NCBI RefSeq assembly: GCF_030252425.1
Contig: NZ_CP126994.1
Coordinates: 620,001-684,000 of the forward strand
Reading direction: 5' to 3'
Source of the DNA: Acidisoma sp. PAMC 29798
GTDB lineage: Bacteria > Pseudomonadota > Alphaproteobacteria > Acetobacterales > Acetobacteraceae
DNA length: 64,000 nucleotides
In this document: piece by piece, positions 1 through 64,000 of the stretch
Layout: every line of letters starts with the position of its first letter
Position numbering within the stretch: the stretch's first letter is position 1
Translations under genes and position numbers: made by a program
Notes under the pieces: generated by a model
The model's input: only the letters and a program-made list of their open reading frames with translations
Databases searched by the model: none
Told to the model about the DNA's origin: nothing

Positions 1-1
1 C

Positions 2-1006
2 GCTTCCCAGATCGATGCCAGCATCGCGGCCTATGGCGGCGATCTCGGCATGACCCACACGGTTGTCTTCGGCGGCGTCAGCCAAGTGCATCAGGTCTCG
101 GCCATGCGCCGTGGCGTCGATTTCCTCATCGCCACGCCGGGCCGGTTGCTCGACCTCGTCAGCCAGGGCCATATCGACCTCAGCCATACCGGCGTGCTGG
201 TGCTGGATGAAGCCGACCATATGCTCGACATGGGTTTCGTGAAGCCGATCCGTCAGGCCGTGGCCATGCTGCGCTCCGACCGCCAGACGCTGCTCTTCTC
301 CGCGACCATGCCGAGCGCCATCGCGACGCTGGCCGATGGCTTGCTGCGCGACCCTGCGAAGGTTGAGGTCACGCCGCCTTCCACCACCGTCTCCCGCATC
401 GGCCAGACCGTGATGTTCACGGACCCCGAGAATAAGCTGAAGCTGATCCAGTTGCTGGTGAAGCCGGCCGAAGTCAGCCGCGCCATTGTCTTCACGCTGA
501 CGAAGAGCACGGCCAACAAGGTCGCGGAGGCGCTGACCCTCGCGGGCTCCCCCGCCGAGGCGATCCACGGCAACAAGTCGCAGGGCCAGCGCGAGCGGGC
601 GCTTGCCGGCTTCAAGTCGGGCGCCGTGCGCGTTCTTGTCGCGACGGACCTCGCGTCACGCGGCATCGACGTCGATGACGTGAGCCATGTCTTCAACTTC
701 GACATGCCCAATATCGCAGAGAGCTATGTCCACCGCATCGGCCGCACGGCGCGTGCCGGGCGCGAAGGCCTGGCCGTGTCGCTGTGCGAGCCCGAGCACC
801 GCGCCTGGCTGCATGCGATCGAGCGGACGATCGGCCAGCCGGTGCCGATGTCGACTGATCATCCGTATCACTCCGAGGCGGCGCGGCTGTCCACGATGAA
901 GGCGCCGATCCTGGGTGGCGGCAAGCGTCCCCAGGGTGGCCACGCCCCGCGCGGCCAGCAGCAGGCCGCCAAGCCCGCGCGGGGCCAGTATCGCCACCCG
1001 CGCTAA
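2..1006 (+). CDS. DEAD-box ATP-dependent RNA helicase, RhlE-like (5' truncated by window edge)
   Basis: ATP-dependent RNA helicase, probably for ribosome assembly or mRNA turnover. The frame is open from base 2, so the N-terminus (Q motif, Walker A GxGKT, motif Ia) lies outside the window. Visible motifs in order are TPGR (Ib), DEAD (II, VLDEADHML), SAT (III, LLFSATMP), the second RecA-like domain with LVATDLASRGID (V), and HRIGRTARAG (VI). The C-terminal tail is Gly/Arg/Gln-rich and basic, as in RhlE-type helicases. Its stop codon overlaps the stop of the convergent TPR gene by 4 nt. The subfamily name is an inference; the DEAD-box call is firm. Confidence 0.93.
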   Translation, partial: ASQIDASIAAYGGDLGMTHTVVFGGVSQVHQVSAMRRGVDFLIATPGRLLDLVSQGHIDLSHTGVLVLDEADHMLDMGFVKPIRQAVAMLRSDRQTLLFSATMPSAIATLADGLLRDPAKVEVTPPSTTVSRIGQTVMFTDPENKLKLIQLLVKPAEVSRAIVFTLTKSTANKVAEALTLAGSPAEAIHGNKSQGQRERALAGFKSGAVRVLVATDLASRGIDVDDVSHVFNFDMPNIAESYVHRIGRTARAGREGLAVSLCEPEHRAWLHAIERTIGQPVPMSTDHPYHSEAARLSTMKAPILGGGKRPQGGHAPRGQQQAAKPARGQYRHPR

Positions 1007-2418
1007 ACAGGACTCGCCCTGGGCGGCGTAGGCCGCCCAGCCAGCGCCGGGGTTTGCATGGCCAGCGCGTGCAGATCACGCGTGACCTCCGCCATGACCG
1101 ACCCCCAGTCGCCCGGCTGTGGCTGGCGATACAGGCGCAGAGACGGATACCAGGGGCTGTCCCGCCGCCCCCTGATCCATCGCCAGCAGGAATCGAATCG
1201 GTTCAGCAGCCAGACCGGCGTGCCAATTGCGCCGGCCAGATGGACCACGGCGGTATCGACTGCGATGACAAGGTCCAGATTGGCCATCAGGGCGGCGGTG
1301 TCGGCGAAATCCTCCACGTCTTGCATGACCTCGATCAGTGGAAAGCCAGCTGGTGCCGGCAGGCCGGCCTTCTGCAGACTCACGAACCGCACCCCCGGCA
1401 GGTCGAACAATGGCGCGAGATAGCGCGGATCCATTGAGCGTCTGCGATCGATGGCGGCGAAGGCGGGGGCGTGGGAATAGGCTTCGCCCGCCCAGGCCAG
1501 GCCGACCCGCAGGCCTGGTGGAACCGTTGCCGCCAGACGCACCCGCCATTCGGCGCGAAGCGCGGCATCGGCCGTGACGTAAGAGGGCGCACTCGGAATG
1601 GTGTCGATCGTCGTGCCCAATGCGAAGGGCATGCTCTGCGCGGGGCAATGCAGGTCGAAGTTCGGAAGATCTTCGCCCGCAACGGCGATCTGGCCGATCC
1701 CGGTCACCCCCCGCAGCAGCCGGACGAGCGGTTTCTGAACCTCGGTAATGACCTTCAAGCCGCGCGTCTCGGCCAGCCGCCCGAAGCGGCAGAATTGGAG
1801 CGTGTCACCGAAGCCGCCTTCGATATGCACCAGCAACCGTCGGCCCGGCGCGGCCTCCCCGTGCCAACGCGGTTGAGGGAAGGTGCGATAGGACGCAATC
1901 ATCACGGGCGTTTGCCATCGCCGTTCATAGGCGGCCCAGCCCGCCGCCAGCTCGCCCGTCCGCAGCAGCGCGAGACCGAGACTGACATGGGCCGACGCAG
2001 TCTCGGGCCGGAGTTCGATCCCCCTGCGGTAAGCGGCGATGGCGTCAGTCAAGCGCCCCTCGAATTCGAGGGCGCAGCCGAGGTTGAGGTAGGTGTCCGC
2101 GTCGTTCGGCGCCAGGACAGCTTCATCGCGAAAGGCCTGGGCGGCCTCGCTCACACGGCCCAGATCCAGCAACGCGCGGCCGAGATTAAAATGCGTGCCC
2201 GGATGATTGGGGGCAAGATGGATCGCCTGCCGATAGGCGACGGCGGCCTCTTCCGGCCGCTCCAACCGCATCAGGGCATTGCCGAGGTTGCGGTGAATTC
2301 TCGGATCCTGCGGCGCGAGCACTGACGCGCCCCGGTAGCCCGCGGCGGCCTCATCGAAGCGGCCGGCATTCTCAAGCGCGATGGCGAGGTTATTGGCGGT
2401 GATCGCATCTGGCGTCAT
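1003..2418 (-). CDS. TPR-repeat protein with C-terminal GT9/GT41-like glycosyltransferase domain
   Basis: 471 residues. The N-terminal ~170 residues are tandem tetratricopeptide repeats, with recurring patterns such as NLGNALMRL, FNLGRALLDLGR and NLGCALEFEGR followed by AIxLxP-type helices. From about residue 190 a GT-B-like domain begins with LLVHIEGGFGDTLQFCRF and ends with DLVIAVDTAVVHLAGAIGTPVW, the donor-binding signature of heptosyltransferase/O-GlcNAc-transferase-like proteins. TPR+GT proteins of this layout commonly modify proteins or glycans, but the acceptor cannot be deduced here. No signal peptide, so cytoplasmic. It stands alone; the upstream gap to the DUF427 gene is 65 nt. Confidence 0.85.
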   Translation of the reverse strand: MTPDAITANNLAIALENAGRFDEAAAGYRGASVLAPQDPRIHRNLGNALMRLERPEEAAVAYRQAIHLAPNHPGTHFNLGRALLDLGRVSEAAQAFRDEAVLAPNDADTYLNLGCALEFEGRLTDAIAAYRRGIELRPETASAHVSLGLALLRTGELAAGWAAYERRWQTPVMIASYRTFPQPRWHGEAAPGRRLLVHIEGGFGDTLQFCRFGRLAETRGLKVITEVQKPLVRLLRGVTGIGQIAVAGEDLPNFDLHCPAQSMPFALGTTIDTIPSAPSYVTADAALRAEWRVRLAATVPPGLRVGLAWAGEAYSHAPAFAAIDRRRSMDPRYLAPLFDLPGVRFVSLQKAGLPAPAGFPLIEVMQDVEDFADTAALMANLDLVIAVDTAVVHLAGAIGTPVWLLNRFDSCWRWIRGRRDSPWYPSLRLYRQPQPGDWGSVMAEVTRDLHALAMQTPALAGRPTPPRASPV

Positions 2419-2483
2419 GGGTCCGCTGTTCTGGACTCATGACACTTAGGGAATCGTTACCCCCTGATGCAGGATGATCTGAT

Positions 2484-2762
2484 TTAGGAGACGGTGACGC
2501 CCTTCCAGAAGGCGACCCGATCCTTGATGTTCGCGGCGGCGTCCTTGGGCTCGGGATAGTACCAGACGGCATCGGCGTTCGTCTTACCGCCGACTTCAAG
2601 GCTGTAGTAATGCGCGGTCCCTTTCCAGGGGCAAACACTGGTGAGTGCGCTCGGCTTGAGCACGTCTTGCCGCAGTGACGCGGCAGGGAAGTAGGCATTG
2701 CCCTCGACGGTCACGATGTCGTCGCTTTCGGCAATGGTCTGGTTGTTCCAGGTAGCTTTCAT
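2484..2762 (-). CDS. DUF427 domain-containing protein
   Basis: 92 residues, typical of a single DUF427 domain: MKATWNNQTIAESDD start, central FPAASL and CPWKGTAHYYSL, and C-terminal FWKGVTV. The CPWKG.A.YY core is the hallmark. Its biochemical role is unknown in the family; a small beta-barrel fold is known. Cytoplasmic. A family B palindromic repeat sits about 100 nt upstream, between this gene and phhB. Confidence 0.88.
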   Translation of the reverse strand: MKATWNNQTIAESDDIVTVEGNAYFPAASLRQDVLKPSALTSVCPWKGTAHYYSLEVGGKTNADAVWYYPEPKDAAANIKDRVAFWKGVTVS

Positions 2763-2863
2763 AGCGTCGTTCCTTTCGATGATGCGTGATTGAGCGTCGC
2801 ATGGCCCGGGCCGGAGGCGAAGCCAGAGTCCGGCAACAAGGTCGTGATGCGTTTCTTCACCAT

Positions 2864-2893
2864 GTAGGGCGAAAAAGCGCAGCGCCTTCCGCC
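2864..2893 (+). repeat. Family B dispersed palindromic repeat, copy 1
   Basis: About 30 nt in the gap between the DUF427 gene and phhB. It begins GTAGGGCG, has a central AAAGCGCAGCGC and ends TTCCGCC, so GGCGRAA...TTCCGCC forms the stem. The same pattern occurs at 16967-16995 (minus orientation), 27785-27814 and 35369-35398. Confidence 0.7.
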
Positions 2894-2909
2894 ACCCTGG
2901 GCGTTTAAG

Positions 2910-3248
2910 TCAGCCTTCCCCCAAGCCATCGATCCGCGCGGCAACGACGAAATCCGTGCGATGCAATCCGCCGATGGCATGGGTATGCAGCGAAACTTTC
3001 ACGAAACCCCAGCCAAAGGCGATGTCGGGGTGATGTCCGGCGGCTTCCGCCACATCGCCCACGCGGTTCACGAAAGCGAGGGCCGTCGCGAAATCGGGAA
3101 ACTTCCACTCGCGTTCGATGCGGGAGGGCGCGGCCGCCAGATGCCACCCTGGCACCTCCGGCAGCAGCGCTGTGATGCCGGCAAGATCCAGCGGCGGCAT
3201 GCCGCCGTGGCAGGGCACGCAGTGTTCCTGGGCGAGCATGGTGGACAT
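2910..3248 (-). CDS. phhB: Pterin-4a-carbinolamine dehydratase
   Basis: 112 residues. Dehydrates 4a-hydroxytetrahydrobiopterin, recycling the cofactor of aromatic amino acid hydroxylases; some family members also act as a transcriptional coactivator. The active-site region EAAGHHPDIAFGWGFVKVSL carries the conserved His-His pair and the following W/V strand, then a third His in LHTHAIGGL. The N-terminal EHCVPCHGGMPPL is the extended form seen in proteobacteria. No phenylalanine hydroxylase gene is adjacent, so the partner lies elsewhere or the enzyme has another role. Confidence 0.92.
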   Translation of the reverse strand: MSTMLAQEHCVPCHGGMPPLDLAGITALLPEVPGWHLAAAPSRIEREWKFPDFATALAFVNRVGDVAEAAGHHPDIAFGWGFVKVSLHTHAIGGLHRTDFVVAARIDGLGEG

Positions 3249-3461
3249 GGTCTTTCCCTTTGTGATGCGCCCAGCCGCGCCGGGCTCTGCCGCCCTTCAA
3301 GGTGGCGCGCCATCTTATACGACAGCGGCGATCGATGTCGTGTCACACCCGGCGCGCTTGGGACCCCGCCGCGCTTGGGGCGGCCTATGCGAAGGCCCCG
3401 CTCGCGGATTAGGGTCCCGGCCGACGCGGCGTAGCCGTCAGAGAGACGAGGAGGACACATC

Positions 3462-4907
3462 ATGAGTGATCACGCAGCAGCCGGAACGGCGGAACTGGGC
3501 GTTCTGGGCTTGGCCGTCATGGGCGCGAATCTCGCCCGCAACGCCGCCCGCAAGGGCTTCGAGGTCGCGCTGTTCAACCGCAATCACGAGCGCACCGATA
3601 AGCTGATGGCTGAACACGGCCATGAAGGAAAGTTCGTCGCGACTAAGTCGGTCGCCGATTTCGTTGCGGCCCTCGCGAAGCCCCGCGCCATCATCATCAT
3701 GGTCAAGGCCGGAAAGCCGGTCGATGACATGATCGCCGAACTGTCCGAGCATCTGGACGCCGAAGACATCATCATCGACGGCGGCAATTCGCTGTTCACC
3801 GATACCAGCCGCCGCTTCAAGGAATGCCAGGCGAAGAACATCCGCTTCATCGGCATGGGCATTTCTGGCGGCGAAGAGGGCGCACTCGAAGGCCCGAGCA
3901 TGATGCCGGGCGGCGAGCGCTCGGCCTATGACCACATCGCGCCGATGGTCACCAAGATGGCCGTGACGGTCGAGGGCACGCCGTGCTGCACCTATATCGG
4001 CACTGAAGGCGCCGGCCATTACGTCAAGATGGTGCATAACGGCATCGAATACGCCGATATGCAGCTCATCACCGAAGCCTATGACATGATGAAGACGCTC
4101 TATGGCCTCGACGCCGCGGCCATGGCCGAGATCTTCACCGAGTGGAAGGCCGGCGACCTCGATTCATATCTGATCGAAATCACCGCCGCCGTGCTGCGCA
4201 AGACGGACGACACCGGCAAGCCGCTGGTCGATGCGATCGTGGATGAAGCCGAGCAGAAGGGCACCGGCCGCTGGACGGCGCAATCCGCCCTCGACCTCGG
4301 CGTGCCTGTCACCGCCATTACCGAGGCGGTCTATGCCCGCGCCCTGTCCGGTCGTCGCGGCATGCGCGGCGAGGCCGAGAAAAAGTACCCGCATCCGGCA
4401 GTGGCCATTCGCAAGCCCGAGAAGGCCGAGATCGACGCTATCCGAGACGCGCTCTATGCCTCCAAGATCGTCGCCTATGCCCAGGGCTTCGAGCAGATGA
4501 CGGTCGCCGCCCAGCAGTTCGGCTGGGAACTGCACCTGGGCGAAATCTCCACCATCTGGCGCGGCGGCTGCATCATCCGCGCCCGCTTCCTCGACCGCAT
4601 CAAGGAAGCCTATGACCGCGACCCCAAGCTGTCGAACCTGCTGCTCGACGACTATTTCCGGGACGCGGTGGTGAAGGCCGAGGCCGCTTGGCGTCAGGTC
4701 ATCGTGCGGGCCGTTCAGAACGGCGTGGCGGTGCCGGCCTTCTCCTCGGCGCTTGCCTATTATGACGGTCTGCGTCGGGCGCGGGGACCGGCCAATCTGC
4801 TCCAGGGTCTGCGCGATTACTTCGGCGCCCATACCTATCGTCGCCTGGATAAGGACGGCAGCTTCCACACCCGGTGGAGCCAGGACGGCAGCGAAATCGA
4901 GGCTTAG
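3462..4907 (+). CDS. gnd: 6-phosphogluconate dehydrogenase, decarboxylating
   Basis: 481 residues, the long dimeric form. Oxidises and decarboxylates 6-phosphogluconate to ribulose 5-phosphate with NADP, the second oxidative step of the pentose phosphate pathway. The N-terminal dinucleotide fold is GVLGLAVMGANLARN (residues 12-27) with NR at 39-40. The substrate region has GGNS (108-110) and GISGGEEGALEGPSMMPGG (133-151). Catalytic Lys189 and Glu196 lie in HYVKMVHNGIEY. A strong GAGGAGG ribosome binding site precedes the ATG. Monocistronic; a family A cloverleaf repeat follows 49 nt after the stop. Confidence 0.97.
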   Translation: MSDHAAAGTAELGVLGLAVMGANLARNAARKGFEVALFNRNHERTDKLMAEHGHEGKFVATKSVADFVAALAKPRAIIIMVKAGKPVDDMIAELSEHLDAEDIIIDGGNSLFTDTSRRFKECQAKNIRFIGMGISGGEEGALEGPSMMPGGERSAYDHIAPMVTKMAVTVEGTPCCTYIGTEGAGHYVKMVHNGIEYADMQLITEAYDMMKTLYGLDAAAMAEIFTEWKAGDLDSYLIEITAAVLRKTDDTGKPLVDAIVDEAEQKGTGRWTAQSALDLGVPVTAITEAVYARALSGRRGMRGEAEKKYPHPAVAIRKPEKAEIDAIRDALYASKIVAYAQGFEQMTVAAQQFGWELHLGEISTIWRGGCIIRARFLDRIKEAYDRDPKLSNLLLDDYFRDAVVKAEAAWRQVIVRAVQNGVAVPAFSSALAYYDGLRRARGPANLLQGLRDYFGAHTYRRLDKDGSFHTRWSQDGSEIEA

Positions 4908-4956
4908 CCTTTGATCACGCATGACGGGTTCGGGTTGATCCGTCGTACCCGTCTCC

Positions 4957-5043
4957 CGTCATGGCACGCGAAGGCGTGCCATCCACGCCTTGCCTTCGTT
5001 TCGCAAGGAAGGCGTGGATGCTCTGCCTTCGCAGAGCATGACG
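4957..5043. repeat. Family A composite palindrome: outer stem closing three hairpins
   Basis: An 87-nt element read directly from the sequence. Outer stem CGTCAT 4957-4962 pairs with ATGACG 5038-5043. Arm 1 is GGCACGC 4963-4969 with GCGTGCC 4974-4980. Arm 2 is ATCCACGCCTT 4981-4991 with AAGGCGTGGAT 5009-5019. Arm 3 is GCTCTGC 5020-5026 with GCAGAGC 5031-5037. The four helices abut with no unpaired junction base. It lies between gnd and the MFS gene and contains two in-frame ATG codons (4990, 5038) that are therefore unlikely starts of the MFS protein. Confidence 0.85.
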
Positions 5044-5103
5044 CAGTGCGCGGAGCGCGATAGCCTGTTTGGCCGCAGCGCGAAGCGGGCTCCTCCAGAC
5101 GGC

Positions 5104-6534
5104 GTGCCGGCCCCCGACAAAGGGGCCCGGCGCGGTCTGCCCGCCGAAATGCGCGTCACGGCGCTGATCGTGGCAACCGCGCTGTTCATGCAGAACCTCG
5201 ATTCTACCGTGGTTTCCACGGCCCTGCCGGCGATGGCGAAAGCCTTCGACGTGGCGCCGGTGACGATGAACATCGTCATCACCTCCTACCTCGTCAGCCT
5301 GGCCGCCTTCATTCCGGCGAGCGGCTGGGTGGCGGATCGCTATGGCGCGCGGCAGGTGTTCCGCGCCGCCATCATCGTCTTCACGCTGGCTTCCGTGCTC
5401 TGCGGCATCTCGACCAGCCTCGGCATGCTCATCGGCGCGCGCATCCTGCAAGGCCTGGGCGGCGCCATGATGGTGCCGGTCGGGCGGTTGCTTCTGCTGC
5501 GCCGGGTCGGCAAGGCGGACCTCATCGCGGCGATGTCCTGGCTGACCATGCCGGCGCTGCTCGGCCCCGTCATCGGTCCGCCCGTCGGCGGTTTCCTGGT
5601 GACCACACTCTCCTGGCACTGGATTTTCGACATCAATATCCCGATCGGCATCGTCGGTGTCGCGGCCATCACCATGCTGATCAAACGGGACGACAAGACC
5701 GAAAAGACGCATTTCGACATCCTCGGCCAGATCCTCGCCGGCACGGCCATGGCCGGGATCATCATGGGCTGCTCGTCCTTTGGGCGCGGCGCTCTGCCAC
5801 CCGTAGCCGCTGTCGCCTTGATCGCCATCGGCGCCATGGCCGCCTTGGGCTACGTGGTTCACGGGCGCCGCTATCCGCATCCGCTGCTCGACCTGACGCT
5901 GCTGCGGATCCCGACCTTCGCGACCTCGGTGATTGCCGGATCGCTGTTTCGGGTCGGCGTCGGGGCGCTGCCCTTCCTGCTGCCGCTGATGCTGCAATTG
6001 GGCTTCGGGCTGTCGCCCTTCCGCAGCGGCATGATCACCTTCGTCTCAGCCGCCGGCGCCCTGGTCATGAAGCCGATCGTGAAGCCGTTGCTGCACCGCT
6101 TCGGCTTTCGCACCGTCCTCTCCCTCAACGGCGGCATCGCCGCAGTCGTGGTGGGTCTATCCGCCGCCTTCCGCCCGTCCTGGCCGATCGCCCTGATCTA
6201 TGTCGTTCTGCTGGTCGGCGGCATTTTCCGCTCGGTGCAATTCACCGCCTATAACACCATCGCCTATGCCGATATTCCGCCCCTGCGGATGAGCCAGGCG
6301 ACCAGCCTCTACAGCACCTTGCAGCAGCTGTCGCTGACGCTCGGGGTCACGCTCGGCGCCGCCGTGCTCGCGGTGTCAGGCCTCCTCGGCGGACGCACGC
6401 ACCCGGCCCTCGGCGACTTTTCCATAGCCTTCGTGGCGGTCGGCCTCGTCATGCTGCCGGCCGCCTTCCTCGCCCTGCGGCTGCCGGACGAGGCGGGGGA
6501 TGAGATGTCCGGCCATCATCCGTCGGCCCGCTAA
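5104..6534 (+). CDS. MFS drug/multidrug transporter, DHA2-like
   Basis: Inner-membrane proton-driven exporter of the major facilitator superfamily. TM1 begins at MRVTALIVATALFMQNLDSTVVSTALPAMA. Motif A appears as GWVADRYGARQVF and motif C as GPVIGPPVGGFL, with many further hydrophobic segments suggesting about 14 helices, the DHA2 (EmrB/QacA-like) layout. The start is uncertain. In-frame ATGs at 4990 and 5038 fall inside the family A palindrome, so I place it at GTG 5104; ATG 5149, directly before TM1, is equally possible. The substrate is unknown. Single gene, not linked to a membrane-fusion protein. Confidence 0.85.
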   Translation: MPAPDKGARRGLPAEMRVTALIVATALFMQNLDSTVVSTALPAMAKAFDVAPVTMNIVITSYLVSLAAFIPASGWVADRYGARQVFRAAIIVFTLASVLCGISTSLGMLIGARILQGLGGAMMVPVGRLLLLRRVGKADLIAAMSWLTMPALLGPVIGPPVGGFLVTTLSWHWIFDINIPIGIVGVAAITMLIKRDDKTEKTHFDILGQILAGTAMAGIIMGCSSFGRGALPPVAAVALIAIGAMAALGYVVHGRRYPHPLLDLTLLRIPTFATSVIAGSLFRVGVGALPFLLPLMLQLGFGLSPFRSGMITFVSAAGALVMKPIVKPLLHRFGFRTVLSLNGGIAAVVVGLSAAFRPSWPIALIYVVLLVGGIFRSVQFTAYNTIAYADIPPLRMSQATSLYSTLQQLSLTLGVTLGAAVLAVSGLLGGRTHPALGDFSIAFVAVGLVMLPAAFLALRLPDEAGDEMSGHHPSAR

Positions 6535-6543
6535 GGCGGTTCG

Positions 6544-7494
6544 CTAAAGCTGGGGGTTCGCCGCCAGGAAGCCGCGAACCTGGTCGATTGCGAGGCTGGT
6601 GAGATCCAGCGTCTCGGTCAGCTCGTCCTGGGTGCCGAGATCCTCAGGCGTCGCACCTGCAGGTAAGGTAAAGCTCTGCTCCCCACCCGCGACCAGCCGC
6701 GTGTTGGGCCTGTGTTCCAGGCAGGTGATGATGACGGTGCCCTGACCCTTGGGGTGGAAACGCACACAATTGATCATGCCCTGATCCGCAGTGGGCGCGC
6801 TGCCCCCGGGGCCGAGATCCTTGGCGGCCACCACCGACATGGTGCCGAGACCGCGCTTGCTGGCCAGGAAATCACCCGGCGCCTGCACATCCAGCGACAC
6901 ATGATCCGTCGCGGCCTTCACCGTCGGGAAGATACGATACAGCAGCAGGCTGTTCCGTCCGACAAGCTTGGGATCGGCATGGGCGACCACTTCGTCATAG
7001 GCCCCGGATCCGCCGCGCGGATGGCCATCGACGCTGACCACCGTGACCGGCGTCGCACCATAGCGCAGCGTCTGCCCGGCCAAGGCGAGGATCTGGTCAT
7101 AAAGGGGCACGACAGGCCCGGGATGACCAAGCTGGGCGGCAAAGGCCATCTGGTCGTCGCAGCGCTGCTTGAGCACCATGTCGACGCCATTGGACCAGGC
7201 GATGGCGCCGCCGCTCATCGCGAAGGCAAATCGCGCCGTGCTACCGTTCTGCGTCAAGGCAAGGGTATCGCCGGTCACGGCATAGGTTGCGGATTGCTGC
7301 CCGGCCGGGGCCCCGGTGTCGATGACGGTGCCATCCGTGCGGAAAACCGCCACCTCCTGCGCACAATCACGATCCGGCCCCCAGGCGCCGATCAGCCCCT
7401 GTGGCGGATCGCTGCTTTGGGCGAGGGCTGCTTGCGGCACGATTGCGCCCATCAGCAGGGCGGCGAGCAGGGACAGGCTATGGAAGGCGCGCAT
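6544..7494 (-). CDS. Exported protein of unknown function
   Basis: 316 residues that I do not recognise. A clear signal peptide ends ...PQAALA before Q26. The mature N-terminal part (GLIGAWGPDRDC, then VFRTDGTVIDTG) resembles the small lipocalin-like or beta-barrel 'gene product in context of WD' type found in many exported unknowns. The second half has PVTVVSVDGHPRGG and a region with two separated cysteines (NCVRFH and ITCLEH). Predicted periplasmic. It is divergent from the exported DUF2147 protein across a 122-nt gap, so they may share a control region. Confidence 0.7.
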   Translation of the reverse strand: MRAFHSLSLLAALLMGAIVPQAALAQSSDPPQGLIGAWGPDRDCAQEVAVFRTDGTVIDTGAPAGQQSATYAVTGDTLALTQNGSTARFAFAMSGGAIAWSNGVDMVLKQRCDDQMAFAAQLGHPGPVVPLYDQILALAGQTLRYGATPVTVVSVDGHPRGGSGAYDEVVAHADPKLVGRNSLLLYRIFPTVKAATDHVSLDVQAPGDFLASKRGLGTMSVVAAKDLGPGGSAPTADQGMINCVRFHPKGQGTVIITCLEHRPNTRLVAGGEQSFTLPAGATPEDLGTQDELTETLDLTSLAIDQVRGFLAANPQL

Positions 7495-7616
7495 CGAAAC
7501 TCCTGGTCAACGTGACAAGGCTAGGCGTTTCGGTGGTGGCCGCCAAATCGGCCGGATGGACGGCCTTCGGAAATAGTTCCACAAAACGTGCGACCGTGGG
7601 CAAGGGGTGGATTGGC

Positions 7617-8096
7617 TTGACGAGCTATGTGACACGGTTTCTGGCCGGATTGCTGATTGCGGTGAGCGTGTTCAGCGTGCCGGCCGCCCTGGCCGATAAT
7701 CGCTCGGAGCCAGGCGCCTTGGGCTATTGGGAGACGGCCGACCACCAAGGCGTCGTGCAGATTTACACCTGCGGTGTAGATACCTTGTGCGGCGCCCTGG
7801 TCGGTATGGAGTTCGACCATCCCACTGACCCCATGCCGATGACATGGAACCATCGTCCGCAATGCGATTTTCCGTTCATCGGCAACCTGAAACAGCGCAG
7901 CAACGGCGCTTGGTTTGGCTCCATCACCAATCCCAAGAGCGGCAAGACCTACAACGCGCGGATCGAACTCGCTTCGCCCGGTGTGCTCAAGCTGCGCGGA
8001 TATCTGTTCGTCCCGGCTTTGGGCCAGACCGAAACCTGGACGCGCTTCCCGGGCGTGCCGCCAGCGGGTTGCCGCATGGCGGCGAGCGACTTCTAA
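7617..8096 (+). CDS. DUF2147 family exported protein
   Basis: 159 residues. The mature part GYWETADHQGVVQIYTCGVDTLCGALVG and the later NPKSGKTYNARIEL fit DUF2147, a periplasmic beta-barrel-like family of unknown role. The start is set at TTG 7617 because AAGGGG at 7602-7607 is correctly spaced and the resulting N-terminus (MTSYVTRFLAGLLIAVSVF...AALA) is a good signal peptide. The frame is open further upstream but that extension overlaps the start region of the divergent exported protein. Cysteines in TCGVDTLCG may form a disulfide. Confidence 0.82.
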   Translation: MTSYVTRFLAGLLIAVSVFSVPAALADNRSEPGALGYWETADHQGVVQIYTCGVDTLCGALVGMEFDHPTDPMPMTWNHRPQCDFPFIGNLKQRSNGAWFGSITNPKSGKTYNARIELASPGVLKLRGYLFVPALGQTETWTRFPGVPPAGCRMAASDF

Positions 8097-8151
8097 GCGT
8101 TCCTGTCTGGCTGTCGCCGGGGCGATTGCCGCTTTCTGAGGAGTGTCACGC

Positions 8152-8862
8152 ATGGCGACGACGACGGGCTTCCAGGCGCCGAGGATCAGGCAGACCGCCA
8201 TCCGCGACGAAAGTTTCGGCGGCGTCGTCTATCATATCGAGGGTGAGCTGGTCCCGAGCCTGACGGTCGAGCTTGATCGTGTGCCGGTCTATTTCGAGCA
8301 TCACGTCATGCTATGGAAGCAGCCTGCCGTGCAAATCGGCATCATGCCTCTGCGCGGCGCCATCAAGCGCATCATGGCGGGGATTCAAGTCATCGTCACC
8401 AAGGCCGAGGGGCCAGGCATGATCGCCTTCAGCCGGGACGGCGCCGGGCAGATCGTGCCGATCCACCTCGCGCACGGCCAATCCCTCGATGTGCGGGAGC
8501 ATCAGTTTCTCGCCGCGACCGCGAGCCTCGACTATACCTACCAGCGGGTGCGTGGATTCTCGAACATGCTGTTCGGGGGCAATGGTTTTTTCATCGACAC
8601 CTTCCGCGCCGGGGCGGGTGACGGCATCCTGTGGCTGCATGGCTATGGCAATGTGTTCGAGAAGATCTTGGCGCCAGGCGAATCGATCGACGTCGAACCC
8701 GGAGCCTGGGTCTATAAGGATCCCACGGTCGAGATGCGGACCAATGTGCAGAACCTCTCCACCGGTCTGCTCGCGAGCATGAGTTTCGTCACCAACCGCT
8801 TCACCGGTCCGGGGCGGTTGGGTCTGCAATCGATGTATTTGCATATGCCGACGGGCACGTGA
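8152..8862 (+). CDS. AIM24 family protein (TIGR00266-type)
   Basis: 236 residues of the AIM24/tryptophan RNA-binding attenuator-like beta-fold family. Signs are EGELVPSLTVELD, the GIMPLRGAIKRIMAG segment, REHQFLAAT, and the NMLFGGNGFFIDTFRAGAGDGILWLHGYGN core. The function is unknown in bacteria; the mitochondrial homologue affects inner membrane organisation. The start is ATG 8152 with GAGGAG 8 nt upstream; GTG 8143 is an alternative inside that RBS. Its stop overlaps the GTG start of the phzF-like gene (GTGA), implying translational coupling. Confidence 0.85.
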   Translation: MATTTGFQAPRIRQTAIRDESFGGVVYHIEGELVPSLTVELDRVPVYFEHHVMLWKQPAVQIGIMPLRGAIKRIMAGIQVIVTKAEGPGMIAFSRDGAGQIVPIHLAHGQSLDVREHQFLAATASLDYTYQRVRGFSNMLFGGNGFFIDTFRAGAGDGILWLHGYGNVFEKILAPGESIDVEPGAWVYKDPTVEMRTNVQNLSTGLLASMSFVTNRFTGPGRLGLQSMYLHMPTGT

Positions 8863-9707
8863 CGGTGGCGGTTTTTGGCTTTCAACAAGTCGATGTCTTC
8901 TCAACCGAGCCGTTGAAGGGCAATCCGCTGGCGGTGGTGATCGGCGCGGATGGGCTGACCGATGTCCAGATGGCGGCTTTCGCGAATTGGACCAATCTGA
9001 GCGAGACGACCTTCCTGCTCGCGCCGACATCGCCTGAGGCGGACTATCGCGTGCGCATCTTCACGCCCGAGACGGAGCTGCCCTTCGCCGGCCACCCCAC
9101 GCTCGGGACCTGCCATGTCTGGCTCGCGGCCGGCGGCATGCCCAAGGCCGACGAAGTTGTGCAGGAATGCGATATCGGCCTCGTGCGCATTCGCCGTGAC
9201 AGCGGTCGGTTGGCTTTCGCCGCACCCCCTTTGCGTCGGAGTGGCGCGGTGGAGCCGGAGGTCTTGGCACGCATCGCGCTGGGTTTGGGCGTGGCGCCGG
9301 AGGCGATTGTGGCCTCGCAGCGCATCGAGAATGGCCCGCCCTGGATCGGCGTCATGCTGCGCTCCCGCGCGGAGGTATTGGCGCTTACTCCGGACTTCGC
9401 GGCGCTCTCAGGTTTGATCATCGGTGTGGTGGCGCCTTGGGATCCCTCCCGCGAGGGGCGCGATGCGCAGTTCGAGGTGCGGGCTTTCATTCCGGGCTCT
9501 GCCGTGACGGAGGACCCGGTCACCGGCAGCCTCAACGCCGGCATCGCGCAATGGTTGATCGGTGCGGGTATTGCCCCGCCGTCCTACATCGCGAGCCAGG
9601 GCACGACACTCGGCCGTGCGGGACGTGTGCATGTCGATCAGATCGGCGCGGATATCTGGATCGCCGGCGCGGTGGTGACGTGCGTGGAGGGGACTGTGCG
9701 GCTTTAG
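8859..9707 (+). CDS. PhzF family isomerase
   Basis: 282 residues. PhzF-like proteins have a two-domain diaminopimelate-epimerase fold; most are isomerases of unknown substrate and only a few work in phenazine synthesis. The catalytic Glu region is NLSETTFLLAPT near the N-terminus. Also visible are LPFAGHPTLGTCHVW and, near the C-terminus, EDPVTGSLNAGIAQWL. Starts with GTG overlapping the AIM24 stop. No other phenazine genes are nearby, so a phenazine role is unlikely. Confidence 0.9.
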   Translation: MTVAVFGFQQVDVFSTEPLKGNPLAVVIGADGLTDVQMAAFANWTNLSETTFLLAPTSPEADYRVRIFTPETELPFAGHPTLGTCHVWLAAGGMPKADEVVQECDIGLVRIRRDSGRLAFAAPPLRRSGAVEPEVLARIALGLGVAPEAIVASQRIENGPPWIGVMLRSRAEVLALTPDFAALSGLIIGVVAPWDPSREGRDAQFEVRAFIPGSAVTEDPVTGSLNAGIAQWLIGAGIAPPSYIASQGTTLGRAGRVHVDQIGADIWIAGAVVTCVEGTVRL

Positions 9708-9719
9708 TTTTTCTTCCGT

Positions 9720-9748
9720 GTCATCCACGGGTCAAGTGCGCGGATGAC
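9720..9748. repeat. Family A repeat, single-hairpin copy
   Basis: GTCATCC(A)CG and GCGCGGATGAC flank a loop containing TCAAG, in the convergent gap between phzF (ends 9707) and the DUF1993 gene (ends 9847). One mismatch in the stem. Same loop and ends as the hairpin at 20557-20587. Its position suggests a bidirectional stop for transcripts, but no U tract follows. Confidence 0.65.
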
Positions 9749-9846
9749 GACAAGAAGAGGCGCTGTGGTGAGTTGCGTGCAGAGAACGATGCGACCGCGC
9801 ATGACGAGACACTTTGACGAGGGAACAGCCCTCACATCGGCGCTCG

Positions 9847-10374
9847 TTACGTCGCGCTCTCGCTGAACGCAATCGCGCCGAAGTAATCGGCCTTGCCGAC
9901 AGTGATGCCGTTATGGCGAAGAATGTCGTGCGCGGTCGCGAGATGAAAATAGAAGTTCGGCAGCAGGACTTGCAGAACATAGGCGTCCCCGCGCATTTTG
10001 CCTTGACCTCCGCGAATCTTCACCTCGGTTGTCCTGTCCTCGCTCCCCTCGAACAGATGCGGATCGACGGCGCTGATCATCGCTGCGGTTTTCGCCACGC
10101 GATCGCGGAGTGCGTCGAAACTCGTTTCCGTATCTGCCATGGGCATGTTCAGGACACCGGTTAGCCGCACGATGGCGGACTTGGCCGCATCGCTCATACG
10201 CTGCACCTGGCCGGTCAGCGACATCATGTCGGGATACAGCCGCGCATCGAGCAGAACGGAGGGGCTGATCTTCTTGTCCGTGGTGTACGCTTCAGCCGCA
10301 TCGAGATAATGCGACATGACGCCGAAGCCGCGCAGCAAGGCCGGAACGGTGATGGCATACATCGTGAGCGACAT
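9847..10374 (-). CDS. DUF1993 family protein
   Basis: 175 residues. The start MSLTMYAITVPALLRGFGVMSHYLD and the internal LPNFYFHLATAHDILRHNG are the recognisable ends of the DUF1993 family, a four-helix DinB-like bundle of unknown function; conserved His residues near the C-terminus could bind metal. The start is ATG 10374 because AAGGAG precedes it and family members begin here; the frame remains open to 10488 without a ribosome site. Divergent from the MFS gene at 10539. Confidence 0.85.
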   Translation of the reverse strand: MSLTMYAITVPALLRGFGVMSHYLDAAEAYTTDKKISPSVLLDARLYPDMMSLTGQVQRMSDAAKSAIVRLTGVLNMPMADTETSFDALRDRVAKTAAMISAVDPHLFEGSEDRTTEVKIRGGQGKMRGDAYVLQVLLPNFYFHLATAHDILRHNGITVGKADYFGAIAFSESAT

Positions 10375-10538
10375 CGGAAGCTCCTTGTTTAGATGGTCGT
10401 CATAATGACAGGCAATACGCCGATCGGCAAACGCCGCGAGGGACGATAAGACGAAACGTGCCGCGCCCACCAAAACGCGCATCGCCATGAGAATTTGCGA
10501 TGGGCCACCGTCGCACCCTCCAGGCTATACCGATTGCC

Positions 10539-11771
10539 ATGCCCAGCCGCTTCAACTCGATCATTCCCGTCCTCCTGAGCGTGCTGATCGCCGAAGTGGC
10601 GCTGGGCATGCTCACCACCCTCATCCCGCTGACCCTCTCGGCGCATGATACCCATTCGGGCGTCATCGGCCTTGTGGGCTCCGCCTACTTCCTGGGCTTC
10701 CTGGTCGGCACGCTCACCTGCGCGCGGTTGGTGCGGGCGGTCGGCCATATCCGCGCCTTTGCGGTCTTCGCCGCCCTGTCGGCAGATTGCGCGCTGCTGA
10801 TGACCAGCACGCATTCGCCCTTGGTCTGGGCTGGCCTGCGCCTGGTGATGGGTTGGCAACTCAGCGGCGTCTTTCTCGTCGCCGAAAGCTGGCTCAACGA
10901 CAAAACCGATAGCGCGACGCGGGGTCGCACCTTCGGCGCCTATCTGCTGATCTCTTGGGGCGGCGCGGCGATGGGCCCGCTCGCCTTCGGCCTGCTGCGC
11001 AACGCCGATACCGCGCTGATCATGACCGGCGTCGCTTTCGCCAGCGCCCTGCTGCCCATGGCTGTGACCCCCGTCTCGAACCCGCCGATGGGGGAGCGCA
11101 AACGCTTCAGTTTGCGCCGGCTCTATAACACGTCGCCCATGGGCACGACCTGCGTGCTCGCCTCCGGCCTCGTCAATAGCTGCTTCTATACCCTTGTGCC
11201 GGTCTATCTGGAGCGGCACGGCCATGGCCCGGGGCAGGTGCCTGTGTTTCTCTCGGGCGCGCTGATCGCTGCCTTGCTCGTGCAATATCCCGTCGGCATG
11301 GCGTCCGATCGCTTCGGCCGCCGGCCAATGACTTTGGCGGCCCTCGGCCTCGCCATTGTGCTGGCCCTGCTGCTCGCCTTCTGTGGCGGGTCGCCCTTCT
11401 GGGTGCTGATCCTGCTGGGGAGCTTGCTCTCGGGCGTCACCGCGCCGCTCTACGGCCTCGGCGCCGGGCAGACCAATGACCGCGTTGCACGCACCGATTA
11501 CGTCGCGGCGAGCGGCGGCTTGCTGTTCGCCTGGGCGGTGGGCTCGACCATCGGCCCGGTCGCGGCAGGCGCTGTGATGACCCGCACGGGTGGCGCCAAT
11601 TCCTTGTTCTTCTTCATCGCCGCGGCGCTGCTGTTGCTGTCTGGCTTCACACTGCTTCGTATGCGCCGAACTCCTGGCGTCGAGAACGAGAGCGCCTTCG
11701 TGGTCGCCCGCGCGGCGCCGACGCAAATGCCGGAACTCACGCCGCAGGGCCCCAGCACCACCGATCCGTAA
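10539..11771 (+). CDS. MFS transporter (YcaD-like)
   Basis: About 410 residues with some 12 hydrophobic helices. The start chosen is MPSRFNSIIPVLLSVLIAE; an in-frame ATG 13 codons upstream (10500) is possible. Between helices 2 and 3 lies GSAYFLGFLVGTLTCARLVRAVGHIRAF (MFS motif A position). AESWLNDKTDSATRGRTF is the loop typical of the YcaD/UMF-like branch, and GMASDRFGRRPM repeats motif A in the second half. The substrate is unknown. Stands alone, convergent with the next gene. Confidence 0.85.
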   Translation: MPSRFNSIIPVLLSVLIAEVALGMLTTLIPLTLSAHDTHSGVIGLVGSAYFLGFLVGTLTCARLVRAVGHIRAFAVFAALSADCALLMTSTHSPLVWAGLRLVMGWQLSGVFLVAESWLNDKTDSATRGRTFGAYLLISWGGAAMGPLAFGLLRNADTALIMTGVAFASALLPMAVTPVSNPPMGERKRFSLRRLYNTSPMGTTCVLASGLVNSCFYTLVPVYLERHGHGPGQVPVFLSGALIAALLVQYPVGMASDRFGRRPMTLAALGLAIVLALLLAFCGGSPFWVLILLGSLLSGVTAPLYGLGAGQTNDRVARTDYVAASGGLLFAWAVGSTIGPVAAGAVMTRTGGANSLFFFIAAALLLLSGFTLLRMRRTPGVENESAFVVARAAPTQMPELTPQGPSTTDP

Positions 11772-11774
11772 TGC

Positions 11775-12347
11775 CTAAGCGGCGTCGATTTCGATGGCGC
11801 TGAGATCGACGGGTTGGAGAGAGAACCATACCGGATCGGCATTGCGCGCAGTGGCGCGCAGGATCGGCTTGATCGCCGACAGCAGATCGTCCAGCGAGCG
11901 AAACGGGGACATGCTCTCCTCGCCATCGGCGGTGCGCATGACAAGGCCGACGCCCGGCTTTGCCAGCTTGGCGCCAAGCTTCGAGATTTTTTCACGCGGT
12001 TCGGGAGCCGCTTCCACCTCAGGCGCGGCCTGCATGCGCGCGACAGGCACCGGCGCGGGGCGAGGCGGGGCTGGCGGGCGAACCGGTCTCACCTCCGTGA
12101 CAGGGGGCATGCGCTCAAAGGCCAGAACATTATCGTCCGCAGGTGCGGGTTTGGTCTCTTCCAGCTCCAACGGTGTCTGGCTTTTATCGTGTTCGGCCTT
12201 GAAGGTCGCGCGCCTCAACTTGCCAAGAAGGGCATAGATATTGGCTGTGGTACAGCCAAAGGCCACTGCGACTTCGCCGACCTTGCGTTCCTCGACATCG
12301 ACCATTTCGAGAATCCTCGCATGGTCCTCTTTCCTGATCCGCGCCAT
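11775..12347 (-). CDS. HTH-containing protein of unknown function
   Basis: 190 residues, not matched to a named family. The first ~45 residues read as a helix-turn-helix (ARILEMVDVEERKVGEVAVAFGC then TTANIYALLGKLRR), resembling the DNA-binding end of Trp-repressor/transposase-type HTHs. A Pro/Ala-rich linker (about residues 80-110) leads to a C-terminal globular part (LAKPGVGLVMRTADG and FRSLDDLLSAIKPILRATARNADPVWFSLQ). It might be a small transcription regulator; no cognate target is visible. The 199-nt gap to the hybrid kinase could hold both promoters. Confidence 0.65.
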   Translation of the reverse strand: MARIRKEDHARILEMVDVEERKVGEVAVAFGCTTANIYALLGKLRRATFKAEHDKSQTPLELEETKPAPADDNVLAFERMPPVTEVRPVRPPAPPRPAPVPVARMQAAPEVEAAPEPREKISKLGAKLAKPGVGLVMRTADGEESMSPFRSLDDLLSAIKPILRATARNADPVWFSLQPVDLSAIEIDAA

Positions 12348-12546
12348 CTCAATCTCCCGTCTCGCAATATAACGCGTGCTAACGAAGGTCGTGCGAACGA
12401 AACGGGAACATAACTGCGATTCGTGGGTCCGTAAAGAGTGCTTGAGGCGCTTAGGTCACGTTGTCGAGATTTGAGCGCTATGCGCAGGCCGTGCGATACC
12501 GGATCGAGACGAAGCATCAGCTGTGCAGCGATGAAGGACGTTGGGC

Positions 12547-15483
12547 ATGACGGATCGGACCGGCGAGTTGGAGCCTGCCAGCGCATATGGCGCATCCGGC
12601 GAACTCGACGGTGCCACGGCTCTGGCGGTTATTGCGGCCAGCCCAGACTGCGTGCTCGTGCTATCGGCGGACGGTCGCATCCAATTCGTCAACGACCGCT
12701 GCCTCAAACTCAAGGAGATCGCCTCGGTCGAGGCGGTGCTGGGGCAATATTTCTGGGACATCTGGCCTGAGGCTGAGCGCCCCAAGATCATGGGAGCCGT
12801 CCGCCGCGCGGGCGTGGGGGAGACGATCAGCGTCGAAGGCTTTGGGCCGACGGCGATGGGCAATCCGCGCTGGTGGGAAGTACGCTTCGCGCCTGTGCAG
12901 ATCGAGGGCGCGCCGGTCCAGATCGTCGCCATCTCGCGTGACATCTCCGAACGCCATGCCGTGGAACAGGCTCTGCACGACACCGAGGAGCGGCTGCAAC
13001 TGACGCTGAGCAATGCTCAGATCGTCGGCTTCTGGGACTGGCATATTCGCGAAGACCTCGTTTACGCCGACACCCGCTTTGCTCGTCTCTTCGCCGTGGA
13101 CCCCGCCCAAGCGGCGGCCGGCGCGCCGATTGCCGCGTTCATGGCCGCCATTCATCCCGATGATCGCGACAGGGTCAGTGCCTTCGTGGCGCTCGGCCTC
13201 CAAACCGGCGAACCCTTCTCCGAGGAATATCGTCTGCGCGGCGAGGACGGTGTCGTGCGCCACGTTCTGGCGTACGGTCAGTGTGTTTATGATGCGGATC
13301 GCCAGCCCAACCGGTTTCCGGGAATCGTTGTCGATATCACGGAACAGCGGCGGGCGGAGATCGCGCTCCGCAGCAGTGAGGCCGCCTTGCGTGCCAGAGA
13401 GGGCGATCTCCGTCTGGCGCTTGAGGCGGGGCGGTTCGGAACCTGGAGCCGGAATCTCGTCAGCGGCGACATAACAATGTCGCCCCTGTGCCGATTGGCG
13501 TTCGGACAGGATCCAGAGCGCGACGTCACCTATGCCGAACTGCTTGCGGTGGTGCATCCCGATGATCGGGATCGCATGTTGGAAGCGGTGGCCAGCAGCG
13601 TTGCAACCCGCCAGGATTATGCGATCGACTATCGAATCGTGAGCGAGACCGGGCAGGTGCGGTGGGTTGCTGTGCGCGGTCAGCCGGCCTACGGCGCGGA
13701 CGGTGTGGCGCTGCGCATGATCGGCATTTCGAGCGACGTCACCGACCAAAAACGGGCCGAGGCGCATCATGCCGCCCTCATCGATCTCGCCGACCGCTTC
13801 GGCAATAGCGACGACCCGGCCGACGTCTCGTTCATGGCGGCCGAGCTCCTGGGCCGCACCCTGTGCGTCACGCGCGCGGGCTATGGCACGATCGATCTTG
13901 AGGCGGAGACGATCTCCATCGAGCGTGACTGGAATATGCCGGGTTCGATGAGCATTGCCGGGGTGCTGAAGTTTCGCGAATACGGCACCTATATCGACGA
14001 TCTCAAGCGCGGTGAGACGGTGGTCTTCGCCGATGCGGAGACCGATCCGCGCACCAAGGCGACGGCGCAGAAGCTGCGGGCGATTGGCGCCGTGTCGGCC
14101 ATCAATATGCCGGTGCGGGAACAAGGCGGCCTCGTGGCGCTGCTCTTTCTCAACAACAACGTGGCGCGCGCATGGACCGAGGACGAGCTGGTCTTCATTC
14201 GCGAAGTGGCGGAACGCACCCGTTCGGCGGTGGAACGCAGGCGGGCGCAAAACGCCTTGCAGGCTTTGGCGGGGTCGCTGGAACGCCAGGTGGAGGAGCG
14301 AACGGCGGCCCTGCAGGTGAGCGAGGCGCGGCTCCGTCAGTCCCAGAAGATGGAAGCCGTGGGTCAACTCACGGGTGGCGTCGCCCATGACTTCAACAAT
14401 CTGCTGACGGGCATCACGGGCAGCCTGGAGGTCATGGAGTCTCGGCTCGCGCAAGGTCGGTTCCGCGAACTCGACCGCTATATCACGGCGGCGCAGGGCG
14501 CGGCCAAGCGCGCGGCAGCGCTCACGCATCGGTTGCTTGCCTTTTCGCGGCAGCAGACGCTGGAGCCGAAGGTGACGCGACCCGACCGGCTGATCGCGGA
14601 TATGGAGGAGCTGATCCGGCGCACGATGGGGCCTTCGATCACCGTCGAGGTGGTCGGCACGGCAGGGCCATGGAGCACCCTGGTCGATCAGAACCAGCTT
14701 GAGAACGCCTTGCTCAATCTCTGCATCAATGCGCGGGACGCCATGCCCGGCGGTGGCCGATTGACGGTGGAGACCAGCAACAAATGGCTCGATGAGCGCG
14801 CCGCGCAGGACCGCGATCTGCCATCCGGGCAATATGTGTCGCTTTGCGTCAGCGATACCGGGGAAGGTATGCGGGCGGAGGTGATCGAACGGGCCTTCGA
14901 CCCCTTCTTCACGACCAAGCCCATCGGTGCCGGAACCGGCCTGGGGCTGAGCATGGTCTATGGTTTCGTGCGTCAGTCCGGCGGGCAGGTACGCATCTAC
15001 TCCGAGCCCGGACAGGGCACCAACGTATGTCTCTATCTCCCGCGGCATTTTGGGGACGATGAAAAATCTGAAGTTCCGGCGGCGCAGCCGCGCGGCGCAC
15101 CCCGTGCCGATGAGGGCCAAACCGTCCTTGTTGTGGATGACGAGCCGACCGTTCGCATGCTTGTGACGGAGGTTCTGGAAGAACTCGGCTATGCGGTGGT
15201 CGAAGCCATCGACGGCGCGTCGGGCCTGAAACTGTTGCAATCCGACATTCGCATCGATCTTCTGGTCACCGATGTCGGGCTACCGGGCGGCATGAACGGC
15301 CGTCAATTGGCGGATGCTGCACGCGTCTTTCGGCCGCTTCTCAAGGTGCTGTTCATCACCGGATATGCCGAGAATGCCGTGGTCGGCAACGGCCACCTGC
15401 ATCCTGGCATGCATGTCTTGACCAAGCCCTTCGCCATGGAAGGTCTGGCGAGCCGCGTTAAAGCCATCATCGCAGAGCGGTAG
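12547..15483 (+). CDS. Hybrid sensor histidine kinase/response regulator (PAS-PAS-PAS-GAF-HisKA-HATPase-REC)
   Basis: 978 residues, no transmembrane segments, so a cytoplasmic sensor. Three PAS regions occupy about residues 20-405, the last two each containing an IHPDDRDR or VHPDDRDR motif. A GAF domain follows to about 570, then a coiled linker. The phosphoacceptor is His614 in VAHDFNNLL. The ATP-binding part has NARDAMP, DTGEGM and GTGLGLSMVYGF. The receiver (VLVVDDEP...) has Asp909 in LLVTDVGLPGG. The start at ATG 12547 is supported by AAGGA 8 nt upstream. The signal is unknown. It faces a single-domain response regulator, a plausible phosphorelay partner. Confidence 0.93.
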   Translation: MTDRTGELEPASAYGASGELDGATALAVIAASPDCVLVLSADGRIQFVNDRCLKLKEIASVEAVLGQYFWDIWPEAERPKIMGAVRRAGVGETISVEGFGPTAMGNPRWWEVRFAPVQIEGAPVQIVAISRDISERHAVEQALHDTEERLQLTLSNAQIVGFWDWHIREDLVYADTRFARLFAVDPAQAAAGAPIAAFMAAIHPDDRDRVSAFVALGLQTGEPFSEEYRLRGEDGVVRHVLAYGQCVYDADRQPNRFPGIVVDITEQRRAEIALRSSEAALRAREGDLRLALEAGRFGTWSRNLVSGDITMSPLCRLAFGQDPERDVTYAELLAVVHPDDRDRMLEAVASSVATRQDYAIDYRIVSETGQVRWVAVRGQPAYGADGVALRMIGISSDVTDQKRAEAHHAALIDLADRFGNSDDPADVSFMAAELLGRTLCVTRAGYGTIDLEAETISIERDWNMPGSMSIAGVLKFREYGTYIDDLKRGETVVFADAETDPRTKATAQKLRAIGAVSAINMPVREQGGLVALLFLNNNVARAWTEDELVFIREVAERTRSAVERRRAQNALQALAGSLERQVEERTAALQVSEARLRQSQKMEAVGQLTGGVAHDFNNLLTGITGSLEVMESRLAQGRFRELDRYITAAQGAAKRAAALTHRLLAFSRQQTLEPKVTRPDRLIADMEELIRRTMGPSITVEVVGTAGPWSTLVDQNQLENALLNLCINARDAMPGGGRLTVETSNKWLDERAAQDRDLPSGQYVSLCVSDTGEGMRAEVIERAFDPFFTTKPIGAGTGLGLSMVYGFVRQSGGQVRIYSEPGQGTNVCLYLPRHFGDDEKSEVPAAQPRGAPRADEGQTVLVVDDEPTVRMLVTEVLEELGYAVVEAIDGASGLKLLQSDIRIDLLVTDVGLPGGMNGRQLADAARVFRPLLKVLFITGYAENAVVGNGHLHPGMHVLTKPFAMEGLASRVKAIIAER

Positions 15484-15493
15484 TTATGCGAGC

Positions 15494-15865
15494 CTAAGCA
15501 GCGGCTTGGCGCACGATATCCGCGATCTCGCGGATGCTATACGGCTTGCGCAGGAAATGGGCCGGCGGGTTCAGCGCTTCCAGACGGATCGCCACTTGGG
15601 ACGCATAGGCGGTCGCGACGATCACCGGCAGGCCGGGTGACATCTCCCGCGCGCGCATGGCAAGCGCGATACCGTCCAACTCCCCCGGCATGCGGACATC
15701 GGTGAACAGGACATCTACATGGTCGGGATCACGAAGCTGACTGACGGCCTCGTCGCCATCACTCGCTTCGAGCACCTCAAACCCTTCGTCTCGCAAAGCT
15801 TCCGCCGCAAGCCAACGAATGAGGTGTTCATCCTCAACAAGCAAAACACGTAACGGTACCATCAC
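15494..15865 (-). CDS. Single-domain response regulator
   Basis: 123 residues consisting only of a receiver domain: acidic pair ED at 11-12, phosphoacceptor Asp56 in VLFTDVRMPG, Thr85 region (VIVATAY) and Lys107 in FLRKPYS. With no output domain it probably shuttles phosphate or acts by protein interaction. It ends 10 nt from the stop of the convergent hybrid kinase, whose receiver is similar in style, so a shared pathway is a reasonable inference. Confidence 0.9.
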   Translation of the reverse strand: MMVPLRVLLVEDEHLIRWLAAEALRDEGFEVLEASDGDEAVSQLRDPDHVDVLFTDVRMPGELDGIALAMRAREMSPGLPVIVATAYASQVAIRLEALNPPAHFLRKPYSIREIADIVRQAAA

Positions 15866-16002
15866 GACACTCTATTGTTCTCTGGTTACTTCATAAAGGG
15901 TGTTTGGACCGCGAGTGCCAAACACGATCAAGCGACGTGTGGCGTGTTGACGGCGCTGGCGCTGTTTCGCATAAGCGGCCATCAGCGCAGGGGCGGCCCT
16001 TA

Positions 16003-16953
16003 TTGACTGGACTAATCCTTGCCTGCGGCGAAGCCCTCATGGACTTTATTCCGGTTGAAACGGTCGGTGGCGCGCGCGCCTATCGGCCCTGTCCCGGTGG
16101 TTCCTCCTATAATGTCGCGCGTGCGCTCGGTCGCCTTGGTGTGCCCACGGGCCTGCTCGCCGCCGTGTCGCGCGACTTCTTCGGGGAGGATCTGATCGCC
16201 GGATTGCGAGAGAGCGGCGTGCGGACCGATTTCCTGCAGCGCCTCGATCTGCCGAGCACATTGGGCTTCGTCAGCCTCGACCGCGTCGAGCCGGTCTACG
16301 CCTTCTTTGATACTGGCGCCGCCGAGCGGTCCTGGCAGCCAGCGCCGGGCGACACTCTGCCGGCAGAGGTGACTGCTTTGCATGTCGGCTCGATCGCCCT
16401 GGTGAGGGAGCCTGCGGGGGCGGCTTTCGCCGCACTCGCTTTGGCCGAAGCCGGTGGCACGCGCATCGTCAGCCTCGATCCCAATATCCGGCCGGAGCTG
16501 GTGAGGGATGAGGCTTGCTATCGCGCGCGTCTGGCGCGGCTACTGGCGGTGGCTGACATCATCAAGATCAGCGCCCATGACCTCGACTGGCTGATGCCGG
16601 GCGTGTCCCCCGATGACGCTGCGTCGTCCTGGTTCCAGGGCCGCGCGGCCCTGGTGGTGATCACCCGTGGCGCCGAGGGCGTGACGGGATGGACCCGGCG
16701 CGCACGGATCGCGGCGCCGTCGATCCCGACCGAGATGGTCGATACGGTGGGCGCCGGCGACAGCTTCATGGCGGGACTGCTGGCGCGGCTGCACGAGGCC
16801 GGCGACCTCACGCCGGCTGATCTGCCACGTCTGTCGGGCAGTGGATTGCGAAACGCGCTGGCCCTGGGCCAGACAGTCGCGAGCCTGACTTGCGCACGGC
16901 AAGGCGCCGATGCGCCCTGGCGTAAAGACCTGGGGCGGCAAGAGCTGGTCTGA
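16003..16953 (+). CDS. PfkB-family carbohydrate kinase (fructokinase-like)
   Basis: 316 residues. Transfers phosphate from ATP to a sugar, most likely fructose. CPGGSSYNVARALGRLG is PfkB signature 1 and DTVGAGDSFMAGLLA is signature 2, containing the catalytic Asp and anion hole. IVSLDPNIRPELV is the usual substrate/ATP region. The start is placed at TTG 16003 (MTGLILACGEALMDFIP), with an AGGGG 9-10 nt upstream; the frame stays open back to 15904 but the extra residues do not look like this family. The FrcBCA transporter at 57 kb could feed it. Confidence 0.85.
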   Translation: MTGLILACGEALMDFIPVETVGGARAYRPCPGGSSYNVARALGRLGVPTGLLAAVSRDFFGEDLIAGLRESGVRTDFLQRLDLPSTLGFVSLDRVEPVYAFFDTGAAERSWQPAPGDTLPAEVTALHVGSIALVREPAGAAFAALALAEAGGTRIVSLDPNIRPELVRDEACYRARLARLLAVADIIKISAHDLDWLMPGVSPDDAASSWFQGRAALVVITRGAEGVTGWTRRARIAAPSIPTEMVDTVGAGDSFMAGLLARLHEAGDLTPADLPRLSGSGLRNALALGQTVASLTCARQGADAPWRKDLGRQELV

Positions 16954-16966
16954 CAGGGCTAGGTTT

Positions 16967-16995
16967 GGCGGATGCGCGGCGCTTTTCCGCCCTAC
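16967..16995 (-). repeat. Family B dispersed palindromic repeat, copy 2
   Basis: 29 nt in minus orientation (reads GTAGGGCGGAAAAGCGC then CGCATCCGCC on the minus strand). It lies in the convergent gap between the PfkB kinase and mltG, a place where it could terminate both transcripts. Confidence 0.7.
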
Positions 16996-17027
16996 GCTCA
17001 ACCCCATCTTGCCACGCGGTTGACTGG

Positions 17028-18002
17028 TCAATCCCGTCTGGCAGGATGCTTCCGCAACTTGGCGACGTTCTTCACCTGATTGCCGTAGTCGTGGCTGAAG
17101 ACATGGCCGCCGCTGCCATCCGCCACGAAATACAAAGCATCCGTGTCGGCCGGATGCAGCACCGCTTCGATCGACGCAATTCCCGGGGCGGCGATTGGCC
17201 CCGGCGGAAGGCCGGGATTGAGGTAGGTGTTGTAGGGATCCGGCACCAAGAGATCGGCATGGGTCAACGGACGATTAAGCGCGCCACTGCCTTTCGACGC
17301 GCCATAGATCACGGTCGGATCGGCCTGCAACTTCATCCCCGCGCGCAGCCGATTGAGATAGACCGAGGCGACCATCGCGCGTTCCTCGGGCTTGGCCGTC
17401 TCGCGTTCCACAATGCTTGCGAGCGTGATGGCGTCACGCGGCGAGTCGAGGGGCAGTCCGGCCGCGCGTGACGTCCATAGCGGCGCCAAGGTCGTGTCCA
17501 ACGCCGCTTCGGCATGGTGCAGCAGCGATTGGCGCGGCGCCCCGTACAGATAATCGTAGGTATTGGGCAGGATCGCGCCTTCTTCTGGCGCTGTGACAGT
17601 GCCCGTCATCACCGGTGCCTGCCCGATCAGGGTGGCAATCTGTTGCGCGGTCAACCCTTCGGGGATGGTGAGGTGGTGCTCCACCTGCCGGCCATGGCGC
17701 AGGATACCCAGCACGTCGCGCAGGCTGGCATGGGCGGGGAAAGCGAATTCGCCCGCATGCAGCGCGCCGTCCGACTGCGTCAGCCGTTCGGCAACCCGAA
17801 AGGCGAAGACACCGTCGATGACGCTGGCCTGTTGCAGGGCGGCGCCGACGGTCCGCGTATCCCCATGGGGCACGACCACCGTCGTCTCTTGCACCAAAGG
17901 CCCCGGCCCGAGCCAAGTCTGGCCGATGTAGCTGCGGCCCACGCCAATCACGGCGAGAAGCGCCACGAGCGGCAGAATCCAGCGTGAGAGACGCCCGATC
18001 AC
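17028..18002 (-). CDS. mltG: Endolytic murein transglycosylase MltG
   Basis: 324 residues. Cleaves nascent peptidoglycan glycan strands at the inner membrane. One N-terminal helix (WILPLVALLAVIGVGRS) anchors it. A LysM-like region follows, then the YceG core: IPEGLTAQQIATLIGQ, ILPNTYDYLYG, catalytic Glu in ASIVERETAKPEERAMVASVYLNRL, LQADPTVIYG, and YNTYLNPGLPPGPIAAPG. It follows fabF by 19 nt on the same strand, the usual alphaproteobacterial order. Confidence 0.95.
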   Translation of the reverse strand: MIGRLSRWILPLVALLAVIGVGRSYIGQTWLGPGPLVQETTVVVPHGDTRTVGAALQQASVIDGVFAFRVAERLTQSDGALHAGEFAFPAHASLRDVLGILRHGRQVEHHLTIPEGLTAQQIATLIGQAPVMTGTVTAPEEGAILPNTYDYLYGAPRQSLLHHAEAALDTTLAPLWTSRAAGLPLDSPRDAITLASIVERETAKPEERAMVASVYLNRLRAGMKLQADPTVIYGASKGSGALNRPLTHADLLVPDPYNTYLNPGLPPGPIAAPGIASIEAVLHPADTDALYFVADGSGGHVFSHDYGNQVKNVAKLRKHPARRD

Positions 18003-18021
18003 CGGTCGCCCCTCCGGCTGA

Positions 18022-19308
18022 TCAGGCCGCCGCGCGGAAGATCACGCTCGCATTGGTGCCGCCGAAGCCGAAGCTGTTCGACAGCACGGTGGTGATCGGC
18101 CGCTCCTGCGCGACTTTCGCCACGCGGTCGATGACGCTCGTGCGGCTCGGCTCTTCCAGGTTCAGCGTCGGCGGTGCAACGCCGTCCCGGATGGCGAGGA
18201 CCGAGAAGATTGCCTCGATGGCGCCAGCCGCGCCGAGCAGATGGCCCGTCGCTGATTTGGTCGAGGACATCGCCAGGGTGCGGCCATGGTCGCCGAAGAA
18301 TCGCTCGACCGCCGAAAGCTCCAGATCGTCGCCCATCGGCGTCGATGTCCCATGGGCATTGACGTATTGAATGTCCGCAGGCTCCAGGCCGCCGTTGCGC
18401 AGCGCCGCCTTCATGGCGCGGAAGGCACCATCATGGCCCTCGGCCGGGGCGGTAATGTGATGCGCGTCACCGGACAGGCCATAGCCGCCGATTTCGGCAT
18501 AGATCTTCGCGCCGCGCTTTTTTGCGTGCTCGTATTCTTCAAGCACCAAAACACCCGCGCCTTCGCCCATGACGAAGCCGTCACGGTCTTTATCCCAAGG
18601 GCGGGAGGCTTGGCCCGGCGTCTCGTTAAAGGAGGTGGAGAGTGCGCGGGAGGCGCAGAAGCCGCCGATGCCCAAGGCGCAGACAGCGGCCTCGGCGCCG
18701 CCGGCCACCATCACATCGGCATCGCCGAGCGAGATCAGCCGGGCGGCATCGCCGATGGCATGAACGCCGGTGGCGCAGGCCGTGACGGCGGAATGGTTCG
18801 GACCCTTGAAGCCATAGCGAATCGAGACGTGACCCGAGACGAGATTGATCAGGGCCGAGGGGATGAAGAAGGGCGACAGGCGCCGCACCTTGCCCTCATT
18901 CACCAGAACCGACGCCTCATAGATTGATTGCAAGCCGCCGATGCCGGAGCCGATCATCACGCCGGTGGCGCAACGATCTTCCTCATCGGTCGGCATCCAA
19001 CCGGAATCCTCGACCGCCTCGATGGCGGCGACCATTCCGAGCTGGATGAAGCGATCCATCTTCTTGAGGTCTTTGACCGGGATCCATTCGGAGAGATCCA
19101 GGCCCCCCTCGGCACGAATGCCGGCGGGCACTTCGCCCGCGACCTTGGCGGGAAGGTCGGAGACATCGAAGGATTGGATCGCGGTGATCCCGGATTCCCC
19201 CGCGATCAATCGCCGCCAGACATGCTCAACGCCGATCCCCAGAGGGGAGGCGATGCCCATGCCGGTGACGACGACGCGACGCAGTTCGACTGTTCGTAAT
19301 CCAGCCAT
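18022..19308 (-). CDS. fabF: Beta-ketoacyl-ACP synthase II
   Basis: 428 residues. Condenses malonyl-ACP with acyl-ACP to elongate fatty acids. The Cys-His-His triad is Cys178 in VTACATGVHAIG, His319 in NAHGTSTPMGD and His356 in KSATGHLLGAAG. The N-terminus RRVVVTGMGIASPLG is canonical. It follows acpP by only 10 nt, so the two are co-transcribed. Confidence 0.97.
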   Translation of the reverse strand: MAGLRTVELRRVVVTGMGIASPLGIGVEHVWRRLIAGESGITAIQSFDVSDLPAKVAGEVPAGIRAEGGLDLSEWIPVKDLKKMDRFIQLGMVAAIEAVEDSGWMPTDEEDRCATGVMIGSGIGGLQSIYEASVLVNEGKVRRLSPFFIPSALINLVSGHVSIRYGFKGPNHSAVTACATGVHAIGDAARLISLGDADVMVAGGAEAAVCALGIGGFCASRALSTSFNETPGQASRPWDKDRDGFVMGEGAGVLVLEEYEHAKKRGAKIYAEIGGYGLSGDAHHITAPAEGHDGAFRAMKAALRNGGLEPADIQYVNAHGTSTPMGDDLELSAVERFFGDHGRTLAMSSTKSATGHLLGAAGAIEAIFSVLAIRDGVAPPTLNLEEPSRTSVIDRVAKVAQERPITTVLSNSFGFGGTNASVIFRAAA

Positions 19309-19318
19309 TGGAAGAGCC

Positions 19319-19558
19319 TCAGGCGGCCTTCTGCTTTTCGATATAATCGATGGCGTCTTTGACGGTGCTGATCTTCTCAGCGGCGTCCTCGGGGATCTCC
19401 ACGCTGAACGCTTCCTCGAACGCCATCACCAGCTCGACCGTGTCGAGGCTGTCCGCGCCGAGATCATCGATGAAGGAGGCTTCGGGAGTCACTTTCGACT
19501 CCTCGACGCCCAAATGCTCCACCACGATCTTCTTCACCTTGTCGGCTACTTCGCTCAT
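19319..19558 (-). CDS. acpP: Acyl carrier protein
   Basis: 79 residues, acidic. Ser37 in [15 protein letters not shown] is the 4'-phosphopantetheine attachment site. Carries the growing acyl chain for FabD, FabF and FabG encoded on either side. A long structured leader (19643-19762) separates it from fabG, consistent with separate high expression. Confidence 0.98.
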
Positions 19559-19642
19559 GGGCCCCGAAACTCCTGCCTGACGGCTATTTGATTTGATCCG
19601 ATCTCACCCGGGGCGAGTACCGGCCCGGGCGCTTAGTCTCGC

Positions 19643-19762
19643 GCCCGTTCCGAACCATACCCCGGAATTCGGCGCGCTTAGCATGGTTTTGTTCGGGTCG
19701 CCAACAGCCCGCTCACCGCTTTGTCAGCGGTGCGCGCCATGGCGACCCGTAAGGGAACGGGC
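19643..19762 (-). promoter_or_regulatory. Structured leader between fabG and acpP
   Basis: Nested inverted repeats begin directly after the fabG stop. GCCCGTTCC 19643-19651 pairs with GGAACGGGC 19754-19762. AACCAT 19653-19658 pairs with ATGGTT 19683-19688. GGGTCGCCA 19695-19703 pairs with TGGCGACCC 19740-19748, and inside it CACCGCT 19714-19720 pairs with AGCGGTG 19726-19732. There is no U tract, so this is not a standard terminator. Attenuation, processing or stabilisation of the acpP-fabF message are possible roles; none is shown. Confidence 0.5.
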
Positions 19763-20500
19763 TTAGGTCATCGCCATCCCGCCATTGACATGCAAGGTGG
19801 CGCCGGTGACCCAGGCCGACTCGTCGGCCGCCAGATAGACGGCGGCCGCCGCGATATCCTCCGGCTTGCCCATGCGGCCGAGCGGAATGGCGCCCAGCAG
19901 CTTGGCCTTATGCTGCTCCGGCAGCCCCTCGGTCATGGCGGTCTGGACAAAGCCAGGCGCGATGACATTGACCGTCACGCCCCGGCTGCCGACCTCCTGG
20001 GCGAGGGATTTGCTCATGCCGATGAGCCCGGCCTTGGCGGCGGAGTAATTGGCCTGGCCGGCATTGCCCGTAACGCCGACAATACTGGCAATATTGATGA
20101 TGCGCCCAGCGCGACGCTTGAGCATGCCGCGCAGCGAGGCCCGGATGAGCCGGAAGGGCGCGGAGAGATCGACATCGATCACGCCCTGCCAATCGTCATC
20201 CGTCATGCGCATGGCCAGCATGTCACGCGTATAGCCGGCGTTGTTGACCAGGATCGAAAGCGGACCGAGGGCGGCCTCCGTCGCCGCGATCAGCGCGTCG
20301 GCCGCAGCCGGCTCACGCAGATCGGCGGGGCAGATGGCGACGCGCTCGCCCAGCTCCGTCGCCAGCGCCTCCAGGGCGTCGCGGCGGGTGCCGGACAGCG
20401 CGACGGCGCCGCCCTGGGCGTGGATGGCGCGCGCAATGGCACCGCCGATGCCGCCAGATGCGCCCGTGACGAGCGCGACCTTGCCGCTGAGATCGAACAT
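19763..20500 (-). CDS. fabG: 3-oxoacyl-ACP reductase
   Basis: 245 residues, short-chain dehydrogenase. Reduces 3-oxoacyl-ACP with NADPH. The cofactor loop is TGASGGIGGAIARA (12-25), then NNAG (86-89). The catalytic triad is Ser139, Tyr152 and Lys156 (IASIVG, NYSAAKAG). The start is ATG 20500 (MFDLSGKVALVTG) with GAGGAA upstream; the frame opens 11 codons earlier without family-like sequence. Confidence 0.96.
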   Translation of the reverse strand: MFDLSGKVALVTGASGGIGGAIARAIHAQGGAVALSGTRRDALEALATELGERVAICPADLREPAAADALIAATEAALGPLSILVNNAGYTRDMLAMRMTDDDWQGVIDVDLSAPFRLIRASLRGMLKRRAGRIINIASIVGVTGNAGQANYSAAKAGLIGMSKSLAQEVGSRGVTVNVIAPGFVQTAMTEGLPEQHKAKLLGAIPLGRMGKPEDIAAAAVYLAADESAWVTGATLHVNGGMAMT

Positions 20501-20556
20501 TCTGCGTTCCTCGTTTTTGAGGGTTTCAGCCACGGGGGTGGCCCTGCCCTTACGTT

Positions 20557-20587
20557 CGTCATCCGCGCATCAAGTGCGCGGATGACG
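20557..20587. repeat. Family A repeat, perfect single hairpin
   Basis: CGTCATCCGCGCA (20557-20569) and TGCGCGGATGACG (20575-20587) pair perfectly around a TCAAG loop. It lies in the 135-nt gap between fabD and fabG on the minus strand, 57 nt upstream of the fabG start. Confidence 0.8.
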
Positions 20588-20635
20588 AGGATAGGATGGC
20601 CGCTTTTCGATCGACTGTGATCACGTTCTACCCCG

Positions 20636-21598
20636 TCAAAGGGTCTTCAGGAATCCCTCGATATCCGCCGGCGTGCCGATCGATAGGACCTCCGCCTCCG
20701 GCACGATTCGTTTAGCGAGGCCTGACAGCACCTTGCCCGCGCCAAGTTCGACGAAACTGCTAACGCCCATGGACGCCATGGCCAGCATGCTTTCGCGCCA
20801 CCGCACCATGCCGGTGACCTGCTCGACCAGCAGGCGGCGTATGTCGTCCGGTTCCGTCATTTTCGCGGCGGAGATATTGGAAACCAGGGGGATCATCGGC
20901 GCGGCGATCGGTGCCGTCGCCAGCGCTTCCTCCATGGCATCGGCGGCGGGAGCCATCAGGGCGCAGTGAAAGGGCGCGGACACGGGCAGCAGCAGGGCGC
21001 GCTTGATGCCGCGTTGGCGGGAGAGTTCGACCGCACGCTCCACAGCCGCCTTGTTGCCCGAAATCACCACCTGGCCGCCGCCATTATCGTTGGCGGGTTG
21101 CACGATCTGGCGCAGGCCGGTTTCGGGGTCGATGGCAGCGTCGTTGCAAATGGCGGTCGCCTGATCGAGGTCGGTGCCGAGCAGCGCCGCCATCGCACCT
21201 TCGCCCGGCGCCACAGCCTTCTGCATGGCGCTGCCGCGCAACCGCAGCAGGCGGGCGGTCTCGGCGACCGACAGGCCGCCGGCGGCGGCCAGGGCACTGT
21301 ATTCGCCGAGGGAATGGCCGGCCACCAGCACGGCTTTTTCAGCGAGGTTCATGCCGCCCTCACGCTCCAGCACGCGCAGCACGGCGAGCGACACCGCCAT
21401 CAGTGCGGGCTGGGCATTCTCGGTCAGGGTAAGGTCTTCGGCCGGCCCCTCGAACATCAGTTTGGACAGGCGTTGGGACAGGATCTCATCGACCTCTCCC
21501 AGCACATCCCGCGCCGCGCCGAAGGCGGCGGCCAGATCCTGGCCCATGCCGACGAATTGGCTTCCCTGACCGGGAAAGATGAAGGCGCGAACGACCAT
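20636..21598 (-). CDS. fabD: Malonyl-CoA:ACP transacylase
   Basis: 320 residues. Loads malonyl groups onto ACP. The N-terminal FIFPGQGSQFVGMG is canonical, the nucleophile Ser96 sits in VAGHSLGEYSAL, and His211 in SAPFHCALM completes the dyad. GQVVISG and the C-terminal FVELGAGKVLSGL also match. First gene of the fab block on this strand. Confidence 0.97.
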   Translation of the reverse strand: MVVRAFIFPGQGSQFVGMGQDLAAAFGAARDVLGEVDEILSQRLSKLMFEGPAEDLTLTENAQPALMAVSLAVLRVLEREGGMNLAEKAVLVAGHSLGEYSALAAAGGLSVAETARLLRLRGSAMQKAVAPGEGAMAALLGTDLDQATAICNDAAIDPETGLRQIVQPANDNGGGQVVISGNKAAVERAVELSRQRGIKRALLLPVSAPFHCALMAPAADAMEEALATAPIAAPMIPLVSNISAAKMTEPDDIRRLLVEQVTGMVRWRESMLAMASMGVSSFVELGAGKVLSGLAKRIVPEAEVLSIGTPADIEGFLKTL

Positions 21599-21766
21599 TG
21601 ACTGTCCTTAGGGATACGACCGGCGAACCGGTGAAGATCGTCCGAAGCCAGAAGATGAGGCTGGCGGCGGTCCTGCAATGCGGCGCCGGGGTTAGCGGCG
21701 AGGTTAACAGGAGTCAATCTTCGCTGCCGCCCACCCGCTTTGGCAAGTAGCCCTATTCGCTACGCA

Positions 21767-22183
21767 CTACCCCTTCCAGCCACCGAGCTTGCAGATATGC
21801 TTCCAATGTTCGGCGCTGATCGGCGCGACTGACAGGCGGGACAGGCGCAGCAGGGCCAGCCCCTCCAGCGCTGGATCGGTCTTCATCGCGGCCAAGGTGA
21901 CCGGCTTCGGAAAGGGGCTGACCGCTTTCATATCGACGCAGACCCAGGGCCCGCTGTCGGCGGAGGGATCAGGATAGGCTTCGCGCACCACCCGCACGAC
22001 GCCCACGATCTCCTTGCCGATATTGGAATGGTAGAAGAAGGCGAGGTCGCCTGTCTTCATCGCCGCGAGATTGTTCTTGGCGGTGTGGTTGCGAACGCCC
22101 GTCCAGGGTTCGATGTCATGCGCCACCTGCTGGTCCCAGCTGAAGGCGTCGGGCTCGCTTTTGACGAGCCAATAGGCGGTCAT
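21767..22183 (-). CDS. EVE domain-containing protein
   Basis: 138 residues made of one EVE domain (PUA-like fold): YWLVKSEPDAFSWDQ at the N-terminus, WTGVRNHTAKNNLAAMKTGDLAFFYHSN in the middle and DPALEGLALLRLSRLSVAPI near the end. The fold binds modified bases in nucleic acids; the cellular role here is unknown. It follows the YciI gene by 7 nt on the same strand. Confidence 0.93.
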   Translation of the reverse strand: MTAYWLVKSEPDAFSWDQQVAHDIEPWTGVRNHTAKNNLAAMKTGDLAFFYHSNIGKEIVGVVRVVREAYPDPSADSGPWVCVDMKAVSPFPKPVTLAAMKTDPALEGLALLRLSRLSVAPISAEHWKHICKLGGWKG

Positions 22184-22190
22184 GCGCCCC

Positions 22191-22484
22191 TCACGCGACG
22201 CGCGCGCCGTCTTTGTAGACCAGCCGATACGGGGAGACCGTCATGGTTGCGAACAGTCCGGCCCGGGCATAGGGGTCTTCAGCGGCCAAGGCCTGGGCCG
22301 CTTCCTGGTCTGGCGCCTCGACGATCAGCAGGCTGCCGATCGGTTTGCCTTCCGCATTGAGGAAGGCGCCACCGGCGACGATCACGCCGACGATGCTGTC
22401 GAGATAACCCAGATGCATTTCCCGCGTCGCAGCGCGGAGCGCGAAACTGTCGGGTTTGTCCATGTTGGTAATGGTGAAATTCAT
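22191..22484 (-). CDS. YciI family protein
   Basis: 97 residues. Ferredoxin-like YCII fold with the conserved His in MHLGYLDS and an AEDPYARAGLF segment near the likely active site; the GSLLIVEAPDQEAA strand-helix is typical. The role is unknown, possibly a small enzyme. Upstream of the EVE gene with a 7-nt gap, so co-expressed. Divergent from ccmC across 86 nt. Confidence 0.9.
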   Translation of the reverse strand: MNFTITNMDKPDSFALRAATREMHLGYLDSIVGVIVAGGAFLNAEGKPIGSLLIVEAPDQEAAQALAAEDPYARAGLFATMTVSPYRLVYKDGARVA

Positions 22485-22570
22485 GGGATTGCGCCTCTGT
22501 GATGCAGTGCTGACTGTAGTGCAGCCGCAAGCCGCTTCAAACCCGCGCGCGCCTCGGCTATGGAGAGGAT

Positions 22571-23362
22571 GTGGAAGCTCTCAGCACAGCCGTTTCGACC
22601 ACGCCGCCGAAGCCTAGCCGCAGTCTGCATCGCTTCGCCAATCCGGGGCGGTTTCTGCGGCTGTCGGGGCGCGTTCTGCCGCCGCTCGCGGTCGCGGGCG
22701 GCGTGGTGACGGTGGCGGGCCTGGCCTGGGGTCTGTTCTTCTCCCCCGCCGACTGGCAGCAGGGCGACGCGGTGCGCATCATGTATGTGCATGTGCCGGC
22801 GGCCTGGCTCGCCTCGATGGGCTATGCGGGCCTCGCCCTCTGTGCCCTGTTCTCGATCATCTGGCGTCATCCGCTCGCCGATCTCGCGGCCATGGAAATC
22901 GGGCCGATCGGCGCCGCCTTCACCGCTGTGTGCCTCATCACCGGCAGTCTGTGGGGCAAGCCGATGTGGGGCGCCTGGTGGGTCTGGGATGCGCGCCTCA
23001 CCTCCGTCCTCGTGCTGTTCTTTCTTTATCTCGGCCATATCGCCCTGGTGCGCGCCTTCGACAATCAGGAGCGGGGTTTTCGCGCCGCCGCCATTCTCGC
23101 CCTCGTCGGGGCCGTGAACCTGCCGATCATCAAGTTCAGCGTCGATTGGTGGAACACGCTGCATCAGCCCGACACCATCCATCTGTTCGGCCAGAGCACG
23201 ATGTCGGGCTCGATGCTGCATCCGTTGTTGGTCTGCGCCCTCGGCTTCACGCTGCTGTTCGCAGCCTTGGTGCTGGCGCGGCTGCGCGCGGCGGTGATGG
23301 AGCGGCGCATCCGGTCGCTGCTCATGGCGCGCGTGCAGCGTGCCGAGGGCCTGCCCGCATGA
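22571..23362 (+). CDS. ccmC: Heme ABC exporter permease CcmC
   Basis: 263 residues with six hydrophobic helices. Works with CcmAB and CcmD to load heme onto CcmE for cytochrome c maturation. The tryptophan-rich periplasmic signature MWGAWWVWDARLT and conserved His-containing loops (MYVHVPAAWLAS, WNTLHQP) bind heme. GTG start. First gene of the ccmCDEFGHI block; ccmA and ccmB are not next to it. Confidence 0.95.
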   Translation: MEALSTAVSTTPPKPSRSLHRFANPGRFLRLSGRVLPPLAVAGGVVTVAGLAWGLFFSPADWQQGDAVRIMYVHVPAAWLASMGYAGLALCALFSIIWRHPLADLAAMEIGPIGAAFTAVCLITGSLWGKPMWGAWWVWDARLTSVLVLFFLYLGHIALVRAFDNQERGFRAAAILALVGAVNLPIIKFSVDWWNTLHQPDTIHLFGQSTMSGSMLHPLLVCALGFTLLFAALVLARLRAAVMERRIRSLLMARVQRAEGLPA

Positions 23363-23514
23363 CGCATCTCGGCTTCATCGCAGCGTCCTACGGCATTGCC
23401 GTCGTGGTCGTTCTGGTGCTGAGCGCGGATGCCTGGCGGCGTCTGAGCCAGGCCAAGCGCCGTTTGGCCGTCTTGGACGCCGCATCGCCGCGTCGTCGGG
23501 CGGCGAAGGCATGA
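23359..23514 (+). CDS. ccmD: Heme exporter protein CcmD
   Basis: 51 residues. One transmembrane helix (FIAASYGIAVVVVLVLSADAW) followed by a basic tail, matching CcmD, the small protein that stabilises the CcmC-CcmE interaction. Its ATG overlaps the ccmC stop (ATGA) and its own stop overlaps the ccmE start. Confidence 0.92.
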   Translation: MTHLGFIAASYGIAVVVVLVLSADAWRRLSQAKRRLAVLDAASPRRRAAKA

Positions 23515-24017
23515 CCCGCAAGCGCCGCCGCCTCTGGGTCGTTGCGGCCTGCGCCATCGGGTTTGGCAGCGCCACGGCGCTGACGCTGTCCGCCTTCAGC
23601 AGTGACATCGTGTTCTTCATGCTGCCGGGGGACGTGTTGTCCAAGCATCCCGATCCCGGCCATGCCTTCCGGCTCGGCGGCATGGTGGCGCAGGGCACGC
23701 TGCGGGAGACGATGGTGGATGGCGAGCCCGGCGCGCGCTTCGGCGTGACGGATGGCCATGGCCATATCGTGTCGGCCGAATATATCGGTGTGCTGCCCGA
23801 TTTGTTTCGCGAAGGGCAGGGCGTGGTCGCCATGGGCGCGATGACGCCGGAGGGTGCCTTTCGCGCGACGGAGGTGTTGGCCAAGCATAGTGCCGATTAC
23901 ATGCCGCCGGAGGTCGAGGCTGCGTTGAAGAAGAACGGCATGTGGAATCCGGCCACCGGCAACGCGCCGCCCGCCGCCGCCTGGAACGGCACGGCCGCGA
24001 AGCTCGCGGGCGGGTAG
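23511..24017 (+). CDS. ccmE: Cytochrome c maturation heme chaperone CcmE
   Basis: 168 residues. A basic N-terminus and one membrane anchor precede a periplasmic OB-fold. Heme attaches covalently at His126 in the AKHSADYMPPE motif, with Tyr130 as the conserved partner. FRLGGMVAQGTL is also typical. The start is ATG 23511, overlapping the ccmD stop. Confidence 0.95.
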   Translation: MTRKRRRLWVVAACAIGFGSATALTLSAFSSDIVFFMLPGDVLSKHPDPGHAFRLGGMVAQGTLRETMVDGEPGARFGVTDGHGHIVSAEYIGVLPDLFREGQGVVAMGAMTPEGAFRATEVLAKHSADYMPPEVEAALKKNGMWNPATGNAPPAAAWNGTAAKLAGG

Positions 24018-24045
24018 GGGGATGATCATGCCGACGCTGGTTTGG

Positions 24046-24159
24046 GCGCCCATGGGCCCGCGGATCAAGTCCGCGGGTGACGGTTTATGTCTGGTCCGGC
24101 GGACCGCTCATACCCCTCCATCGTCATCCCCGGACTTGATCCGGGGATCCATGGGCGCC
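24046..24159. repeat. Family A composite palindrome between ccmE and ccmF
   Basis: Outer stem GGCGCCCATGG 24046-24056 pairs with CCATGGGCGCC 24149-24159. Arm 1 is CCCGCGGA 24058-24065 with TCCGCGGG 24071-24078, loop TCAAG. A short arm 2 is GGTCC 24094-24098 with GGACC 24102-24106. Arm 3 is ATCCCCGGA 24126-24134 with TCCGGGGAT 24140-24148, loop CTTGA. It fills nearly the whole ccmE-ccmF gap and could terminate, protect or process the operon mRNA. Confidence 0.8.
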
Positions 24160-24164
24160 ACGCC

Positions 24165-26147
24165 ATGATCCCTGAACTCGGCCATTTCGCCATCGCCCTC
24201 GCCTGCGTCATCGCCGCCGCGCAGGCCGTGCTGTCGATCTGGGGCGCCCATCGCGGTGACGCGCGGCTGATCGCAGCGGCGCCAGCCCTCGCGCTCGGCC
24301 AATTCATCGCCGTCGGGCTGTCTTTCGCCGCCTTGGTCTGGAGCGGTGTCGTCTCCGACTTCTCGGTCATGAACGTCGCCGAATATTCCAGCGCCCTGAC
24401 GCCGCTGCTCTACAAAATCACCGGCACCTGGGGCAATCACGAGGGTTCTATCCTCCTCTGGTGCCTCATCCTGTCGCTCTGCGGCGCCGCCATCGCCGTT
24501 TTCGGCCGCGGCCTGCCGTCGGCGCTGCGCGCCCGTGTCATCGGCGTGCTCGGCGCCGTGTCCTCCGGCTTTCTGCTGTTTACGCTGACGGCGTCCAATC
24601 CCTTCAACCGTGTCTGGCCGCCGCCGGCAGACGGGCAGGGCGTCAATCCCCTGTTGCAGGATCCTGGCCTCGCCTTCCATCCGCCGATTCTCTACGCGGG
24701 CTATGTCGGCTTTTCGATCGCCTTCGCCTTCGCCGTCGCCTCCCTGCTCGAAGGTCGCGTCGATGCCGCCTGGGGCCGCTGGGTCCGCCCCTGGACGTTG
24801 GCCGCCTGGTGCTTCCTGACCTGCGGCATCGCGCTGGGGTCATGGTGGAGCTATTACGAACTCGGCTGGGGCGGCTACTGGTTCTGGGACCCTGTCGAGA
24901 ATGCCTCGCTGCTCCCCTGGCTGACCGGCACCGCGCTGGTTCATTCCGCCATCGTGGTCGAGAAGCGCGAGGCGTTGAAAATCTGGTCCGTGCTGCTCGC
25001 CATCACCACCTTCTCCCTGAGCCTGTCAGGCACGTTCCTGGTGCGTTCGGGTCTGCTCAATTCGGTGCATGCCTTCGCCAATGACCCGACGCGCGGCATC
25101 TTCATTCTCGCCCTGCTGGGCATCGTCATCGGCGGCTCGCTGCTGCTGTTTGCGATTCGTGCGCCGGTGCTGGTGCCGGCCGGCATCTTCGCGCCGATTT
25201 CGCGGGAAGGCGCGCTGGTCCTGAACAATATCCTGCTCTGCTCGATCACCGCCGTGGTGTTGGTCGGCACGATGTATCCCCCGTTCGTGCAACTCCTCTT
25301 CGGGCAGCAGATCAGCGTCGGCGCGCCCTTCTTCGACAGCACGGCGATTCCGCTTGCCGCACCGTTGATGGCGGCGATGGGCCTCGGCCCCGTGCTGTCC
25401 TGGAAGCGCGCAGCGCTGGCGCCGGCCTTGATCCGGTTGTGGTGGGCGGCGCTCGCGGCCCTTGTCGTCGGTCTCATCGCCTCACGTGGCATGGGCGCGG
25501 TGCCCGCACTCGGCTTCGGTTTTTCGCTGTGGATGGTGCTCTCCGCCGCCGCCGAGCTGGTGGAGCGGGCGCGCTTGTTCCGCGTGCCGCTTTCGGTGAG
25601 CTGGGCGCGTCTGCGTCTGCTACCCCGCGCGAGCTACGGCGCTGCCATCGGCCATGCGGGGCTGGGCGTTTGCGTCGCCGGCATGGTCGGGATGTCCCTG
25701 GCCGTGCATTCCATCCAGCTCGTCAAACCCGGCGAGACGGTCGCGCTCGGCGGCTACCGCTGGACGCTCGTCTCCCTCAATGACGCGCAGGGGCCGAACT
25801 ACACCGCGCGGATCGCGACGCTTCAGGTCAATGACGCCGCGAACGGGCGCCTGATCGCCATCATGCATCCCGGCCGCCGGTCATTCCCGCTGCAACAGCA
25901 GACGACGACCGATGTCTCGATCAAGACCAACGGCATGCGCGACCTGTATGTCGCTATGGGTGACGAACGGAATGGTGGCGCGGTGCTGCGCCTTCACGTC
26001 AATCCGCTGGCGCCTTGGATTTGGTTCGGCGCCCTGATCATGGCCTTCGGCGGCGCCTTGTCCCTCTCTGATCGCCGGATGCGCATCGGTGCGCCCATCC
26101 GGCTGCGCCGTCGCGCAAGCACACCCTTGCCAGCGCCCGCCGAATGA
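24165..26147 (+). CDS. ccmF: Heme lyase CcmF
   Basis: 660 residues with many hydrophobic helices. Transfers heme from CcmE to apocytochrome c together with CcmH and CcmI. The WWD motif is WGGYWFWDPVEN at residues 235-246; LLQDPGLAFHPPILYAGYVG is the conserved upstream segment. The start at ATG 24165 (MIPELGHFAIALA) matches the family; an earlier in-frame ATG at 24087 lies inside the family A repeat. The stop overlaps the ccmG ATG. Confidence 0.96.
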   Translation: MIPELGHFAIALACVIAAAQAVLSIWGAHRGDARLIAAAPALALGQFIAVGLSFAALVWSGVVSDFSVMNVAEYSSALTPLLYKITGTWGNHEGSILLWCLILSLCGAAIAVFGRGLPSALRARVIGVLGAVSSGFLLFTLTASNPFNRVWPPPADGQGVNPLLQDPGLAFHPPILYAGYVGFSIAFAFAVASLLEGRVDAAWGRWVRPWTLAAWCFLTCGIALGSWWSYYELGWGGYWFWDPVENASLLPWLTGTALVHSAIVVEKREALKIWSVLLAITTFSLSLSGTFLVRSGLLNSVHAFANDPTRGIFILALLGIVIGGSLLLFAIRAPVLVPAGIFAPISREGALVLNNILLCSITAVVLVGTMYPPFVQLLFGQQISVGAPFFDSTAIPLAAPLMAAMGLGPVLSWKRAALAPALIRLWWAALAALVVGLIASRGMGAVPALGFGFSLWMVLSAAAELVERARLFRVPLSVSWARLRLLPRASYGAAIGHAGLGVCVAGMVGMSLAVHSIQLVKPGETVALGGYRWTLVSLNDAQGPNYTARIATLQVNDAANGRLIAIMHPGRRSFPLQQQTTTDVSIKTNGMRDLYVAMGDERNGGAVLRLHVNPLAPWIWFGALIMAFGGALSLSDRRMRIGAPIRLRRRASTPLPAPAE

Positions 26148-26707
26148 TCGGCCGGCGGCTTCTTTTGGGTGCGCCACTGGGTATCCTCGCCGTCGCGGCC
26201 GGTGGCTGGGCGGTGATGCTCAACCGGATGCGAAACGGCGAGTTCGACCCGCATACCTTGCCGAGCCAGCTCATCGGCCATCAGGTGCCGGACTTCTCTC
26301 TGCCCGGGCTGTCGGGCGCGGGCATCACCGGTGCAGATTTGCAGAAGCCCCAGCAACCCATGCTGGTGAACTTCTTCGCCTCCTGGTGCGTGCCTTGTGT
26401 TCAGGAGAGCACCGTCCTGGCCGAGGTCGCCAAACAGGGCCTGCCGATCTGGGGCATCACCTATAAGGACAAGCCTTCGGCGACCCAGGCCTTTCTCGCC
26501 CGGCAGGGCAACCCCTATGCCCGCATCGCGGTCGATCTGCCCGGCCGCGTGGCGATCGACTGGGGCGTCTATGGCGTGCCGGAAACCTATTTCATCGATG
26601 GCGCCGGCATCGTCCGCTGGCGTTATGCCGGCGCCCTGACCGACCAGGTGCTGCAGCGGGACCTTCTGCCGCTATGGCAGCGCGCGCAGAAGCCGAGCAC
26701 GTCATGA
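26144..26707 (+). CDS. ccmG: Thiol:disulfide interchange protein CcmG/DsbE
   Basis: 187 residues. An N-terminal anchor (LLLGAPLGILAVAAGGWAV) and a periplasmic thioredoxin fold with Cys82-Val-Pro-Cys85 in FFASWCVPCVQE. Reduces the apocytochrome CXXCH thiols before heme ligation. The GVYGVPETYFIDGAG segment holds the cis-proline. Coupled to ccmF and ccmH by ATGA overlaps. Confidence 0.96.
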   Translation: MIGRRLLLGAPLGILAVAAGGWAVMLNRMRNGEFDPHTLPSQLIGHQVPDFSLPGLSGAGITGADLQKPQQPMLVNFFASWCVPCVQESTVLAEVAKQGLPIWGITYKDKPSATQAFLARQGNPYARIAVDLPGRVAIDWGVYGVPETYFIDGAGIVRWRYAGALTDQVLQRDLLPLWQRAQKPSTS

Positions 26708-27171
26708 TCCGCGCACTTCTCACGGCGATGCTGTTCCTGGCCGTCGCCGCGTCCTCCGCCGGGGCGGTCAGCGACCCGAACGAGTTGCTGTCCAACCCGG
26801 TGCAGGAGGCGCGGGCCGAGACCATCGGCCAGACGCTGCGCTGCCTGGTGTGTCAGAACGAGAGCATCGAGGACAGCAACGCGGATCTCGCCCGCGACAT
26901 CCGCACCATCATCCGTCAGCAAGTGGTGGCGGGGCAGACCGATCATCAGATCGTCGCCTATATGGTCCACCGCTACGGCAGCTTCATTCTGCTGAAGCCG
27001 CCCTTCAATCCGCTCACCGCCATCCTGTGGATCACGCCGGTTCTCGCCTTGGCCCTGGGGCTCGGTATCGCCTTCCTCGCCATGCGGCAGAGGCGCCGCA
27101 ATCCGGTCCAGGGGCCGCCGCCGCTGTCGGACTCCGAACGCACCCGCCTGGAGACGATTCTGAACCCATGA
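26704..27171 (+). CDS. ccmH: Cytochrome c-type biogenesis protein CcmH (CycL)
   Basis: 155 residues. A signal peptide precedes the redox motif Cys47-Leu-Val-Cys50 in LRCLVCQNESI, then YGSFILLKPPF and a C-terminal membrane helix. Acts with CcmG and CcmF to present reduced apocytochrome. The start ATG 26704 overlaps the ccmG stop. This is the short form, with the TPR part encoded separately as ccmI. Confidence 0.95.
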   Translation: MIRALLTAMLFLAVAASSAGAVSDPNELLSNPVQEARAETIGQTLRCLVCQNESIEDSNADLARDIRTIIRQQVVAGQTDHQIVAYMVHRYGSFILLKPPFNPLTAILWITPVLALALGLGIAFLAMRQRRRNPVQGPPPLSDSERTRLETILNP

Positions 27172-27788
27172 TCTGGCTCGGCTTCGTCATCCTGTCCTTG
27201 ATCGTGCTGGCGCCCTTCATGTTGGCGCAGCGCCATATCCGCCTGCGCGGCCGGCGGGAATCGGCGCTCGTGCTCTATCGCGCGCAGCTCGTCGAATTGG
27301 AGAATGAGGGGGAGCGTGGGCGGATCGGGCCCGCCGAGCAGGCCCAGGCGAAGCTGGAGATCGAGCGCCGATTGCTGAGCACGGCGTCAACGCCAGAGGA
27401 GGTTTTGCCCAAGGCGGGTCGGCTGAGCTGGCTTCTGCCGGCCATGGTGCTGCTGCTGCCGGCCCTCGCCATCGCGCTCTATCTTCCCGGTGCGACGCCG
27501 ATGATGCCGGCTGCACCGCTCGCCCCCCGCATTGCGGCGGCCGAGGAACAGGCGCGGCAGGACCTCGCCATGCTCGATATGCTGCGTGCAAAACTCCAGA
27601 CGCTCGATCCGCATAGCGAGCAGGCGCGCCAGGGTTTTGTGCTCATGGGCAATATGGAAGCCGGCATGGGCGATGCGGCTGCGGCTTCGGCGGCCTGGGC
27701 CAAGGCGCTGGAGATACGGTCCGATCCGCAACTCCTAGCGCTGAAGGCGCAGGCGGACGCGGCGGCGCAGAGCGTTAAGGCGCCGTAG
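27168..27788 (+). CDS. ccmI: Cytochrome c maturation protein CcmI
   Basis: 206 residues. Two hydrophobic helices (IWLGFVILSLIVLAPFML and LLPAMVLLLPALAIALYL) flank a charged leucine-zipper-like cytoplasmic loop, followed by a shortened TPR-like tail (GFVLMGNMEAGMGDAAAASAAWAKAL). It holds the apocytochrome for CcmF/CcmH. The start overlaps the ccmH stop. The stop codon TAG lies in the first bases of a family B repeat, so the repeat defines the C-terminus. Confidence 0.88.
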   Translation: MIWLGFVILSLIVLAPFMLAQRHIRLRGRRESALVLYRAQLVELENEGERGRIGPAEQAQAKLEIERRLLSTASTPEEVLPKAGRLSWLLPAMVLLLPALAIALYLPGATPMMPAAPLAPRIAAAEEQARQDLAMLDMLRAKLQTLDPHSEQARQGFVLMGNMEAGMGDAAAASAAWAKALEIRSDPQLLALKAQADAAAQSVKAP

Positions 27789-27814
27789 GTTGGAAAAGCG
27801 CAGCGCATTCCACC
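27785..27814 (+). repeat. Family B dispersed palindromic repeat, copy 3
   Basis: 30 nt beginning GTAGGTTGGAAAAGCGC and ending CGCATTCCACC. GGTTGGAA...TTCCACC pair imperfectly. It overlaps the ccmI stop codon and separates the ccm block from the downstream DUF1674 gene. Confidence 0.7.
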
Positions 27815-27869
27815 ACACCGGTGGTGCGCCGATACTTGTGCCGCGTGGCGCGCGCGCTATGTCTTTCTC

Positions 27870-28058
27870 ATGACGAATGCATCCATGACTTTGTCTGATC
27901 CGCGTCCTGCGCCGCAGGACGACCCTGTCCCGGCACCGCAGGATACGCCGCCGGTCGAGCCGAATGCTGCGATGCCGATCGAGATCGGCGGCCCGAAAGG
28001 CCCTGAGCCCACGCGCTACGGCGACTGGGAACAAAAGGGCCGCTGCACCGATTTCTGA
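27870..28058 (+). CDS. DUF1674 / succinate dehydrogenase assembly factor 4-like protein
   Basis: 62 residues. The disordered Pro-rich N-terminus and conserved C-terminus IGGPKGPEPTRYGDWEQKG plus RCTDF match the SDHAF4/DUF1674 family, which protects the flavinylated SdhA subunit during complex II assembly. Short but highly diagnostic. Convergent with dnaQ, 4 nt from its end. Confidence 0.9.
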   Translation: MTNASMTLSDPRPAPQDDPVPAPQDTPPVEPNAAMPIEIGGPKGPEPTRYGDWEQKGRCTDF

Positions 28059-28062
28059 GCCG

Positions 28063-28743
28063 TCACGAGGCCAGCCAGATCGGCGCCTTAATCCGCTCCA
28101 GGAACGCCGTATGGCGTGCCAATTCCGCCTCTGACACCATGACATGCCGGATTGTCCTATCCGGTCGCGGTTCGTAGGTCGCAACGGTGAAGGCCTCGAC
28201 GCTCGCAGCGAGGGACAATCCCCGCTGCCGTCCGCCGGTCAGCTCAATATAGACCTCGGCAAGCAGTTTGCAGTCGAGAAGCGCGTTGTGGGCGGTGCGG
28301 GCCGAGAGATCGATGCCGAACCGCCGGCATAGGGCGTCCAGGCTATTGGGCATGCCCGGAAAACGTTTTTTCGCCATCATCAGCGTATCGACCATACGCG
28401 TCACAGGCAGCGGCGGATGAGCATGACGCGCGAACTCGGCATTCAGGAAGCCGAAGTCGAAGGGCGCGTTGTGGGCGACGAGCATTTCGTCCGGACCCAG
28501 GAAGGCAATCAATTCCTCCGCGATCAGCTTGAAGATCGGCTTCTCCCGCACGTGGTCGAGCGTGATGCCGTGGATGCGAATGACCTCATCGGGAATATCG
28601 CGCTCGGGATGGATCAGGTGGTGCAGATGCCGCCCGGTCGGCAGGTCGTTGAACAATTCCAGGCAGGCGACTTCGATGACGCGGTGGCCCTCGCGGTGAT
28701 CGAGGCCCGTCGTCTCGGTATCGAAGAGCACCGAGCGGCTCAT
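28063..28743 (-). CDS. dnaQ: DNA polymerase III epsilon subunit (3'-5' exonuclease)
   Basis: 226 residues. Proofreading exonuclease of the replicative polymerase. The DEDDh residues are visible: Asp8 and Glu10 in LFDTETTGLDH, Asp96 in HNAPFDFGFLN, His152 and Asp157 in TAHNALLDCKLLAEVY. The C-terminal ~45 residues would carry the alpha-subunit contact. Last gene of the secB-aroE-coaE-dnaQ run; its ATG overlaps the coaE stop by 4 nt. Confidence 0.96.
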   Translation of the reverse strand: MSRSVLFDTETTGLDHREGHRVIEVACLELFNDLPTGRHLHHLIHPERDIPDEVIRIHGITLDHVREKPIFKLIAEELIAFLGPDEMLVAHNAPFDFGFLNAEFARHAHPPLPVTRMVDTLMMAKKRFPGMPNSLDALCRRFGIDLSARTAHNALLDCKLLAEVYIELTGGRQRGLSLAASVEAFTVATYEPRPDRTIRHVMVSEAELARHTAFLERIKAPIWLAS

Positions 28744-29327
28744 GTGCGAAGCTCCTGGATGAGGCGAAGAATCTTCCCCTGGGCATAGCGGCGGGAGAGG
28801 CCGGTATCAACGATTCGGTCCGCGCGGCGGCGCTTTTCGGCGTCCGGCATTTGGCGGGCGAGGATGCCGGCAATCTCGCCCTCGCTCATCTTGCGCCGAC
28901 GGCGCAGGCGGGCGCGCTGGTTCGCGGCCGAGGTCGAGACGACGAGCACGATATCCACATCCGGGTTCGGCGCGTTTTCGAGCAGCAGCGGAATGTCGAG
29001 CACGGCGATGCTGCGCCCCTGGCGGCGGCAGCGAGCGAGGAAGGCGCGGCGGGCGGCGCGCACGCGGGGATGAATGATCTGTTCCAAGGTCTTCCATCCC
29101 GCCGGCGTCGCGGTCAGCGCCGCCCGCAACCGATTGCGGTCCACAACGCCGTCTCGCACCGTGTCCGGGAAGGCGGCGGCAATGGCGGGCACGGCGGCGC
29201 CACCTTTGCGCTGCAGCTTATGGACCTCGGCATCGGCGTCGAAGACGGGGATATGAGACCGGCGGAATTGTTTGGCGGCGGTGGATTTGCCCATGCCGAT
29301 GCTGCCGGTCAGGCCGATGACCTTCAC
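28740..29327 (-). CDS. coaE: Dephospho-CoA kinase
   Basis: 195 residues. Last step of coenzyme A synthesis. The P-loop is GLTGSIGMGKST (5-16), followed by VFDADAEVHKLQRKGG. IIHPRVRAARRAFL and LDIPLLLEN are conserved substrate elements, and ARLRRRRKMSEGEIAGILARQM is the lid region. Overlaps both neighbours by 4 nt. Confidence 0.95.
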   Translation of the reverse strand: MKVIGLTGSIGMGKSTAAKQFRRSHIPVFDADAEVHKLQRKGGAAVPAIAAAFPDTVRDGVVDRNRLRAALTATPAGWKTLEQIIHPRVRAARRAFLARCRRQGRSIAVLDIPLLLENAPNPDVDIVLVVSTSAANQRARLRRRRKMSEGEIAGILARQMPDAEKRRRADRIVDTGLSRRYAQGKILRLIQELRT

Positions 29328-30163
29328 GGGATGAGAAGATCTGCGGCGACGTAGCGATACAGCGCCTCATCCACCTCGGGCGTGACGCCGAACCAGGCGG
29401 CGAAGCCCGGCACCGCCTGATGCAGCAGCATGCCAAGGCCAGGCGCCGTCTTCAGGCCGTGCGCGCGGGCGGCGGTGATCAGCGGCGTCTCTAACGGCAC
29501 ATAGACGATGTCGGCCACCGCCGTGTCGGTTCCGGCGCGTGACAGATCGAGATCCAGAGGCGGGTTGCCTGTCATCCCGAGCGAGGTGGTGTTGACGATG
29601 AGCGCGTGGTCGGCGACGGCCAAATGCCGCGCCTCCCAGTCGATGACCGTGCAGCTGGGCAGCATCGCGGCGAGGGTTTCAGCGCGATCCCGGCTACGGT
29701 TACATAAACATATGTTGATGTCTCGTTGTCGCAGGGCCGACGCAACCGCCCTTGCGCTGCCTCCGGCACCGAGGATCAGGGCCGGTCCCTCAGAGGGGTC
29801 GATGGCATGCTGGCGGAGGTTGGCGAGGAAGCCCGTGCCATCTGTGTTGCTGCCGATGACGCGGCCATCCTCGAAACGCAAGGTATTGACCGCCCCGGCC
29901 CCGCTGGCCGACTCATCGATGGTGTCGCACAGCGCGAAGGCCGCTTCCTTATGGGGAATCGTGACGTTCGCACCCGCGAAGCCGGCCGCGGCCAAGCCAC
30001 GCACCGCCGTGGCAAAATCCTCCGGCCGCACGGGCAATGGCAGATAGGCGCCATCAATCCCGTACCGGTCGAGCCAATAGCCGTGCAGGCGCGGCGACCG
30101 CGAGTGGCTCACCGGCCAGCCGATGACCCCGGCGAGCCGTGCCTTCCCCGTCAGGATCGCCAT
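29324..30163 (-). CDS. aroE: Shikimate dehydrogenase
   Basis: 279 residues. Reduces 3-dehydroshikimate with NADPH in the aromatic amino acid pathway. Shikimate binding SHSRSPRLHGYWL, catalytic Lys in NVTIPHKEAAF, Asp in NTDGTGFLANL, and the NADP loop LGAGGSARAVASAL are all present. Follows secB by 7 nt and is coupled to coaE by a 4-nt overlap. Confidence 0.95.
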   Translation of the reverse strand: MAILTGKARLAGVIGWPVSHSRSPRLHGYWLDRYGIDGAYLPLPVRPEDFATAVRGLAAAGFAGANVTIPHKEAAFALCDTIDESASGAGAVNTLRFEDGRVIGSNTDGTGFLANLRQHAIDPSEGPALILGAGGSARAVASALRQRDINICLCNRSRDRAETLAAMLPSCTVIDWEARHLAVADHALIVNTTSLGMTGNPPLDLDLSRAGTDTAVADIVYVPLETPLITAARAHGLKTAPGLGMLLHQAVPGFAAWFGVTPEVDEALYRYVAADLLIP

Positions 30164-30170
30164 CGCCTGT

Positions 30171-30701
30171 TCAGCTATTGAGGGTTTCCGGAGCGGGCGT
30201 CACCGTCGCCTGGCCGCGCCGCGCGTGCCACATGGCCAGGAAGTCGATCGGGCCCAGCAAGACGGGCGGGAAGCCGCCGTCGCGGGTGACATCCGCCAGG
30301 ATGTTGCGGGCGAAGGGAAACAGCAGGCGCGGCCCTTCAACGAGCAATACCGGCTCGATCTGGTTCTCGGGAATGCCGGTGAGGGTGAAGATGCCCGCAT
30401 AGGACAGCTCGGCCAGGAAGACGATGACCGGCGTTTCGGTGCCGTTGAGCGGGCCGGGACCGGGCTCGACGGGCTTGACCGCCTCGACACGCGCGATGAG
30501 CGTGACTTCGAAGACGAGCTGATCCTCCGTCAGGCGCTTCACCTGCACATCGAGATTGACCGACACCTGCGGCGGGCTGCGCAGGGTGGAATAGATCTGC
30601 GGTGCGCCGGGAACCTCGAAGGACAGGTCTTTGACGTACTGGGCATTGACGACGAGCGGCGGCGTCGCTTGGCCAGTAGAGGGGGTGGTGTCCAGTGACA
30701 T
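30171..30701 (-). CDS. secB: Protein-export chaperone SecB
   Basis: 176 residues. Tetrameric chaperone delivering preproteins to SecA. Recognisable segments are QYVKDLSFEVPGAPQIY, VSVNLDVQVKRL, ELSYAGIFTL and RLLFPFARNILADVTRDGGFPPVLLGPIDF. First gene of the secB-aroE-coaE-dnaQ run on the minus strand. Confidence 0.95.
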   Translation of the reverse strand: MSLDTTPSTGQATPPLVVNAQYVKDLSFEVPGAPQIYSTLRSPPQVSVNLDVQVKRLTEDQLVFEVTLIARVEAVKPVEPGPGPLNGTETPVIVFLAELSYAGIFTLTGIPENQIEPVLLVEGPRLLFPFARNILADVTRDGGFPPVLLGPIDFLAMWHARRGQATVTPAPETLNS

Positions 30702-30795
30702 GGTTCTCTCTCTTACTTCGTGGCGGATGCGTTAGCATCGGGATCGGTGGTGCGCCAGCGGATCAATGCGGCGCCGTTAAGGGAGCCCTGCGGCT

Positions 30796-31341
30796 TCAAG
30801 TGATGGTGGCGGCGAAGCCGGCATTCGGCTCCACCACAATCCATTCTCCATTGTTAAGAGTTTGCCCGGTCATGGCCATAATGAACGCCCAATGCGTCAC
30901 CACCAGCGTTTCCGCATGGTCGGATCGCGCCGCCATCTCGACATGAAAGTCAGCTGCGCGGCCCAGGGTGGCTGCCTCCGTCTCGGTCTCCGCCGGCCAC
31001 CAATGATCTTCCAGATCGCCGAAATCCTGCTCCGGCCAGGCGTCTTGCAGGGTCGATATTGGGGTGCCGACGTCACAGACGAATTTGTAGCGCTCGCGCA
31101 CCAGCGGTGAAATGGTGACAGGCAGGCCGAACCGGCGCGCGAAGGGGGCCGCCGTTTGCAGCGCCCGGGTATAGGGGGAGGCGATGATGCGGGTGATCGG
31201 CAGGGCGGCGAGTGTCGCCGCCGCGTCCTCGGCCTGTTGATGGCCCAGCGGGGTCAGCTTCGGATCGCGAATCCCCGGATCGACCTTGGTCGCCGAGAAA
31301 TGCAGGTTAAACTCACTTTGGCCGTGGCGGATCAGGATCAT
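30796..31341 (-). CDS. Histidine phosphatase family protein
   Basis: 181 residues. The phosphate-accepting His6 lies in LIRHGQSEFN; SPYTRALQTAAPF and the second His in VVTHWAFIMAMTG complete the active site. Phosphoglycerate-mutase-like fold; the substrate is unknown. The start is ATG 31341, where the family motif begins, although the frame stays open far upstream across the Tim44-like gene. It sits between secB and the Tim44-like gene, which are close neighbours in many relatives. Confidence 0.88.
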   Translation of the reverse strand: MILIRHGQSEFNLHFSATKVDPGIRDPKLTPLGHQQAEDAAATLAALPITRIIASPYTRALQTAAPFARRFGLPVTISPLVRERYKFVCDVGTPISTLQDAWPEQDFGDLEDHWWPAETETEAATLGRAADFHVEMAARSDHAETLVVTHWAFIMAMTGQTLNNGEWIVVEPNAGFAATIT

Positions 31342-31492
31342 GCGGCCAGTATAGCGCGATCGCCTGCCGTCGAAACTCCGGCGGAGGCAGGCTCCCCCGT
31401 GTTTGTGTTGCGGTGCGGCCGGCCGAGCCTTATGTCTCGGCACAGAGCAACGGCGTGCCAGACATGATGTTGCGCGCCAGGACGGATTATTT

Positions 31493-32185
31493 ATGAACCT
31501 CCCCGGTGGTTTCCCTGTCGACCTCGTGCTGTTCGGGCTGATCGCGGCCTTCCTCATCTTGAGGCTGCGCAGCATCCTCGGCCGCCGTACCGGATTCGAA
31601 GGGCGTGCGCGCCCCGCACCGCCGACCGTTGGCGGCCGTGTTGTGCCGCCAGCCCGTGGCGACTCGACCCCGACCATCGACGGCCGCGCGGAGGCTGCGG
31701 CGCCGCGCCCTGTGCGTGCTTTGCCGGAAGCGAATTCGGCCCTGGGTGAGGCACTGCGCCGTGTGCGCACGGTCGACCCCGCCTTCGACGCCGCCGGTTT
31801 CCTGGGCGCTGCCGAGGGCACCTTCCGCACCATCGTCGCGGCTTTTGCGGGCGGCGACCGGGTGACGCTGCGGGGCTTGCTCACGGATGACACGTATCGC
31901 GCCTTCGAGACCGCGATCGCAGCGCGCGAAGCGGCGTCCGAAACGCAGCGGACCGAAATCCGTGAAATCACCGCCGCCGCCATCACCGAAGCAGAGTTGA
32001 ACGGGCGCATCGCCGATATCAGCGTGCGCTTCGTGTCCGACCAGGTGAACGTCACGAGCGATGCCCAGAACCAGCCGGTGTCGGGGACGGACGGCATTAC
32101 CGAAATGGTCGATGTCTGGACCTTCGAGCGTGATCTCGGAACGCGTGACCAGACCTGGCGTCTGGCGGCTGCGCGCAGCGCTTGA
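31493..32185 (+). CDS. Tim44-like domain protein (TimA)
   Basis: 230 residues. An N-terminal helix (FPVDLVLFGLIAAFLILRLRSIL) anchors it in the inner membrane. A Pro/Ala/Arg linker leads to a Tim44-like domain: DPAFDAAGFLGAAEGTFRTIVAAFAGGD, LRGLLTDDTYRAFE, and the terminal VDVWTFERDLGTRDQTWRLAA. Relatives of mitochondrial Tim44 in alphaproteobacteria are found beside mltA as here. The stop overlaps the mltA TTG start. Confidence 0.9.
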   Translation: MNLPGGFPVDLVLFGLIAAFLILRLRSILGRRTGFEGRARPAPPTVGGRVVPPARGDSTPTIDGRAEAAAPRPVRALPEANSALGEALRRVRTVDPAFDAAGFLGAAEGTFRTIVAAFAGGDRVTLRGLLTDDTYRAFETAIAAREAASETQRTEIREITAAAITEAELNGRIADISVRFVSDQVNVTSDAQNQPVSGTDGITEMVDVWTFERDLGTRDQTWRLAAARSA

Positions 32186-33411
32186 GTTCGGCTTTGCGTA
32201 TTCACTGGATAGGCGCGCGGACCCGGCGCGTCGTAGCTGCCTGTGTGCTGGCGGCGCTCGCCGGCTGCGTGATGCCGCCGGGCGAGCAGAGCGGCCCGCT
32301 CGACTTGCAGCCAATCGGCTTTTCACAGCTTCCCGGCTGGTCTGCTGCGCCTCCGTCCGCGGCGCTGGCGGCCTTTGTGGTCAGCTGCCAGCGGATTCAG
32401 ATATTCCCACCGGATCAGACGCTTGGCGGCTCGGGCCTTGCTGCCCAGCTTGGTGGCCGGGCCGGTGCCTGGGGTCCCGTTTGCGCTGCTGGGCGCAGCG
32501 TGCCGCCGGCGGATGATGGCGCCGCCCGCGCCTTCTTCCAGTCCCAGTTTCAGCCCTATCTGATCACCCAGTCCGGCCAATCGACGGCCAAGGTGACCGG
32601 CTATTACGAGCCTGAGGTGGCGGGCTCGGCGAGCCGCGAGGGTGACTTTCAAACGCCGTTGCTGGGATTGCCCCCCGACCTCGTGACCTTCGATCTCGGC
32701 GCTTTCGATCCGTCTATGGCAGGCAAGACCGTGGTGGGTCGTCTGACCGGCCATGCGATCGTGCCCTATTTCGACCGCTTCCAGATCGACAATGGCGCCC
32801 TGGATGCCGATAGCCTGGCGGTGGGCTGGGTGGCCGATCCGGTCGATGCCTTCTTTCTCCAGATCGAGGGGTCGGGCCGCATCGACTTGCCGGATGGCAG
32901 TGTCATGCGCGTGACCTATGCCGGCAAGAACGGGCGGCCCTATGTGCCGATCGGCCGCGTCATGGTCGATCAGAAGCTGCTGGCTGCGAATGACGTGACC
33001 GAGCAGAGCATCCGCGCCTGGTTGGACGCGCACCCCGACCGCGCACGGTCGATCATGGAGCGCAACCCGTCCTATGTGTTCTTCCGCACGGCGCCCGATC
33101 TGAGCAGTGCGGCCGGGCCACCGGGGGCGCTGGGCGTCAGCCTGACGCCGGGCCGATCGATTGCCGTGGACAAGAGCTTCCTGCCGCTCGGCGCGCCAGT
33201 GTGGCTGGATACGACCGATCCGGTGACCCACGCGCCGCTGCAGCGGCTGACGGTCGCGCAGGATTTGGGTGCGGCGATCAAGGGACCGTTGCGGGCGGAT
33301 TTGTTCTTTGGTTCGGGTCAGGCAGCCTCCGCCGGGGCGGGGGCGATGAACGCGCCGGGCCGGATGTATTTGCTGTTGCCGCTGGCCGCGCCATCCGCAC
33401 CGGCGTCGTGA
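32182..33411 (+). CDS. mltA: Membrane-bound lytic murein transglycosylase A
   Basis: 409 residues. Outer-membrane lipoprotein that cuts peptidoglycan to 1,6-anhydro products. The lipobox is LAGC with lipidated Cys29. The MltA domain has VTGYYEPEVAGS and FFLQIEGSGRIDLPDG; the C-terminal 3D domain has AQDLGAAIKGPLRADLFFGSG with the catalytic Asp. Starts with TTG overlapping the upstream stop (TTGA), implying translational coupling. Confidence 0.94.
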   Translation: MSSALRIHWIGARTRRVVAACVLAALAGCVMPPGEQSGPLDLQPIGFSQLPGWSAAPPSAALAAFVVSCQRIQIFPPDQTLGGSGLAAQLGGRAGAWGPVCAAGRSVPPADDGAARAFFQSQFQPYLITQSGQSTAKVTGYYEPEVAGSASREGDFQTPLLGLPPDLVTFDLGAFDPSMAGKTVVGRLTGHAIVPYFDRFQIDNGALDADSLAVGWVADPVDAFFLQIEGSGRIDLPDGSVMRVTYAGKNGRPYVPIGRVMVDQKLLAANDVTEQSIRAWLDAHPDRARSIMERNPSYVFFRTAPDLSSAAGPPGALGVSLTPGRSIAVDKSFLPLGAPVWLDTTDPVTHAPLQRLTVAQDLGAAIKGPLRADLFFGSGQAASAGAGAMNAPGRMYLLLPLAAPSAPAS

Positions 33412-33434
33412 GGTTTGGGTCAACCTAAGAGACT

Positions 33435-33535
33435 CGTCACCCGCGCACTTGATGCGCGGGCCTACCCGTTCAAGCGCCCAAACGGCGTTGAGGCGCCACG
33501 AGGGGTAGATCCCCGGATCAAGTCCGGGGATGACG
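33435..33535. repeat. Family A composite palindrome downstream of mltA
   Basis: Outer stem CGTC 33435-33438 with GACG 33532-33535. Arm 1 is CCCGCGCA 33440-33447 with TGCGCGGG 33453-33460, loop CTTGA. Arm 2 is CTACCC 33462-33467 with GGGTAG 33503-33508. Arm 3 is ATCCCCGGA 33509-33517 with TCCGGGGAT 33523-33531, loop TCAAG. It fills the convergent gap between mltA and the alpha/beta hydrolase. Confidence 0.8.
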
Positions 33536-33556
33536 ATTGTGTTGCGCGACGCTCAG

Positions 33557-34345
33557 TCATGCCCCGCCCTGCGCATCGAGAAACGGCACGATCGCGGCAA
33601 GAAACCCCGCCGGGTCCTCGGCGTGGAGCCAGTGGCCGGCGTCAGGCAGCACCGTGAAGGTCGCGCGGGGAAATAAGGCGCGGATCGCCTCATGCGCCTC
33701 GGCCGGCACGTAATGCGACTTTCCACCGCTCACGAAGAGCGTCGGGCCTGCGAAAGACCCGCCGACGCCCTCCCAGCCTTCGAGATCAGGCACCGCCGCT
33801 GCGATATCAGCCAGGCCGATGCGCCAAGCCGGCGGCTGGTCCCCGCCGAGCCGGAGGTTCAGCAACAGAAACGACCGGATCGTCGCATCAGGGATGGCAG
33901 GCGCCAAGGCCGCGTTGGCCTCCGCACGGGTCATGCCACTGTGCAACGGTAGCGCCATAAGCGCGCCAGCGAGTTCGGTATTGCCGTGGGCGTAGGCGCG
34001 CGGCGCGATGTCGGCGACGATCAGGCTTGCTACCCGATCGGGCGAATCGAGCGCCAGCCGCATCGCGACCTTGCCGCCCATGGAATGGCCGAGCAGGTGG
34101 CAGGGCAGGGCACCCATTGCCGCCAAACTCTCCACGACGTCCTCGGCCATCGTGCCGTAGCGCATACCGCGCGCATGCGGGCTGTCACCGTGGTTGCGAA
34201 GATCGAGGGAGATGACGCGGCGGCCCGTCGCCGCCAGACTCTTCTGCAAACCACCGAGATTGCGGATCGAGCCGAACAGGCCGTGCAGCAGGACGACGGG
34301 CGGGCGCGCACCATCCGTGCCGACATCGATGGCATGTAGCCGCAT
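33557..34345 (-). CDS. Alpha/beta hydrolase (YbfF-like esterase)
   Basis: 262 residues. The oxyanion segment LLHGLFGSIRNLGGL, the nucleophile Ser88 in LLGHSMGGKVAM and the terminal His in LPDAGHWLHAEDP are in place; LRNHGDSPHA is typical of the YbfF/PNPLA-independent esterase group. Cytoplasmic. Likely substrate a small acyl ester; unknown. It follows the quinone oxidoreductase by 6 nt on the same strand. Confidence 0.9.
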   Translation of the reverse strand: MRLHAIDVGTDGARPPVVLLHGLFGSIRNLGGLQKSLAATGRRVISLDLRNHGDSPHARGMRYGTMAEDVVESLAAMGALPCHLLGHSMGGKVAMRLALDSPDRVASLIVADIAPRAYAHGNTELAGALMALPLHSGMTRAEANAALAPAIPDATIRSFLLLNLRLGGDQPPAWRIGLADIAAAVPDLEGWEGVGGSFAGPTLFVSGGKSHYVPAEAHEAIRALFPRATFTVLPDAGHWLHAEDPAGFLAAIVPFLDAQGGA

Positions 34346-34351
34346 CAGCGA

Positions 34352-35356
34352 TCAATCCGCCACGCGCAGCATGATCTTGCCGATATGGTCACGGCTTTCC
34401 ATCAGGCGATGCGCCTCCGCCGCCTCGGCGAGCGGGAAGCTGGTTTCGATCACCGGCGCGCAGCGGCCCTCGTCGAGCACCGGCCAGACACGCTCCAGCA
34501 AGCCGCGCGCGACGGCAGCCTTCTCGGCGATGGTGCGGGGCCGCATGGTCGATCCCGTCACTGTCAGCCGCTTGATCATGATCGGCATCAGATCGGCCTG
34601 ATCGACCATGCTGCCTTGCATGAAGGCGATGTAGAGCAAACGGCCGCCCCGCTTGAGGGAGGCGATGTTGCGCTCGAAATAGGGCGCGCCGACCATGTCG
34701 AGAATGACGTCCACGCCCCGGTAGGCCGTCAGGCGCTTGATCTCATCCGCGAAGTCGATGTCGTGATAATTGATGGCGGCATGGGCGCCGAGCCTTTCAC
34801 ACGCGCGCGCTTTGTCCAGGCTGCCGACGGTGGTGAAGACCACGGCGCCGAACTCGGCCGCGAGCTGGATGGCGGTGATGCCGATGCCACCCGAGCCGCC
34901 ATGGATCAGGACACTTTCGCCAGCATGCAAATTGCCCATCTGGAACAGATTGGCCCAGACGGTGAAATAGGTCTCCGGCAAGGCCGCCGCCTGAAGCGCG
35001 TCATAGCCCTTCGGCCAGGGCAGGCATTGGGTGGCGGGAACCGCGCAAAAGCCTGCGTAGCCGCCGCCGTTGACCAGGGCGCAAACACGGTCGCCGACCG
35101 CCCAACCCGTGGCGCCGGTGCCGAGGGCCGCGATGGTGCCGGCCACTTCCAGGCCGAGCAGGGGACTCGCATCCGCCGGCGGCGGATATTTCCCCTCGCG
35201 CTGCATGATGTCGGGCCGGTTGACGCCGGCTGCTTCGACACGGATCAGCACCTCGCCGTCTCGCAACTCGGGCAGCGGCAACGTGCCGAGGCGCATCACC
35301 TCGGGCCCACCCTTGCCCTCGGCGACGATCGCACGCATCTCATTCGGAAGGGTCAT
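34352..35356 (-). CDS. NAD(P)H:quinone oxidoreductase, PIG3/Qor-like medium-chain reductase
   Basis: 334 residues of the zinc-free medium-chain dehydrogenase/reductase family. Substrate domain [21 protein letters not shown]; cofactor loop [18 protein letters not shown]; then [17 protein letters not shown] and a late [13 protein letters not shown]. No structural zinc cysteines. It probably reduces quinones or enones with NADPH. Forms a two-gene unit with the alpha/beta hydrolase. Confidence 0.92.
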
Positions 35357-35368
35357 GTGGTCCTCTTG

Positions 35369-35398
35369 GTAGGGCGGAAAAGCGTAGCGTATTCCGCT
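35369..35398 (+). repeat. Family B dispersed palindromic repeat, copy 4
   Basis: About 30 nt: GTAGGGCGGAAAAGCG, then TAGCG and TATTCCGCT. GGCGGAA and TTCCGCT pair. It lies in the divergent gap between the quinone oxidoreductase and the substrate-binding protein. Confidence 0.7.
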
Positions 35399-35466
35399 GT
35401 CTAGCTCTCTACGCCAGTCTATTGGTCTAGTATGCTTTTCGGAACTGAAGTTTGGAGAAGAATATC

Positions 35467-36723
35467 ATGGCCTGGGGTCGACGCGATCTTCTCGCGGGTC
35501 TCGGGCTGTCAGGCCTCGGTGTCCCGCTTTTGGGCGTTTCTGGCGCGCGCGCTGCCAAGACCCGCCCAGCCGCTGCGGCTGACGCCCCGGTCACGATCGG
35601 TACGCTTTTCCCCGCGACCGGCCCATTGGCGGCCCATGGCGACGAATGCCTGCGCGGCGTCATCCTGGCGACCGAGGCCTGCAATCGCGCTGGCGGACTT
35701 TTCGGCCGCCAGGTCGTGCTGGTGAGCGGTGACGCCGCCGATCCGGATCGAGCGGTTGCCGAGGCACGACGCCTGATTGCCGACGCCCAGCCCGCGCTGC
35801 TTCTCGGCACCGGGGACGGCGCGCTGAGCCTGGGCGCCAGCGAAGCGAGCGAGGGCTCCGGCGTGCCCTATTGGGAACTGAGCGCGACGACACCCGCCGT
35901 CACCACCCGAGGCTTCCGCTATCTGCTGCGGGTCTGCGAGCCCGAATCGAGCATTGCCGAGGGCTGCCTGGATGCCGCCCTGGATCTGGTCGCGCCGGCC
36001 CTGCGCCATGGCCCTGCCGAGCCCAAGGCGGCCCCGCTCATCATCGTTCTTCTCTATGCCGACACGGCATCAGGGAATGCGCTGGTTTCGCTCGTCGCGG
36101 CGGCCGCCCATCGGCGGGGCCTGCCGAGCCTGATCGCGATCGCCTATCAGCCCGATGCCGTGGATTTCAGCGGTATCGCCACCCGCCTACATGCGATCAA
36201 GCCAGATGTTATGGTCCATCACGGCAGCAGCGAGGACGTGGTTCTGCTGTATCGCAGCCTGGAGGCGCTGCGGTGGCAGCCTGGCCGGATCATCGGCACG
36301 ACGCCCGCCTATGCGATGACCGAGACGGCAGCCATGATCGGGCCATCCTTCGACGGCACCCTCGCGGTGACCGTGCCACCCTATCGGGCGGATGCCAGGC
36401 TGATACCGAACGCCGCCAAAGTGGCGCAGGCGTATGAGCAACGCTTCGGCGCGCCACCCCGCTCGGGCTACAGCCTGTCCCACTACGCTGGTGCCGAACT
36501 CTGCCTGTCCAGCCTGAAGGCCGCGGGGAGTATCGACCGCGACCATGTTCTGAGCGTTGTCCGCAGCTTGGGGGTAAAGGAGGGCGGCATGGTCAATGGT
36601 TGGGGCGCCCTGTTCGGCCTGGGTGGCGAAAACACCCGCGCCTTCGCCTGCGTGCTGCAATGGCAGAATGGCGAATCCGTCGCCCTGCTGCCGAAAGCCG
36701 CTGCCGCCGGCAGTTATTTATAG
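35467..36723 (+). CDS. ABC transporter substrate-binding protein, branched-chain amino acid/amide type
   Basis: 418 residues, Peripla_BP_6-like. The start ATG 35467 follows GGAGAA. The N-terminus GRRDLLAGLGLSGLG carries a twin-arginine-like motif before a hydrophobic stretch ending ...GARA. The mature protein opens VTIGTLFPATGPLAAHGDE, then the QVVLVSGDAADPDRAVAEARRLI pattern of the family. No permease or ATPase genes are adjacent, so it is an orphan receptor or uses a distant transporter. Ligand unknown. Confidence 0.85.
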   Translation: MAWGRRDLLAGLGLSGLGVPLLGVSGARAAKTRPAAAADAPVTIGTLFPATGPLAAHGDECLRGVILATEACNRAGGLFGRQVVLVSGDAADPDRAVAEARRLIADAQPALLLGTGDGALSLGASEASEGSGVPYWELSATTPAVTTRGFRYLLRVCEPESSIAEGCLDAALDLVAPALRHGPAEPKAAPLIIVLLYADTASGNALVSLVAAAAHRRGLPSLIAIAYQPDAVDFSGIATRLHAIKPDVMVHHGSSEDVVLLYRSLEALRWQPGRIIGTTPAYAMTETAAMIGPSFDGTLAVTVPPYRADARLIPNAAKVAQAYEQRFGAPPRSGYSLSHYAGAELCLSSLKAAGSIDRDHVLSVVRSLGVKEGGMVNGWGALFGLGGENTRAFACVLQWQNGESVALLPKAAAAGSYL

Positions 36724-36801
36724 CGCCCGCGGGGCCGGCGCGTATTGGCAAATGGGCTGGCGGCCCCAAGTCCTGATCATCAACAACCTCGGGTGTTCGT
36801 C

Positions 36802-36972
36802 ATGCTGAAATGGGCGATCATATTCGCAGTTATTGCCCTCATCGCGGGTGCTCTCGGGTTTACCGGCATTGCCGGTGCATCCGCCGCGATCGCGAAGTTG
36901 CTCTTCTTCGTCTTCCTGGTCATCTGCGTCATCTTCATCGTTCTGACCTTCACGGCCGCGCGGCAGCTATAG
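36802..36972 (+). CDS. DUF1328 family small membrane protein (YtjA-like)
   Basis: 56 residues. Two hydrophobic segments, [20 protein letters not shown] and [19 protein letters not shown], joined by a [10 protein letters not shown] turn: the whole DUF1328 pattern. Function unknown; often stress-induced in relatives. A good intrinsic terminator follows at 37005. Confidence 0.9.
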
Positions 36973-37004
36973 CGGCCGTTGCAATAACCGACTGATTGAA
37001 AAGA

Positions 37005-37042
37005 CCCGGCCATTGCAGCCCATGCATGGCCGGGATTTTTTT
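37005..37042 (+). terminator. Rho-independent terminator after the DUF1328 gene
   Basis: CCCGGCCAT 37005-37013 pairs with ATGGCCGGG 37026-37034, followed by A and seven T. Ends the DUF1328 transcript before the ClC gene. Confidence 0.85.
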
Positions 37043-37221
37043 GTCTTTTGAACAGCGCGAGCATCTTATTCTTTCCACATAGATCTGGGCTAAAGAGGCG
37101 CGGTGCGCGATATGCCATCGACGAGCGCGATGGTTGGGTGATCGCCGTGAGCCCCCCGATCTGAATTGCGCCTGAATTAGGTTTGATGGTCCGCCGCGGC
37201 GGGTCATTGGGAAGCCTGGCC

Positions 37222-39015
37222 ATGTCCAGCCGCACCTTGTCGGGTAGCCGAACCAGAAGCCAGGCCATCGGCGACTGGGTTGTGCATGCGCCGCAAACGC
37301 TGCGCGCATTGGTTCGGGCGGATGAAATTTGGCTGACGGTCCTGGCGGCTGCAGTCGGCGTTTGCGCCGGCATCATCGTCGTTCTGATGAATGCAACCAT
37401 TCAGCACATGCATGAGACGCTGTTCGATCTGCCCGTAGGCACGCGGCTGTCTTCCTCCTCCGAAGTGGCAATCCCGCGCCTGCTTCTGGTGCCGGCGCTG
37501 GGCGGCCTGCTTCTGGGACTCGCAGGCCTCGCTCTGGCCCGCTGGCGACCGCGCCGCGCCGTCGATCCGATCGAGGCGAATGCGCTGTACGGCGGCCGTA
37601 TGTCCATCACCGACAGTGTGATCGTATGCCTGCAGACCCTGGCCTCCTGCGGGGTTGGCGCATCGGTGGGACTCGAAGCCGGCTATACGCAAATGGGCTC
37701 CGCCATCGCCTCTGCCATCGGGCGCAGTTTCCGCCTGCGCCGCAACGACCTGCGGTTGATGGTGGGCTGCGGCGCGGCCGGGGCCATCGGCGCCGCCTTC
37801 AATGCGCCACTCGCCGGCGCCTTCTATGGCATCGAACTCGTGATCGGCACCTATACGATCGGCAACCTGGCGCCGGTCGTGGTGGCATCGCTGACGGCTG
37901 TCTATGTCGAGCGTGGCGTGATGGGCGGCGTCGGTGGCTTCAACCTTAACCTGCCCTCCGACATTCCGGTCGTGCAATTCATCCCGATTCTCGCCCTCGG
38001 CATCATCTGCGCCTTGGTCGGAATCGCCATCATGCGCGGTGTGACGATCGCCGAGGAATGGTTCCGCCGCAGCCCGCTGCCGGTGTGGTCCAGACCGATG
38101 GTCGGCGGCCTTATCGTGGGTATCTGCGGGCTCGTGACGCCGATGGTGCTGTCCTCCGGCCATGGCGCCCTCCAGGACGGCCTTGGGATCGACTACCCGT
38201 TCATCCTGGTCGGCACGGCGCTGGTCTTGAAATCACTGGCCTCGGCCGTCTCGATCGGGTCGGGGTTTCGGGGCGGCTTGTTCTTCGCCTCCCTGTTTCT
38301 CGGCTCCCTGGTGGGGAAGCTGTTTGCCGATATTCTAACGATGCTCTCCGTGGGCCCGGTTCTGCCTGCCGTCGTCTATGGGCTGATCGGCATGAGCGCC
38401 ATGGCCGTGGCCGTCATCGGCGGGCCACTGACGATGTGCTTCCTGGCCCTGGAAAGCACCCAGAGCTTCCCGCTGACCGTCGCTGTGCTGGCGGCCGTCA
38501 TCGTCTCCTCCCTGACGGCGCGACGGACCTTCGGCTATTCCTTCGCGACCTGGCGCTTCCATCTGCGCGGTGAGGCTATCCGCAGCGCCGTCGATATCGG
38601 CTGGGTCAATACCCTGAGCGTCGGCCGCATGATGCGGCGCGATGTGCGCACGATCCGCACCACCACCAGCCTGGAGTCCTTCCGGCGGGACTTTCCACTG
38701 GGATCGACACACCGCGTCGTCGTAATCGACGATACCGGCCGCTATGCCGGCATCGTGCAGACCGCCGAGGCCTTCAGCCCCGACCTTGTGGTGGAGAACG
38801 TGGGCGAAATCCTGCATTTCGCGGATACCGTTCTGATGCCGCAAATGACGGTCAAGACGGCGGTCGCCATGTTCGAGGAGTCGGAAAGCGACGCGCTGGC
38901 GGTGGTCGATAGTATGGATACCAAGCGGGTGGTCGGGATTCTGACCGAGCAGCATACCCTGCGCCGCTATACCGAAGAGCTTGACCGCCGGCGGCGCGAG
39001 CTTTCGGGCGAGTAA
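37222..39015 (+). CDS. ClC-type chloride channel/antiporter with C-terminal CBS domains
   Basis: About 597 residues with many transmembrane helices. The ClC signatures are GVGASVGLEAGYTQMGSAIAS (the GREGP-like loop, Glu kept), FNAPLAGAFYGIELVIG, GSGFRGGLFFASLFLGSLVGKL and GGPLTMCFLALESTQSF. The cytoplasmic tail from about residue 465 has two CBS-like halves (MMRRDVRTIRTTTSLESF and VLMPQMTVKTAVAMF), likely nucleotide-sensing. The start is ATG 37222 with GGGAAG 7 nt upstream; ATG 37186 is an alternative. Confidence 0.92.
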   Translation: MSSRTLSGSRTRSQAIGDWVVHAPQTLRALVRADEIWLTVLAAAVGVCAGIIVVLMNATIQHMHETLFDLPVGTRLSSSSEVAIPRLLLVPALGGLLLGLAGLALARWRPRRAVDPIEANALYGGRMSITDSVIVCLQTLASCGVGASVGLEAGYTQMGSAIASAIGRSFRLRRNDLRLMVGCGAAGAIGAAFNAPLAGAFYGIELVIGTYTIGNLAPVVVASLTAVYVERGVMGGVGGFNLNLPSDIPVVQFIPILALGIICALVGIAIMRGVTIAEEWFRRSPLPVWSRPMVGGLIVGICGLVTPMVLSSGHGALQDGLGIDYPFILVGTALVLKSLASAVSIGSGFRGGLFFASLFLGSLVGKLFADILTMLSVGPVLPAVVYGLIGMSAMAVAVIGGPLTMCFLALESTQSFPLTVAVLAAVIVSSLTARRTFGYSFATWRFHLRGEAIRSAVDIGWVNTLSVGRMMRRDVRTIRTTTSLESFRRDFPLGSTHRVVVIDDTGRYAGIVQTAEAFSPDLVVENVGEILHFADTVLMPQMTVKTAVAMFEESESDALAVVDSMDTKRVVGILTEQHTLRRYTEELDRRRRELSGE

Positions 39016-39160
39016 GGGTCACATCTGCATGCAATGGGCTTGACCGGACGGCGCCCGATGCGCCATGTGCGGCGCTTGTCATAATGAATTCGATCCCGGA
39101 GTTCCCTGGGCCGCAGACGCGCGGCGGCAGAGGTCTTCGGCAGCGGCGGAAAGTGGACCT

Positions 39161-39328
39161 ATGGCCAAGTCGAACACGGTGCAGATCAAGCTCATTTCCT
39201 CGGCGGAGACGGGCTATTTCTATGTGACCAAAAAGAATACGCGTGCCCAGACGGGCAAGCTCGCGATGAAGAAGTATGACCCCGTCGTGCGCAAGCACGT
39301 CGAGTTCCGCGAAGCGAAAATCAAGTAG
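39161..39328 (+). CDS. rpmG: 50S ribosomal protein L33
   Basis: 55 residues, basic. [21 protein letters not shown] and [20 protein letters not shown] are the alphaproteobacterial L33 sequence, without the zinc-binding cysteines of the C+ form. Monocistronic and followed by a terminator. Confidence 0.97.
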
Positions 39329-39346
39329 TTTCGGCCTCCGACGGAA

Positions 39347-39374
39347 CGGCCTCCGTTTGCGCGGAGGCCGCTTT
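39347..39374. terminator. Terminator between rpmG and the GT4 gene
   Basis: CGGCCTCCG 39347-39355 pairs with CGGAGGCCG 39362-39370, then CTTT. It lies between two convergent genes; the short T run supports the plus strand, and it may also stop the opposite transcript. Confidence 0.7.
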
Positions 39375-39375
39375 G

Positions 39376-40692
39376 CTACCGCGTCTTGAGAGCCCGTTTG
39401 CGAGGTCCAAGGACCTCGACCGTCTTGGGCTTCGCATGGACCAGCGGCTGATGTGTCAGCCGCTCGATCAATTGATCGTATTCCCGCAAATAGACGTCGA
39501 GGTCCAAGCTGGCCTCGGCATAACGGCGCGCATTCGCCCGCAGCCGGCGATTGAGCACGTCATCCTCCAGAAGGCGCAGCAGAGCACCGGCTAAAGCATC
39601 GGGGTCCGCGAAGGGCACCAGCAAGCCGGTTTCTTCATCCGTGATGAATTCCCGGACCGGCGGGGTATCGCTGCCGACAATGGCGCAGCCTGACGCGATC
39701 GCCTCCCGCAGAGACCAGGAGGCGACGAACGGATATGTCAGATACACATGCGCGTCCGACCGCCGCAGAATCCCCAGATGCGTGTCGTAGGAGACATGGC
39801 CGAGGAAATGGATGCGATCGAGGTCTAGCTTGCCCTCCATCTCGCGCATGATGGTGGTGCGCCAGCTCGATCCATCCGGTGGCATGGCCCCATAGCCGAC
39901 GTTTTCGTTGCCGACGATCGTGACATGGAGATCCGGCCGCTCCGCTTGCATGGCGGGCAGGGCGCGCATGAACACGTGAAAGCCGCGATACGGCTCCAGG
40001 TTGCGCGCCATATACGTGACCATCTTGTGCTTCGACTCGATGCGGAAGCCATTGGGCAGGGTGTAAGACCGGCTCGCGCGCGGCGCCGGCGGATGACAGG
40101 CCGTAATATCGACGCCTTCCCGCAAAAGGGTGATTCCCTCCTGCGCCCACAGCGGATAGGTGCTCTTCTGCCAGAGCGTCGGCGTTTGTCCGTGACTGCC
40201 AGGTAGGGTCAGCGCCAGGAGATTGACGGCGTTTTTCGATCGCACGCCTGGATAGTCTTCGTCTTTGGTCGGAAATTCCGGGTCGAAATCGACGTCCTGT
40301 CCCTTGGTTTTGTAGAAGAACTCGAAATAGCCCAGCATCGGCGCTGCGGGAAAGACGTCCTTCAGGTTCAGCAATTCCCCCCATCCGTGATGGCCGATGA
40401 TGATATCGGGGCTGAAGCCGAGGGCCTTGATCTGTCGTACGGCCGTGGCCGCTGCTTCGGCGCGCCGGATCGCGATTTCGAATTCCCGCGCGTGTCTGTG
40501 GATGCGCTCATCTGAGGCACGCGGAGAAAAATAGGAAATCTTGCGGACGTTGGGCACCTGATTGGCATTGGGTTCGCTGAGGAAAACGACCTCATGCTGG
40601 TGTGCCACCAGATGACGGACGAGATGGTGATATTGGCCGGGAAAATTCTGGTGGACGATGAGGAAGCGCAAGGATGCTTTACCCGTGGACAA
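39376..40692 (-). CDS. Glycosyltransferase family 4
   Basis: 438 residues, GT-B fold. The N-terminal domain begins LRFLIVHQNFPGQYHHLVRHL and continues HEVVFLSEPNANQVPN. The donor-binding domain has NLEPYRGFHVFMRALP, VTIVGNENVGYG, IHFLGHVSYDTHLGILRRSDAHVYLTYPF and the EX7E-like SLREAIASGCAIVGSDTPPVREF. Retaining sugar transfer onto a glycan or lipid is expected; the sugar is unknown. Most downstream gene of the minus-strand glycosylation/secretion locus (39.4-50.7 kb). Confidence 0.9.
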   Translation of the reverse strand: MSTGKASLRFLIVHQNFPGQYHHLVRHLVAHQHEVVFLSEPNANQVPNVRKISYFSPRASDERIHRHAREFEIAIRRAEAAATAVRQIKALGFSPDIIIGHHGWGELLNLKDVFPAAPMLGYFEFFYKTKGQDVDFDPEFPTKDEDYPGVRSKNAVNLLALTLPGSHGQTPTLWQKSTYPLWAQEGITLLREGVDITACHPPAPRASRSYTLPNGFRIESKHKMVTYMARNLEPYRGFHVFMRALPAMQAERPDLHVTIVGNENVGYGAMPPDGSSWRTTIMREMEGKLDLDRIHFLGHVSYDTHLGILRRSDAHVYLTYPFVASWSLREAIASGCAIVGSDTPPVREFITDEETGLLVPFADPDALAGALLRLLEDDVLNRRLRANARRYAEASLDLDVYLREYDQLIERLTHQPLVHAKPKTVEVLGPRKRALKTR

Positions 40693-40839
40693 TCGGCTTG
40701 GACCGAGGCGGTAGAGGCGGCCGGGAGATCAATGGAGGGCCGCTCCTGTCCCTGAAAAGGAGCACGGCCGCCTGCCGACATAGCCCGCGCCGCGCCGCGC
40801 TGGCAATGCCGGCACGCGGCCGTGGTCAGGCGCGGTCGG

Positions 40840-41829
40840 TCAGCGTTTCCGTGGGATCGGCTTCGACTTCGCGGGCGCTGCCATCGGGCTCGCCTTGGCG
40901 ATGGGCTTGGGTGGCGCGGCGGGGACTTTCGGCACGGCCTTGACCGGCGCTGGGGCCGGGGCCTTCGCGACAGGCACGTTTTCAAGCTTCGCCGATTTGG
41001 TGGTTTTCGGAACGAGCGTCACGCGCATCGCTTCGAGCGGGGACAGACCTTCGGTCTCGCAGCTCTCCTCGCTGCCCACTGGGCCGATCTGCGACCCGTC
41101 CACAAAGCTCGCTTCATAGGTCAGGGTATAGCGCTTGGCCGCCGCCTCGCTCAGCTTCACCTTCAGGCCGAGCAGCGGCAAGGCCATGCCACGGCTGCCG
41201 CAGAACTGTCCCGATTCCGACCAGGGGGATAGCCAGCCGCGCCCGAGGACCGCCTGATAGGTCAGGTCGCTCGGGGCAAGGTCCGCAGGGGCGCGCAGGC
41301 TGAAGCCTTCGATTGCAAATTGGCTGCCCGGCCTGCCCGCCCAATCACCAAAGGCAATGCCGACATCGCCCGTGCTTTGAACATGGGCGACCACGTCATG
41401 CGGCTCCGTGAGGATCATCACGGGACGGCGCGCGGCCCCGGCAACTGCCGCCACCGGTGCGGTCGTCACCGCAGTGGGCGCCGTCTCGGATAGTCGCAGC
41501 ACGCGGATCTTGGGAGGAGCGTCCGACACAGACGTTGACTGGTAAATCGTGATCATCACCTGGGCGGGTCCGCTCATCACCCGGATCAGCGCGGCATCTC
41601 CGGTTCCGCTGAGCCAGCCATCGGACCGAAAGGATGTGATGGCGATATTGCTATCGGTGGGATCGATCGTGGAGACCCGAACGCCTGCAAGGCCGGCGGT
41701 CGGCAAGGGCGATCCGTTGACGAGACAATAGATCCCCGTCTCAAGCATCATCAGATGGGCAGATGACCGCAATTCCTCCACCCGGCTGTCGCCGGTTTGG
41801 GGAGGGGATTGTTTTTCAGCTTGGGACAT
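40840..41829 (-). CDS. Protein with three hydrophobic-W (ChW)-like repeats, function unknown
   Basis: 329 residues with the start at MSQAEKQSPPQTG (41829); the frame opens 17 codons earlier. No signal peptide. The N-terminal ~115 residues form a beta-rich unit (LETGIYCLVNGSPLP, DGWLSGTGDAALIRV, AQVMITIYQS). Residues 149-178, 191-226 and 238-272 look like three copies of a clostridial hydrophobic-W repeat: AHVQSTGD..GDWAGRPGSQ..IEGFSL; YQAVLGRGWLSPW..SGQFCG..LLGLKVKL; YEASFVDGSQIGP..LSPLEAMRVTL. A Lys/Ala/Pro-rich tail of ~55 residues follows. It lies between two glycosyltransferase genes, suggesting glycan recognition. Confidence 0.7.
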   Translation of the reverse strand: MSQAEKQSPPQTGDSRVEELRSSAHLMMLETGIYCLVNGSPLPTAGLAGVRVSTIDPTDSNIAITSFRSDGWLSGTGDAALIRVMSGPAQVMITIYQSTSVSDAPPKIRVLRLSETAPTAVTTAPVAAVAGAARRPVMILTEPHDVVAHVQSTGDVGIAFGDWAGRPGSQFAIEGFSLRAPADLAPSDLTYQAVLGRGWLSPWSESGQFCGSRGMALPLLGLKVKLSEAAAKRYTLTYEASFVDGSQIGPVGSEESCETEGLSPLEAMRVTLVPKTTKSAKLENVPVAKAPAPAPVKAVPKVPAAPPKPIAKASPMAAPAKSKPIPRKR

Positions 41830-41948
41830 GAAGCGCCTCGTTTTGATCGTCTTTGGAAAACACGCGAGCGCCGCGCGCACAGGCTGGAATGATGTAATAA
41901 CAGCCGTGTGAAATGCCCCGCGTCAATGCCGCACCGCATAGCGCGCCA

Positions 41949-44900
41949 TCATAATGTCGGTGCTCGATGCGTGATGTCCGGGACGGCGAGCAGGGCATTG
42001 TTGATGCCGGCCGCCGAAAGAGCCAGGGGCAGGACCCAGCCCTTGCCAGTGGCCCGCACGCGTTCCGCCTGGGTCCCGATATCGAACACGGCCACGCGCA
42101 GGCCGGCGGCCCAGGCATCGCTCAGGGCAAAGCACCATGTTTCAGGCCAGATTGAGGGGATGAAGGCCATATCGGCATTCTGCGCCGCAATCTCCTCGAC
42201 CGCCCGATTTTGGGCGAAACGATAGGTGACGAAGACGCGCCCTGTCTCGACAAGGCGATGGTCGTCACGGGTGTAGCCGACAATGACGAACTCCAGAGGG
42301 AGATCGCGCAATGCAGCGTCACGGGCGCAGCCAAGGATGATCTCATAACCTTTTTCGACGCCGATGGCGCCGATGATCGCCACGCGGCGCCGGCCCATGG
42401 CGGGCCGCGCCGTGTCACGGGGGCGGGAGACCTTGGGCCACCGCGTGTCGTCCCCCCAGGGCACGACCTCTGCCTGCAGGGTGGGCAGGTAGCGGCGCAG
42501 GCGCGTGGCGACCTCCGCAGAGGGGACAACGACGCGCCGGGCCGCCGAGAAATCGATCGCGGTTCGCTGGCGCAGCGCCAAGACGGCGATATCTTCGCGC
42601 AGGCGGCTCCCGAGATCGGCGACGCAGGCGTCGCAGACCGTGTGATCCGGCTCCCCACAATATCTTTTCGATACGGTGACCAATGTCACGCGGGGGCAGA
42701 TGCTGGCGTAATCATGAACGTAGACGTCCATCGGAATGCCGAGGCGCGGCGCAAGATCAAGAAGGCTGTGCCTGTGACCGAGCTGATGATGCAGTTCAAT
42801 GTGGTCGGGATGATCGCGGCGCAGGAGTGCCGCGAGGCTGCCGATGTCGTCGGGGATCGAGAAGCGCAGGTTCGGATAGTCGTCGCGCCAGAGATCTCCT
42901 GTGGCGAGGCCAGGCTCCAGACGGCAGGCGCCGTCCCCGTCCGGTCTCAGGATGACGGGTCTGAACCCAGCCTCCCCAAGATCGCGACAGCGCGTCTTGA
43001 TCTGACGCTCGACACCACCGCCCTCGGCATGGGTGATCAGAATGACGATCGGTGTTTTGGGGCGGGCGTGCCACCGCGCGATATCCAGGCGGAGACGTGC
43101 GAGGGCCAGCGGGTCCCGCGCGACATAGGCTGAAATGAGCGCGCCGTAGCCCGGATGCAAACGTTCGAGGATGCCCAGATTGCGCCGCAGGAGATGCGCG
43201 CGGGCAGCGCGGAAGGAATGGCCACCGACATGGCCCACGAAGATTCCCGGTGCCGCGACATGACGCCAACCGAGGTGGCGCGCGCGCAGGCAGAAATCGT
43301 TCTCCTCGCCATAGCCTTGCGCGAAAACATCCTCCCGAAAGGCGCCGGTATCGCTCAGGCAATCGCGGCGGATGTACATGCAGAATCCGACGCTCGTCGG
43401 GATATCCACCACCGCGCCGCCGTTCACCCGCGCGGCCAGCCGGTCGAGGCGATCGATCGTGCGAAGATCGGGGGCAGGTTGCGCCGCGTTGACGCGCGGA
43501 TAGCTGAGGATCGTCGCGTCGTTGGACAGCGGTGCCACCGTGCCGATGTCGGGGGCTGACCGTGCCGCCGCCGCCAGACGTTCGATGACACCGGCGGGCA
43601 CCAGAGCATCGCTGTTCAGCAGCAGGACATCGCGAAGCCCCGCCGCGCGCATGCCGATATTGGCGCTGGCTGGAAAGCCAAGATTGCGCGGATTGCGGAT
43701 CAGCCGGATGTGCTTGGCGCGGGCGAGATCATCCAACGCGGCGGCCAGCGCAGGTTCCGGCGAATTGTCGTCGACCACGATCAGCGGCGTGCCCTGAGGT
43801 ACCGTCTCCAGCAGTCGCGTCAGACAGAGCAAGGTGGTGTCATACCCGCGATAGACCGGGATAACGACGGCCGGCAGAAGGCGGCGCCCTAAACGGCCGG
43901 GCCTTGGCACCAGGGTCGGCATGGGCACATCTGCCCAAATGGGCATTGTCGGGCGGGGCGGCAGGAGGGGGGGTGCGCGCCGTCGCGCAGGCGCCTCGCC
44001 GTCGCGGGCGGTTTCCACCGCCATCATGCGGCTGACGCCGACCGCCGTCGCGGTCCATTGCCTGGGATCGAGCGGGCTGCCGGTCAGGTCGCGGCCCCAG
44101 GCATCGCGAAGGTGGAGCAGTCCTGCGCGCTCGCCGAGTTGCGCGCGGGAAACCGTGAAAGCGCGGGGTCGTGTCAGGCCATCCATATTGGGATAGCTAG
44201 CGCCGCCGTCCGGTTCGATGGTGAGGACGGGGAAGCGACTGCTTCCCGTTTCCACCGCCGTCTCCACAGTAAGCGGCGCGGCAGTGCTCGGGTCGGCTGG
44301 GCGCCAGGCCCAGCCGCGAAGGTCACCATCAACCACTTCGACGAACCCTTCGACCTCACGCCGGCGGGTCAGATCGATCGGGCTGCCGAGAAAATGCATG
44401 CCATCGGCCATCACCGACAGGCTGCGGGCGGTTCGCCAGCCGCGCGGCAATTGGTGACGACCATCGGGCCGACGTCGCGCTGTGGTGGCGATATCATCGA
44501 AAGCGAGCGCCACTGTCTGATGTCCAACCAGCGTCAGGATGCCGTCGCTATCGACGGCACACCACCCCGGAAGACCGGCTTGGGTCGCGGCCTGGCGCGC
44601 GCTTGACGCGAAGGCAGCGTCTTTTGGCGCGACAAAGCGAGACAAGGTCGCGCCGACGGCATCGCGGAGCAGGGTGGGCATGCCCGTTAGCCCGGCCGCG
44701 GCGATGAGGCCGCTATGGACCGGAAGCGTATCGGACCGCAGCAGCAGGTCGATGAAGAGCGGGTAGGCTTTCCGATCTCGCTGCCTCAGGAGAACGAGAC
44801 CGAGCAGAAAGCTGACCTGAGTATCATCCGGTCCAAGCCGGACAGCCCGCTCCGCCCAATTGCGCGCGGCGACAAGATCCCCGTCATTGAGTGCCGCATG

Positions 44901-45026
44901 ACCCTTCCGCCACGCCGCCAGGCCGAGGTCGAGCGCCTGCAACGCCGGGCGATCATCATCGGCCAGAAGCCACATCGCATCAGGGGGTCGATGGTCGCTG
45001 TCGGAACCAGAAGGCGCTTTCGGCAT
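41949..45026 (-). CDS. Large multidomain glycosyltransferase: TPR-like N-terminus, GT2 and GT4 domains
   Basis: 1025 residues. The first ~100 residues resemble TPR helices (NDGDLVAARNWAERAVRLGPDD). Residues ~225-330 form a small beta domain (VEGFVEVVDGDLRGWAWRP). A GT2 GT-A domain spans ~385-630: AVVIPVYRGYD, VVDDNSPEP, NLGFPASANIGM, LLLNSDAL and GYGEENDFCLRARHLGW. From ~658 a GT4-like domain begins with IVILITHAEGGGVERQIK and ends with AFIPSIWPETWCFALSDAWAAGLRVAVFD. Two activities in one chain suggest sequential sugar additions. The gene follows the Sel1-repeat gene by 45 nt. Confidence 0.88.
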   Translation of the reverse strand: MPKAPSGSDSDHRPPDAMWLLADDDRPALQALDLGLAAWRKGHAALNDGDLVAARNWAERAVRLGPDDTQVSFLLGLVLLRQRDRKAYPLFIDLLLRSDTLPVHSGLIAAAGLTGMPTLLRDAVGATLSRFVAPKDAAFASSARQAATQAGLPGWCAVDSDGILTLVGHQTVALAFDDIATTARRRPDGRHQLPRGWRTARSLSVMADGMHFLGSPIDLTRRREVEGFVEVVDGDLRGWAWRPADPSTAAPLTVETAVETGSSRFPVLTIEPDGGASYPNMDGLTRPRAFTVSRAQLGERAGLLHLRDAWGRDLTGSPLDPRQWTATAVGVSRMMAVETARDGEAPARRRAPPLLPPRPTMPIWADVPMPTLVPRPGRLGRRLLPAVVIPVYRGYDTTLLCLTRLLETVPQGTPLIVVDDNSPEPALAAALDDLARAKHIRLIRNPRNLGFPASANIGMRAAGLRDVLLLNSDALVPAGVIERLAAAARSAPDIGTVAPLSNDATILSYPRVNAAQPAPDLRTIDRLDRLAARVNGGAVVDIPTSVGFCMYIRRDCLSDTGAFREDVFAQGYGEENDFCLRARHLGWRHVAAPGIFVGHVGGHSFRAARAHLLRRNLGILERLHPGYGALISAYVARDPLALARLRLDIARWHARPKTPIVILITHAEGGGVERQIKTRCRDLGEAGFRPVILRPDGDGACRLEPGLATGDLWRDDYPNLRFSIPDDIGSLAALLRRDHPDHIELHHQLGHRHSLLDLAPRLGIPMDVYVHDYASICPRVTLVTVSKRYCGEPDHTVCDACVADLGSRLREDIAVLALRQRTAIDFSAARRVVVPSAEVATRLRRYLPTLQAEVVPWGDDTRWPKVSRPRDTARPAMGRRRVAIIGAIGVEKGYEIILGCARDAALRDLPLEFVIVGYTRDDHRLVETGRVFVTYRFAQNRAVEEIAAQNADMAFIPSIWPETWCFALSDAWAAGLRVAVFDIGTQAERVRATGKGWVLPLALSAAGINNALLAVPDITHRAPTL

Positions 45027-45071
45027 TCTGTCAGAGCAGCCTGGGTGCGACCGGAATCTTGCGGCGCATCC

Positions 45072-46907
45072 TTAGCGATTGATGAGCTGCAGGCTCGCGG
45101 TGGTCTGAGGCGGCGGATGGATTTCCAGAGACTCGGTCAATTCGATCGGCGTCGAGGTTGCGGGCGCCGTGGCCGCTGCATCGTACCGACGCATCTCAAC
45201 CGCGGCTTCCGCAATGCCATTGTCCTGAGCGCGCTTGAACCAGACCCGCGCCTCCTCCAGGTTGGCGGGCCCGGCAATTCCCAGCGCCAAGTAGCGGGCC
45301 AGCATCAACTGCGCCTGCGGATGGCTGCGGTCGGCGGCTTCGCGAAACCAATGCATGGCAAGCGCGCGATCGGTCTGTACGTCGTGACCGCCGCCATACA
45401 GGGCACCGAGCCCGAACATGGCGCCGCCATGACCGGATGCTGCGGCTTTCGCGAAAAGGCGTGCCGCTTCGTGATGATCGCGCGCCCCGCCGCGACCGTT
45501 GACCATCATTTCGGCGAGAGCAACCTGGGCATCGGCCATGCCATGGTCGGCCGCCTTGGTGAACCATATCCGTGCGGCAACCATGTCCACGGGGATACCG
45601 GTGCCGTCTGCGAGCATCCGGCCGTAGTGATACTGCGCATTGACGATGCCATCGGCGGCACGGTGCATCCAGAAGGCCGCGCGCTCGGGGTCTGGTTCGA
45701 TACCGAAGCCACGGGACAGGCAGACACTGAAATTGAACGCGGCCATCAGGTCGCCGCTTTCGGCCGCCTGTTCGAACCAAGACCGCATCCGATCGGGATC
45801 GGCGTCGCGGACATCGCCTTGCAAGACCAGATTGGCCAGATCGACCTGGGACCGAACATTGCCGGCGGCGGCGGCCCGGTCGAACCAGATCGCAGCCTCC
45901 TCGGCATTGCGGGCAACGCCCGCGCCGGTCAGGTAGAGCATGCCAAGCGCACGGGCGGCCATGGCGTGACCGCCTTCCGCCGCGCGCTGGAACCATGTGG
46001 CGGCTTCCGCGAAATTCGGCGGAAGATCGCCCCCCTTGGCATAGAGGTCTCCGACCAAGGCCGACGCCTCGAGGTCACCGGCAAGTGCCGCGCGCCGGAG
46101 CCAGGATTCCCCCGTGACCTTGTCAGCCTTGTGGCCGCGCCCTTCCATCAAGGCGAGGCCGTAGCGCGACATCGCGGAACGGAGGCCCCGGTTGGCCGCT
46201 TTTTCGTAGAGCTTGATGGCGGACGACATATCCTTTGCAAGCCCGACGCCGTGTTCGAGCAAGACCCCGTGGAGGTATTGCGCCATAGGCAGGTCGAACT
46301 CGGGCGCCGCCGCAGCGACAATCGAGGCCACGCCTTGGGATTGCAGAGCGTCATCCCCACCGCCACGGCGCAGAAGAGAAAGGCCGAGGCCGAGCTTGCC
46401 CTGCGCGCTGCCGCTTTCCGCGCACCGCTTATACCAAGTTTCGGCCTCTTCGAGGTTTTGGATCGCCTCGGGGCCGACACTCAGAATATAGCCCAGGAGC
46501 GCCTGCCCATCGGCCGATCCGCCTTCGGCCGCACGACGGGCCCAGCGCTCGGCGGTGATGAAGTCGGGTTGGGCGGCGCGCTCCTCGCTAAACATACCGG
46601 ACCGGCGACCGGCTGGCGCATCTTCCGCTTGTCCTGTGACCAGTAAGGTCGCCAGGGCGGCTTGCGCTTCGGCGAAGCCCTGGCTGGCGGAGAGCTCCAG
46701 CCAGCGCCGGCCTTCGGTCCGGCTTGGGGGGACGCCTTTTCCCTGCAGGTAACAGAGGCCGACACGATATTCCGCGGCCGGAAGCTTGGTTTGGGCGGCG
46801 CGCGCGACCAGCTTAAACCCTTCGGCGCCTTCGCCTGCCTCAATAAGCGCTTCTCCGCGCTGCAGAAGTTTGGTGTCTTTGCGCGATGTCAGCCAGCCGA
46901 AAGCCAA
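45072..46907 (-). CDS. Sel1-like repeat protein
   Basis: 611 residues made almost wholly of Sel1-type repeats (~36 residues each, roughly 13-14 copies). Examples are AEYRVGLCYLQGKGVPPSRTEG, AMSRYGLALMEGRGHKA, AARALGMLYLTGAGVARNAEEA and AQYHYGRMLADGTGIPVDMVAA, interspersed with WFxxAAExG helices. No signal peptide. Such solenoids act as scaffolds for protein complexes. The context between a glycosyltransferase and a type I exporter suggests it organises glycosylation or secretion; this is inference. Confidence 0.92.
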   Translation of the reverse strand: MAFGWLTSRKDTKLLQRGEALIEAGEGAEGFKLVARAAQTKLPAAEYRVGLCYLQGKGVPPSRTEGRRWLELSASQGFAEAQAALATLLVTGQAEDAPAGRRSGMFSEERAAQPDFITAERWARRAAEGGSADGQALLGYILSVGPEAIQNLEEAETWYKRCAESGSAQGKLGLGLSLLRRGGGDDALQSQGVASIVAAAAPEFDLPMAQYLHGVLLEHGVGLAKDMSSAIKLYEKAANRGLRSAMSRYGLALMEGRGHKADKVTGESWLRRAALAGDLEASALVGDLYAKGGDLPPNFAEAATWFQRAAEGGHAMAARALGMLYLTGAGVARNAEEAAIWFDRAAAAGNVRSQVDLANLVLQGDVRDADPDRMRSWFEQAAESGDLMAAFNFSVCLSRGFGIEPDPERAAFWMHRAADGIVNAQYHYGRMLADGTGIPVDMVAARIWFTKAADHGMADAQVALAEMMVNGRGGARDHHEAARLFAKAAASGHGGAMFGLGALYGGGHDVQTDRALAMHWFREAADRSHPQAQLMLARYLALGIAGPANLEEARVWFKRAQDNGIAEAAVEMRRYDAAATAPATSTPIELTESLEIHPPPQTTASLQLINR

Positions 46908-47125
46908 GATCTTCGTCCTTTTCGCGTCACCTCACAGGCCCTGTGATCACGTTAACGGGCCGATGACGGCTCTCAGTCTGTCAGTACTTTGCAACGGGCG
47001 AACCCCGCAGATATGTCACACGGCGCCCTGCCAGGACAGTCGTTGGCTTTACCACCTTCGCGCCGCACCGCCTTCAGGGAGCCGCGAAAGCCGATATCGC
47101 CCTCCGACGGTGGCATGGGGAAGCC

Positions 47126-48517
47126 TTAGTTCGGCTCACGCATTCCGGTCGTGAAGGCCGGAAGAACGCGCTTGGCCAAGTATTCCATAATCGTCCGCTT
47201 ACCGATCTTCACGTCGGCGTCGACCGGCATGCCCGGCGTCAGAACAAAGCCAGGCGGCAGGTTGTGCAACTCGTTTCCGTCAATTTCGATATGGGCACGA
47301 TAGAAGAGGCTTGTGGGTGCGGTGCCATTGACGTCCGATACGGCGCCAGACCCGACATCCGCTGGGTCAAACGAATCGGCACTGATCGACGTGACCTTAC
47401 CCTTCAAGTCGCCATACATTGTAAAAGGCAGAGATGAGAGTTTGATATCCACGGGATTGCCGGGTGCCACAAACCCTGACACGCTGCCATCGAGGTTTGC
47501 GTCAACCTGCAGCGGCGCATTGAGCGGTGTCAGGCTGATAAACTGCTGCCCACTCTGCAGAACCGAACCCACGGATACATGCGCAAGGGTCAGCACCACG
47601 GCATCCCTATCTGCGCGTATATCGACCAGCTGATGAATTTTGGTGTCCTTGGTCAGGCTCTGCTGCGCGGTTGCGAGCGAATTTCCGGCGACCTGAAGCT
47701 GCTGGGAGAGGTTGGAGAACCACTGCTGAATGAAAGCCTCACGCTGCGCTTCAATCGAGGCGATATCACCCTGGGCCTTGCGAGCCTGGGCATTGGCGTC
47801 GGCCAGATTTCCGGCGATGCTCAATCGGGTATCGGCGGCCGCGAGGGAGTCGAGCCGGCTGCCGACCTGCATCTGCTGCAATTGGCTTCTCATCGCCTCG
47901 ACATTCGCCGCTAGAGCGAGCCGCTGCGAATATTGCTGAACATCCCCGACAGCCTGTTGATAGGTCGCCTGAAGACTCGCGATCTGCTGGTCGAAGTTTT
48001 GGACACCCGCGTGATACTGGGACTGCAATTGGTTGTAGCTGGCGAGTTGCATTGCCGACTGGCCATTAATGACGCTGGGGACATAGGGCCGGTTTGCCAG
48101 CTGAGCATTGAGCCGTTCGACCTGCGCGGAAAAACTGTCGACCTGTTCCTGATCGGCTTTCAGGTCGGCCGCAGTGAAGGTCGGGTCCAACTCAGCCAGC
48201 AGATCCCCTTTATGAACCACCTGACCCGCGTGCACATAGATATTGCGCACGATTGACGTCTCGAGCGGTTGCACCAGCGTCGTCGGAACGGTGGACACAA
48301 GTTTGCCTTCGCCCGTGACAACCTTGTCCGTCTTGATAACGCAACCGGCGACGATGCAGGCGGCCACGCCTACGCCCACCATCAGCGTCACGTAGCGTGC
48401 GGACTGCGGGACAGGCGTCGCAATGAGCGCCGCGGTCGGCGACTGAAATTCGAGAATCGCCAGGGCATCGCCCTGGGGATCAATCGCCTTGGGCGAGGAC
48501 AGGAGTCGGCGAGCCAT
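47126..48517 (-). CDS. Type I secretion periplasmic adaptor (HlyD family)
   Basis: 463 residues. A cytoplasmic N-terminus and one membrane helix (YVTLMVGVGVAACIVAGCV) lead to VTGEGKLVSTVPTTLVQPLETSIVRNIYVHAGQVVHKGDLLAELDP, the split lipoyl/barrel-sandwich hairpin. Long alpha-helical coiled coils (about 110-300) precede the returning IRADRDAVVLTLAHVSVGSVLQSGQ and a beta-barrel end with LTPGMPVDADVKIGKRTIMEYL. It bridges the ABC exporter to an outer-membrane channel, which is not in the window. The start overlaps the end of the ABC gene by 38 nt. Confidence 0.93.
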   Translation of the reverse strand: MARRLLSSPKAIDPQGDALAILEFQSPTAALIATPVPQSARYVTLMVGVGVAACIVAGCVIKTDKVVTGEGKLVSTVPTTLVQPLETSIVRNIYVHAGQVVHKGDLLAELDPTFTAADLKADQEQVDSFSAQVERLNAQLANRPYVPSVINGQSAMQLASYNQLQSQYHAGVQNFDQQIASLQATYQQAVGDVQQYSQRLALAANVEAMRSQLQQMQVGSRLDSLAAADTRLSIAGNLADANAQARKAQGDIASIEAQREAFIQQWFSNLSQQLQVAGNSLATAQQSLTKDTKIHQLVDIRADRDAVVLTLAHVSVGSVLQSGQQFISLTPLNAPLQVDANLDGSVSGFVAPGNPVDIKLSSLPFTMYGDLKGKVTSISADSFDPADVGSGAVSDVNGTAPTSLFYRAHIEIDGNELHNLPPGFVLTPGMPVDADVKIGKRTIMEYLAKRVLPAFTTGMREPN

Positions 48518-50741
48518 GGCGCGGGTTTCCCTGGTTGTCCGTAATGTGGCGGTTCTGCTGCAGCCACAGCATGCGGTAGACGGGGCAACGCTCTACGAGT
48601 TCGGCATGGGTGCCGACGTCGAGTACGGTGCCACGATCCATCACGATGATGGCGTTGCAATCGACGAGCGAAGACAAGCGATGAGACACGATCACCATCG
48701 TCCGCCCCGCGCCGATGCGCTTGAGGTTGGCGTTGACCAAGGCCTCGCTTTCCGGATCGAGTGCGCTCGTCGCCTCGTCGAGGATCATCAGGCGAGGGTC
48801 GGTGATGACAGCGCGGGCAATCGCCAGCCGCTGCCTCTGACCACCGGACAGGTTAGGCGAACCTTCCTGGATGAAGGTGTCATAGCCCGCCGGCATGCGT
48901 TCGATGAACTCTTCCGCACCGGCCAAACGCGCAGCCCGGACAACGTCTTCCATCGTCAGTCCAGCGCGGCCACCGATGATATTGTCCCGGATCGACCCAC
49001 GAAACAGGAAGTTTTCCTGCAGCACGACGCCGAAATTGCGACGCAGATGGCGCAGATTGATGGAGCGAAGTTCCACGCCATCGATTTTCACGAAGCCCAT
49101 ATAGTCACGGCTGATGCCTTGTAGCAGGCGCGTGATCGTGGACTTGCCCGACCCGCTTCGGCCCACAAGGCCAAGCATGGTGCCAGCCGGGACCGAGAAG
49201 TTGACGTCATCCAAGGCCGGGCGAACGGAGCCATTATAGGTAAAGAAGACGCTGTCGAACTCGATCGCGCCGGCAAAGTTCGGCCGCAAGCCACGGTCGA
49301 TGCCACGGATTTCAGGCGGCGTGTTGATCACGGCCTGCACTTCGCCCATCGTGGCGCGGACATCCTCGAAATCCTGCATCAGCTTGGCAAAACTTACCAA
49401 GGGCGAGGCCACCCGCATCGACAGCATCGAGAAGGCCATCAGGGAGCCGATTTCGGCCTCGTTCTTGGAGACCATGGCCATATAAGCCCCCAACAGCATG
49501 ACGCCATATTGGCAGTAGCGCTGCAACGGAATGGTCAGGGTCTGCGGCCAAAGTGCGAGCCGGCCGGCCTTGAGGCGGAGATCGCCGGCTTGCGCCACAT
49601 TCTCGTCCCACTGGCTGTAGCGCACCGATTCGAGGGCCAGTGACTTGACGGTTTTGATGCCGTGAAGGGTTTCGATCAAGACAGAGAATTTACGCGATTC
49701 CGCGCCCGCCACCTTGCCGGTCAGTTCCCGCAGGGGGCGCAGGAAGCAGGCGATGATCAGCATGATCAGGCCTGCCGCCGCGACGATCGTCCAGGCCAGC
49801 GTCGCATTCATGAAGAAGAGCAGCGGGAGCAAGATCGCCAGCATAATGCCGTCAATGAATGTCGTCAGCAGCCGGCCGGTGATGAATTCGCGGATCGTAT
49901 TGATCTTGCCGATGGCGCTGCCGATGATGCCGAGCTGCGTGCGCTCGAAATAGTCGAGGGGCAGGGACACCAGCCGCTTGAAGACGAAAAGCTGAATCTT
50001 TGCATCGATCCGGGTCGATACGACCTGCAGCAAATTGCCGCGCGCATGCTCGATCAAGGCATCGAACAGCACAACCACCAGCATGATAATACACACGAGC
50101 GTCAGGGTGCTCATGCTGTGATATTCGATGATGCGCTGGATCGCAGAATAGACGACCAGAATAGGCGCGATCGTCAGGATGGTGATGATCAGGGAGGCGA
50201 AGGCAATGCTGCGCAGAAGATGTCTCTCCGCCATAACAAGCTTCGTGAGAAAGCCGAAGCTCAGCGGAACGTCCTGGTCGTTGTCACCCCGTTGAGGGCG
50301 AATAAGAAGCACTTCGCCTTCCCAGACCTGGGACAGCCGCAACTCATCCACGGGAACAGAGACACCGCCCCCACTCATGGTAGGCTCTTTGACGAAGACC
50401 AGATTTCGGGCCGGATCAACCTCGACCATCAGGACGGCGCCGCCATCCTTCATGAGGAGCATGACCGGGCCAGCCGATTCCAGCCGCATGAGCTGCTGCC
50501 ATTTCATGCGGATGGCCTTGGCCCAAAGCCCCTGCTCCCGAAGCCATTCGACCAGCGCGGCCGGTGACGGCACGGGCGTGGTGGGATCAATGCGGAAGGT
50601 CGTGGGATCGAGATCGATGCCGTGATAGCGGGCGATCGCCAGCGCGCCGACAAGCCAGGTATGAAGGCCGGGTTCCCGGCTGACCGATGTCTCGTTGATG
50701 TGCCCGGAGGCCGAGGGATCAAACTCGTTCATTGTATCCAT
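48480..50741 (-). CDS. Type I secretion ABC transporter with C39-like domain
   Basis: 753 residues. Residues 1-150 are a peptidase C39-like domain without the catalytic cysteine (GLHTWLVGALAIARYHG where peptidases have Cys). This is the chaperone-type domain that holds unfolded RTX substrates in HlyB-like exporters. Six membrane helices follow to ~450. The ATPase has Walker A GRSGSGKST 527-535, signature LSGGQ 631-635, Walker B LMILDEATSALD 651-662 and the H-loop His at ~687. No cleavable-leader processing is expected. No substrate gene is adjacent. Confidence 0.94.
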   Translation of the reverse strand: MDTMNEFDPSASGHINETSVSREPGLHTWLVGALAIARYHGIDLDPTTFRIDPTTPVPSPAALVEWLREQGLWAKAIRMKWQQLMRLESAGPVMLLMKDGGAVLMVEVDPARNLVFVKEPTMSGGGVSVPVDELRLSQVWEGEVLLIRPQRGDNDQDVPLSFGFLTKLVMAERHLLRSIAFASLIITILTIAPILVVYSAIQRIIEYHSMSTLTLVCIIMLVVVLFDALIEHARGNLLQVVSTRIDAKIQLFVFKRLVSLPLDYFERTQLGIIGSAIGKINTIREFITGRLLTTFIDGIMLAILLPLLFFMNATLAWTIVAAAGLIMLIIACFLRPLRELTGKVAGAESRKFSVLIETLHGIKTVKSLALESVRYSQWDENVAQAGDLRLKAGRLALWPQTLTIPLQRYCQYGVMLLGAYMAMVSKNEAEIGSLMAFSMLSMRVASPLVSFAKLMQDFEDVRATMGEVQAVINTPPEIRGIDRGLRPNFAGAIEFDSVFFTYNGSVRPALDDVNFSVPAGTMLGLVGRSGSGKSTITRLLQGISRDYMGFVKIDGVELRSINLRHLRRNFGVVLQENFLFRGSIRDNIIGGRAGLTMEDVVRAARLAGAEEFIERMPAGYDTFIQEGSPNLSGGQRQRLAIARAVITDPRLMILDEATSALDPESEALVNANLKRIGAGRTMVIVSHRLSSLVDCNAIIVMDRGTVLDVGTHAELVERCPVYRMLWLQQNRHITDNQGNPRHGSPTPVLAQGD

Positions 50742-51338
50742 TATCGCTTGAGACCTTCCACGGGTCGATCCTCTCGATGTGGCGAGCCGTCAAAGGAACG
50801 ACCCCAAACATTCAATAACGTCAATCTCTCGCTGCGAATGGCAACTTAGTTGACCGGTCCTACCCGATTTTTGCACTGCGGGATACCGGGATTTTCACCC
50901 TTGAGCTTAGCCGCAAATCCTTAACGAATAGATAGCAGTTCGCCGTAATCCCGGCGGTTTCCAGATTACAGCAACTTAATCTTGAATCCCGGTATCGATG
51001 ATATGACCTTGAGCGGCCGCCGTTTCACTGGGGCGATGACAGCTTCAGATGCCCGCAGAATTGCGCCTGACTATGGCCAACCTCGTTTATACTTGTTCTG
51101 ATGATGGTTTGCCTCAAATTGAGCTGGCGTATCGGTCGCGCGTTGATGGCAGGCAGGCGTGGCATTTAGCATCGATCCCGCAGGCAAGCTGCCATCCCAG
51201 ACACGCAACGCCCAACGCTTGCTAAACCGCCGTCGCTGGCGCAAAAGATGCCCCTCGAAAACACCGGCAATGGGCTGGGACGTGACCGAGCGCGCGGGGC
51301 CACTGCCCCTGCCGCGCTTTTCTTGCATGGAGGCAATT
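50742..51338. other. 597-nt intergenic region upstream of the T1SS genes and the EF-G gene
   Basis: The only gap over 300 nt in the window; it is divergent and less GC-rich than its surroundings. It holds three copies of AATCCCGG: in reverse within GATACCGGGATT 50882-50893, forward in TAATCCCGG around 50946-50954, and forward in GAATCCCGGTATC 50984-50996. The first and last form an inverted pair of 12-13 nt about 90 nt apart. A possible plus-strand promoter lies at 51067-51093. I see no coding potential or RNA gene that I can name. Confidence 0.6.
51067..51093 (+). promoter_or_regulatory. Possible sigma70 promoter for the EF-G gene
   Basis: CTGACT at 51067-51072 (4 of 6 matches to TTGACA) and TATACT at 51088-51093 (5 of 6 to TATAAT), spacer 15 nt, shorter than ideal. 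It would give a leader of roughly 240 nt before GTG 51339. Confidence 0.3.
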
Positions 51339-53435
51339 GTGACCAGCACCCCGCCGCTTGGCCTGATCCGAAACATCGGCATCACCGCTCATATCGACGC
51401 CGGCAAGACCACCACCACCGAGCGTATCCTCTATTACACGGGCGTCTCCCACCGGATCGGTGAGGTCCATGACGGCAATACCACGACCGATTACATGGAT
51501 CAGGAGCGTGAGCGCGGCATTACCATCACCTCCGCCGCCGTGACCTGTGAGTGGAAGGGTCACCGCATCAACATCATCGACACGCCCGGCCATATCGATT
51601 TCAACATCGAAGTGAACCGTTCGCTGCGCGTTCTGGACGGTGCTATCTTCATCATCGAGGGCGTGGCGGGCGTGCAGCCCCAGTCCGAGACCAATTGGCG
51701 CCTGGCCGACCGCTATAACGTGCCGCGCATCATCTTCATCAACAAGCTGGACCGCACGGGCGCCGACTTCTACCGCGCCTTTGATACGCTGAAGGAAAAG
51801 CTCGACATCGTCGCACTGCCCTTGCAGCTGCCGATCGGCATCGAGGACACTTTCATCGGCGTCGTCGATCTGATTGAGATGAAGGCCATCATCTGGGAAG
51901 GCGGCGAGCTTGGCGCGGCCTTCCATGATGCTCCGATTCCCGAGGATCTCGCTGAACGGGCCGCCGAGGCCCGCCAGCTTCTGCTCGATACGGCCGTTTC
52001 GGTCGATAACCTGGCCATGGAAGAGTATTTCGAAAAGGGCGACGTTTCGGTCGAGACCCTGAAGCGCTGCATAAAGCGCGGCGCCATCGATGGTACGTTC
52101 CGACCGGTTCTGTGCGGCACGGCCTTCAAGAACAAGGGCGTGCAGCCCTTGCTCGACGCCGTTCTCGACTACCTGCCGTCCCCGATCGACGTGCCGGGCA
52201 TCAAGATCGCCGCCGATGAAGACGTCGAAGACACCCCCGAGCTCGCGGCCGCCCGCCGCGTCATCCCGGCGAACCCCGATGCGCCCTTCGCCGGCCTCGC
52301 CTTCAAGATCATCAACGACAAATACGGCACGCTGACCTTCGTTCGCGTCTATTCGGGCACCCTGAAGTCCGGCGACACGGTCATGAACACGACCAAGGAC
52401 CATCGCGAGCGGATCGGCCGTATGTTCCAGATGCATGCCGACAAGCGCGCCGAGATCAAGGAAGTGTCAGCCGGTGACATCGCGGCCTTCGTCGGCCTCA
52501 AGGATACAGGTACGGGCGACACGCTCGCCTCCTCCGATGATCCGGTGGTGCTGGAGCGCATGGCCTTCCCGGTGCCCGTGATCGATATCTCCGTCGAGCC
52601 GAAGACCAAGGAGGGCGTCGAGAAGATGACCCTCGGCCTGCAGAAGCTCGCCGGCGAAGACCCGTCGCTGCGCCTCAAGACGGACCAGGAGACCGGCCAG
52701 ACCATTCTCTCCGGAATGGGCGAGCTGCATCTGGAAATCATCATCGACCGTCTGAAGCGTGAATATGGCGTGGACGCCAATATCGGCGCCCCGCAGGTCG
52801 CGTATCGCGAGACGATCTCCAAGTCGCACACCGAGACCTATACCCACAAGAAGCAGTCGGGCGGTTCGGGCCAATATGCCGAGGTCAAGATCACCTTCGA
52901 GCCGCTGGAGCGGAACACGGGCGTGGTCTTCGAAAACAAGGTCGTTGGCGGCACTGTCCCCCGGGAATACATTCCGGCCGTAGAAAAGGGCATTCGCGTC
53001 CAGGCCGATACCGGCGTGCTCGCGGGCTTCCAGACCGTCGACTTCAAATACACCCTGATCGACGGCAAGTACCATGACGTCGATTCGTCGGCGCTCGCCT
53101 TCGAAATCGCCGCCAAGGCCTGCTTCCGCGATGGCATGAAGAAGGCCGGCCCGATCATTCTGGAACCGATCATGGACGTGGAGGTCACGACCCCCAACGA
53201 CCACGTTGGTGACGTCGTGGGCGATCTCAATCGGCGCCGCGGCATGATCCAGAACCAGGAAAGCTCGGGGTCCACGGTTATCGTGCGCGCCCATGTGCCG
53301 CTGAAGGAGATGTTCGGCTATATCTCCCACCTGCGCAGCATGACGAAGGGCCGCGCGTCCTTCACCATGCAGTTCCATCACTACGATCCCGTGCCGCGCA
53401 ATGTGGCCGACGAGATCATGGCCAAGAGCGCCTAA
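51339..53435 (+). CDS. fusA: Elongation factor G, stand-alone variant
   Basis: 698 residues. GTPase for ribosome translocation or recycling. G1 is AHIDAGKT (17-24), G3 DTPGH (81-85), G4 NKLD (135-138). The switch and helix regions differ from the usual EF-G ([19 protein letters not shown], then [18 protein letters not shown]). Domain IV has the [16 protein letters not shown] loop. The start is GTG 51339, with GGAGG 5 nt upstream; the frame opens earlier at 51159. It is not in a str operon (no rpsL, rpsG or tuf nearby), so it may be a second EF-G copy. Confidence 0.93.
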
Positions 53436-53450
53436 CGCGTCGCAAAACAG

Positions 53451-53488
53451 AAAAGCCGGCGGTGGGGAAACCTTCCGCCGGCTTTTTT
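53451..53488. terminator. Bidirectional Rho-independent terminator
   Basis: AAAAGCCGGCGG 53451-53462 pairs with CCGCCGGCTTTT 53475-53486; the T run continues to six and the other strand also ends in U. It lies between the convergent EF-G and kup genes. Confidence 0.92.
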
Positions 53489-53495
53489 ATGGGCG

Positions 53496-55427
53496 TTACA
53501 GTTCCACTTGCCGACCGACCTCCAGGAACCGGTCGGCAGGCAGATCGAAGCGATCCGGCGTCCGCACCGCATTACGATACATGAAGGCGAAGATGACACG
53601 CCGCCAGCCTGCAAGCCGGGGGCGGGTCTTGCTGCGGATGACCTCATCCCGCGCGGCGAAGAAGACCGCCTCGTCAAGGTTCAGCGGGCAACCGTGTTCT
53701 TGCGCACGAGCGAGGGCCACCGTCAGGCTTGGCACCTCAACGAAACCGAACCGCACCGTCACTCGCCACAGCCCTTCCGCGATGCGTTCCACGCGGGCGC
53801 GATCTTCGTCCGCCACGCGGGGAATTTCGTCGAAGACGAGCGTGAGGCTCACCACCGTTTCCTGCAGCGCCTTCATCTCCGCGACGTGGCGCACCAGCAC
53901 GAGGGGAATGTCGATACCGCTGCGGCTGAGAAACACGGCGGCGCCGTGGACACGCGGGATGTTGCCCTCTTTGAGGTTCGCGAGGAAATCCGCCGGGCGC
54001 ATTTCATGCTCCGCGAGCCGGGCACGCACCGCATCGACGCCCCGTCGCCAGGTCGTCATGATCAGGAAAATGAAGATGCCAAGGAGAAGCGGCAGCCAGC
54101 CGCCCTCCTTCAGCTTGAGTAGATTGGCCGCGAAAAACGCGAGGTCGAAGATCAGGAACCCGCCACTCACACAAAGCGCGAGGGGTTTCGGCCAGTGCCA
54201 GAGGTCGCGCATGGCGTTGTAGAGCAGCGCCGTCGTGAGCAGCATTGTGGTCGAGACGGCGGTGCCATAGGCGCCCGCCAGCCGGTCCGAACTCCCAAAG
54301 CCGAAGGTGAGGGCGAGGGTGCCGATCATCATCGTCCAATTCACGAAGGGCACGTAGATCTGACCGTATTCGCGGTCCGAGGTTTGGCGAATGTTCAGGC
54401 CTGGAAACCAGCCGAGTTGCATCGCCTGTCGGGTGAGGGAAAAGGCGCCGGTGATGATGGCCTGGCTAGCGATGATGGTGGCGACCGTCGCGAGCACCAC
54501 CAATGGAATGACGGCCCAGCCGGGCGCCAGCTTGAAGAAAGGGTTGCTGGTGAGGCCCGGCGACTGGATCAGTAGGGCGGTCTGCCCGGCATAGCTCAAC
54601 AGGAGGGCCGGCAATACGATGCAATACCAGGACAGCCGGATGGGGGCGCGGCCGACGCTGCCCATATCGGCATAGAGCGCCTCCCCGCCTGTGATGGCGA
54701 GAAAGACGCCGCCAAGCACGATGAAACTGCGCCAGCCATGATGCGCCAAAAACGTGATGCCGTGCCGGGGATCGAGCGCGGTGATCACGGCAGGATGTTT
54801 GAGGATACCGAAGAGCCCGAGCGCCGCTATGACCAGAAACCAGATGAGCATGATCGGCCCGAACAGCCGGCCGATGCTGGCAGTGCCGCGGGTCTGTGCC
54901 GCGAACAGCGCCAGCAGAACGACGAGCGCCGCCGGCATCACAAAGGGCTTGAGGACATCAGTGGCGACGTTGACGCCCTCCAACGCGCTGAGCACGGAAA
55001 TGGCGGGCGTGATGATGCCGTCTCCATAAATCAACGCAGCGCCGAAAAGGCCCATGGCGATCAGCACGGCGGCGCCGCGACGGCTGTGGTCCGCGCCGCG
55101 TTTGGTGACGAGGGACATGAGGGCGAGGATGCCGCCCTCGCCATGATTGTCTGCCCGCATCACGAGGCCGCAGTATTTGACCGAGATGGTGACGATCAGC
55201 GTCCAGACGACGAGGGACAGCAGCCCGAGCGCATTGGCGGCCGAGGGATGACCGCCGATGTCCTCGACGATGGTTTGATAGGTATAGAGCGGACTGGTGC
55301 CGAGGTCGCCGAAGACAATTCCCAGAGCGGCGAGGGCGGTGGTGACGCCGATGCCCGGAGGCTCGGGGTGGGCTGCCGTCGGTCGTGGGTTTGGCTGACG
55401 ATCGTCAGGCGTGGCGATTCCGGTCAT
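53496..55427 (-). CDS. kup: Low-affinity potassium transporter Kup
   Basis: 643 residues, about 12 membrane helices and a soluble C-terminus. GIVFGDLGTSPLYTYQTIVED near the N-terminus is the Kup/HAK signature, followed by VKYCGLVMRADNHGEGGILALMSL and YGDGIITPAISVLSALEG. Takes up K+ with protons. The start is ATG 55427 (MTGIATPDD) with GAGG upstream; an earlier ATG at 55451 is less supported. The terminator at 53451 also serves this gene. Confidence 0.94.
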   Translation of the reverse strand: MTGIATPDDRQPNPRPTAAHPEPPGIGVTTALAALGIVFGDLGTSPLYTYQTIVEDIGGHPSAANALGLLSLVVWTLIVTISVKYCGLVMRADNHGEGGILALMSLVTKRGADHSRRGAAVLIAMGLFGAALIYGDGIITPAISVLSALEGVNVATDVLKPFVMPAALVVLLALFAAQTRGTASIGRLFGPIMLIWFLVIAALGLFGILKHPAVITALDPRHGITFLAHHGWRSFIVLGGVFLAITGGEALYADMGSVGRAPIRLSWYCIVLPALLLSYAGQTALLIQSPGLTSNPFFKLAPGWAVIPLVVLATVATIIASQAIITGAFSLTRQAMQLGWFPGLNIRQTSDREYGQIYVPFVNWTMMIGTLALTFGFGSSDRLAGAYGTAVSTTMLLTTALLYNAMRDLWHWPKPLALCVSGGFLIFDLAFFAANLLKLKEGGWLPLLLGIFIFLIMTTWRRGVDAVRARLAEHEMRPADFLANLKEGNIPRVHGAAVFLSRSGIDIPLVLVRHVAEMKALQETVVSLTLVFDEIPRVADEDRARVERIAEGLWRVTVRFGFVEVPSLTVALARAQEHGCPLNLDEAVFFAARDEVIRSKTRPRLAGWRRVIFAFMYRNAVRTPDRFDLPADRFLEVGRQVEL

Positions 55428-55616
55428 GCTGCGGCGACCTCTGAAGAACACTCACCGCTTCCTTGGAACAGCGGCTCGGCCTTGTGTCGAGGGACAGCCG
55501 AACAAACACTTCGTTACACGCTGCCTTGGCGGGGCCATGCTTCGGCGCTTGGTGTGCCACCCTGCTAGCGTCTATGGAGGGCAACCCCAGCGACGGGGCA
55601 AGACATGGAGTGAGTG

Positions 55617-55814
55617 ATGAAGAACTTTTTACGGACGACGCTGCTCGGCAGCGTTCTGCTGGTCCCCTTGATGCCAGCCGCCTTCGCGCAGCAGCCGCCG
55701 CCTCCGCCGGGCGCGCCGATGCACCACCACCATCATCACTTCATGCCGCCGCCCCCGCCGCGCCATCACCACCATGTCCATGACCAACACATGAACCCGC
55801 CGCCGCCGCAGTAG
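55617..55814 (+). CDS. Small exported His/Pro-rich protein
   Basis: 65 residues. The signal peptide MKNFLRTTLLGSVLLVPLMPAAFA is followed by a mature ~40-residue peptide of poly-proline runs and histidine clusters: six His in a row, then PPPPPR, four His, V, H, and more Pro. No other domain. A periplasmic metal-binding peptide (nickel, copper or zinc) is a natural guess but unproven. GGAG 6 nt upstream of the ATG at 55617. A palindrome follows directly. Confidence 0.7.
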   Translation: MKNFLRTTLLGSVLLVPLMPAAFAQQPPPPPGAPMHHHHHHFMPPPPPRHHHHVHDQHMNPPPPQ

Positions 55815-55830
55815 CCTCCTCCAACAGTCT

Positions 55831-55867
55831 ACCGTGACGACGGGGAAGAAGTCCCCGCCGTCACGGT
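55831..55867. terminator. Palindrome between the His-rich and formyltransferase-like genes
   Basis: ACCGTGACG then CGGGGA pair with TCCCCG then CGTCACGGT around an AGAAG loop, with one opposed A-C bulge. It lacks a T run. It overlaps the last codons and stop (55861-55863) of the minus-strand gene, so it can act on both converging transcripts. Confidence 0.6.
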
Positions 55868-56802
55868 GCCGCGCAACGCTCCAGTATCATCGGATTGAAC
55901 ACCGGCAGTTCATCGCCGTGGCAGGTCACTGCAATTGGCGCCAGCATCCGATCGCGTAGATCGGTCGAAATGGCATCCGATACGTCCACCGTCTCTAGCT
56001 TGCCAGCAGGCGACACGGATGTCCGTCGCACCAGTGCATCGACCAGGGCGACGGCCAAGGCACCCACCGGCTCCAGCAGTTTGTCGTAAATCATGCGCGG
56101 ATCGCCCGGCAGCACGCCCGCCTCATTGCACACGCGAACGGACGGAGAGACCGCGACGATATGGCCGCTGTCCACGGCTTCCACCGTATGATGGATGGTC
56201 CAGACCGTGGTCGTCGCGCCCCGGTCCATGAGATCCTGGGCAGGCGAAATTCCAGCGCCATAGCCGTGCGCCAGATCTGACGGGTGAAAGTTGTAGATGC
56301 CGTAAGCAGGCTTCTCGATGATCCAGCGATCGATCACTTGACCGAAGACGCAGCTGACGATGGCGTCGGGCCGCCACATGGTGAGTAGGTCACGGAACCC
56401 TGCAACTTTGACTTCGCCGGTATAGGCAGGCACGCCGGCGGATAAAGCCGCTTCCACCACCGCCGTTTCAGCGGCGACCCGCGCATCCTGATCGAAGTAT
56501 TTCCAGACACGCTTGCGCAAACCGATCAGGGCCGTGGGATCCGCCGGATCATCCGTCACCACGGCGACAAGTTGCAGGCGGTCGGGGAAGCGTCGCTGAT
56601 AGGCCTTCGCCGCTTCGAGCACGAGATAGCCGAACTCAAAACTCACGAACAGGACCAGCCGGAGCCCTTGCGGAAGCTCGGCACGAACTTCTTCGGGCGC
56701 CGGCAGCACAAGCTCGCCCCATCGCGACCCCGAGACAGCCAAGAATCGCCGGCCAGGACGATCCAAGGCCAAACGATGATTGAGCGCGCTATCCGGCATC
56801 AT
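55861..56802 (-). CDS. Formyltransferase-fold protein of unknown substrate
   Basis: 313 residues. LVLFVSFEFGYLVLEAAKAYQRRFPD and LVAVVTDDPADPT start a Rossmann-like half. RPDAIVSCVFGQVIDRWIIEKPAYGIYNFHPSDLAHGYGAG is the formyltransferase core with Asn-x-His-Pro; TTVWTIHHTVEAVDSGHIVAVSP carries the catalytic-loop Asp region. Relatives act on Met-tRNA, nucleotide sugars or hydroxymethyl donors. The tRNA-binding C-terminal domain is absent. Neighbours do not indicate the substrate. Confidence 0.75.
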   Translation of the reverse strand: MMPDSALNHRLALDRPGRRFLAVSGSRWGELVLPAPEEVRAELPQGLRLVLFVSFEFGYLVLEAAKAYQRRFPDRLQLVAVVTDDPADPTALIGLRKRVWKYFDQDARVAAETAVVEAALSAGVPAYTGEVKVAGFRDLLTMWRPDAIVSCVFGQVIDRWIIEKPAYGIYNFHPSDLAHGYGAGISPAQDLMDRGATTTVWTIHHTVEAVDSGHIVAVSPSVRVCNEAGVLPGDPRMIYDKLLEPVGALAVALVDALVRRTSVSPAGKLETVDVSDAISTDLRDRMLAPIAVTCHGDELPVFNPMILERCAAP

Positions 56803-56895
56803 GGCCTATCGCTCCTGGGTGTGACCCGCGCGCCCAATGCTTTCGCTAAGGGCTGACGGCTCCAAAGCCCGATTTTTCGGGCAGTTGCAATCTTG

Positions 56896-56925
56896 TTGAC
56901 GCTTTCCACCGGGCGGACGTAGCCT
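56896..56925 (+). promoter_or_regulatory. Possible promoter for frcBCA
   Basis: TTGACG 56896-56901 and TAGCCT 56920-56925 with an 18-nt spacer. The -35 is 5 of 6, the -10 poor (3 of 6), so an activator may be needed. A small hairpin (GCCCGA 56867-56872 with TCGGGC 56877-56882) lies just upstream. Confidence 0.3.
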
Positions 56926-56999
56926 CATCACGGGATCGCCGACGAGGCTCATCAGAAGCACGCGGCCGACCGTCTGGTCGACTTGGGAAGGAAATAACA

Positions 57000-58022
57000 A
57001 TGAAGCGCCTCACGCGCCGGTTTTCGACGACGTCCCGTTATCGGGCTCTCCTCGCATCAGCCACCATCCTGTGTCTTGCCACGTCGGCGGTCGCCGTCGG
57101 TATTCGCATGGCGCGCGCGGATAGCCCGATCATCGTCGGGCTGGTGACCAAGACCGAAGTCAATCCCTATTTCGTCAAGCTGAGACAGGCGGCTGCGGCG
57201 GAAGCCAAACTCAGGGGCGTGCGCCTCATCGCGCGCGCTGGAAAGTTCGACGGCGACAATGAGGGGCAGGTCGCAGCAATCGAATCGCTCATCAGCGCTG
57301 GCGCTCGCGGAATCCTGGTAACGCCAAACAACTCAAGCGGGGTCTTGAACGTTGTCAAGGAAGCGCGCGCGAAAGGCATTATCGTCATCGCGCTCGACAC
57401 CGCAACCGATCCGGCCGATGCCGTCGATGCGACCTTCGCTACCGACAATTTCCAGGCCGGCGTGCAGCAGGGTGAATACGCGAAGGCGGCACTGGCCGGG
57501 AAGGCACCGAAACTCGCCATGCTCGATGGAACGCCGGGCGGCACGGTGGATACCTTCCGCCATAACGGCTTCCTGAAGGGCATCGGACTCGCCGAGGGCG
57601 ACCCCGCCATCCTCGGCAAGGTCATCACCAATGGCCAACAGGACAAAGGCCAGACGGGGATGGAGAATTTGCTCTCCGCGCATCCTGACATCAATGTCGT
57701 CTACACCATCAACGAGCCTGCGGCCGAAGGCGCTTTCGCCGCCATCCGCTCGGCCGGAAAGACGAAAGGTATCGTCCTCACCTCCATCGACGGCGGATGC
57801 CTCGGCGTCAAATACGTCAAGGCCGGCAAGATTTGGGCGACGGTGATGCAATTCCCGAAGAAGATGGCGGCCGAAGGTGTCGATGCGGTCGTCGATTATG
57901 CGAAAACGGGGAAGAAGCCGACCGGATTCGTCAATACCGGATCGGACGTGATCACCGGGCAACCGATGCCCGGCGTGCCGTCGCAGGATCTGACCTTCGG
58001 TGTGAAGAACTGCTGGGGCTGA
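57000..58022 (+). CDS. frcB: Sugar ABC transporter substrate-binding protein (fructose type)
   Basis: 340 residues, Peripla_BP_4 fold. A long N-terminal signal peptide ends ...RMARA before DSPIIVGLVTKTEVNPYFVKLRQ. The sugar-pocket pattern continues with GKFDGDNEGQVAAIESLISAGARGILVTPNNSSG, IALDTATDP, ATDNFQAG, NEPAAEGAFAAI and SIDGGCLGVKYV. Binds fructose or a related monosaccharide in the periplasm. AAGGAA precedes the ATG. First gene of a three-gene operon with permease and ATPase. Confidence 0.85.
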   Translation: MKRLTRRFSTTSRYRALLASATILCLATSAVAVGIRMARADSPIIVGLVTKTEVNPYFVKLRQAAAAEAKLRGVRLIARAGKFDGDNEGQVAAIESLISAGARGILVTPNNSSGVLNVVKEARAKGIIVIALDTATDPADAVDATFATDNFQAGVQQGEYAKAALAGKAPKLAMLDGTPGGTVDTFRHNGFLKGIGLAEGDPAILGKVITNGQQDKGQTGMENLLSAHPDINVVYTINEPAAEGAFAAIRSAGKTKGIVLTSIDGGCLGVKYVKAGKIWATVMQFPKKMAAEGVDAVVDYAKTGKKPTGFVNTGSDVITGQPMPGVPSQDLTFGVKNCWG

Positions 58023-58046
58023 CGGTCGAGAGTTCGGTTCGCTGGA

Positions 58047-59027
58047 ATGAGCGAGACGCTCACCAAGCGTGATCCGGCGGCCGTGCTGCGCACCCTGGCA
58101 CGGCCGCCGATCGGATCGCTCATCGTCCTGCTGATTTTCTGCGCCATCTTCTCGGTGATGACGAACACCTTCCTCGCACCGGGCAATCTGTCGCTGGTGG
58201 TGCAGCAGAGCGTGATCGTCGGCACCCTGGCGATTGGCGAGACGCTGGTCATTCTGACCGCCGGCATCGACCTTGCCAATGGATCGATCGCTGTGCTGGG
58301 CACGATCGTCGCCGGGCGCCTGGTCAATGACGGCTATGACGCCCTCGGCTGCCTCGTGCTGGCGATCGTGTTGTGTACCTGCGTTGGCCTGGTCGCGGGC
58401 ACGCTTGTCAGCCGGTTGAGGTTGCCGCCCTTCATCGTCACCCTCGGCCTGCTCGGAATCGTCACGGCCGCGACGCGGTTGATCTCGCAAGGCGGCGCAT
58501 TTCCGGTGACGGATGATCTGCTGGCCTGGACCGGAAACGTGGTCCAGATCGGCGCTGCCCCCGTCACCTATGGCATGGTCATCATGATCGGCCTCTATGG
58601 CCTGATCTGGTATATCTTGACGCAGACGGCCTGGGGTCGGCAGATCTATGCCATCGGCAATAGCCCAGCGGCCGCGCGGCTGGTGGGTATTCCCGTCACC
58701 CGGCGCATCCTCTCGGTCTATGTTTTCGCGGCCTTCCTCTACGGACTCGGCGCCTGGCTGGCCTTGGGACGCATTCCCAATGCCGATCCGAATGCGCTGC
58801 AATCGGCGAATCTCGATAGCATCACGGCCGTCGTCATCGGCGGCACCAGTCTGTTCGGCGGTCGCGGCAGCATCTGGGGCACGCTGGTCGGCACGCTCAT
58901 CGTCGGCGTGCTGCGCAATGGCCTGACGCTCGTGGGCATCGATCCGCTATGGCAGGATCTCGTCACCGGTGTGCTCGTCATCGCGGCCGTGGCGCTTGAC
59001 CAGCTGTCGCGCTGGAGACGGATGTGA
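58047..59027 (+). CDS. frcC: Sugar ABC transporter permease
   Basis: 326 residues, RbsC/FrcC family, about ten membrane helices. GETLVILTAGIDLANGSIAVLGTIVAG is the conserved 'GIDLS-G' segment, AIGNSPAAARLVGIPVTRR the coupling (EAA-like) loop, and GGTSLFGGRGSIWGTLVGTLIVGVLRNGL the C-terminal signature. Follows frcB by 24 nt; its stop overlaps the frcA GTG. Confidence 0.87.
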   Translation: MSETLTKRDPAAVLRTLARPPIGSLIVLLIFCAIFSVMTNTFLAPGNLSLVVQQSVIVGTLAIGETLVILTAGIDLANGSIAVLGTIVAGRLVNDGYDALGCLVLAIVLCTCVGLVAGTLVSRLRLPPFIVTLGLLGIVTAATRLISQGGAFPVTDDLLAWTGNVVQIGAAPVTYGMVIMIGLYGLIWYILTQTAWGRQIYAIGNSPAAARLVGIPVTRRILSVYVFAAFLYGLGAWLALGRIPNADPNALQSANLDSITAVVIGGTSLFGGRGSIWGTLVGTLIVGVLRNGLTLVGIDPLWQDLVTGVLVIAAVALDQLSRWRRM

Positions 59028-59806
59028 GTGCCACTGCGCCGATCGTTCTGGAAACCCGCAAGGTCATCAAGCGCTACGGCCATGTCACGGCCCTTGGCGG
59101 CGTCGACTTTGAATTGCGGGACGGGGAAGTGCTTGCCGTCATCGGCGACAATGGTGCTGGCAAAAGCACCCTGGTGAAGGTGCTGAGCGGGGCGGTAACA
59201 CCCGATGAGGGGGAGGTGCTGCTGGACGGCAAGCCGATCCATTTCAGCAGTCCGCTTGATGCGCGGGTGCGGGGGATCGAGACCGTCTATCAGGAATTGG
59301 CCGTGGCCCCGGCGCTCGATATCGCCAGCAATCTGTTCCTCGGGCGGGAATTGCGCCGGTCGGGTCCACTCGGACGCTGGTTCCGCATGCTGGACAAGCC
59401 GCGCATGCGGCGCGAAGCGCAGCGACACATGGAGGAGTTGAAGTTCCGGCTACCCGGCATTCGCCACGCGGTGGAGGATCTGTCGGGCGGCCAGCGCCAG
59501 GGTGTGGCGGTGGCGCGCGCCGCCGTCTTCGCGCGCAAACTGGTCATTATGGATGAGCCGACGGCCGCCCTCGGCGTGCGAGAAACCGGCCAGGTGCTGG
59601 ATCTGATCAAGGCCATTCGTGATCGTGGCCTGCCAGTGATCCTGATCAGCCACAATATGCCCAATGTCTTCGAGGTGGCGGACCGCATTCATGTCATGCG
59701 CCTCGGCAGACGCGTCGCGCTGACGACGCCGAAGGCGCATTCCATGGCGGATGTGGTGGCCATCATGACCGGCGCCATGCCGGGCACGGACTCCGCGCCG
59801 GAGTGA
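59024..59806 (+). CDS. frcA: Sugar ABC transporter ATP-binding protein
   Basis: 260 residues: a single ATPase domain, as in FrcA rather than the double domain of RbsA. Walker A GDNGAGKST, Q-loop TVYQELAV, signature LSGGQRQGVAVARA, Walker B LVIMDEPTAALG and His in ILISHNM. GTG start overlapping the frcC stop. No regulator or kinase gene follows; the PfkB kinase at 16 kb could phosphorylate the imported sugar. Confidence 0.88.
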   Translation: MSATAPIVLETRKVIKRYGHVTALGGVDFELRDGEVLAVIGDNGAGKSTLVKVLSGAVTPDEGEVLLDGKPIHFSSPLDARVRGIETVYQELAVAPALDIASNLFLGRELRRSGPLGRWFRMLDKPRMRREAQRHMEELKFRLPGIRHAVEDLSGGQRQGVAVARAAVFARKLVIMDEPTAALGVRETGQVLDLIKAIRDRGLPVILISHNMPNVFEVADRIHVMRLGRRVALTTPKAHSMADVVAIMTGAMPGTDSAPE

Positions 59807-59807
59807 C

Positions 59808-60047
59808 TTAGCCGCTCACGTCGCCGTCGGGCCGGTCGTCGCCCTCGGCCACTTCCGTGCGCCAGACGCCGTCTGCGTCCTGATATTCGATCTGTGTGGT
59901 GTCGCCCGGTATATGCTGCTCGGTCACCACGCGCTTAGCGGCGGCAAAGGCCGCGTCATGGGTTGCGAAGGGTTCGGAGAAGACGTCATTGAGCTTATAG
60001 GCCCAGCCGCCGTCATGCTGCACGATTTTGTAGTGAATCTTGGCCAT
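59808..60047 (-). CDS. DUF2188 family protein
   Basis: 79 residues. HYKIVQHDGGWAYKLNDVFSEPFATHDAAFAAAKRVVTEQ fits DUF2188, a small beta-alpha fold of unknown function found widely in proteobacteria. The C-terminus is acidic. Convergent with frcA, 1 nt apart. Cytoplasmic. Confidence 0.85.
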   Translation of the reverse strand: MAKIHYKIVQHDGGWAYKLNDVFSEPFATHDAAFAAAKRVVTEQHIPGDTTQIEYQDADGVWRTEVAEGDDRPDGDVSG

Positions 60048-60175
60048 GGTGCTGTTCCTTAACTGCGGTCAATGCAGTCCTACCCTATCTGGGGCGACTT
60101 GCGCGACCTGCCACCCGACCCTTGCGCTCCCGGCAGGGACCCTTAATTGATGGGCATCGCACAAAGGGCCTCCGC

Positions 60176-60463
60176 ATGAACGACGCAATCGATTTCGTGC
60201 TTACGCTGATCTTGCGCCTGGTGGCGGCCGTGATGACGGTGATCGGCGCGGTGGACGATTTTTTCCGCCACCTGCTGATCCAGGCCGGGATCAACGGCCA
60301 GCTTCAGAGTGCCATCCTGATCATCATCGCCGTCCTTCTCATGATCGCGGCCTTGCGCCTGCTCGGCGGCGTCTTCGGCGTGCTGATTACCATTCTGCTG
60401 GTGCTCGTCGTTCTGCACCTGCTGATGCCGGGCATGCATATTCCGACAGAGATCCACGTTTAA
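60176..60463 (+). CDS. Small membrane protein of unknown function
   Basis: 95 residues, unrecognised. Two or three hydrophobic segments (FVLTLILRLVAAVMTVIGAV, LQSAILIIIAVLLMIAALRLLGGVFGVLITILLVLVVLHLLM) with a short amphipathic loop DDFFRHLLIQAGING between them. ATG 60176 is preceded by AAGGG; the frame opens 18 codons earlier. It may be a stress- or envelope-related peptide; nothing nearby decides. Confidence 0.6.
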   Translation: MNDAIDFVLTLILRLVAAVMTVIGAVDDFFRHLLIQAGINGQLQSAILIIIAVLLMIAALRLLGGVFGVLITILLVLVVLHLLMPGMHIPTEIHV

Positions 60464-60579
60464 CAGCCAGGTGCCGAGACGCGGCAGCGACGGCGTAGAG
60501 ATTGTAACGCATGGTAACGCAGAGGCGCCGTGGCGTGTTGGCAGCATCCTCGTAACGATGGCAGACAGAGACAAGAAGT

Positions 60580-60588
60580 TGGTATAAT
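60580..60588 (+). promoter_or_regulatory. Extended -10 promoter of the MYG1-family gene
   Basis: TGGTATAAT: a perfect TATAAT (60583-60588) with the upstream TGN of an extended -10, 31 nt before the ATG. No convincing -35 element is seen, as is common for extended -10 promoters. Confidence 0.6.
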
Positions 60589-60619
60589 CGACGCGATCTG
60601 AGTGTAATCGGATTGCAAC

Positions 60620-61567
60620 ATGGCGAATGACACCCTTCCAATTCTCGTCACCCACAGTGGCAAGTTTCATTGCGACGAGGTTTTCGCCTATGCCGCGCTC
60701 CGCCTGGCGTTAGGCCTGGAGGAGGCGGGGCGCGACCATGTTTTGCTGCGCACGCGCACGCCGGAACTGATCGCGTCCGGGACGATCGTTTGGGATGTCG
60801 GCACTGTCTACGACGAGGACACTGGCCGGTTTGACCATCACCAGCGCGGCGCACCGCTGCGCAGCGATGGCACGCCTTATTCCTCGGCGGGCTTGATCTG
60901 GAAAGCCTATGGTCTTCGTGCCGTGAAGGCCCTGCTGGCGCCGTTGGGCTGCGAGCGCTTCGCCCAGGCCATCGCCGCCGAAGTGGATGCAAGCGTGGTG
61001 CGCCGGATCGATGAGATCGATAATGGCGTCTCACCGGCCGGTCCCGTGGCGCGAGACAGCCTGGGCCTCGCGAGCCTGGTGGGCGATTTCAACCCGAACT
61101 GGGACGACGCGGCCTCCACCGGCCCGACCGCGGGGGATGCGGCCTTTATGGAAGCGGCTGCCCTGGTCACGGGCGTTCTCAAGCGCCGCGTCGAGAGCCT
61201 TCGCGCACGCCACATGGCGGAGTCCGAAGTGCTTGACGCGCATCGGTCGGCGGAGGATCCCCGGCTTCTCATCCTCGCTCGCGGGATGCCCTGGAAGAAC
61301 GCGGTGTTCGCGCATGACCTGCCTGTGATCTTCGCGGTGACCCCGGCATCGAACGGCAACTGGATGTTGGATACCATGCCGCCGGAGCCCGGCTCATTCG
61401 CGCAGCGTTTGCCCTTGCCCGAGGCTTGGGCGGGTTTGCAGGCAGATGAGCTTGCCGCCGAATCCGGCGTGCCGGATGCGGTCTTCGTGCATTTGCGCCG
61501 CTTCGTGGGGGCTGCGCGGTCCCGCGACGGCGCGGTGGATATGGCCCGCAAGGCTCTCGCGCTTTAA
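60620..61567 (+). CDS. MYG1 family protein (UPF0160)
   Basis: 315 residues. The metal-binding N-terminus VTHSGKFHCDEVFAYAALRL and VYDEDTGRFDHHQRGAPLR match the DHH-like MYG1 family, whose eukaryotic members are RNA exonucleases. KAYGLRAV, ARRIDEIDNGV-type and the long GMPWKNAVFAHDLPVIFAV region complete the core. The terminal part LPEAWAGLQADELAAESGVPDAVFVHLRRFVGAARS is also conserved. Monocistronic; its stop overlaps the stop of the small lipoprotein gene on the other strand. Confidence 0.92.
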   Translation: MANDTLPILVTHSGKFHCDEVFAYAALRLALGLEEAGRDHVLLRTRTPELIASGTIVWDVGTVYDEDTGRFDHHQRGAPLRSDGTPYSSAGLIWKAYGLRAVKALLAPLGCERFAQAIAAEVDASVVRRIDEIDNGVSPAGPVARDSLGLASLVGDFNPNWDDAASTGPTAGDAAFMEAAALVTGVLKRRVESLRARHMAESEVLDAHRSAEDPRLLILARGMPWKNAVFAHDLPVIFAVTPASNGNWMLDTMPPEPGSFAQRLPLPEAWAGLQADELAAESGVPDAVFVHLRRFVGAARSRDGAVDMARKALAL

Positions 61568-61731
61568 CGGCTAGAGGCGGTCCCCACGAAGAAGGTGGCA
61601 CTGCCGGGCAGGTGCGCGGTGAACGACCCCGGCGCCGCGCTTTGGTCGCTTGCCGGCGGCGGCGCCTGATCTTCGCAAGCGGAGAGCAGGCCCACCATCA
61701 GCACGATCGCGACGATGCGCGGCAGGATCAC
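61564..61731 (-). CDS. Small lipoprotein, 55 residues
   Basis: The reading frame on the minus strand starts at GTG 61731, whose bases overlap the NIPSNAP stop (GTGA), and ends at TAA 61566-61564. The protein begins MILPRIVAIVLMVGLLSACEDQ: a signal sequence ending in the lipobox LSAC, so Cys becomes the lipidated N-terminus. The remaining ~35 residues (APPPASDQSAAPGSFTAHLP then GSATFFVGTASSR) are Ala/Ser/Pro-rich. Asp is not at +2 (Glu is), which leaves outer-membrane sorting possible. Function unknown. Confidence 0.7.
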   Translation of the reverse strand: MILPRIVAIVLMVGLLSACEDQAPPPASDQSAAPGSFTAHLPGSATFFVGTASSR

Positions 61732-62054
61732 GTCACGCTCGAAAAACGTGTGGGTGTCAGCAACTCATTGACGACATGCGCCACGATCTGGCCATCCTTC
61801 TCCGTCTCGGCGCGCTTTTGGATCCATTCCGGATCGGCCAGAAATGCGGTCCATTTTGTCTCCCGTTCCGCCAGGCTTTGCCAGGCCAGAAGATAAGTCA
61901 GCGTCTGGTTCGAGCTACCGACCAGTGTGGTCCAGAACCCGGCCTGGCGGATACCGAGACGTTGCCAGATTCCGAGAGTGATGGTCTCGAACCTGTTCAA
62001 GACCGCCGGAAGACGGCCGGGCACGCAATGATAGACACGCAGCTCATAGATCAT
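61728..62054 (-). CDS. NIPSNAP family protein
   Basis: 108 residues. MIYELRVYHCVPGRLPAVLNRF and LAWQSLAERETKWTAFLADPEW are the ferredoxin-like alpha/beta-barrel (ABM-type) NIPSNAP pattern. Function in bacteria is unclear, possibly binding small ligands. It is coupled by ATGA to the GGDEF-EAL gene upstream and by GTGA to the small lipoprotein downstream. Confidence 0.9.
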   Translation of the reverse strand: MIYELRVYHCVPGRLPAVLNRFETITLGIWQRLGIRQAGFWTTLVGSSNQTLTYLLAWQSLAERETKWTAFLADPEWIQKRAETEKDGQIVAHVVNELLTPTRFSSVT

Positions 62055-64000
62055 GACGTCGTCTCCACGGGGTTTTTGGCGCTGTGCTTGATTTCGGCCA
62101 GCCAGGTATCGAACTCCTCGGGTCTCATCGGACGCGCGAAGATAAAGCCCTGCACCGAGTCGCAGCCCGCGCGCGTGACGAGCGCGAGCTGCTCGGCTTT
62201 TTCCACACCCTCGGCCACGACCTTCAGGCCAAGCCCATGGGCGAGTTGCACGATGGCGGTCAGCATCGTCGCGCCCCCTGAACTGGCCGTTGCGTCGAGA
62301 ACGAAGCTGCGGTCGAGTTTGACGGACGCGAGCGGCAGGCGCGGCAATTGTGACAGGGACGAATAGCCGACACCGAAATCATCCATTGCAACCGTGAAAC
62401 CCGCCTGCCGCGCTTCGCGCAAGGCGCGAATCGCGTCCTCATCCGTGAAGGCGCCCTCGGTCACTTCGATGCACATGGCGCTGGTCGGAAGATCCGCCTG
62501 CCACAGCATGCGGACCAGGTCGCTGATGACATCACCGCTCGCAAATTGGACGGGCGAAATATTGAGGTTGATCACGGGTGCGTCTTCGTGATCGCGCACC
62601 CGCCAGAGTGCTGCCTGACGGACAGCGGCGGCCATGAGTTTGAGGCCGAGCGGGACGATGAGCCCCGTCGTTTCGGCAACCTGAATAAAGCGATTGGGTG
62701 GAATTGCACCCATCTGGGGGTGCATCCAGCGCGCCAGCGCCTCAACCGCAACCAAGCGGCGGTCGGAGAGGCGAATGATCGGCTGATAGACGAGACTCAA
62801 CTCATCCTGATGGTTCAGCGCCTCATACAGATCTTGCTCCAGTTCGATCTGGCTGCGCCGTTCCGAATGCATGAGGCTGACGAAGGGCATGGCCTGATTG
62901 CCGCCCCGTCGCTTCGCGACATGCATGGCGCTGTCGGCTGCCTGCCGCAAATCCGCCTCTGGCGCGGTCTCACTATGGGCCACACCGACACTCGCCGTGA
63001 GATGAAAGCGTCGCTCCCCAATCTTGAAGGGAATGCCGAGCGCCGCGGTGACCGCGACCGCCATATCCTCCGCCTCTCGTGGCGAAACCCCGACGCAGTA
63101 GATGGCGAATTCGTCGCCCCCGACACGACCCACGGCATGAGGTCCGGCGACCGTCCGCAGGCGACGCGCAACCTCGACGAGCATGTCATCCCCGATCCGA
63201 TGGCCGAAGGCCTCATTGACCGCGCGAAAGCGGTCGAGATCGATGAACAATGTGGCCGCAATCGGCGGTCGCTGATCACTGTCACGCGGGGTCCGCAACT
63301 GCTCCATCCGGTCGCGGCTGAGAAGGCCGGTCAGCGCGTCCGTGCTGGCGGCCGCCAGCACGGAGGCTTCGGCTCTCCGCCGGCGCCGATCGATGCGCTC
63401 GGCGCGGGTGGAGGCCACGGTGACCAGAACCCAGGTCAGGATGATGACCGCCGCAGTCTGATACGACAGGGATGTCTGGGCTTCCACGGAGCTGAGGCCG
63501 TGAAAATGCATCGACCGCGACATCACCCAGCCGATCAGCACCAGCAGCGGCGTTGCACAGCCGAGCAGGATGCGGGCGAGCCGCCCGGGTTCGGAATCCG
63601 CCACCAGCGGCCGGAGGAAGCCATGTCGCGGTGTGGCGAATAAGGTCGCGATAACCAGAAAGCTGGCGGCCAACACGGTTTGCGGTGCCAGACCGCCACG
63701 AAAGGTCGATACGCCGTCGATATAGCCGACAAGGGCGACGATCACGAGCCCGATCGCGCCGAAGGCGGCAGCCTGGGAGGCTGCGGGCCAGCGCAGCCAC
63801 CGCAGGATTTCCGACACGGCGATCGCTGTCAGGACGCGCGCCGCGTTGGTGCCGACCTTGATGGGAGATCCCGATGGCTGCTCCGCCACGATATGCCCGA
63901 ACGGCGTGATGTCGGTCAGGAAGGTCGTGCCGATCAGGGGCCGGGCAAACCGCAGCAGGAGGATGGTGAGCGCGGTCAGCACCGCGAGACGGGCCAGGAC
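62051..64000 (-). CDS. GGDEF-EAL domain c-di-GMP enzyme (5' end beyond window)
   Basis: Membrane-anchored protein that could make and break cyclic di-GMP. The frame is open through the window edge; a GTG at 63982 is a possible start giving 643 residues, but the gene may be longer. By that numbering several hydrophobic helices fill 1-190, GGDEF lies at 288-292 (intact, no RxxD inhibitory site before it) and EAL at 414-416 (VAVEALARWMHP). Later MAMDDFGVGYSSLSQL and SIKLDRSF-like KLDRSF support an active phosphodiesterase. The C-terminus overlaps the NIPSNAP start. Confidence 0.92.
   Translation of the reverse strand, partial: VLARLAVLTALTILLLRFARPLIGTTFLTDITPFGHIVAEQPSGSPIKVGTNAARVLTAIAVSEILRWLRWPAASQAAAFGAIGLVIVALVGYIDGVSTFRGGLAPQTVLAASFLVIATLFATPRHGFLRPLVADSEPGRLARILLGCATPLLVLIGWVMSRSMHFHGLSSVEAQTSLSYQTAAVIILTWVLVTVASTRAERIDRRRRRAEASVLAAASTDALTGLLSRDRMEQLRTPRDSDQRPPIAATLFIDLDRFRAVNEAFGHRIGDDMLVEVARRLRTVAGPHAVGRVGGDEFAIYCVGVSPREAEDMAVAVTAALGIPFKIGERRFHLTASVGVAHSETAPEADLRQAADSAMHVAKRRGGNQAMPFVSLMHSERRSQIELEQDLYEALNHQDELSLVYQPIIRLSDRRLVAVEALARWMHPQMGAIPPNRFIQVAETTGLIVPLGLKLMAAAVRQAALWRVRDHEDAPVINLNISPVQFASGDVISDLVRMLWQADLPTSAMCIEVTEGAFTDEDAIRALREARQAGFTVAMDDFGVGYSSLSQLPRLPLASVKLDRSFVLDATASSGGATMLTAIVQLAHGLGLKVVAEGVEKAEQLALVTRAGCDSVQGFIFARPMRPEEFDTWLAEIKHSAKNPVETTS

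Follow-up and report, generated by a model that had tools for sequence, protein, structure and literature searches.

ChW repeats (PF07538, IPR006637) are described from surface proteins of Clostridium, Lactococcus and Streptomyces and from endolysins, as repeats of about 35-50 residues that often occur in threes. PMC5817068 treats ChW repeats as surface modules, proposed to work in triplets, and states that their ligand is unknown, PMC6700490 reports that the ChW region of a phage endolysin anchors proteins to Lactococcus, and PMC8794177 uses a cyanobacterial ChW mutant as a control. A surface location is typical of the described members and lies outside the sequence definition of the repeat. 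The heptosyltransferases of the AIDA-I and TibA systems and HMW1C glycosylate autotransporter adhesins in the cytosol prior to export.

We have followed up an earlier note on a window of 64,000 nucleotides from Acidisoma sp. PAMC 29798 (Acetobacteraceae; NZ_CP126994.1, positions 620,001 to 684,000), in which a gene lying between glycosyltransferase genes was proposed to encode three ChW-like segments in a cytoplasmic-looking protein with a Lys/Ala/Pro tail. Evidence from homologous loci, domain fusions and genome surveys leads us to the reading, held with a probability of about 0.55, that this protein serves in the cytosol, as the subunit that binds the acceptor or the glycan, a glycosyltransferase coupled to the secretion of a glycoprotein by a type I system. 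What is new is the setting, a glycosyltransferase and type I secretion cluster, because Pfam already reaches the domain assignment. The PMC literature searched, judged by titles, abstract openings and selected text, yielded no mention of ChW in alphaproteobacterial glycosyltransferases and no function for the six-gene cluster described below.

Results

Sequence evidence for a ChW triplet

The ChW gene occupies 40840..41829 on the minus strand of the window and encodes 329 residues from an ATG at 41829, an alternative GTG start giving 346 residues, in a host genome of 5.0 Mb. The predicted product consists of an N-terminal beta-rich domain at about residues 14-115 (from a low-confidence model), a linker, the ChW triplet at about 143-276, and a basic Lys/Ala/Pro-rich tail of 53 residues which, with the stop codon, forms the end of the gene (40840..41001, minus strand). 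PF07538 is the sole Pfam match of the protein at E 5, covering residues 198-227 at 31.8 bits (cut-off 22) with an E-value of 1.2e-7. This match falls within repeat 2 (41149..41259, minus strand; residues 191-227), which carries the motif GWLSPW...GQFCGSRG and was also recognised as ChW when segment 2 was scanned singly against Pfam (E 2.5e-6); segments 1 and 3, scanned in the same way, gave no ChW match.

Profile comparisons extended this assignment. The domain alignment holds 46 rows, 45 of them distinct (the window and 44 others, some being paralogues or originating from Azospirillum or Aureimonas), and the reference was P0002, a Nostoc plasmid protein with three ChW stretches (E 8e-28), here N1 to N3. 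Single-repeat profiles covered residues 143-182 (R1), 187-228 (R2) and 232-276 (R3), and each comparison was accompanied by 60 column-shuffled profiles as controls. Repeat 1 (41296..41385, minus strand; residues 149-178), which is of the GD..W type, matched N2, N3 and N1 at E 6.9e-8, 1.7e-6 and 2.2e-5, respectively, and repeat 2 matched N3, N2 and N1 at 1.5e-10, 6.4e-7 and 4.6e-6, with 0/60 shuffles reaching the score in each case. Repeat 3 (41014..41118, minus strand; residues 238-272) matched N3 at E 4.6e-5 (probability 68%, 0/60 shuffles), N1 at 0.0013 (19%, 0/60) and N2 at 0.019 (2%, 3/60). Within the ChW protein itself, R2 and R3 matched one another at E 9.8e-5 (0/60), R1 and R2 at 0.003 (1/60) and R1 and R3 at 0.022 (1/60). 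The whole triplet aligned with P0002 in register (hhalign, 132 columns, E 2.3e-11, 22% identity), and alignments shifted by one repeat also gave scores, in line with the repetitive nature of the proteins, one of these ranking first (E 2e-11 over 80 columns) and the other reaching 1.8e-4 over 86 columns.

Among relatives, PF07538 exceeded its cut-off in L037 (25.4 bits), L030 (33.1), L046 (23.7) and L045 (29.2), L048 and L049 had no Pfam match, and our own domain profile retrieved L046, L048 and L049 at 2.9e-32, 1.5e-20 and 4.8e-13, respectively. The absence of Pfam matches from L048 and L049, and of ChW matches from segments 1 and 3 taken singly, might suggest that the resemblance arises from chance GW and LEA motifs. 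Against this stand the matches above cut-off in the window and in four relatives and the end-to-end profile match to P0002 with its controls; the column shuffles rule chance out, and we regard its probability as negligible. On the single-repeat E-values and shuffle counts, the first two repeats are clear cases and the third, though supported, is degenerate, and at the level of sequence the C-terminal half is a diverged ChW triplet.

No 19-residue stretch of the protein has a mean hydropathy of 1.6 or above, such that no signal or membrane segment is evident by hydropathy prediction and the protein is apparently cytosolic. The tail was compared in 32 distinct rows obtained by motif capture over 36 loci, the window included, with two loci being duplicates and two missed. 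Median tail length is 55 and median net charge +8 (minimum -4), and 30 of the 32 rows have at least three Lys or Arg among the last eight residues. A guess would be that the tail tethers the complex, either at the membrane or by way of an acidic partner. Thus, the ChW membership claimed in the earlier note is upheld, with PF07538 over its cut-off inside the claimed segment 2 and the triplet in register with P0002, and so are the real Lys/Ala/Pro tail and, on hydropathy alone, the cytoplasmic appearance. Its observation of three ChW-like segments is confirmed, by Pfam for the second and by profile for the first, with the third supported in degenerate form and segments 1 and 3 lacking a Pfam match.

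The N-terminal domain matched no Pfam family, the protein matched no NCBIfam family at E 1 and reached only E 0.53 against PHROGs, and two scans of viral contigs detected no relative of it. Fold models built with six alignment rows were weak for the full-length protein (pLDDT 57.2, pTM 0.42) and fair for the ChW domain (pLDDT 70.7, pTM 0.70), strands in the domain model lying chiefly in repeats 2 and 3 with few in repeat 1. Foldseek searches of the PDB with both models returned nothing at E 0.001. The sequence queries used against the PDB retrieved no ChW chain and there was therefore no canonical ChW fold for comparison.

A conserved six-gene cluster

The ChW gene is the fifth of six genes that follow one another on the minus strand. 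A T1SS ABC permease/ATPase of the HlyB-like type (48480..50741; PF00664 and PF00005 above cut-off) is followed by an overlapping gene for a HlyD-type periplasmic adaptor of type I secretion (47126..48517; TIGR01843 above cut-off), a Sel1-repeat protein with 12 Sel1 stretches by Pfam (45072..46907), a 1025-residue TPR-GT2-GT4 glycosyltransferase (41949..45026; Pfam, with TPR matches under cut-off), the ChW protein, and a GT4 glycosyltransferase (39376..40692; PF12000 and PF00534) that holds the same position in relatives. The best NCBIfam match of the ABC protein is TIGR01846 (3e-144), yet under the cut-off of that model; Cys is absent from its first 180 residues, and Walker A and LSGGQ are intact. 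The nearest scanned neighbours on the two flanks are Voltage_CLC (37183-39015) and EF-G (51159-53435).

The ChW protein was matched in 27 genomes, of which the surroundings of 20 were examined together with one added through L041 and the window, G006, G011, G013, G016 and G023 being omitted. Among 25 loci of the family (L037-L041 and L050-L069, window excluded), all picked for holding the ChW gene, 22 carry all six genes in the same order and strand as judged by tblastn. The exceptions are L066, which stops within the TPR-GT gene, L069, where the ChW gene has no adjacent TPR-GT, and L065, which retains TPR-GT, ChW and GT4 and lacks the T1SS and Sel1 genes. Outside these 25, a plasmid locus of A. 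aceti (L044) holds ChW and GT4 only. A 120-genome sample of the family, in which, of the six cluster genes, ChW and TPR-GT were counted (the latter at a threshold of 1e-60), gave ChW in 83 genomes, one of which (G630) had only a weak, domain-only paralogue match, and TPR-GT in 84. Both were present in 81, ChW alone in 2, TPR-GT alone in 3 and neither in 34. Of the 81 genomes with both, 75 have the ChW gene directly downstream of TPR-GT and on its strand, and in the remaining six the two matches were on separate contigs. The conserved association with genes for glycosyltransferases and type I secretion, which a survey of homologues was to look for, is borne out.

Conservation also bears on whether the ChW domain has a ligand here at all, or serves the glycosyltransferases structurally, as a spacer or for dimerisation. 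Such a role would fit the degeneracy of the third repeat and the statement in PMC5817068 that the ChW ligand is unknown. It sits poorly with the strong conservation of the GW.SPW...CGSRGM core across the 46-row domain alignment and with retention of the gene in genomes of about 1.9 Mb (G033, G554 and G590), and we consider it improbable.

Second copies were observed in several genomes. L034 and L035, from two genomes, encode a second, more distant full-length ChW protein (35 and 39% identity), and in G022 this second copy sits behind a second TPR-GT. The window's own genome has a second TPR-GT2-GT4, 42% identical to that of the window (L092:7761-10829), in whose 18 kb surroundings no ChW-domain match was found.

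Fusions and distribution of the ChW domain

On plasmid p6 of Azospirillum argentinense, the TPR-GT and the ChW protein form a single protein of 1380 residues, which aligns with residues 49-1017 of TPR-GT at 41% and with residues 14-275 of the ChW protein at 30%. Its surroundings include an RTX repeat protein, two GT4 glycosyltransferases and two methyltransferases. In the window's family, GT61 is the fusion partner of the ChW domain in L081, L082 (with an extra GT2), L083, L090, L094 and L096, GT90 in L084, and methyltransferases in L085 and L086, above the Methyltransf_24 cut-off, and in L088 and L091, below it; in the L095 fusion the partner is an O-FucT match under its cut-off. Pfam recognises the ChW part of these fusions above cut-off only in L081 and L082, and our own profile detects all of them, together with further ChW-domain reading frames in L087, L089, L093, L097 and L098. 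L081:2767-4836 encodes a GT61 protein followed by two tandem ChW triplets.

In a class-level sample of 240 genomes the ChW-protein profile matched three, each belonging to the window's family and the window's own genome being among them, and PF07538 was found in three of 299 genomes of the phylum sample, identical to those three. Named relatives of the ChW protein come from four Acetobacter species and from an unclassified proteobacterial MAG. Plasmid records with a match came from Azospirillum (10), Niveispirillum (E 3e-5), Aureimonas (6e-11) and Bradyrhizobium (14, at 1e-4 to 1e-2), the last two for the domain alone; matches in Nostoc, Gemmobacter and Deinococcus were at E 1 or worse. A stand-alone three-ChW protein of a Nostoc plasmid (L047:4854-5402) has an N-terminus that, by eye, resembles a twin-arginine signal.

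The fusions and the plasmid relatives raise the alternative that what the cluster makes and exports is a polysaccharide or glycolipid, the ChW domain binding the elongating chain for the ABC exporter. The cluster has three glycosyltransferase domains, ChW is fused to GT61 and other glycosyltransferases where nothing points to a protein acceptor, and the Niveispirillum relative lies near genes annotated as ABC permease, ABC ATPase and rhamnan synthesis. The exporter itself speaks against this, as HlyD passes a type I secretion model, the best NCBIfam match of the ABC protein is the HlyB-type T1SS model, albeit under cut-off, and its N-terminal region is Cys-less; moreover, the nearest scanned gene on each side is not one of polysaccharide export. 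This alternative has to be taken seriously, even if we judge it unlikely.

Candidate substrates

The six-gene cluster contains neither a substrate gene nor the TolC outer-membrane partner. Of 12 hand-chosen cluster-positive genomes, 5 had RTX repeats (PF00353), and none of the 5 genomes of about 1.9-2.2 Mb in that set did; three cluster-negative genomes had 28, 38 and 0 matches. RTX proteins as a general substrate are thus without support, because seven of the 12 cluster-positive genomes lack a PF00353 match at 1e-5.

Many bacteria glycosylate flagellin in the cytosol, and the cluster could conceivably do so, leaving the T1SS genes as bystanders. Flagellin is matched in 66 of the 83 ChW-positive genomes; the other 17, including the window's own, have no PF00669 match at 1e-5, and flagellin and ChW are not associated (Fisher p 0.45). 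The 17 flagellin-less genomes largely refute flagellin as a general substrate, a proposal that we hold to be very unlikely, and in some genomes flagellin may yet be one of the targets. Sixteen of the 17 have Hint_2.

Hint_2 (PF13403) occurs in 78 of 83 ChW-positive and 18 of 37 ChW-negative genomes, with median copy numbers of 5 and 0, respectively. The Fisher p value of 5e-8 for this association ignores kinship and is overstated because the genomes are related. Five ChW-positive genomes have no Hint_2 match and 18 ChW-negative genomes have one; in genus g5, the ChW-negative G008 and its ChW-positive sister G623 both have four Hint_2 genes, a counter-example. Several Hint_2 proteins have Gly/Ser/Thr-rich stretches ahead of the Hint domain. 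Of six that were scanned, at least two being incomplete at a locus edge, AIDA was above cut-off in L124, below it in L090 and L116, and undetected in L044, L112 and L113. By co-occurrence only, and as the most tentative of our suggestions, Hint_2 repeat proteins would be the best substrate candidates. In the window's own genome, L090:79-3411 (contig C1, about 4212078-4215410) is a Hint_2 repeat frame with a C-terminal GT4-like domain (1.4e-14); a GT61 protein whose ChW domain is N-terminal lies about 4 kb away.

Discussion

We propose that the apparently cytosolic ChW triplet, together with the N-terminal domain, would act as an accessory subunit of the adjoining TPR-GT2-GT4, in which it would bind the acceptor or the growing glycan or keep the glycosyltransferases together. 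Recognition of a glycan or substrate is suggested because the domain is fused to glycosyltransferases and methyltransferases. An acceptor protein would then be glycosylated prior to export and would leave the cell by way of the cluster's own ABC/HlyD pair. The exported glycoproteins may be repeat-rich, adhesin-like Hint_2 proteins, the most tentative step of the proposal. Taken as a whole, an undescribed route of glycoprotein secretion in Acetobacteraceae, in which a cytosolic ChW reader serves the GT2-GT4 enzyme, Hint_2 adhesins are glycosylated and a dedicated type I exporter releases them, is possible, and we judge it less likely than not.

Were the proposal true, ChW domains might by extension be glycan-binding in general, which would provide the surface ChW proteins with their missing ligand. 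ChW domains fused to or adjoining glycosyltransferases in acetic acid bacteria, which are easy to culture, suggest a class of ligand, namely the glycan or the acceptor of those enzymes. The ordered six-gene cluster, seen in 22 of the 25 loci and once in a genome as small as 1.9 Mb, lends itself well to mutant studies. A repeat known from Gram-positive surfaces, found here in an apparently intracellular protein and in a conserved set of glycosyltransferase and exporter genes, hints at the way in which surface glycoproteins may be made in these bacteria.

Compared with the ChW proteins described to date, the window's protein has the same core, length and triplet layout, its repeats conforming to the known size and number with the third being weak. 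It differs in that only one of its three repeats passes Pfam, in that the extracellular or cell-wall location of the described members is not apparent, no signal or membrane segment being predicted by hydropathy, and in that it is found in Alphaproteobacteria beside or fused to glycosyltransferases and methyltransferases. The cluster shares with HlyB/HlyD type I secretion an ABC protein with a Cys-less N-terminal region, a HlyD adaptor and overlapping genes, so that both components of such a system are present, with the ABC protein under the TIGR01846 cut-off; unlike those systems it is linked to glycosyltransferase, Sel1 and ChW genes and has no substrate gene of its own. The likeness to AIDA-I/TibA and HMW1C glycosylation is one of analogy, since cytosolic glycosyltransferases there act on repeat-rich adhesins that are exported afterwards. 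In contrast to those systems, the enzymes here are of the GT2 and GT4 families rather than heptosyltransferases or GT41, secretion is of type I rather than type V, and a ChW protein is present as an accessory.
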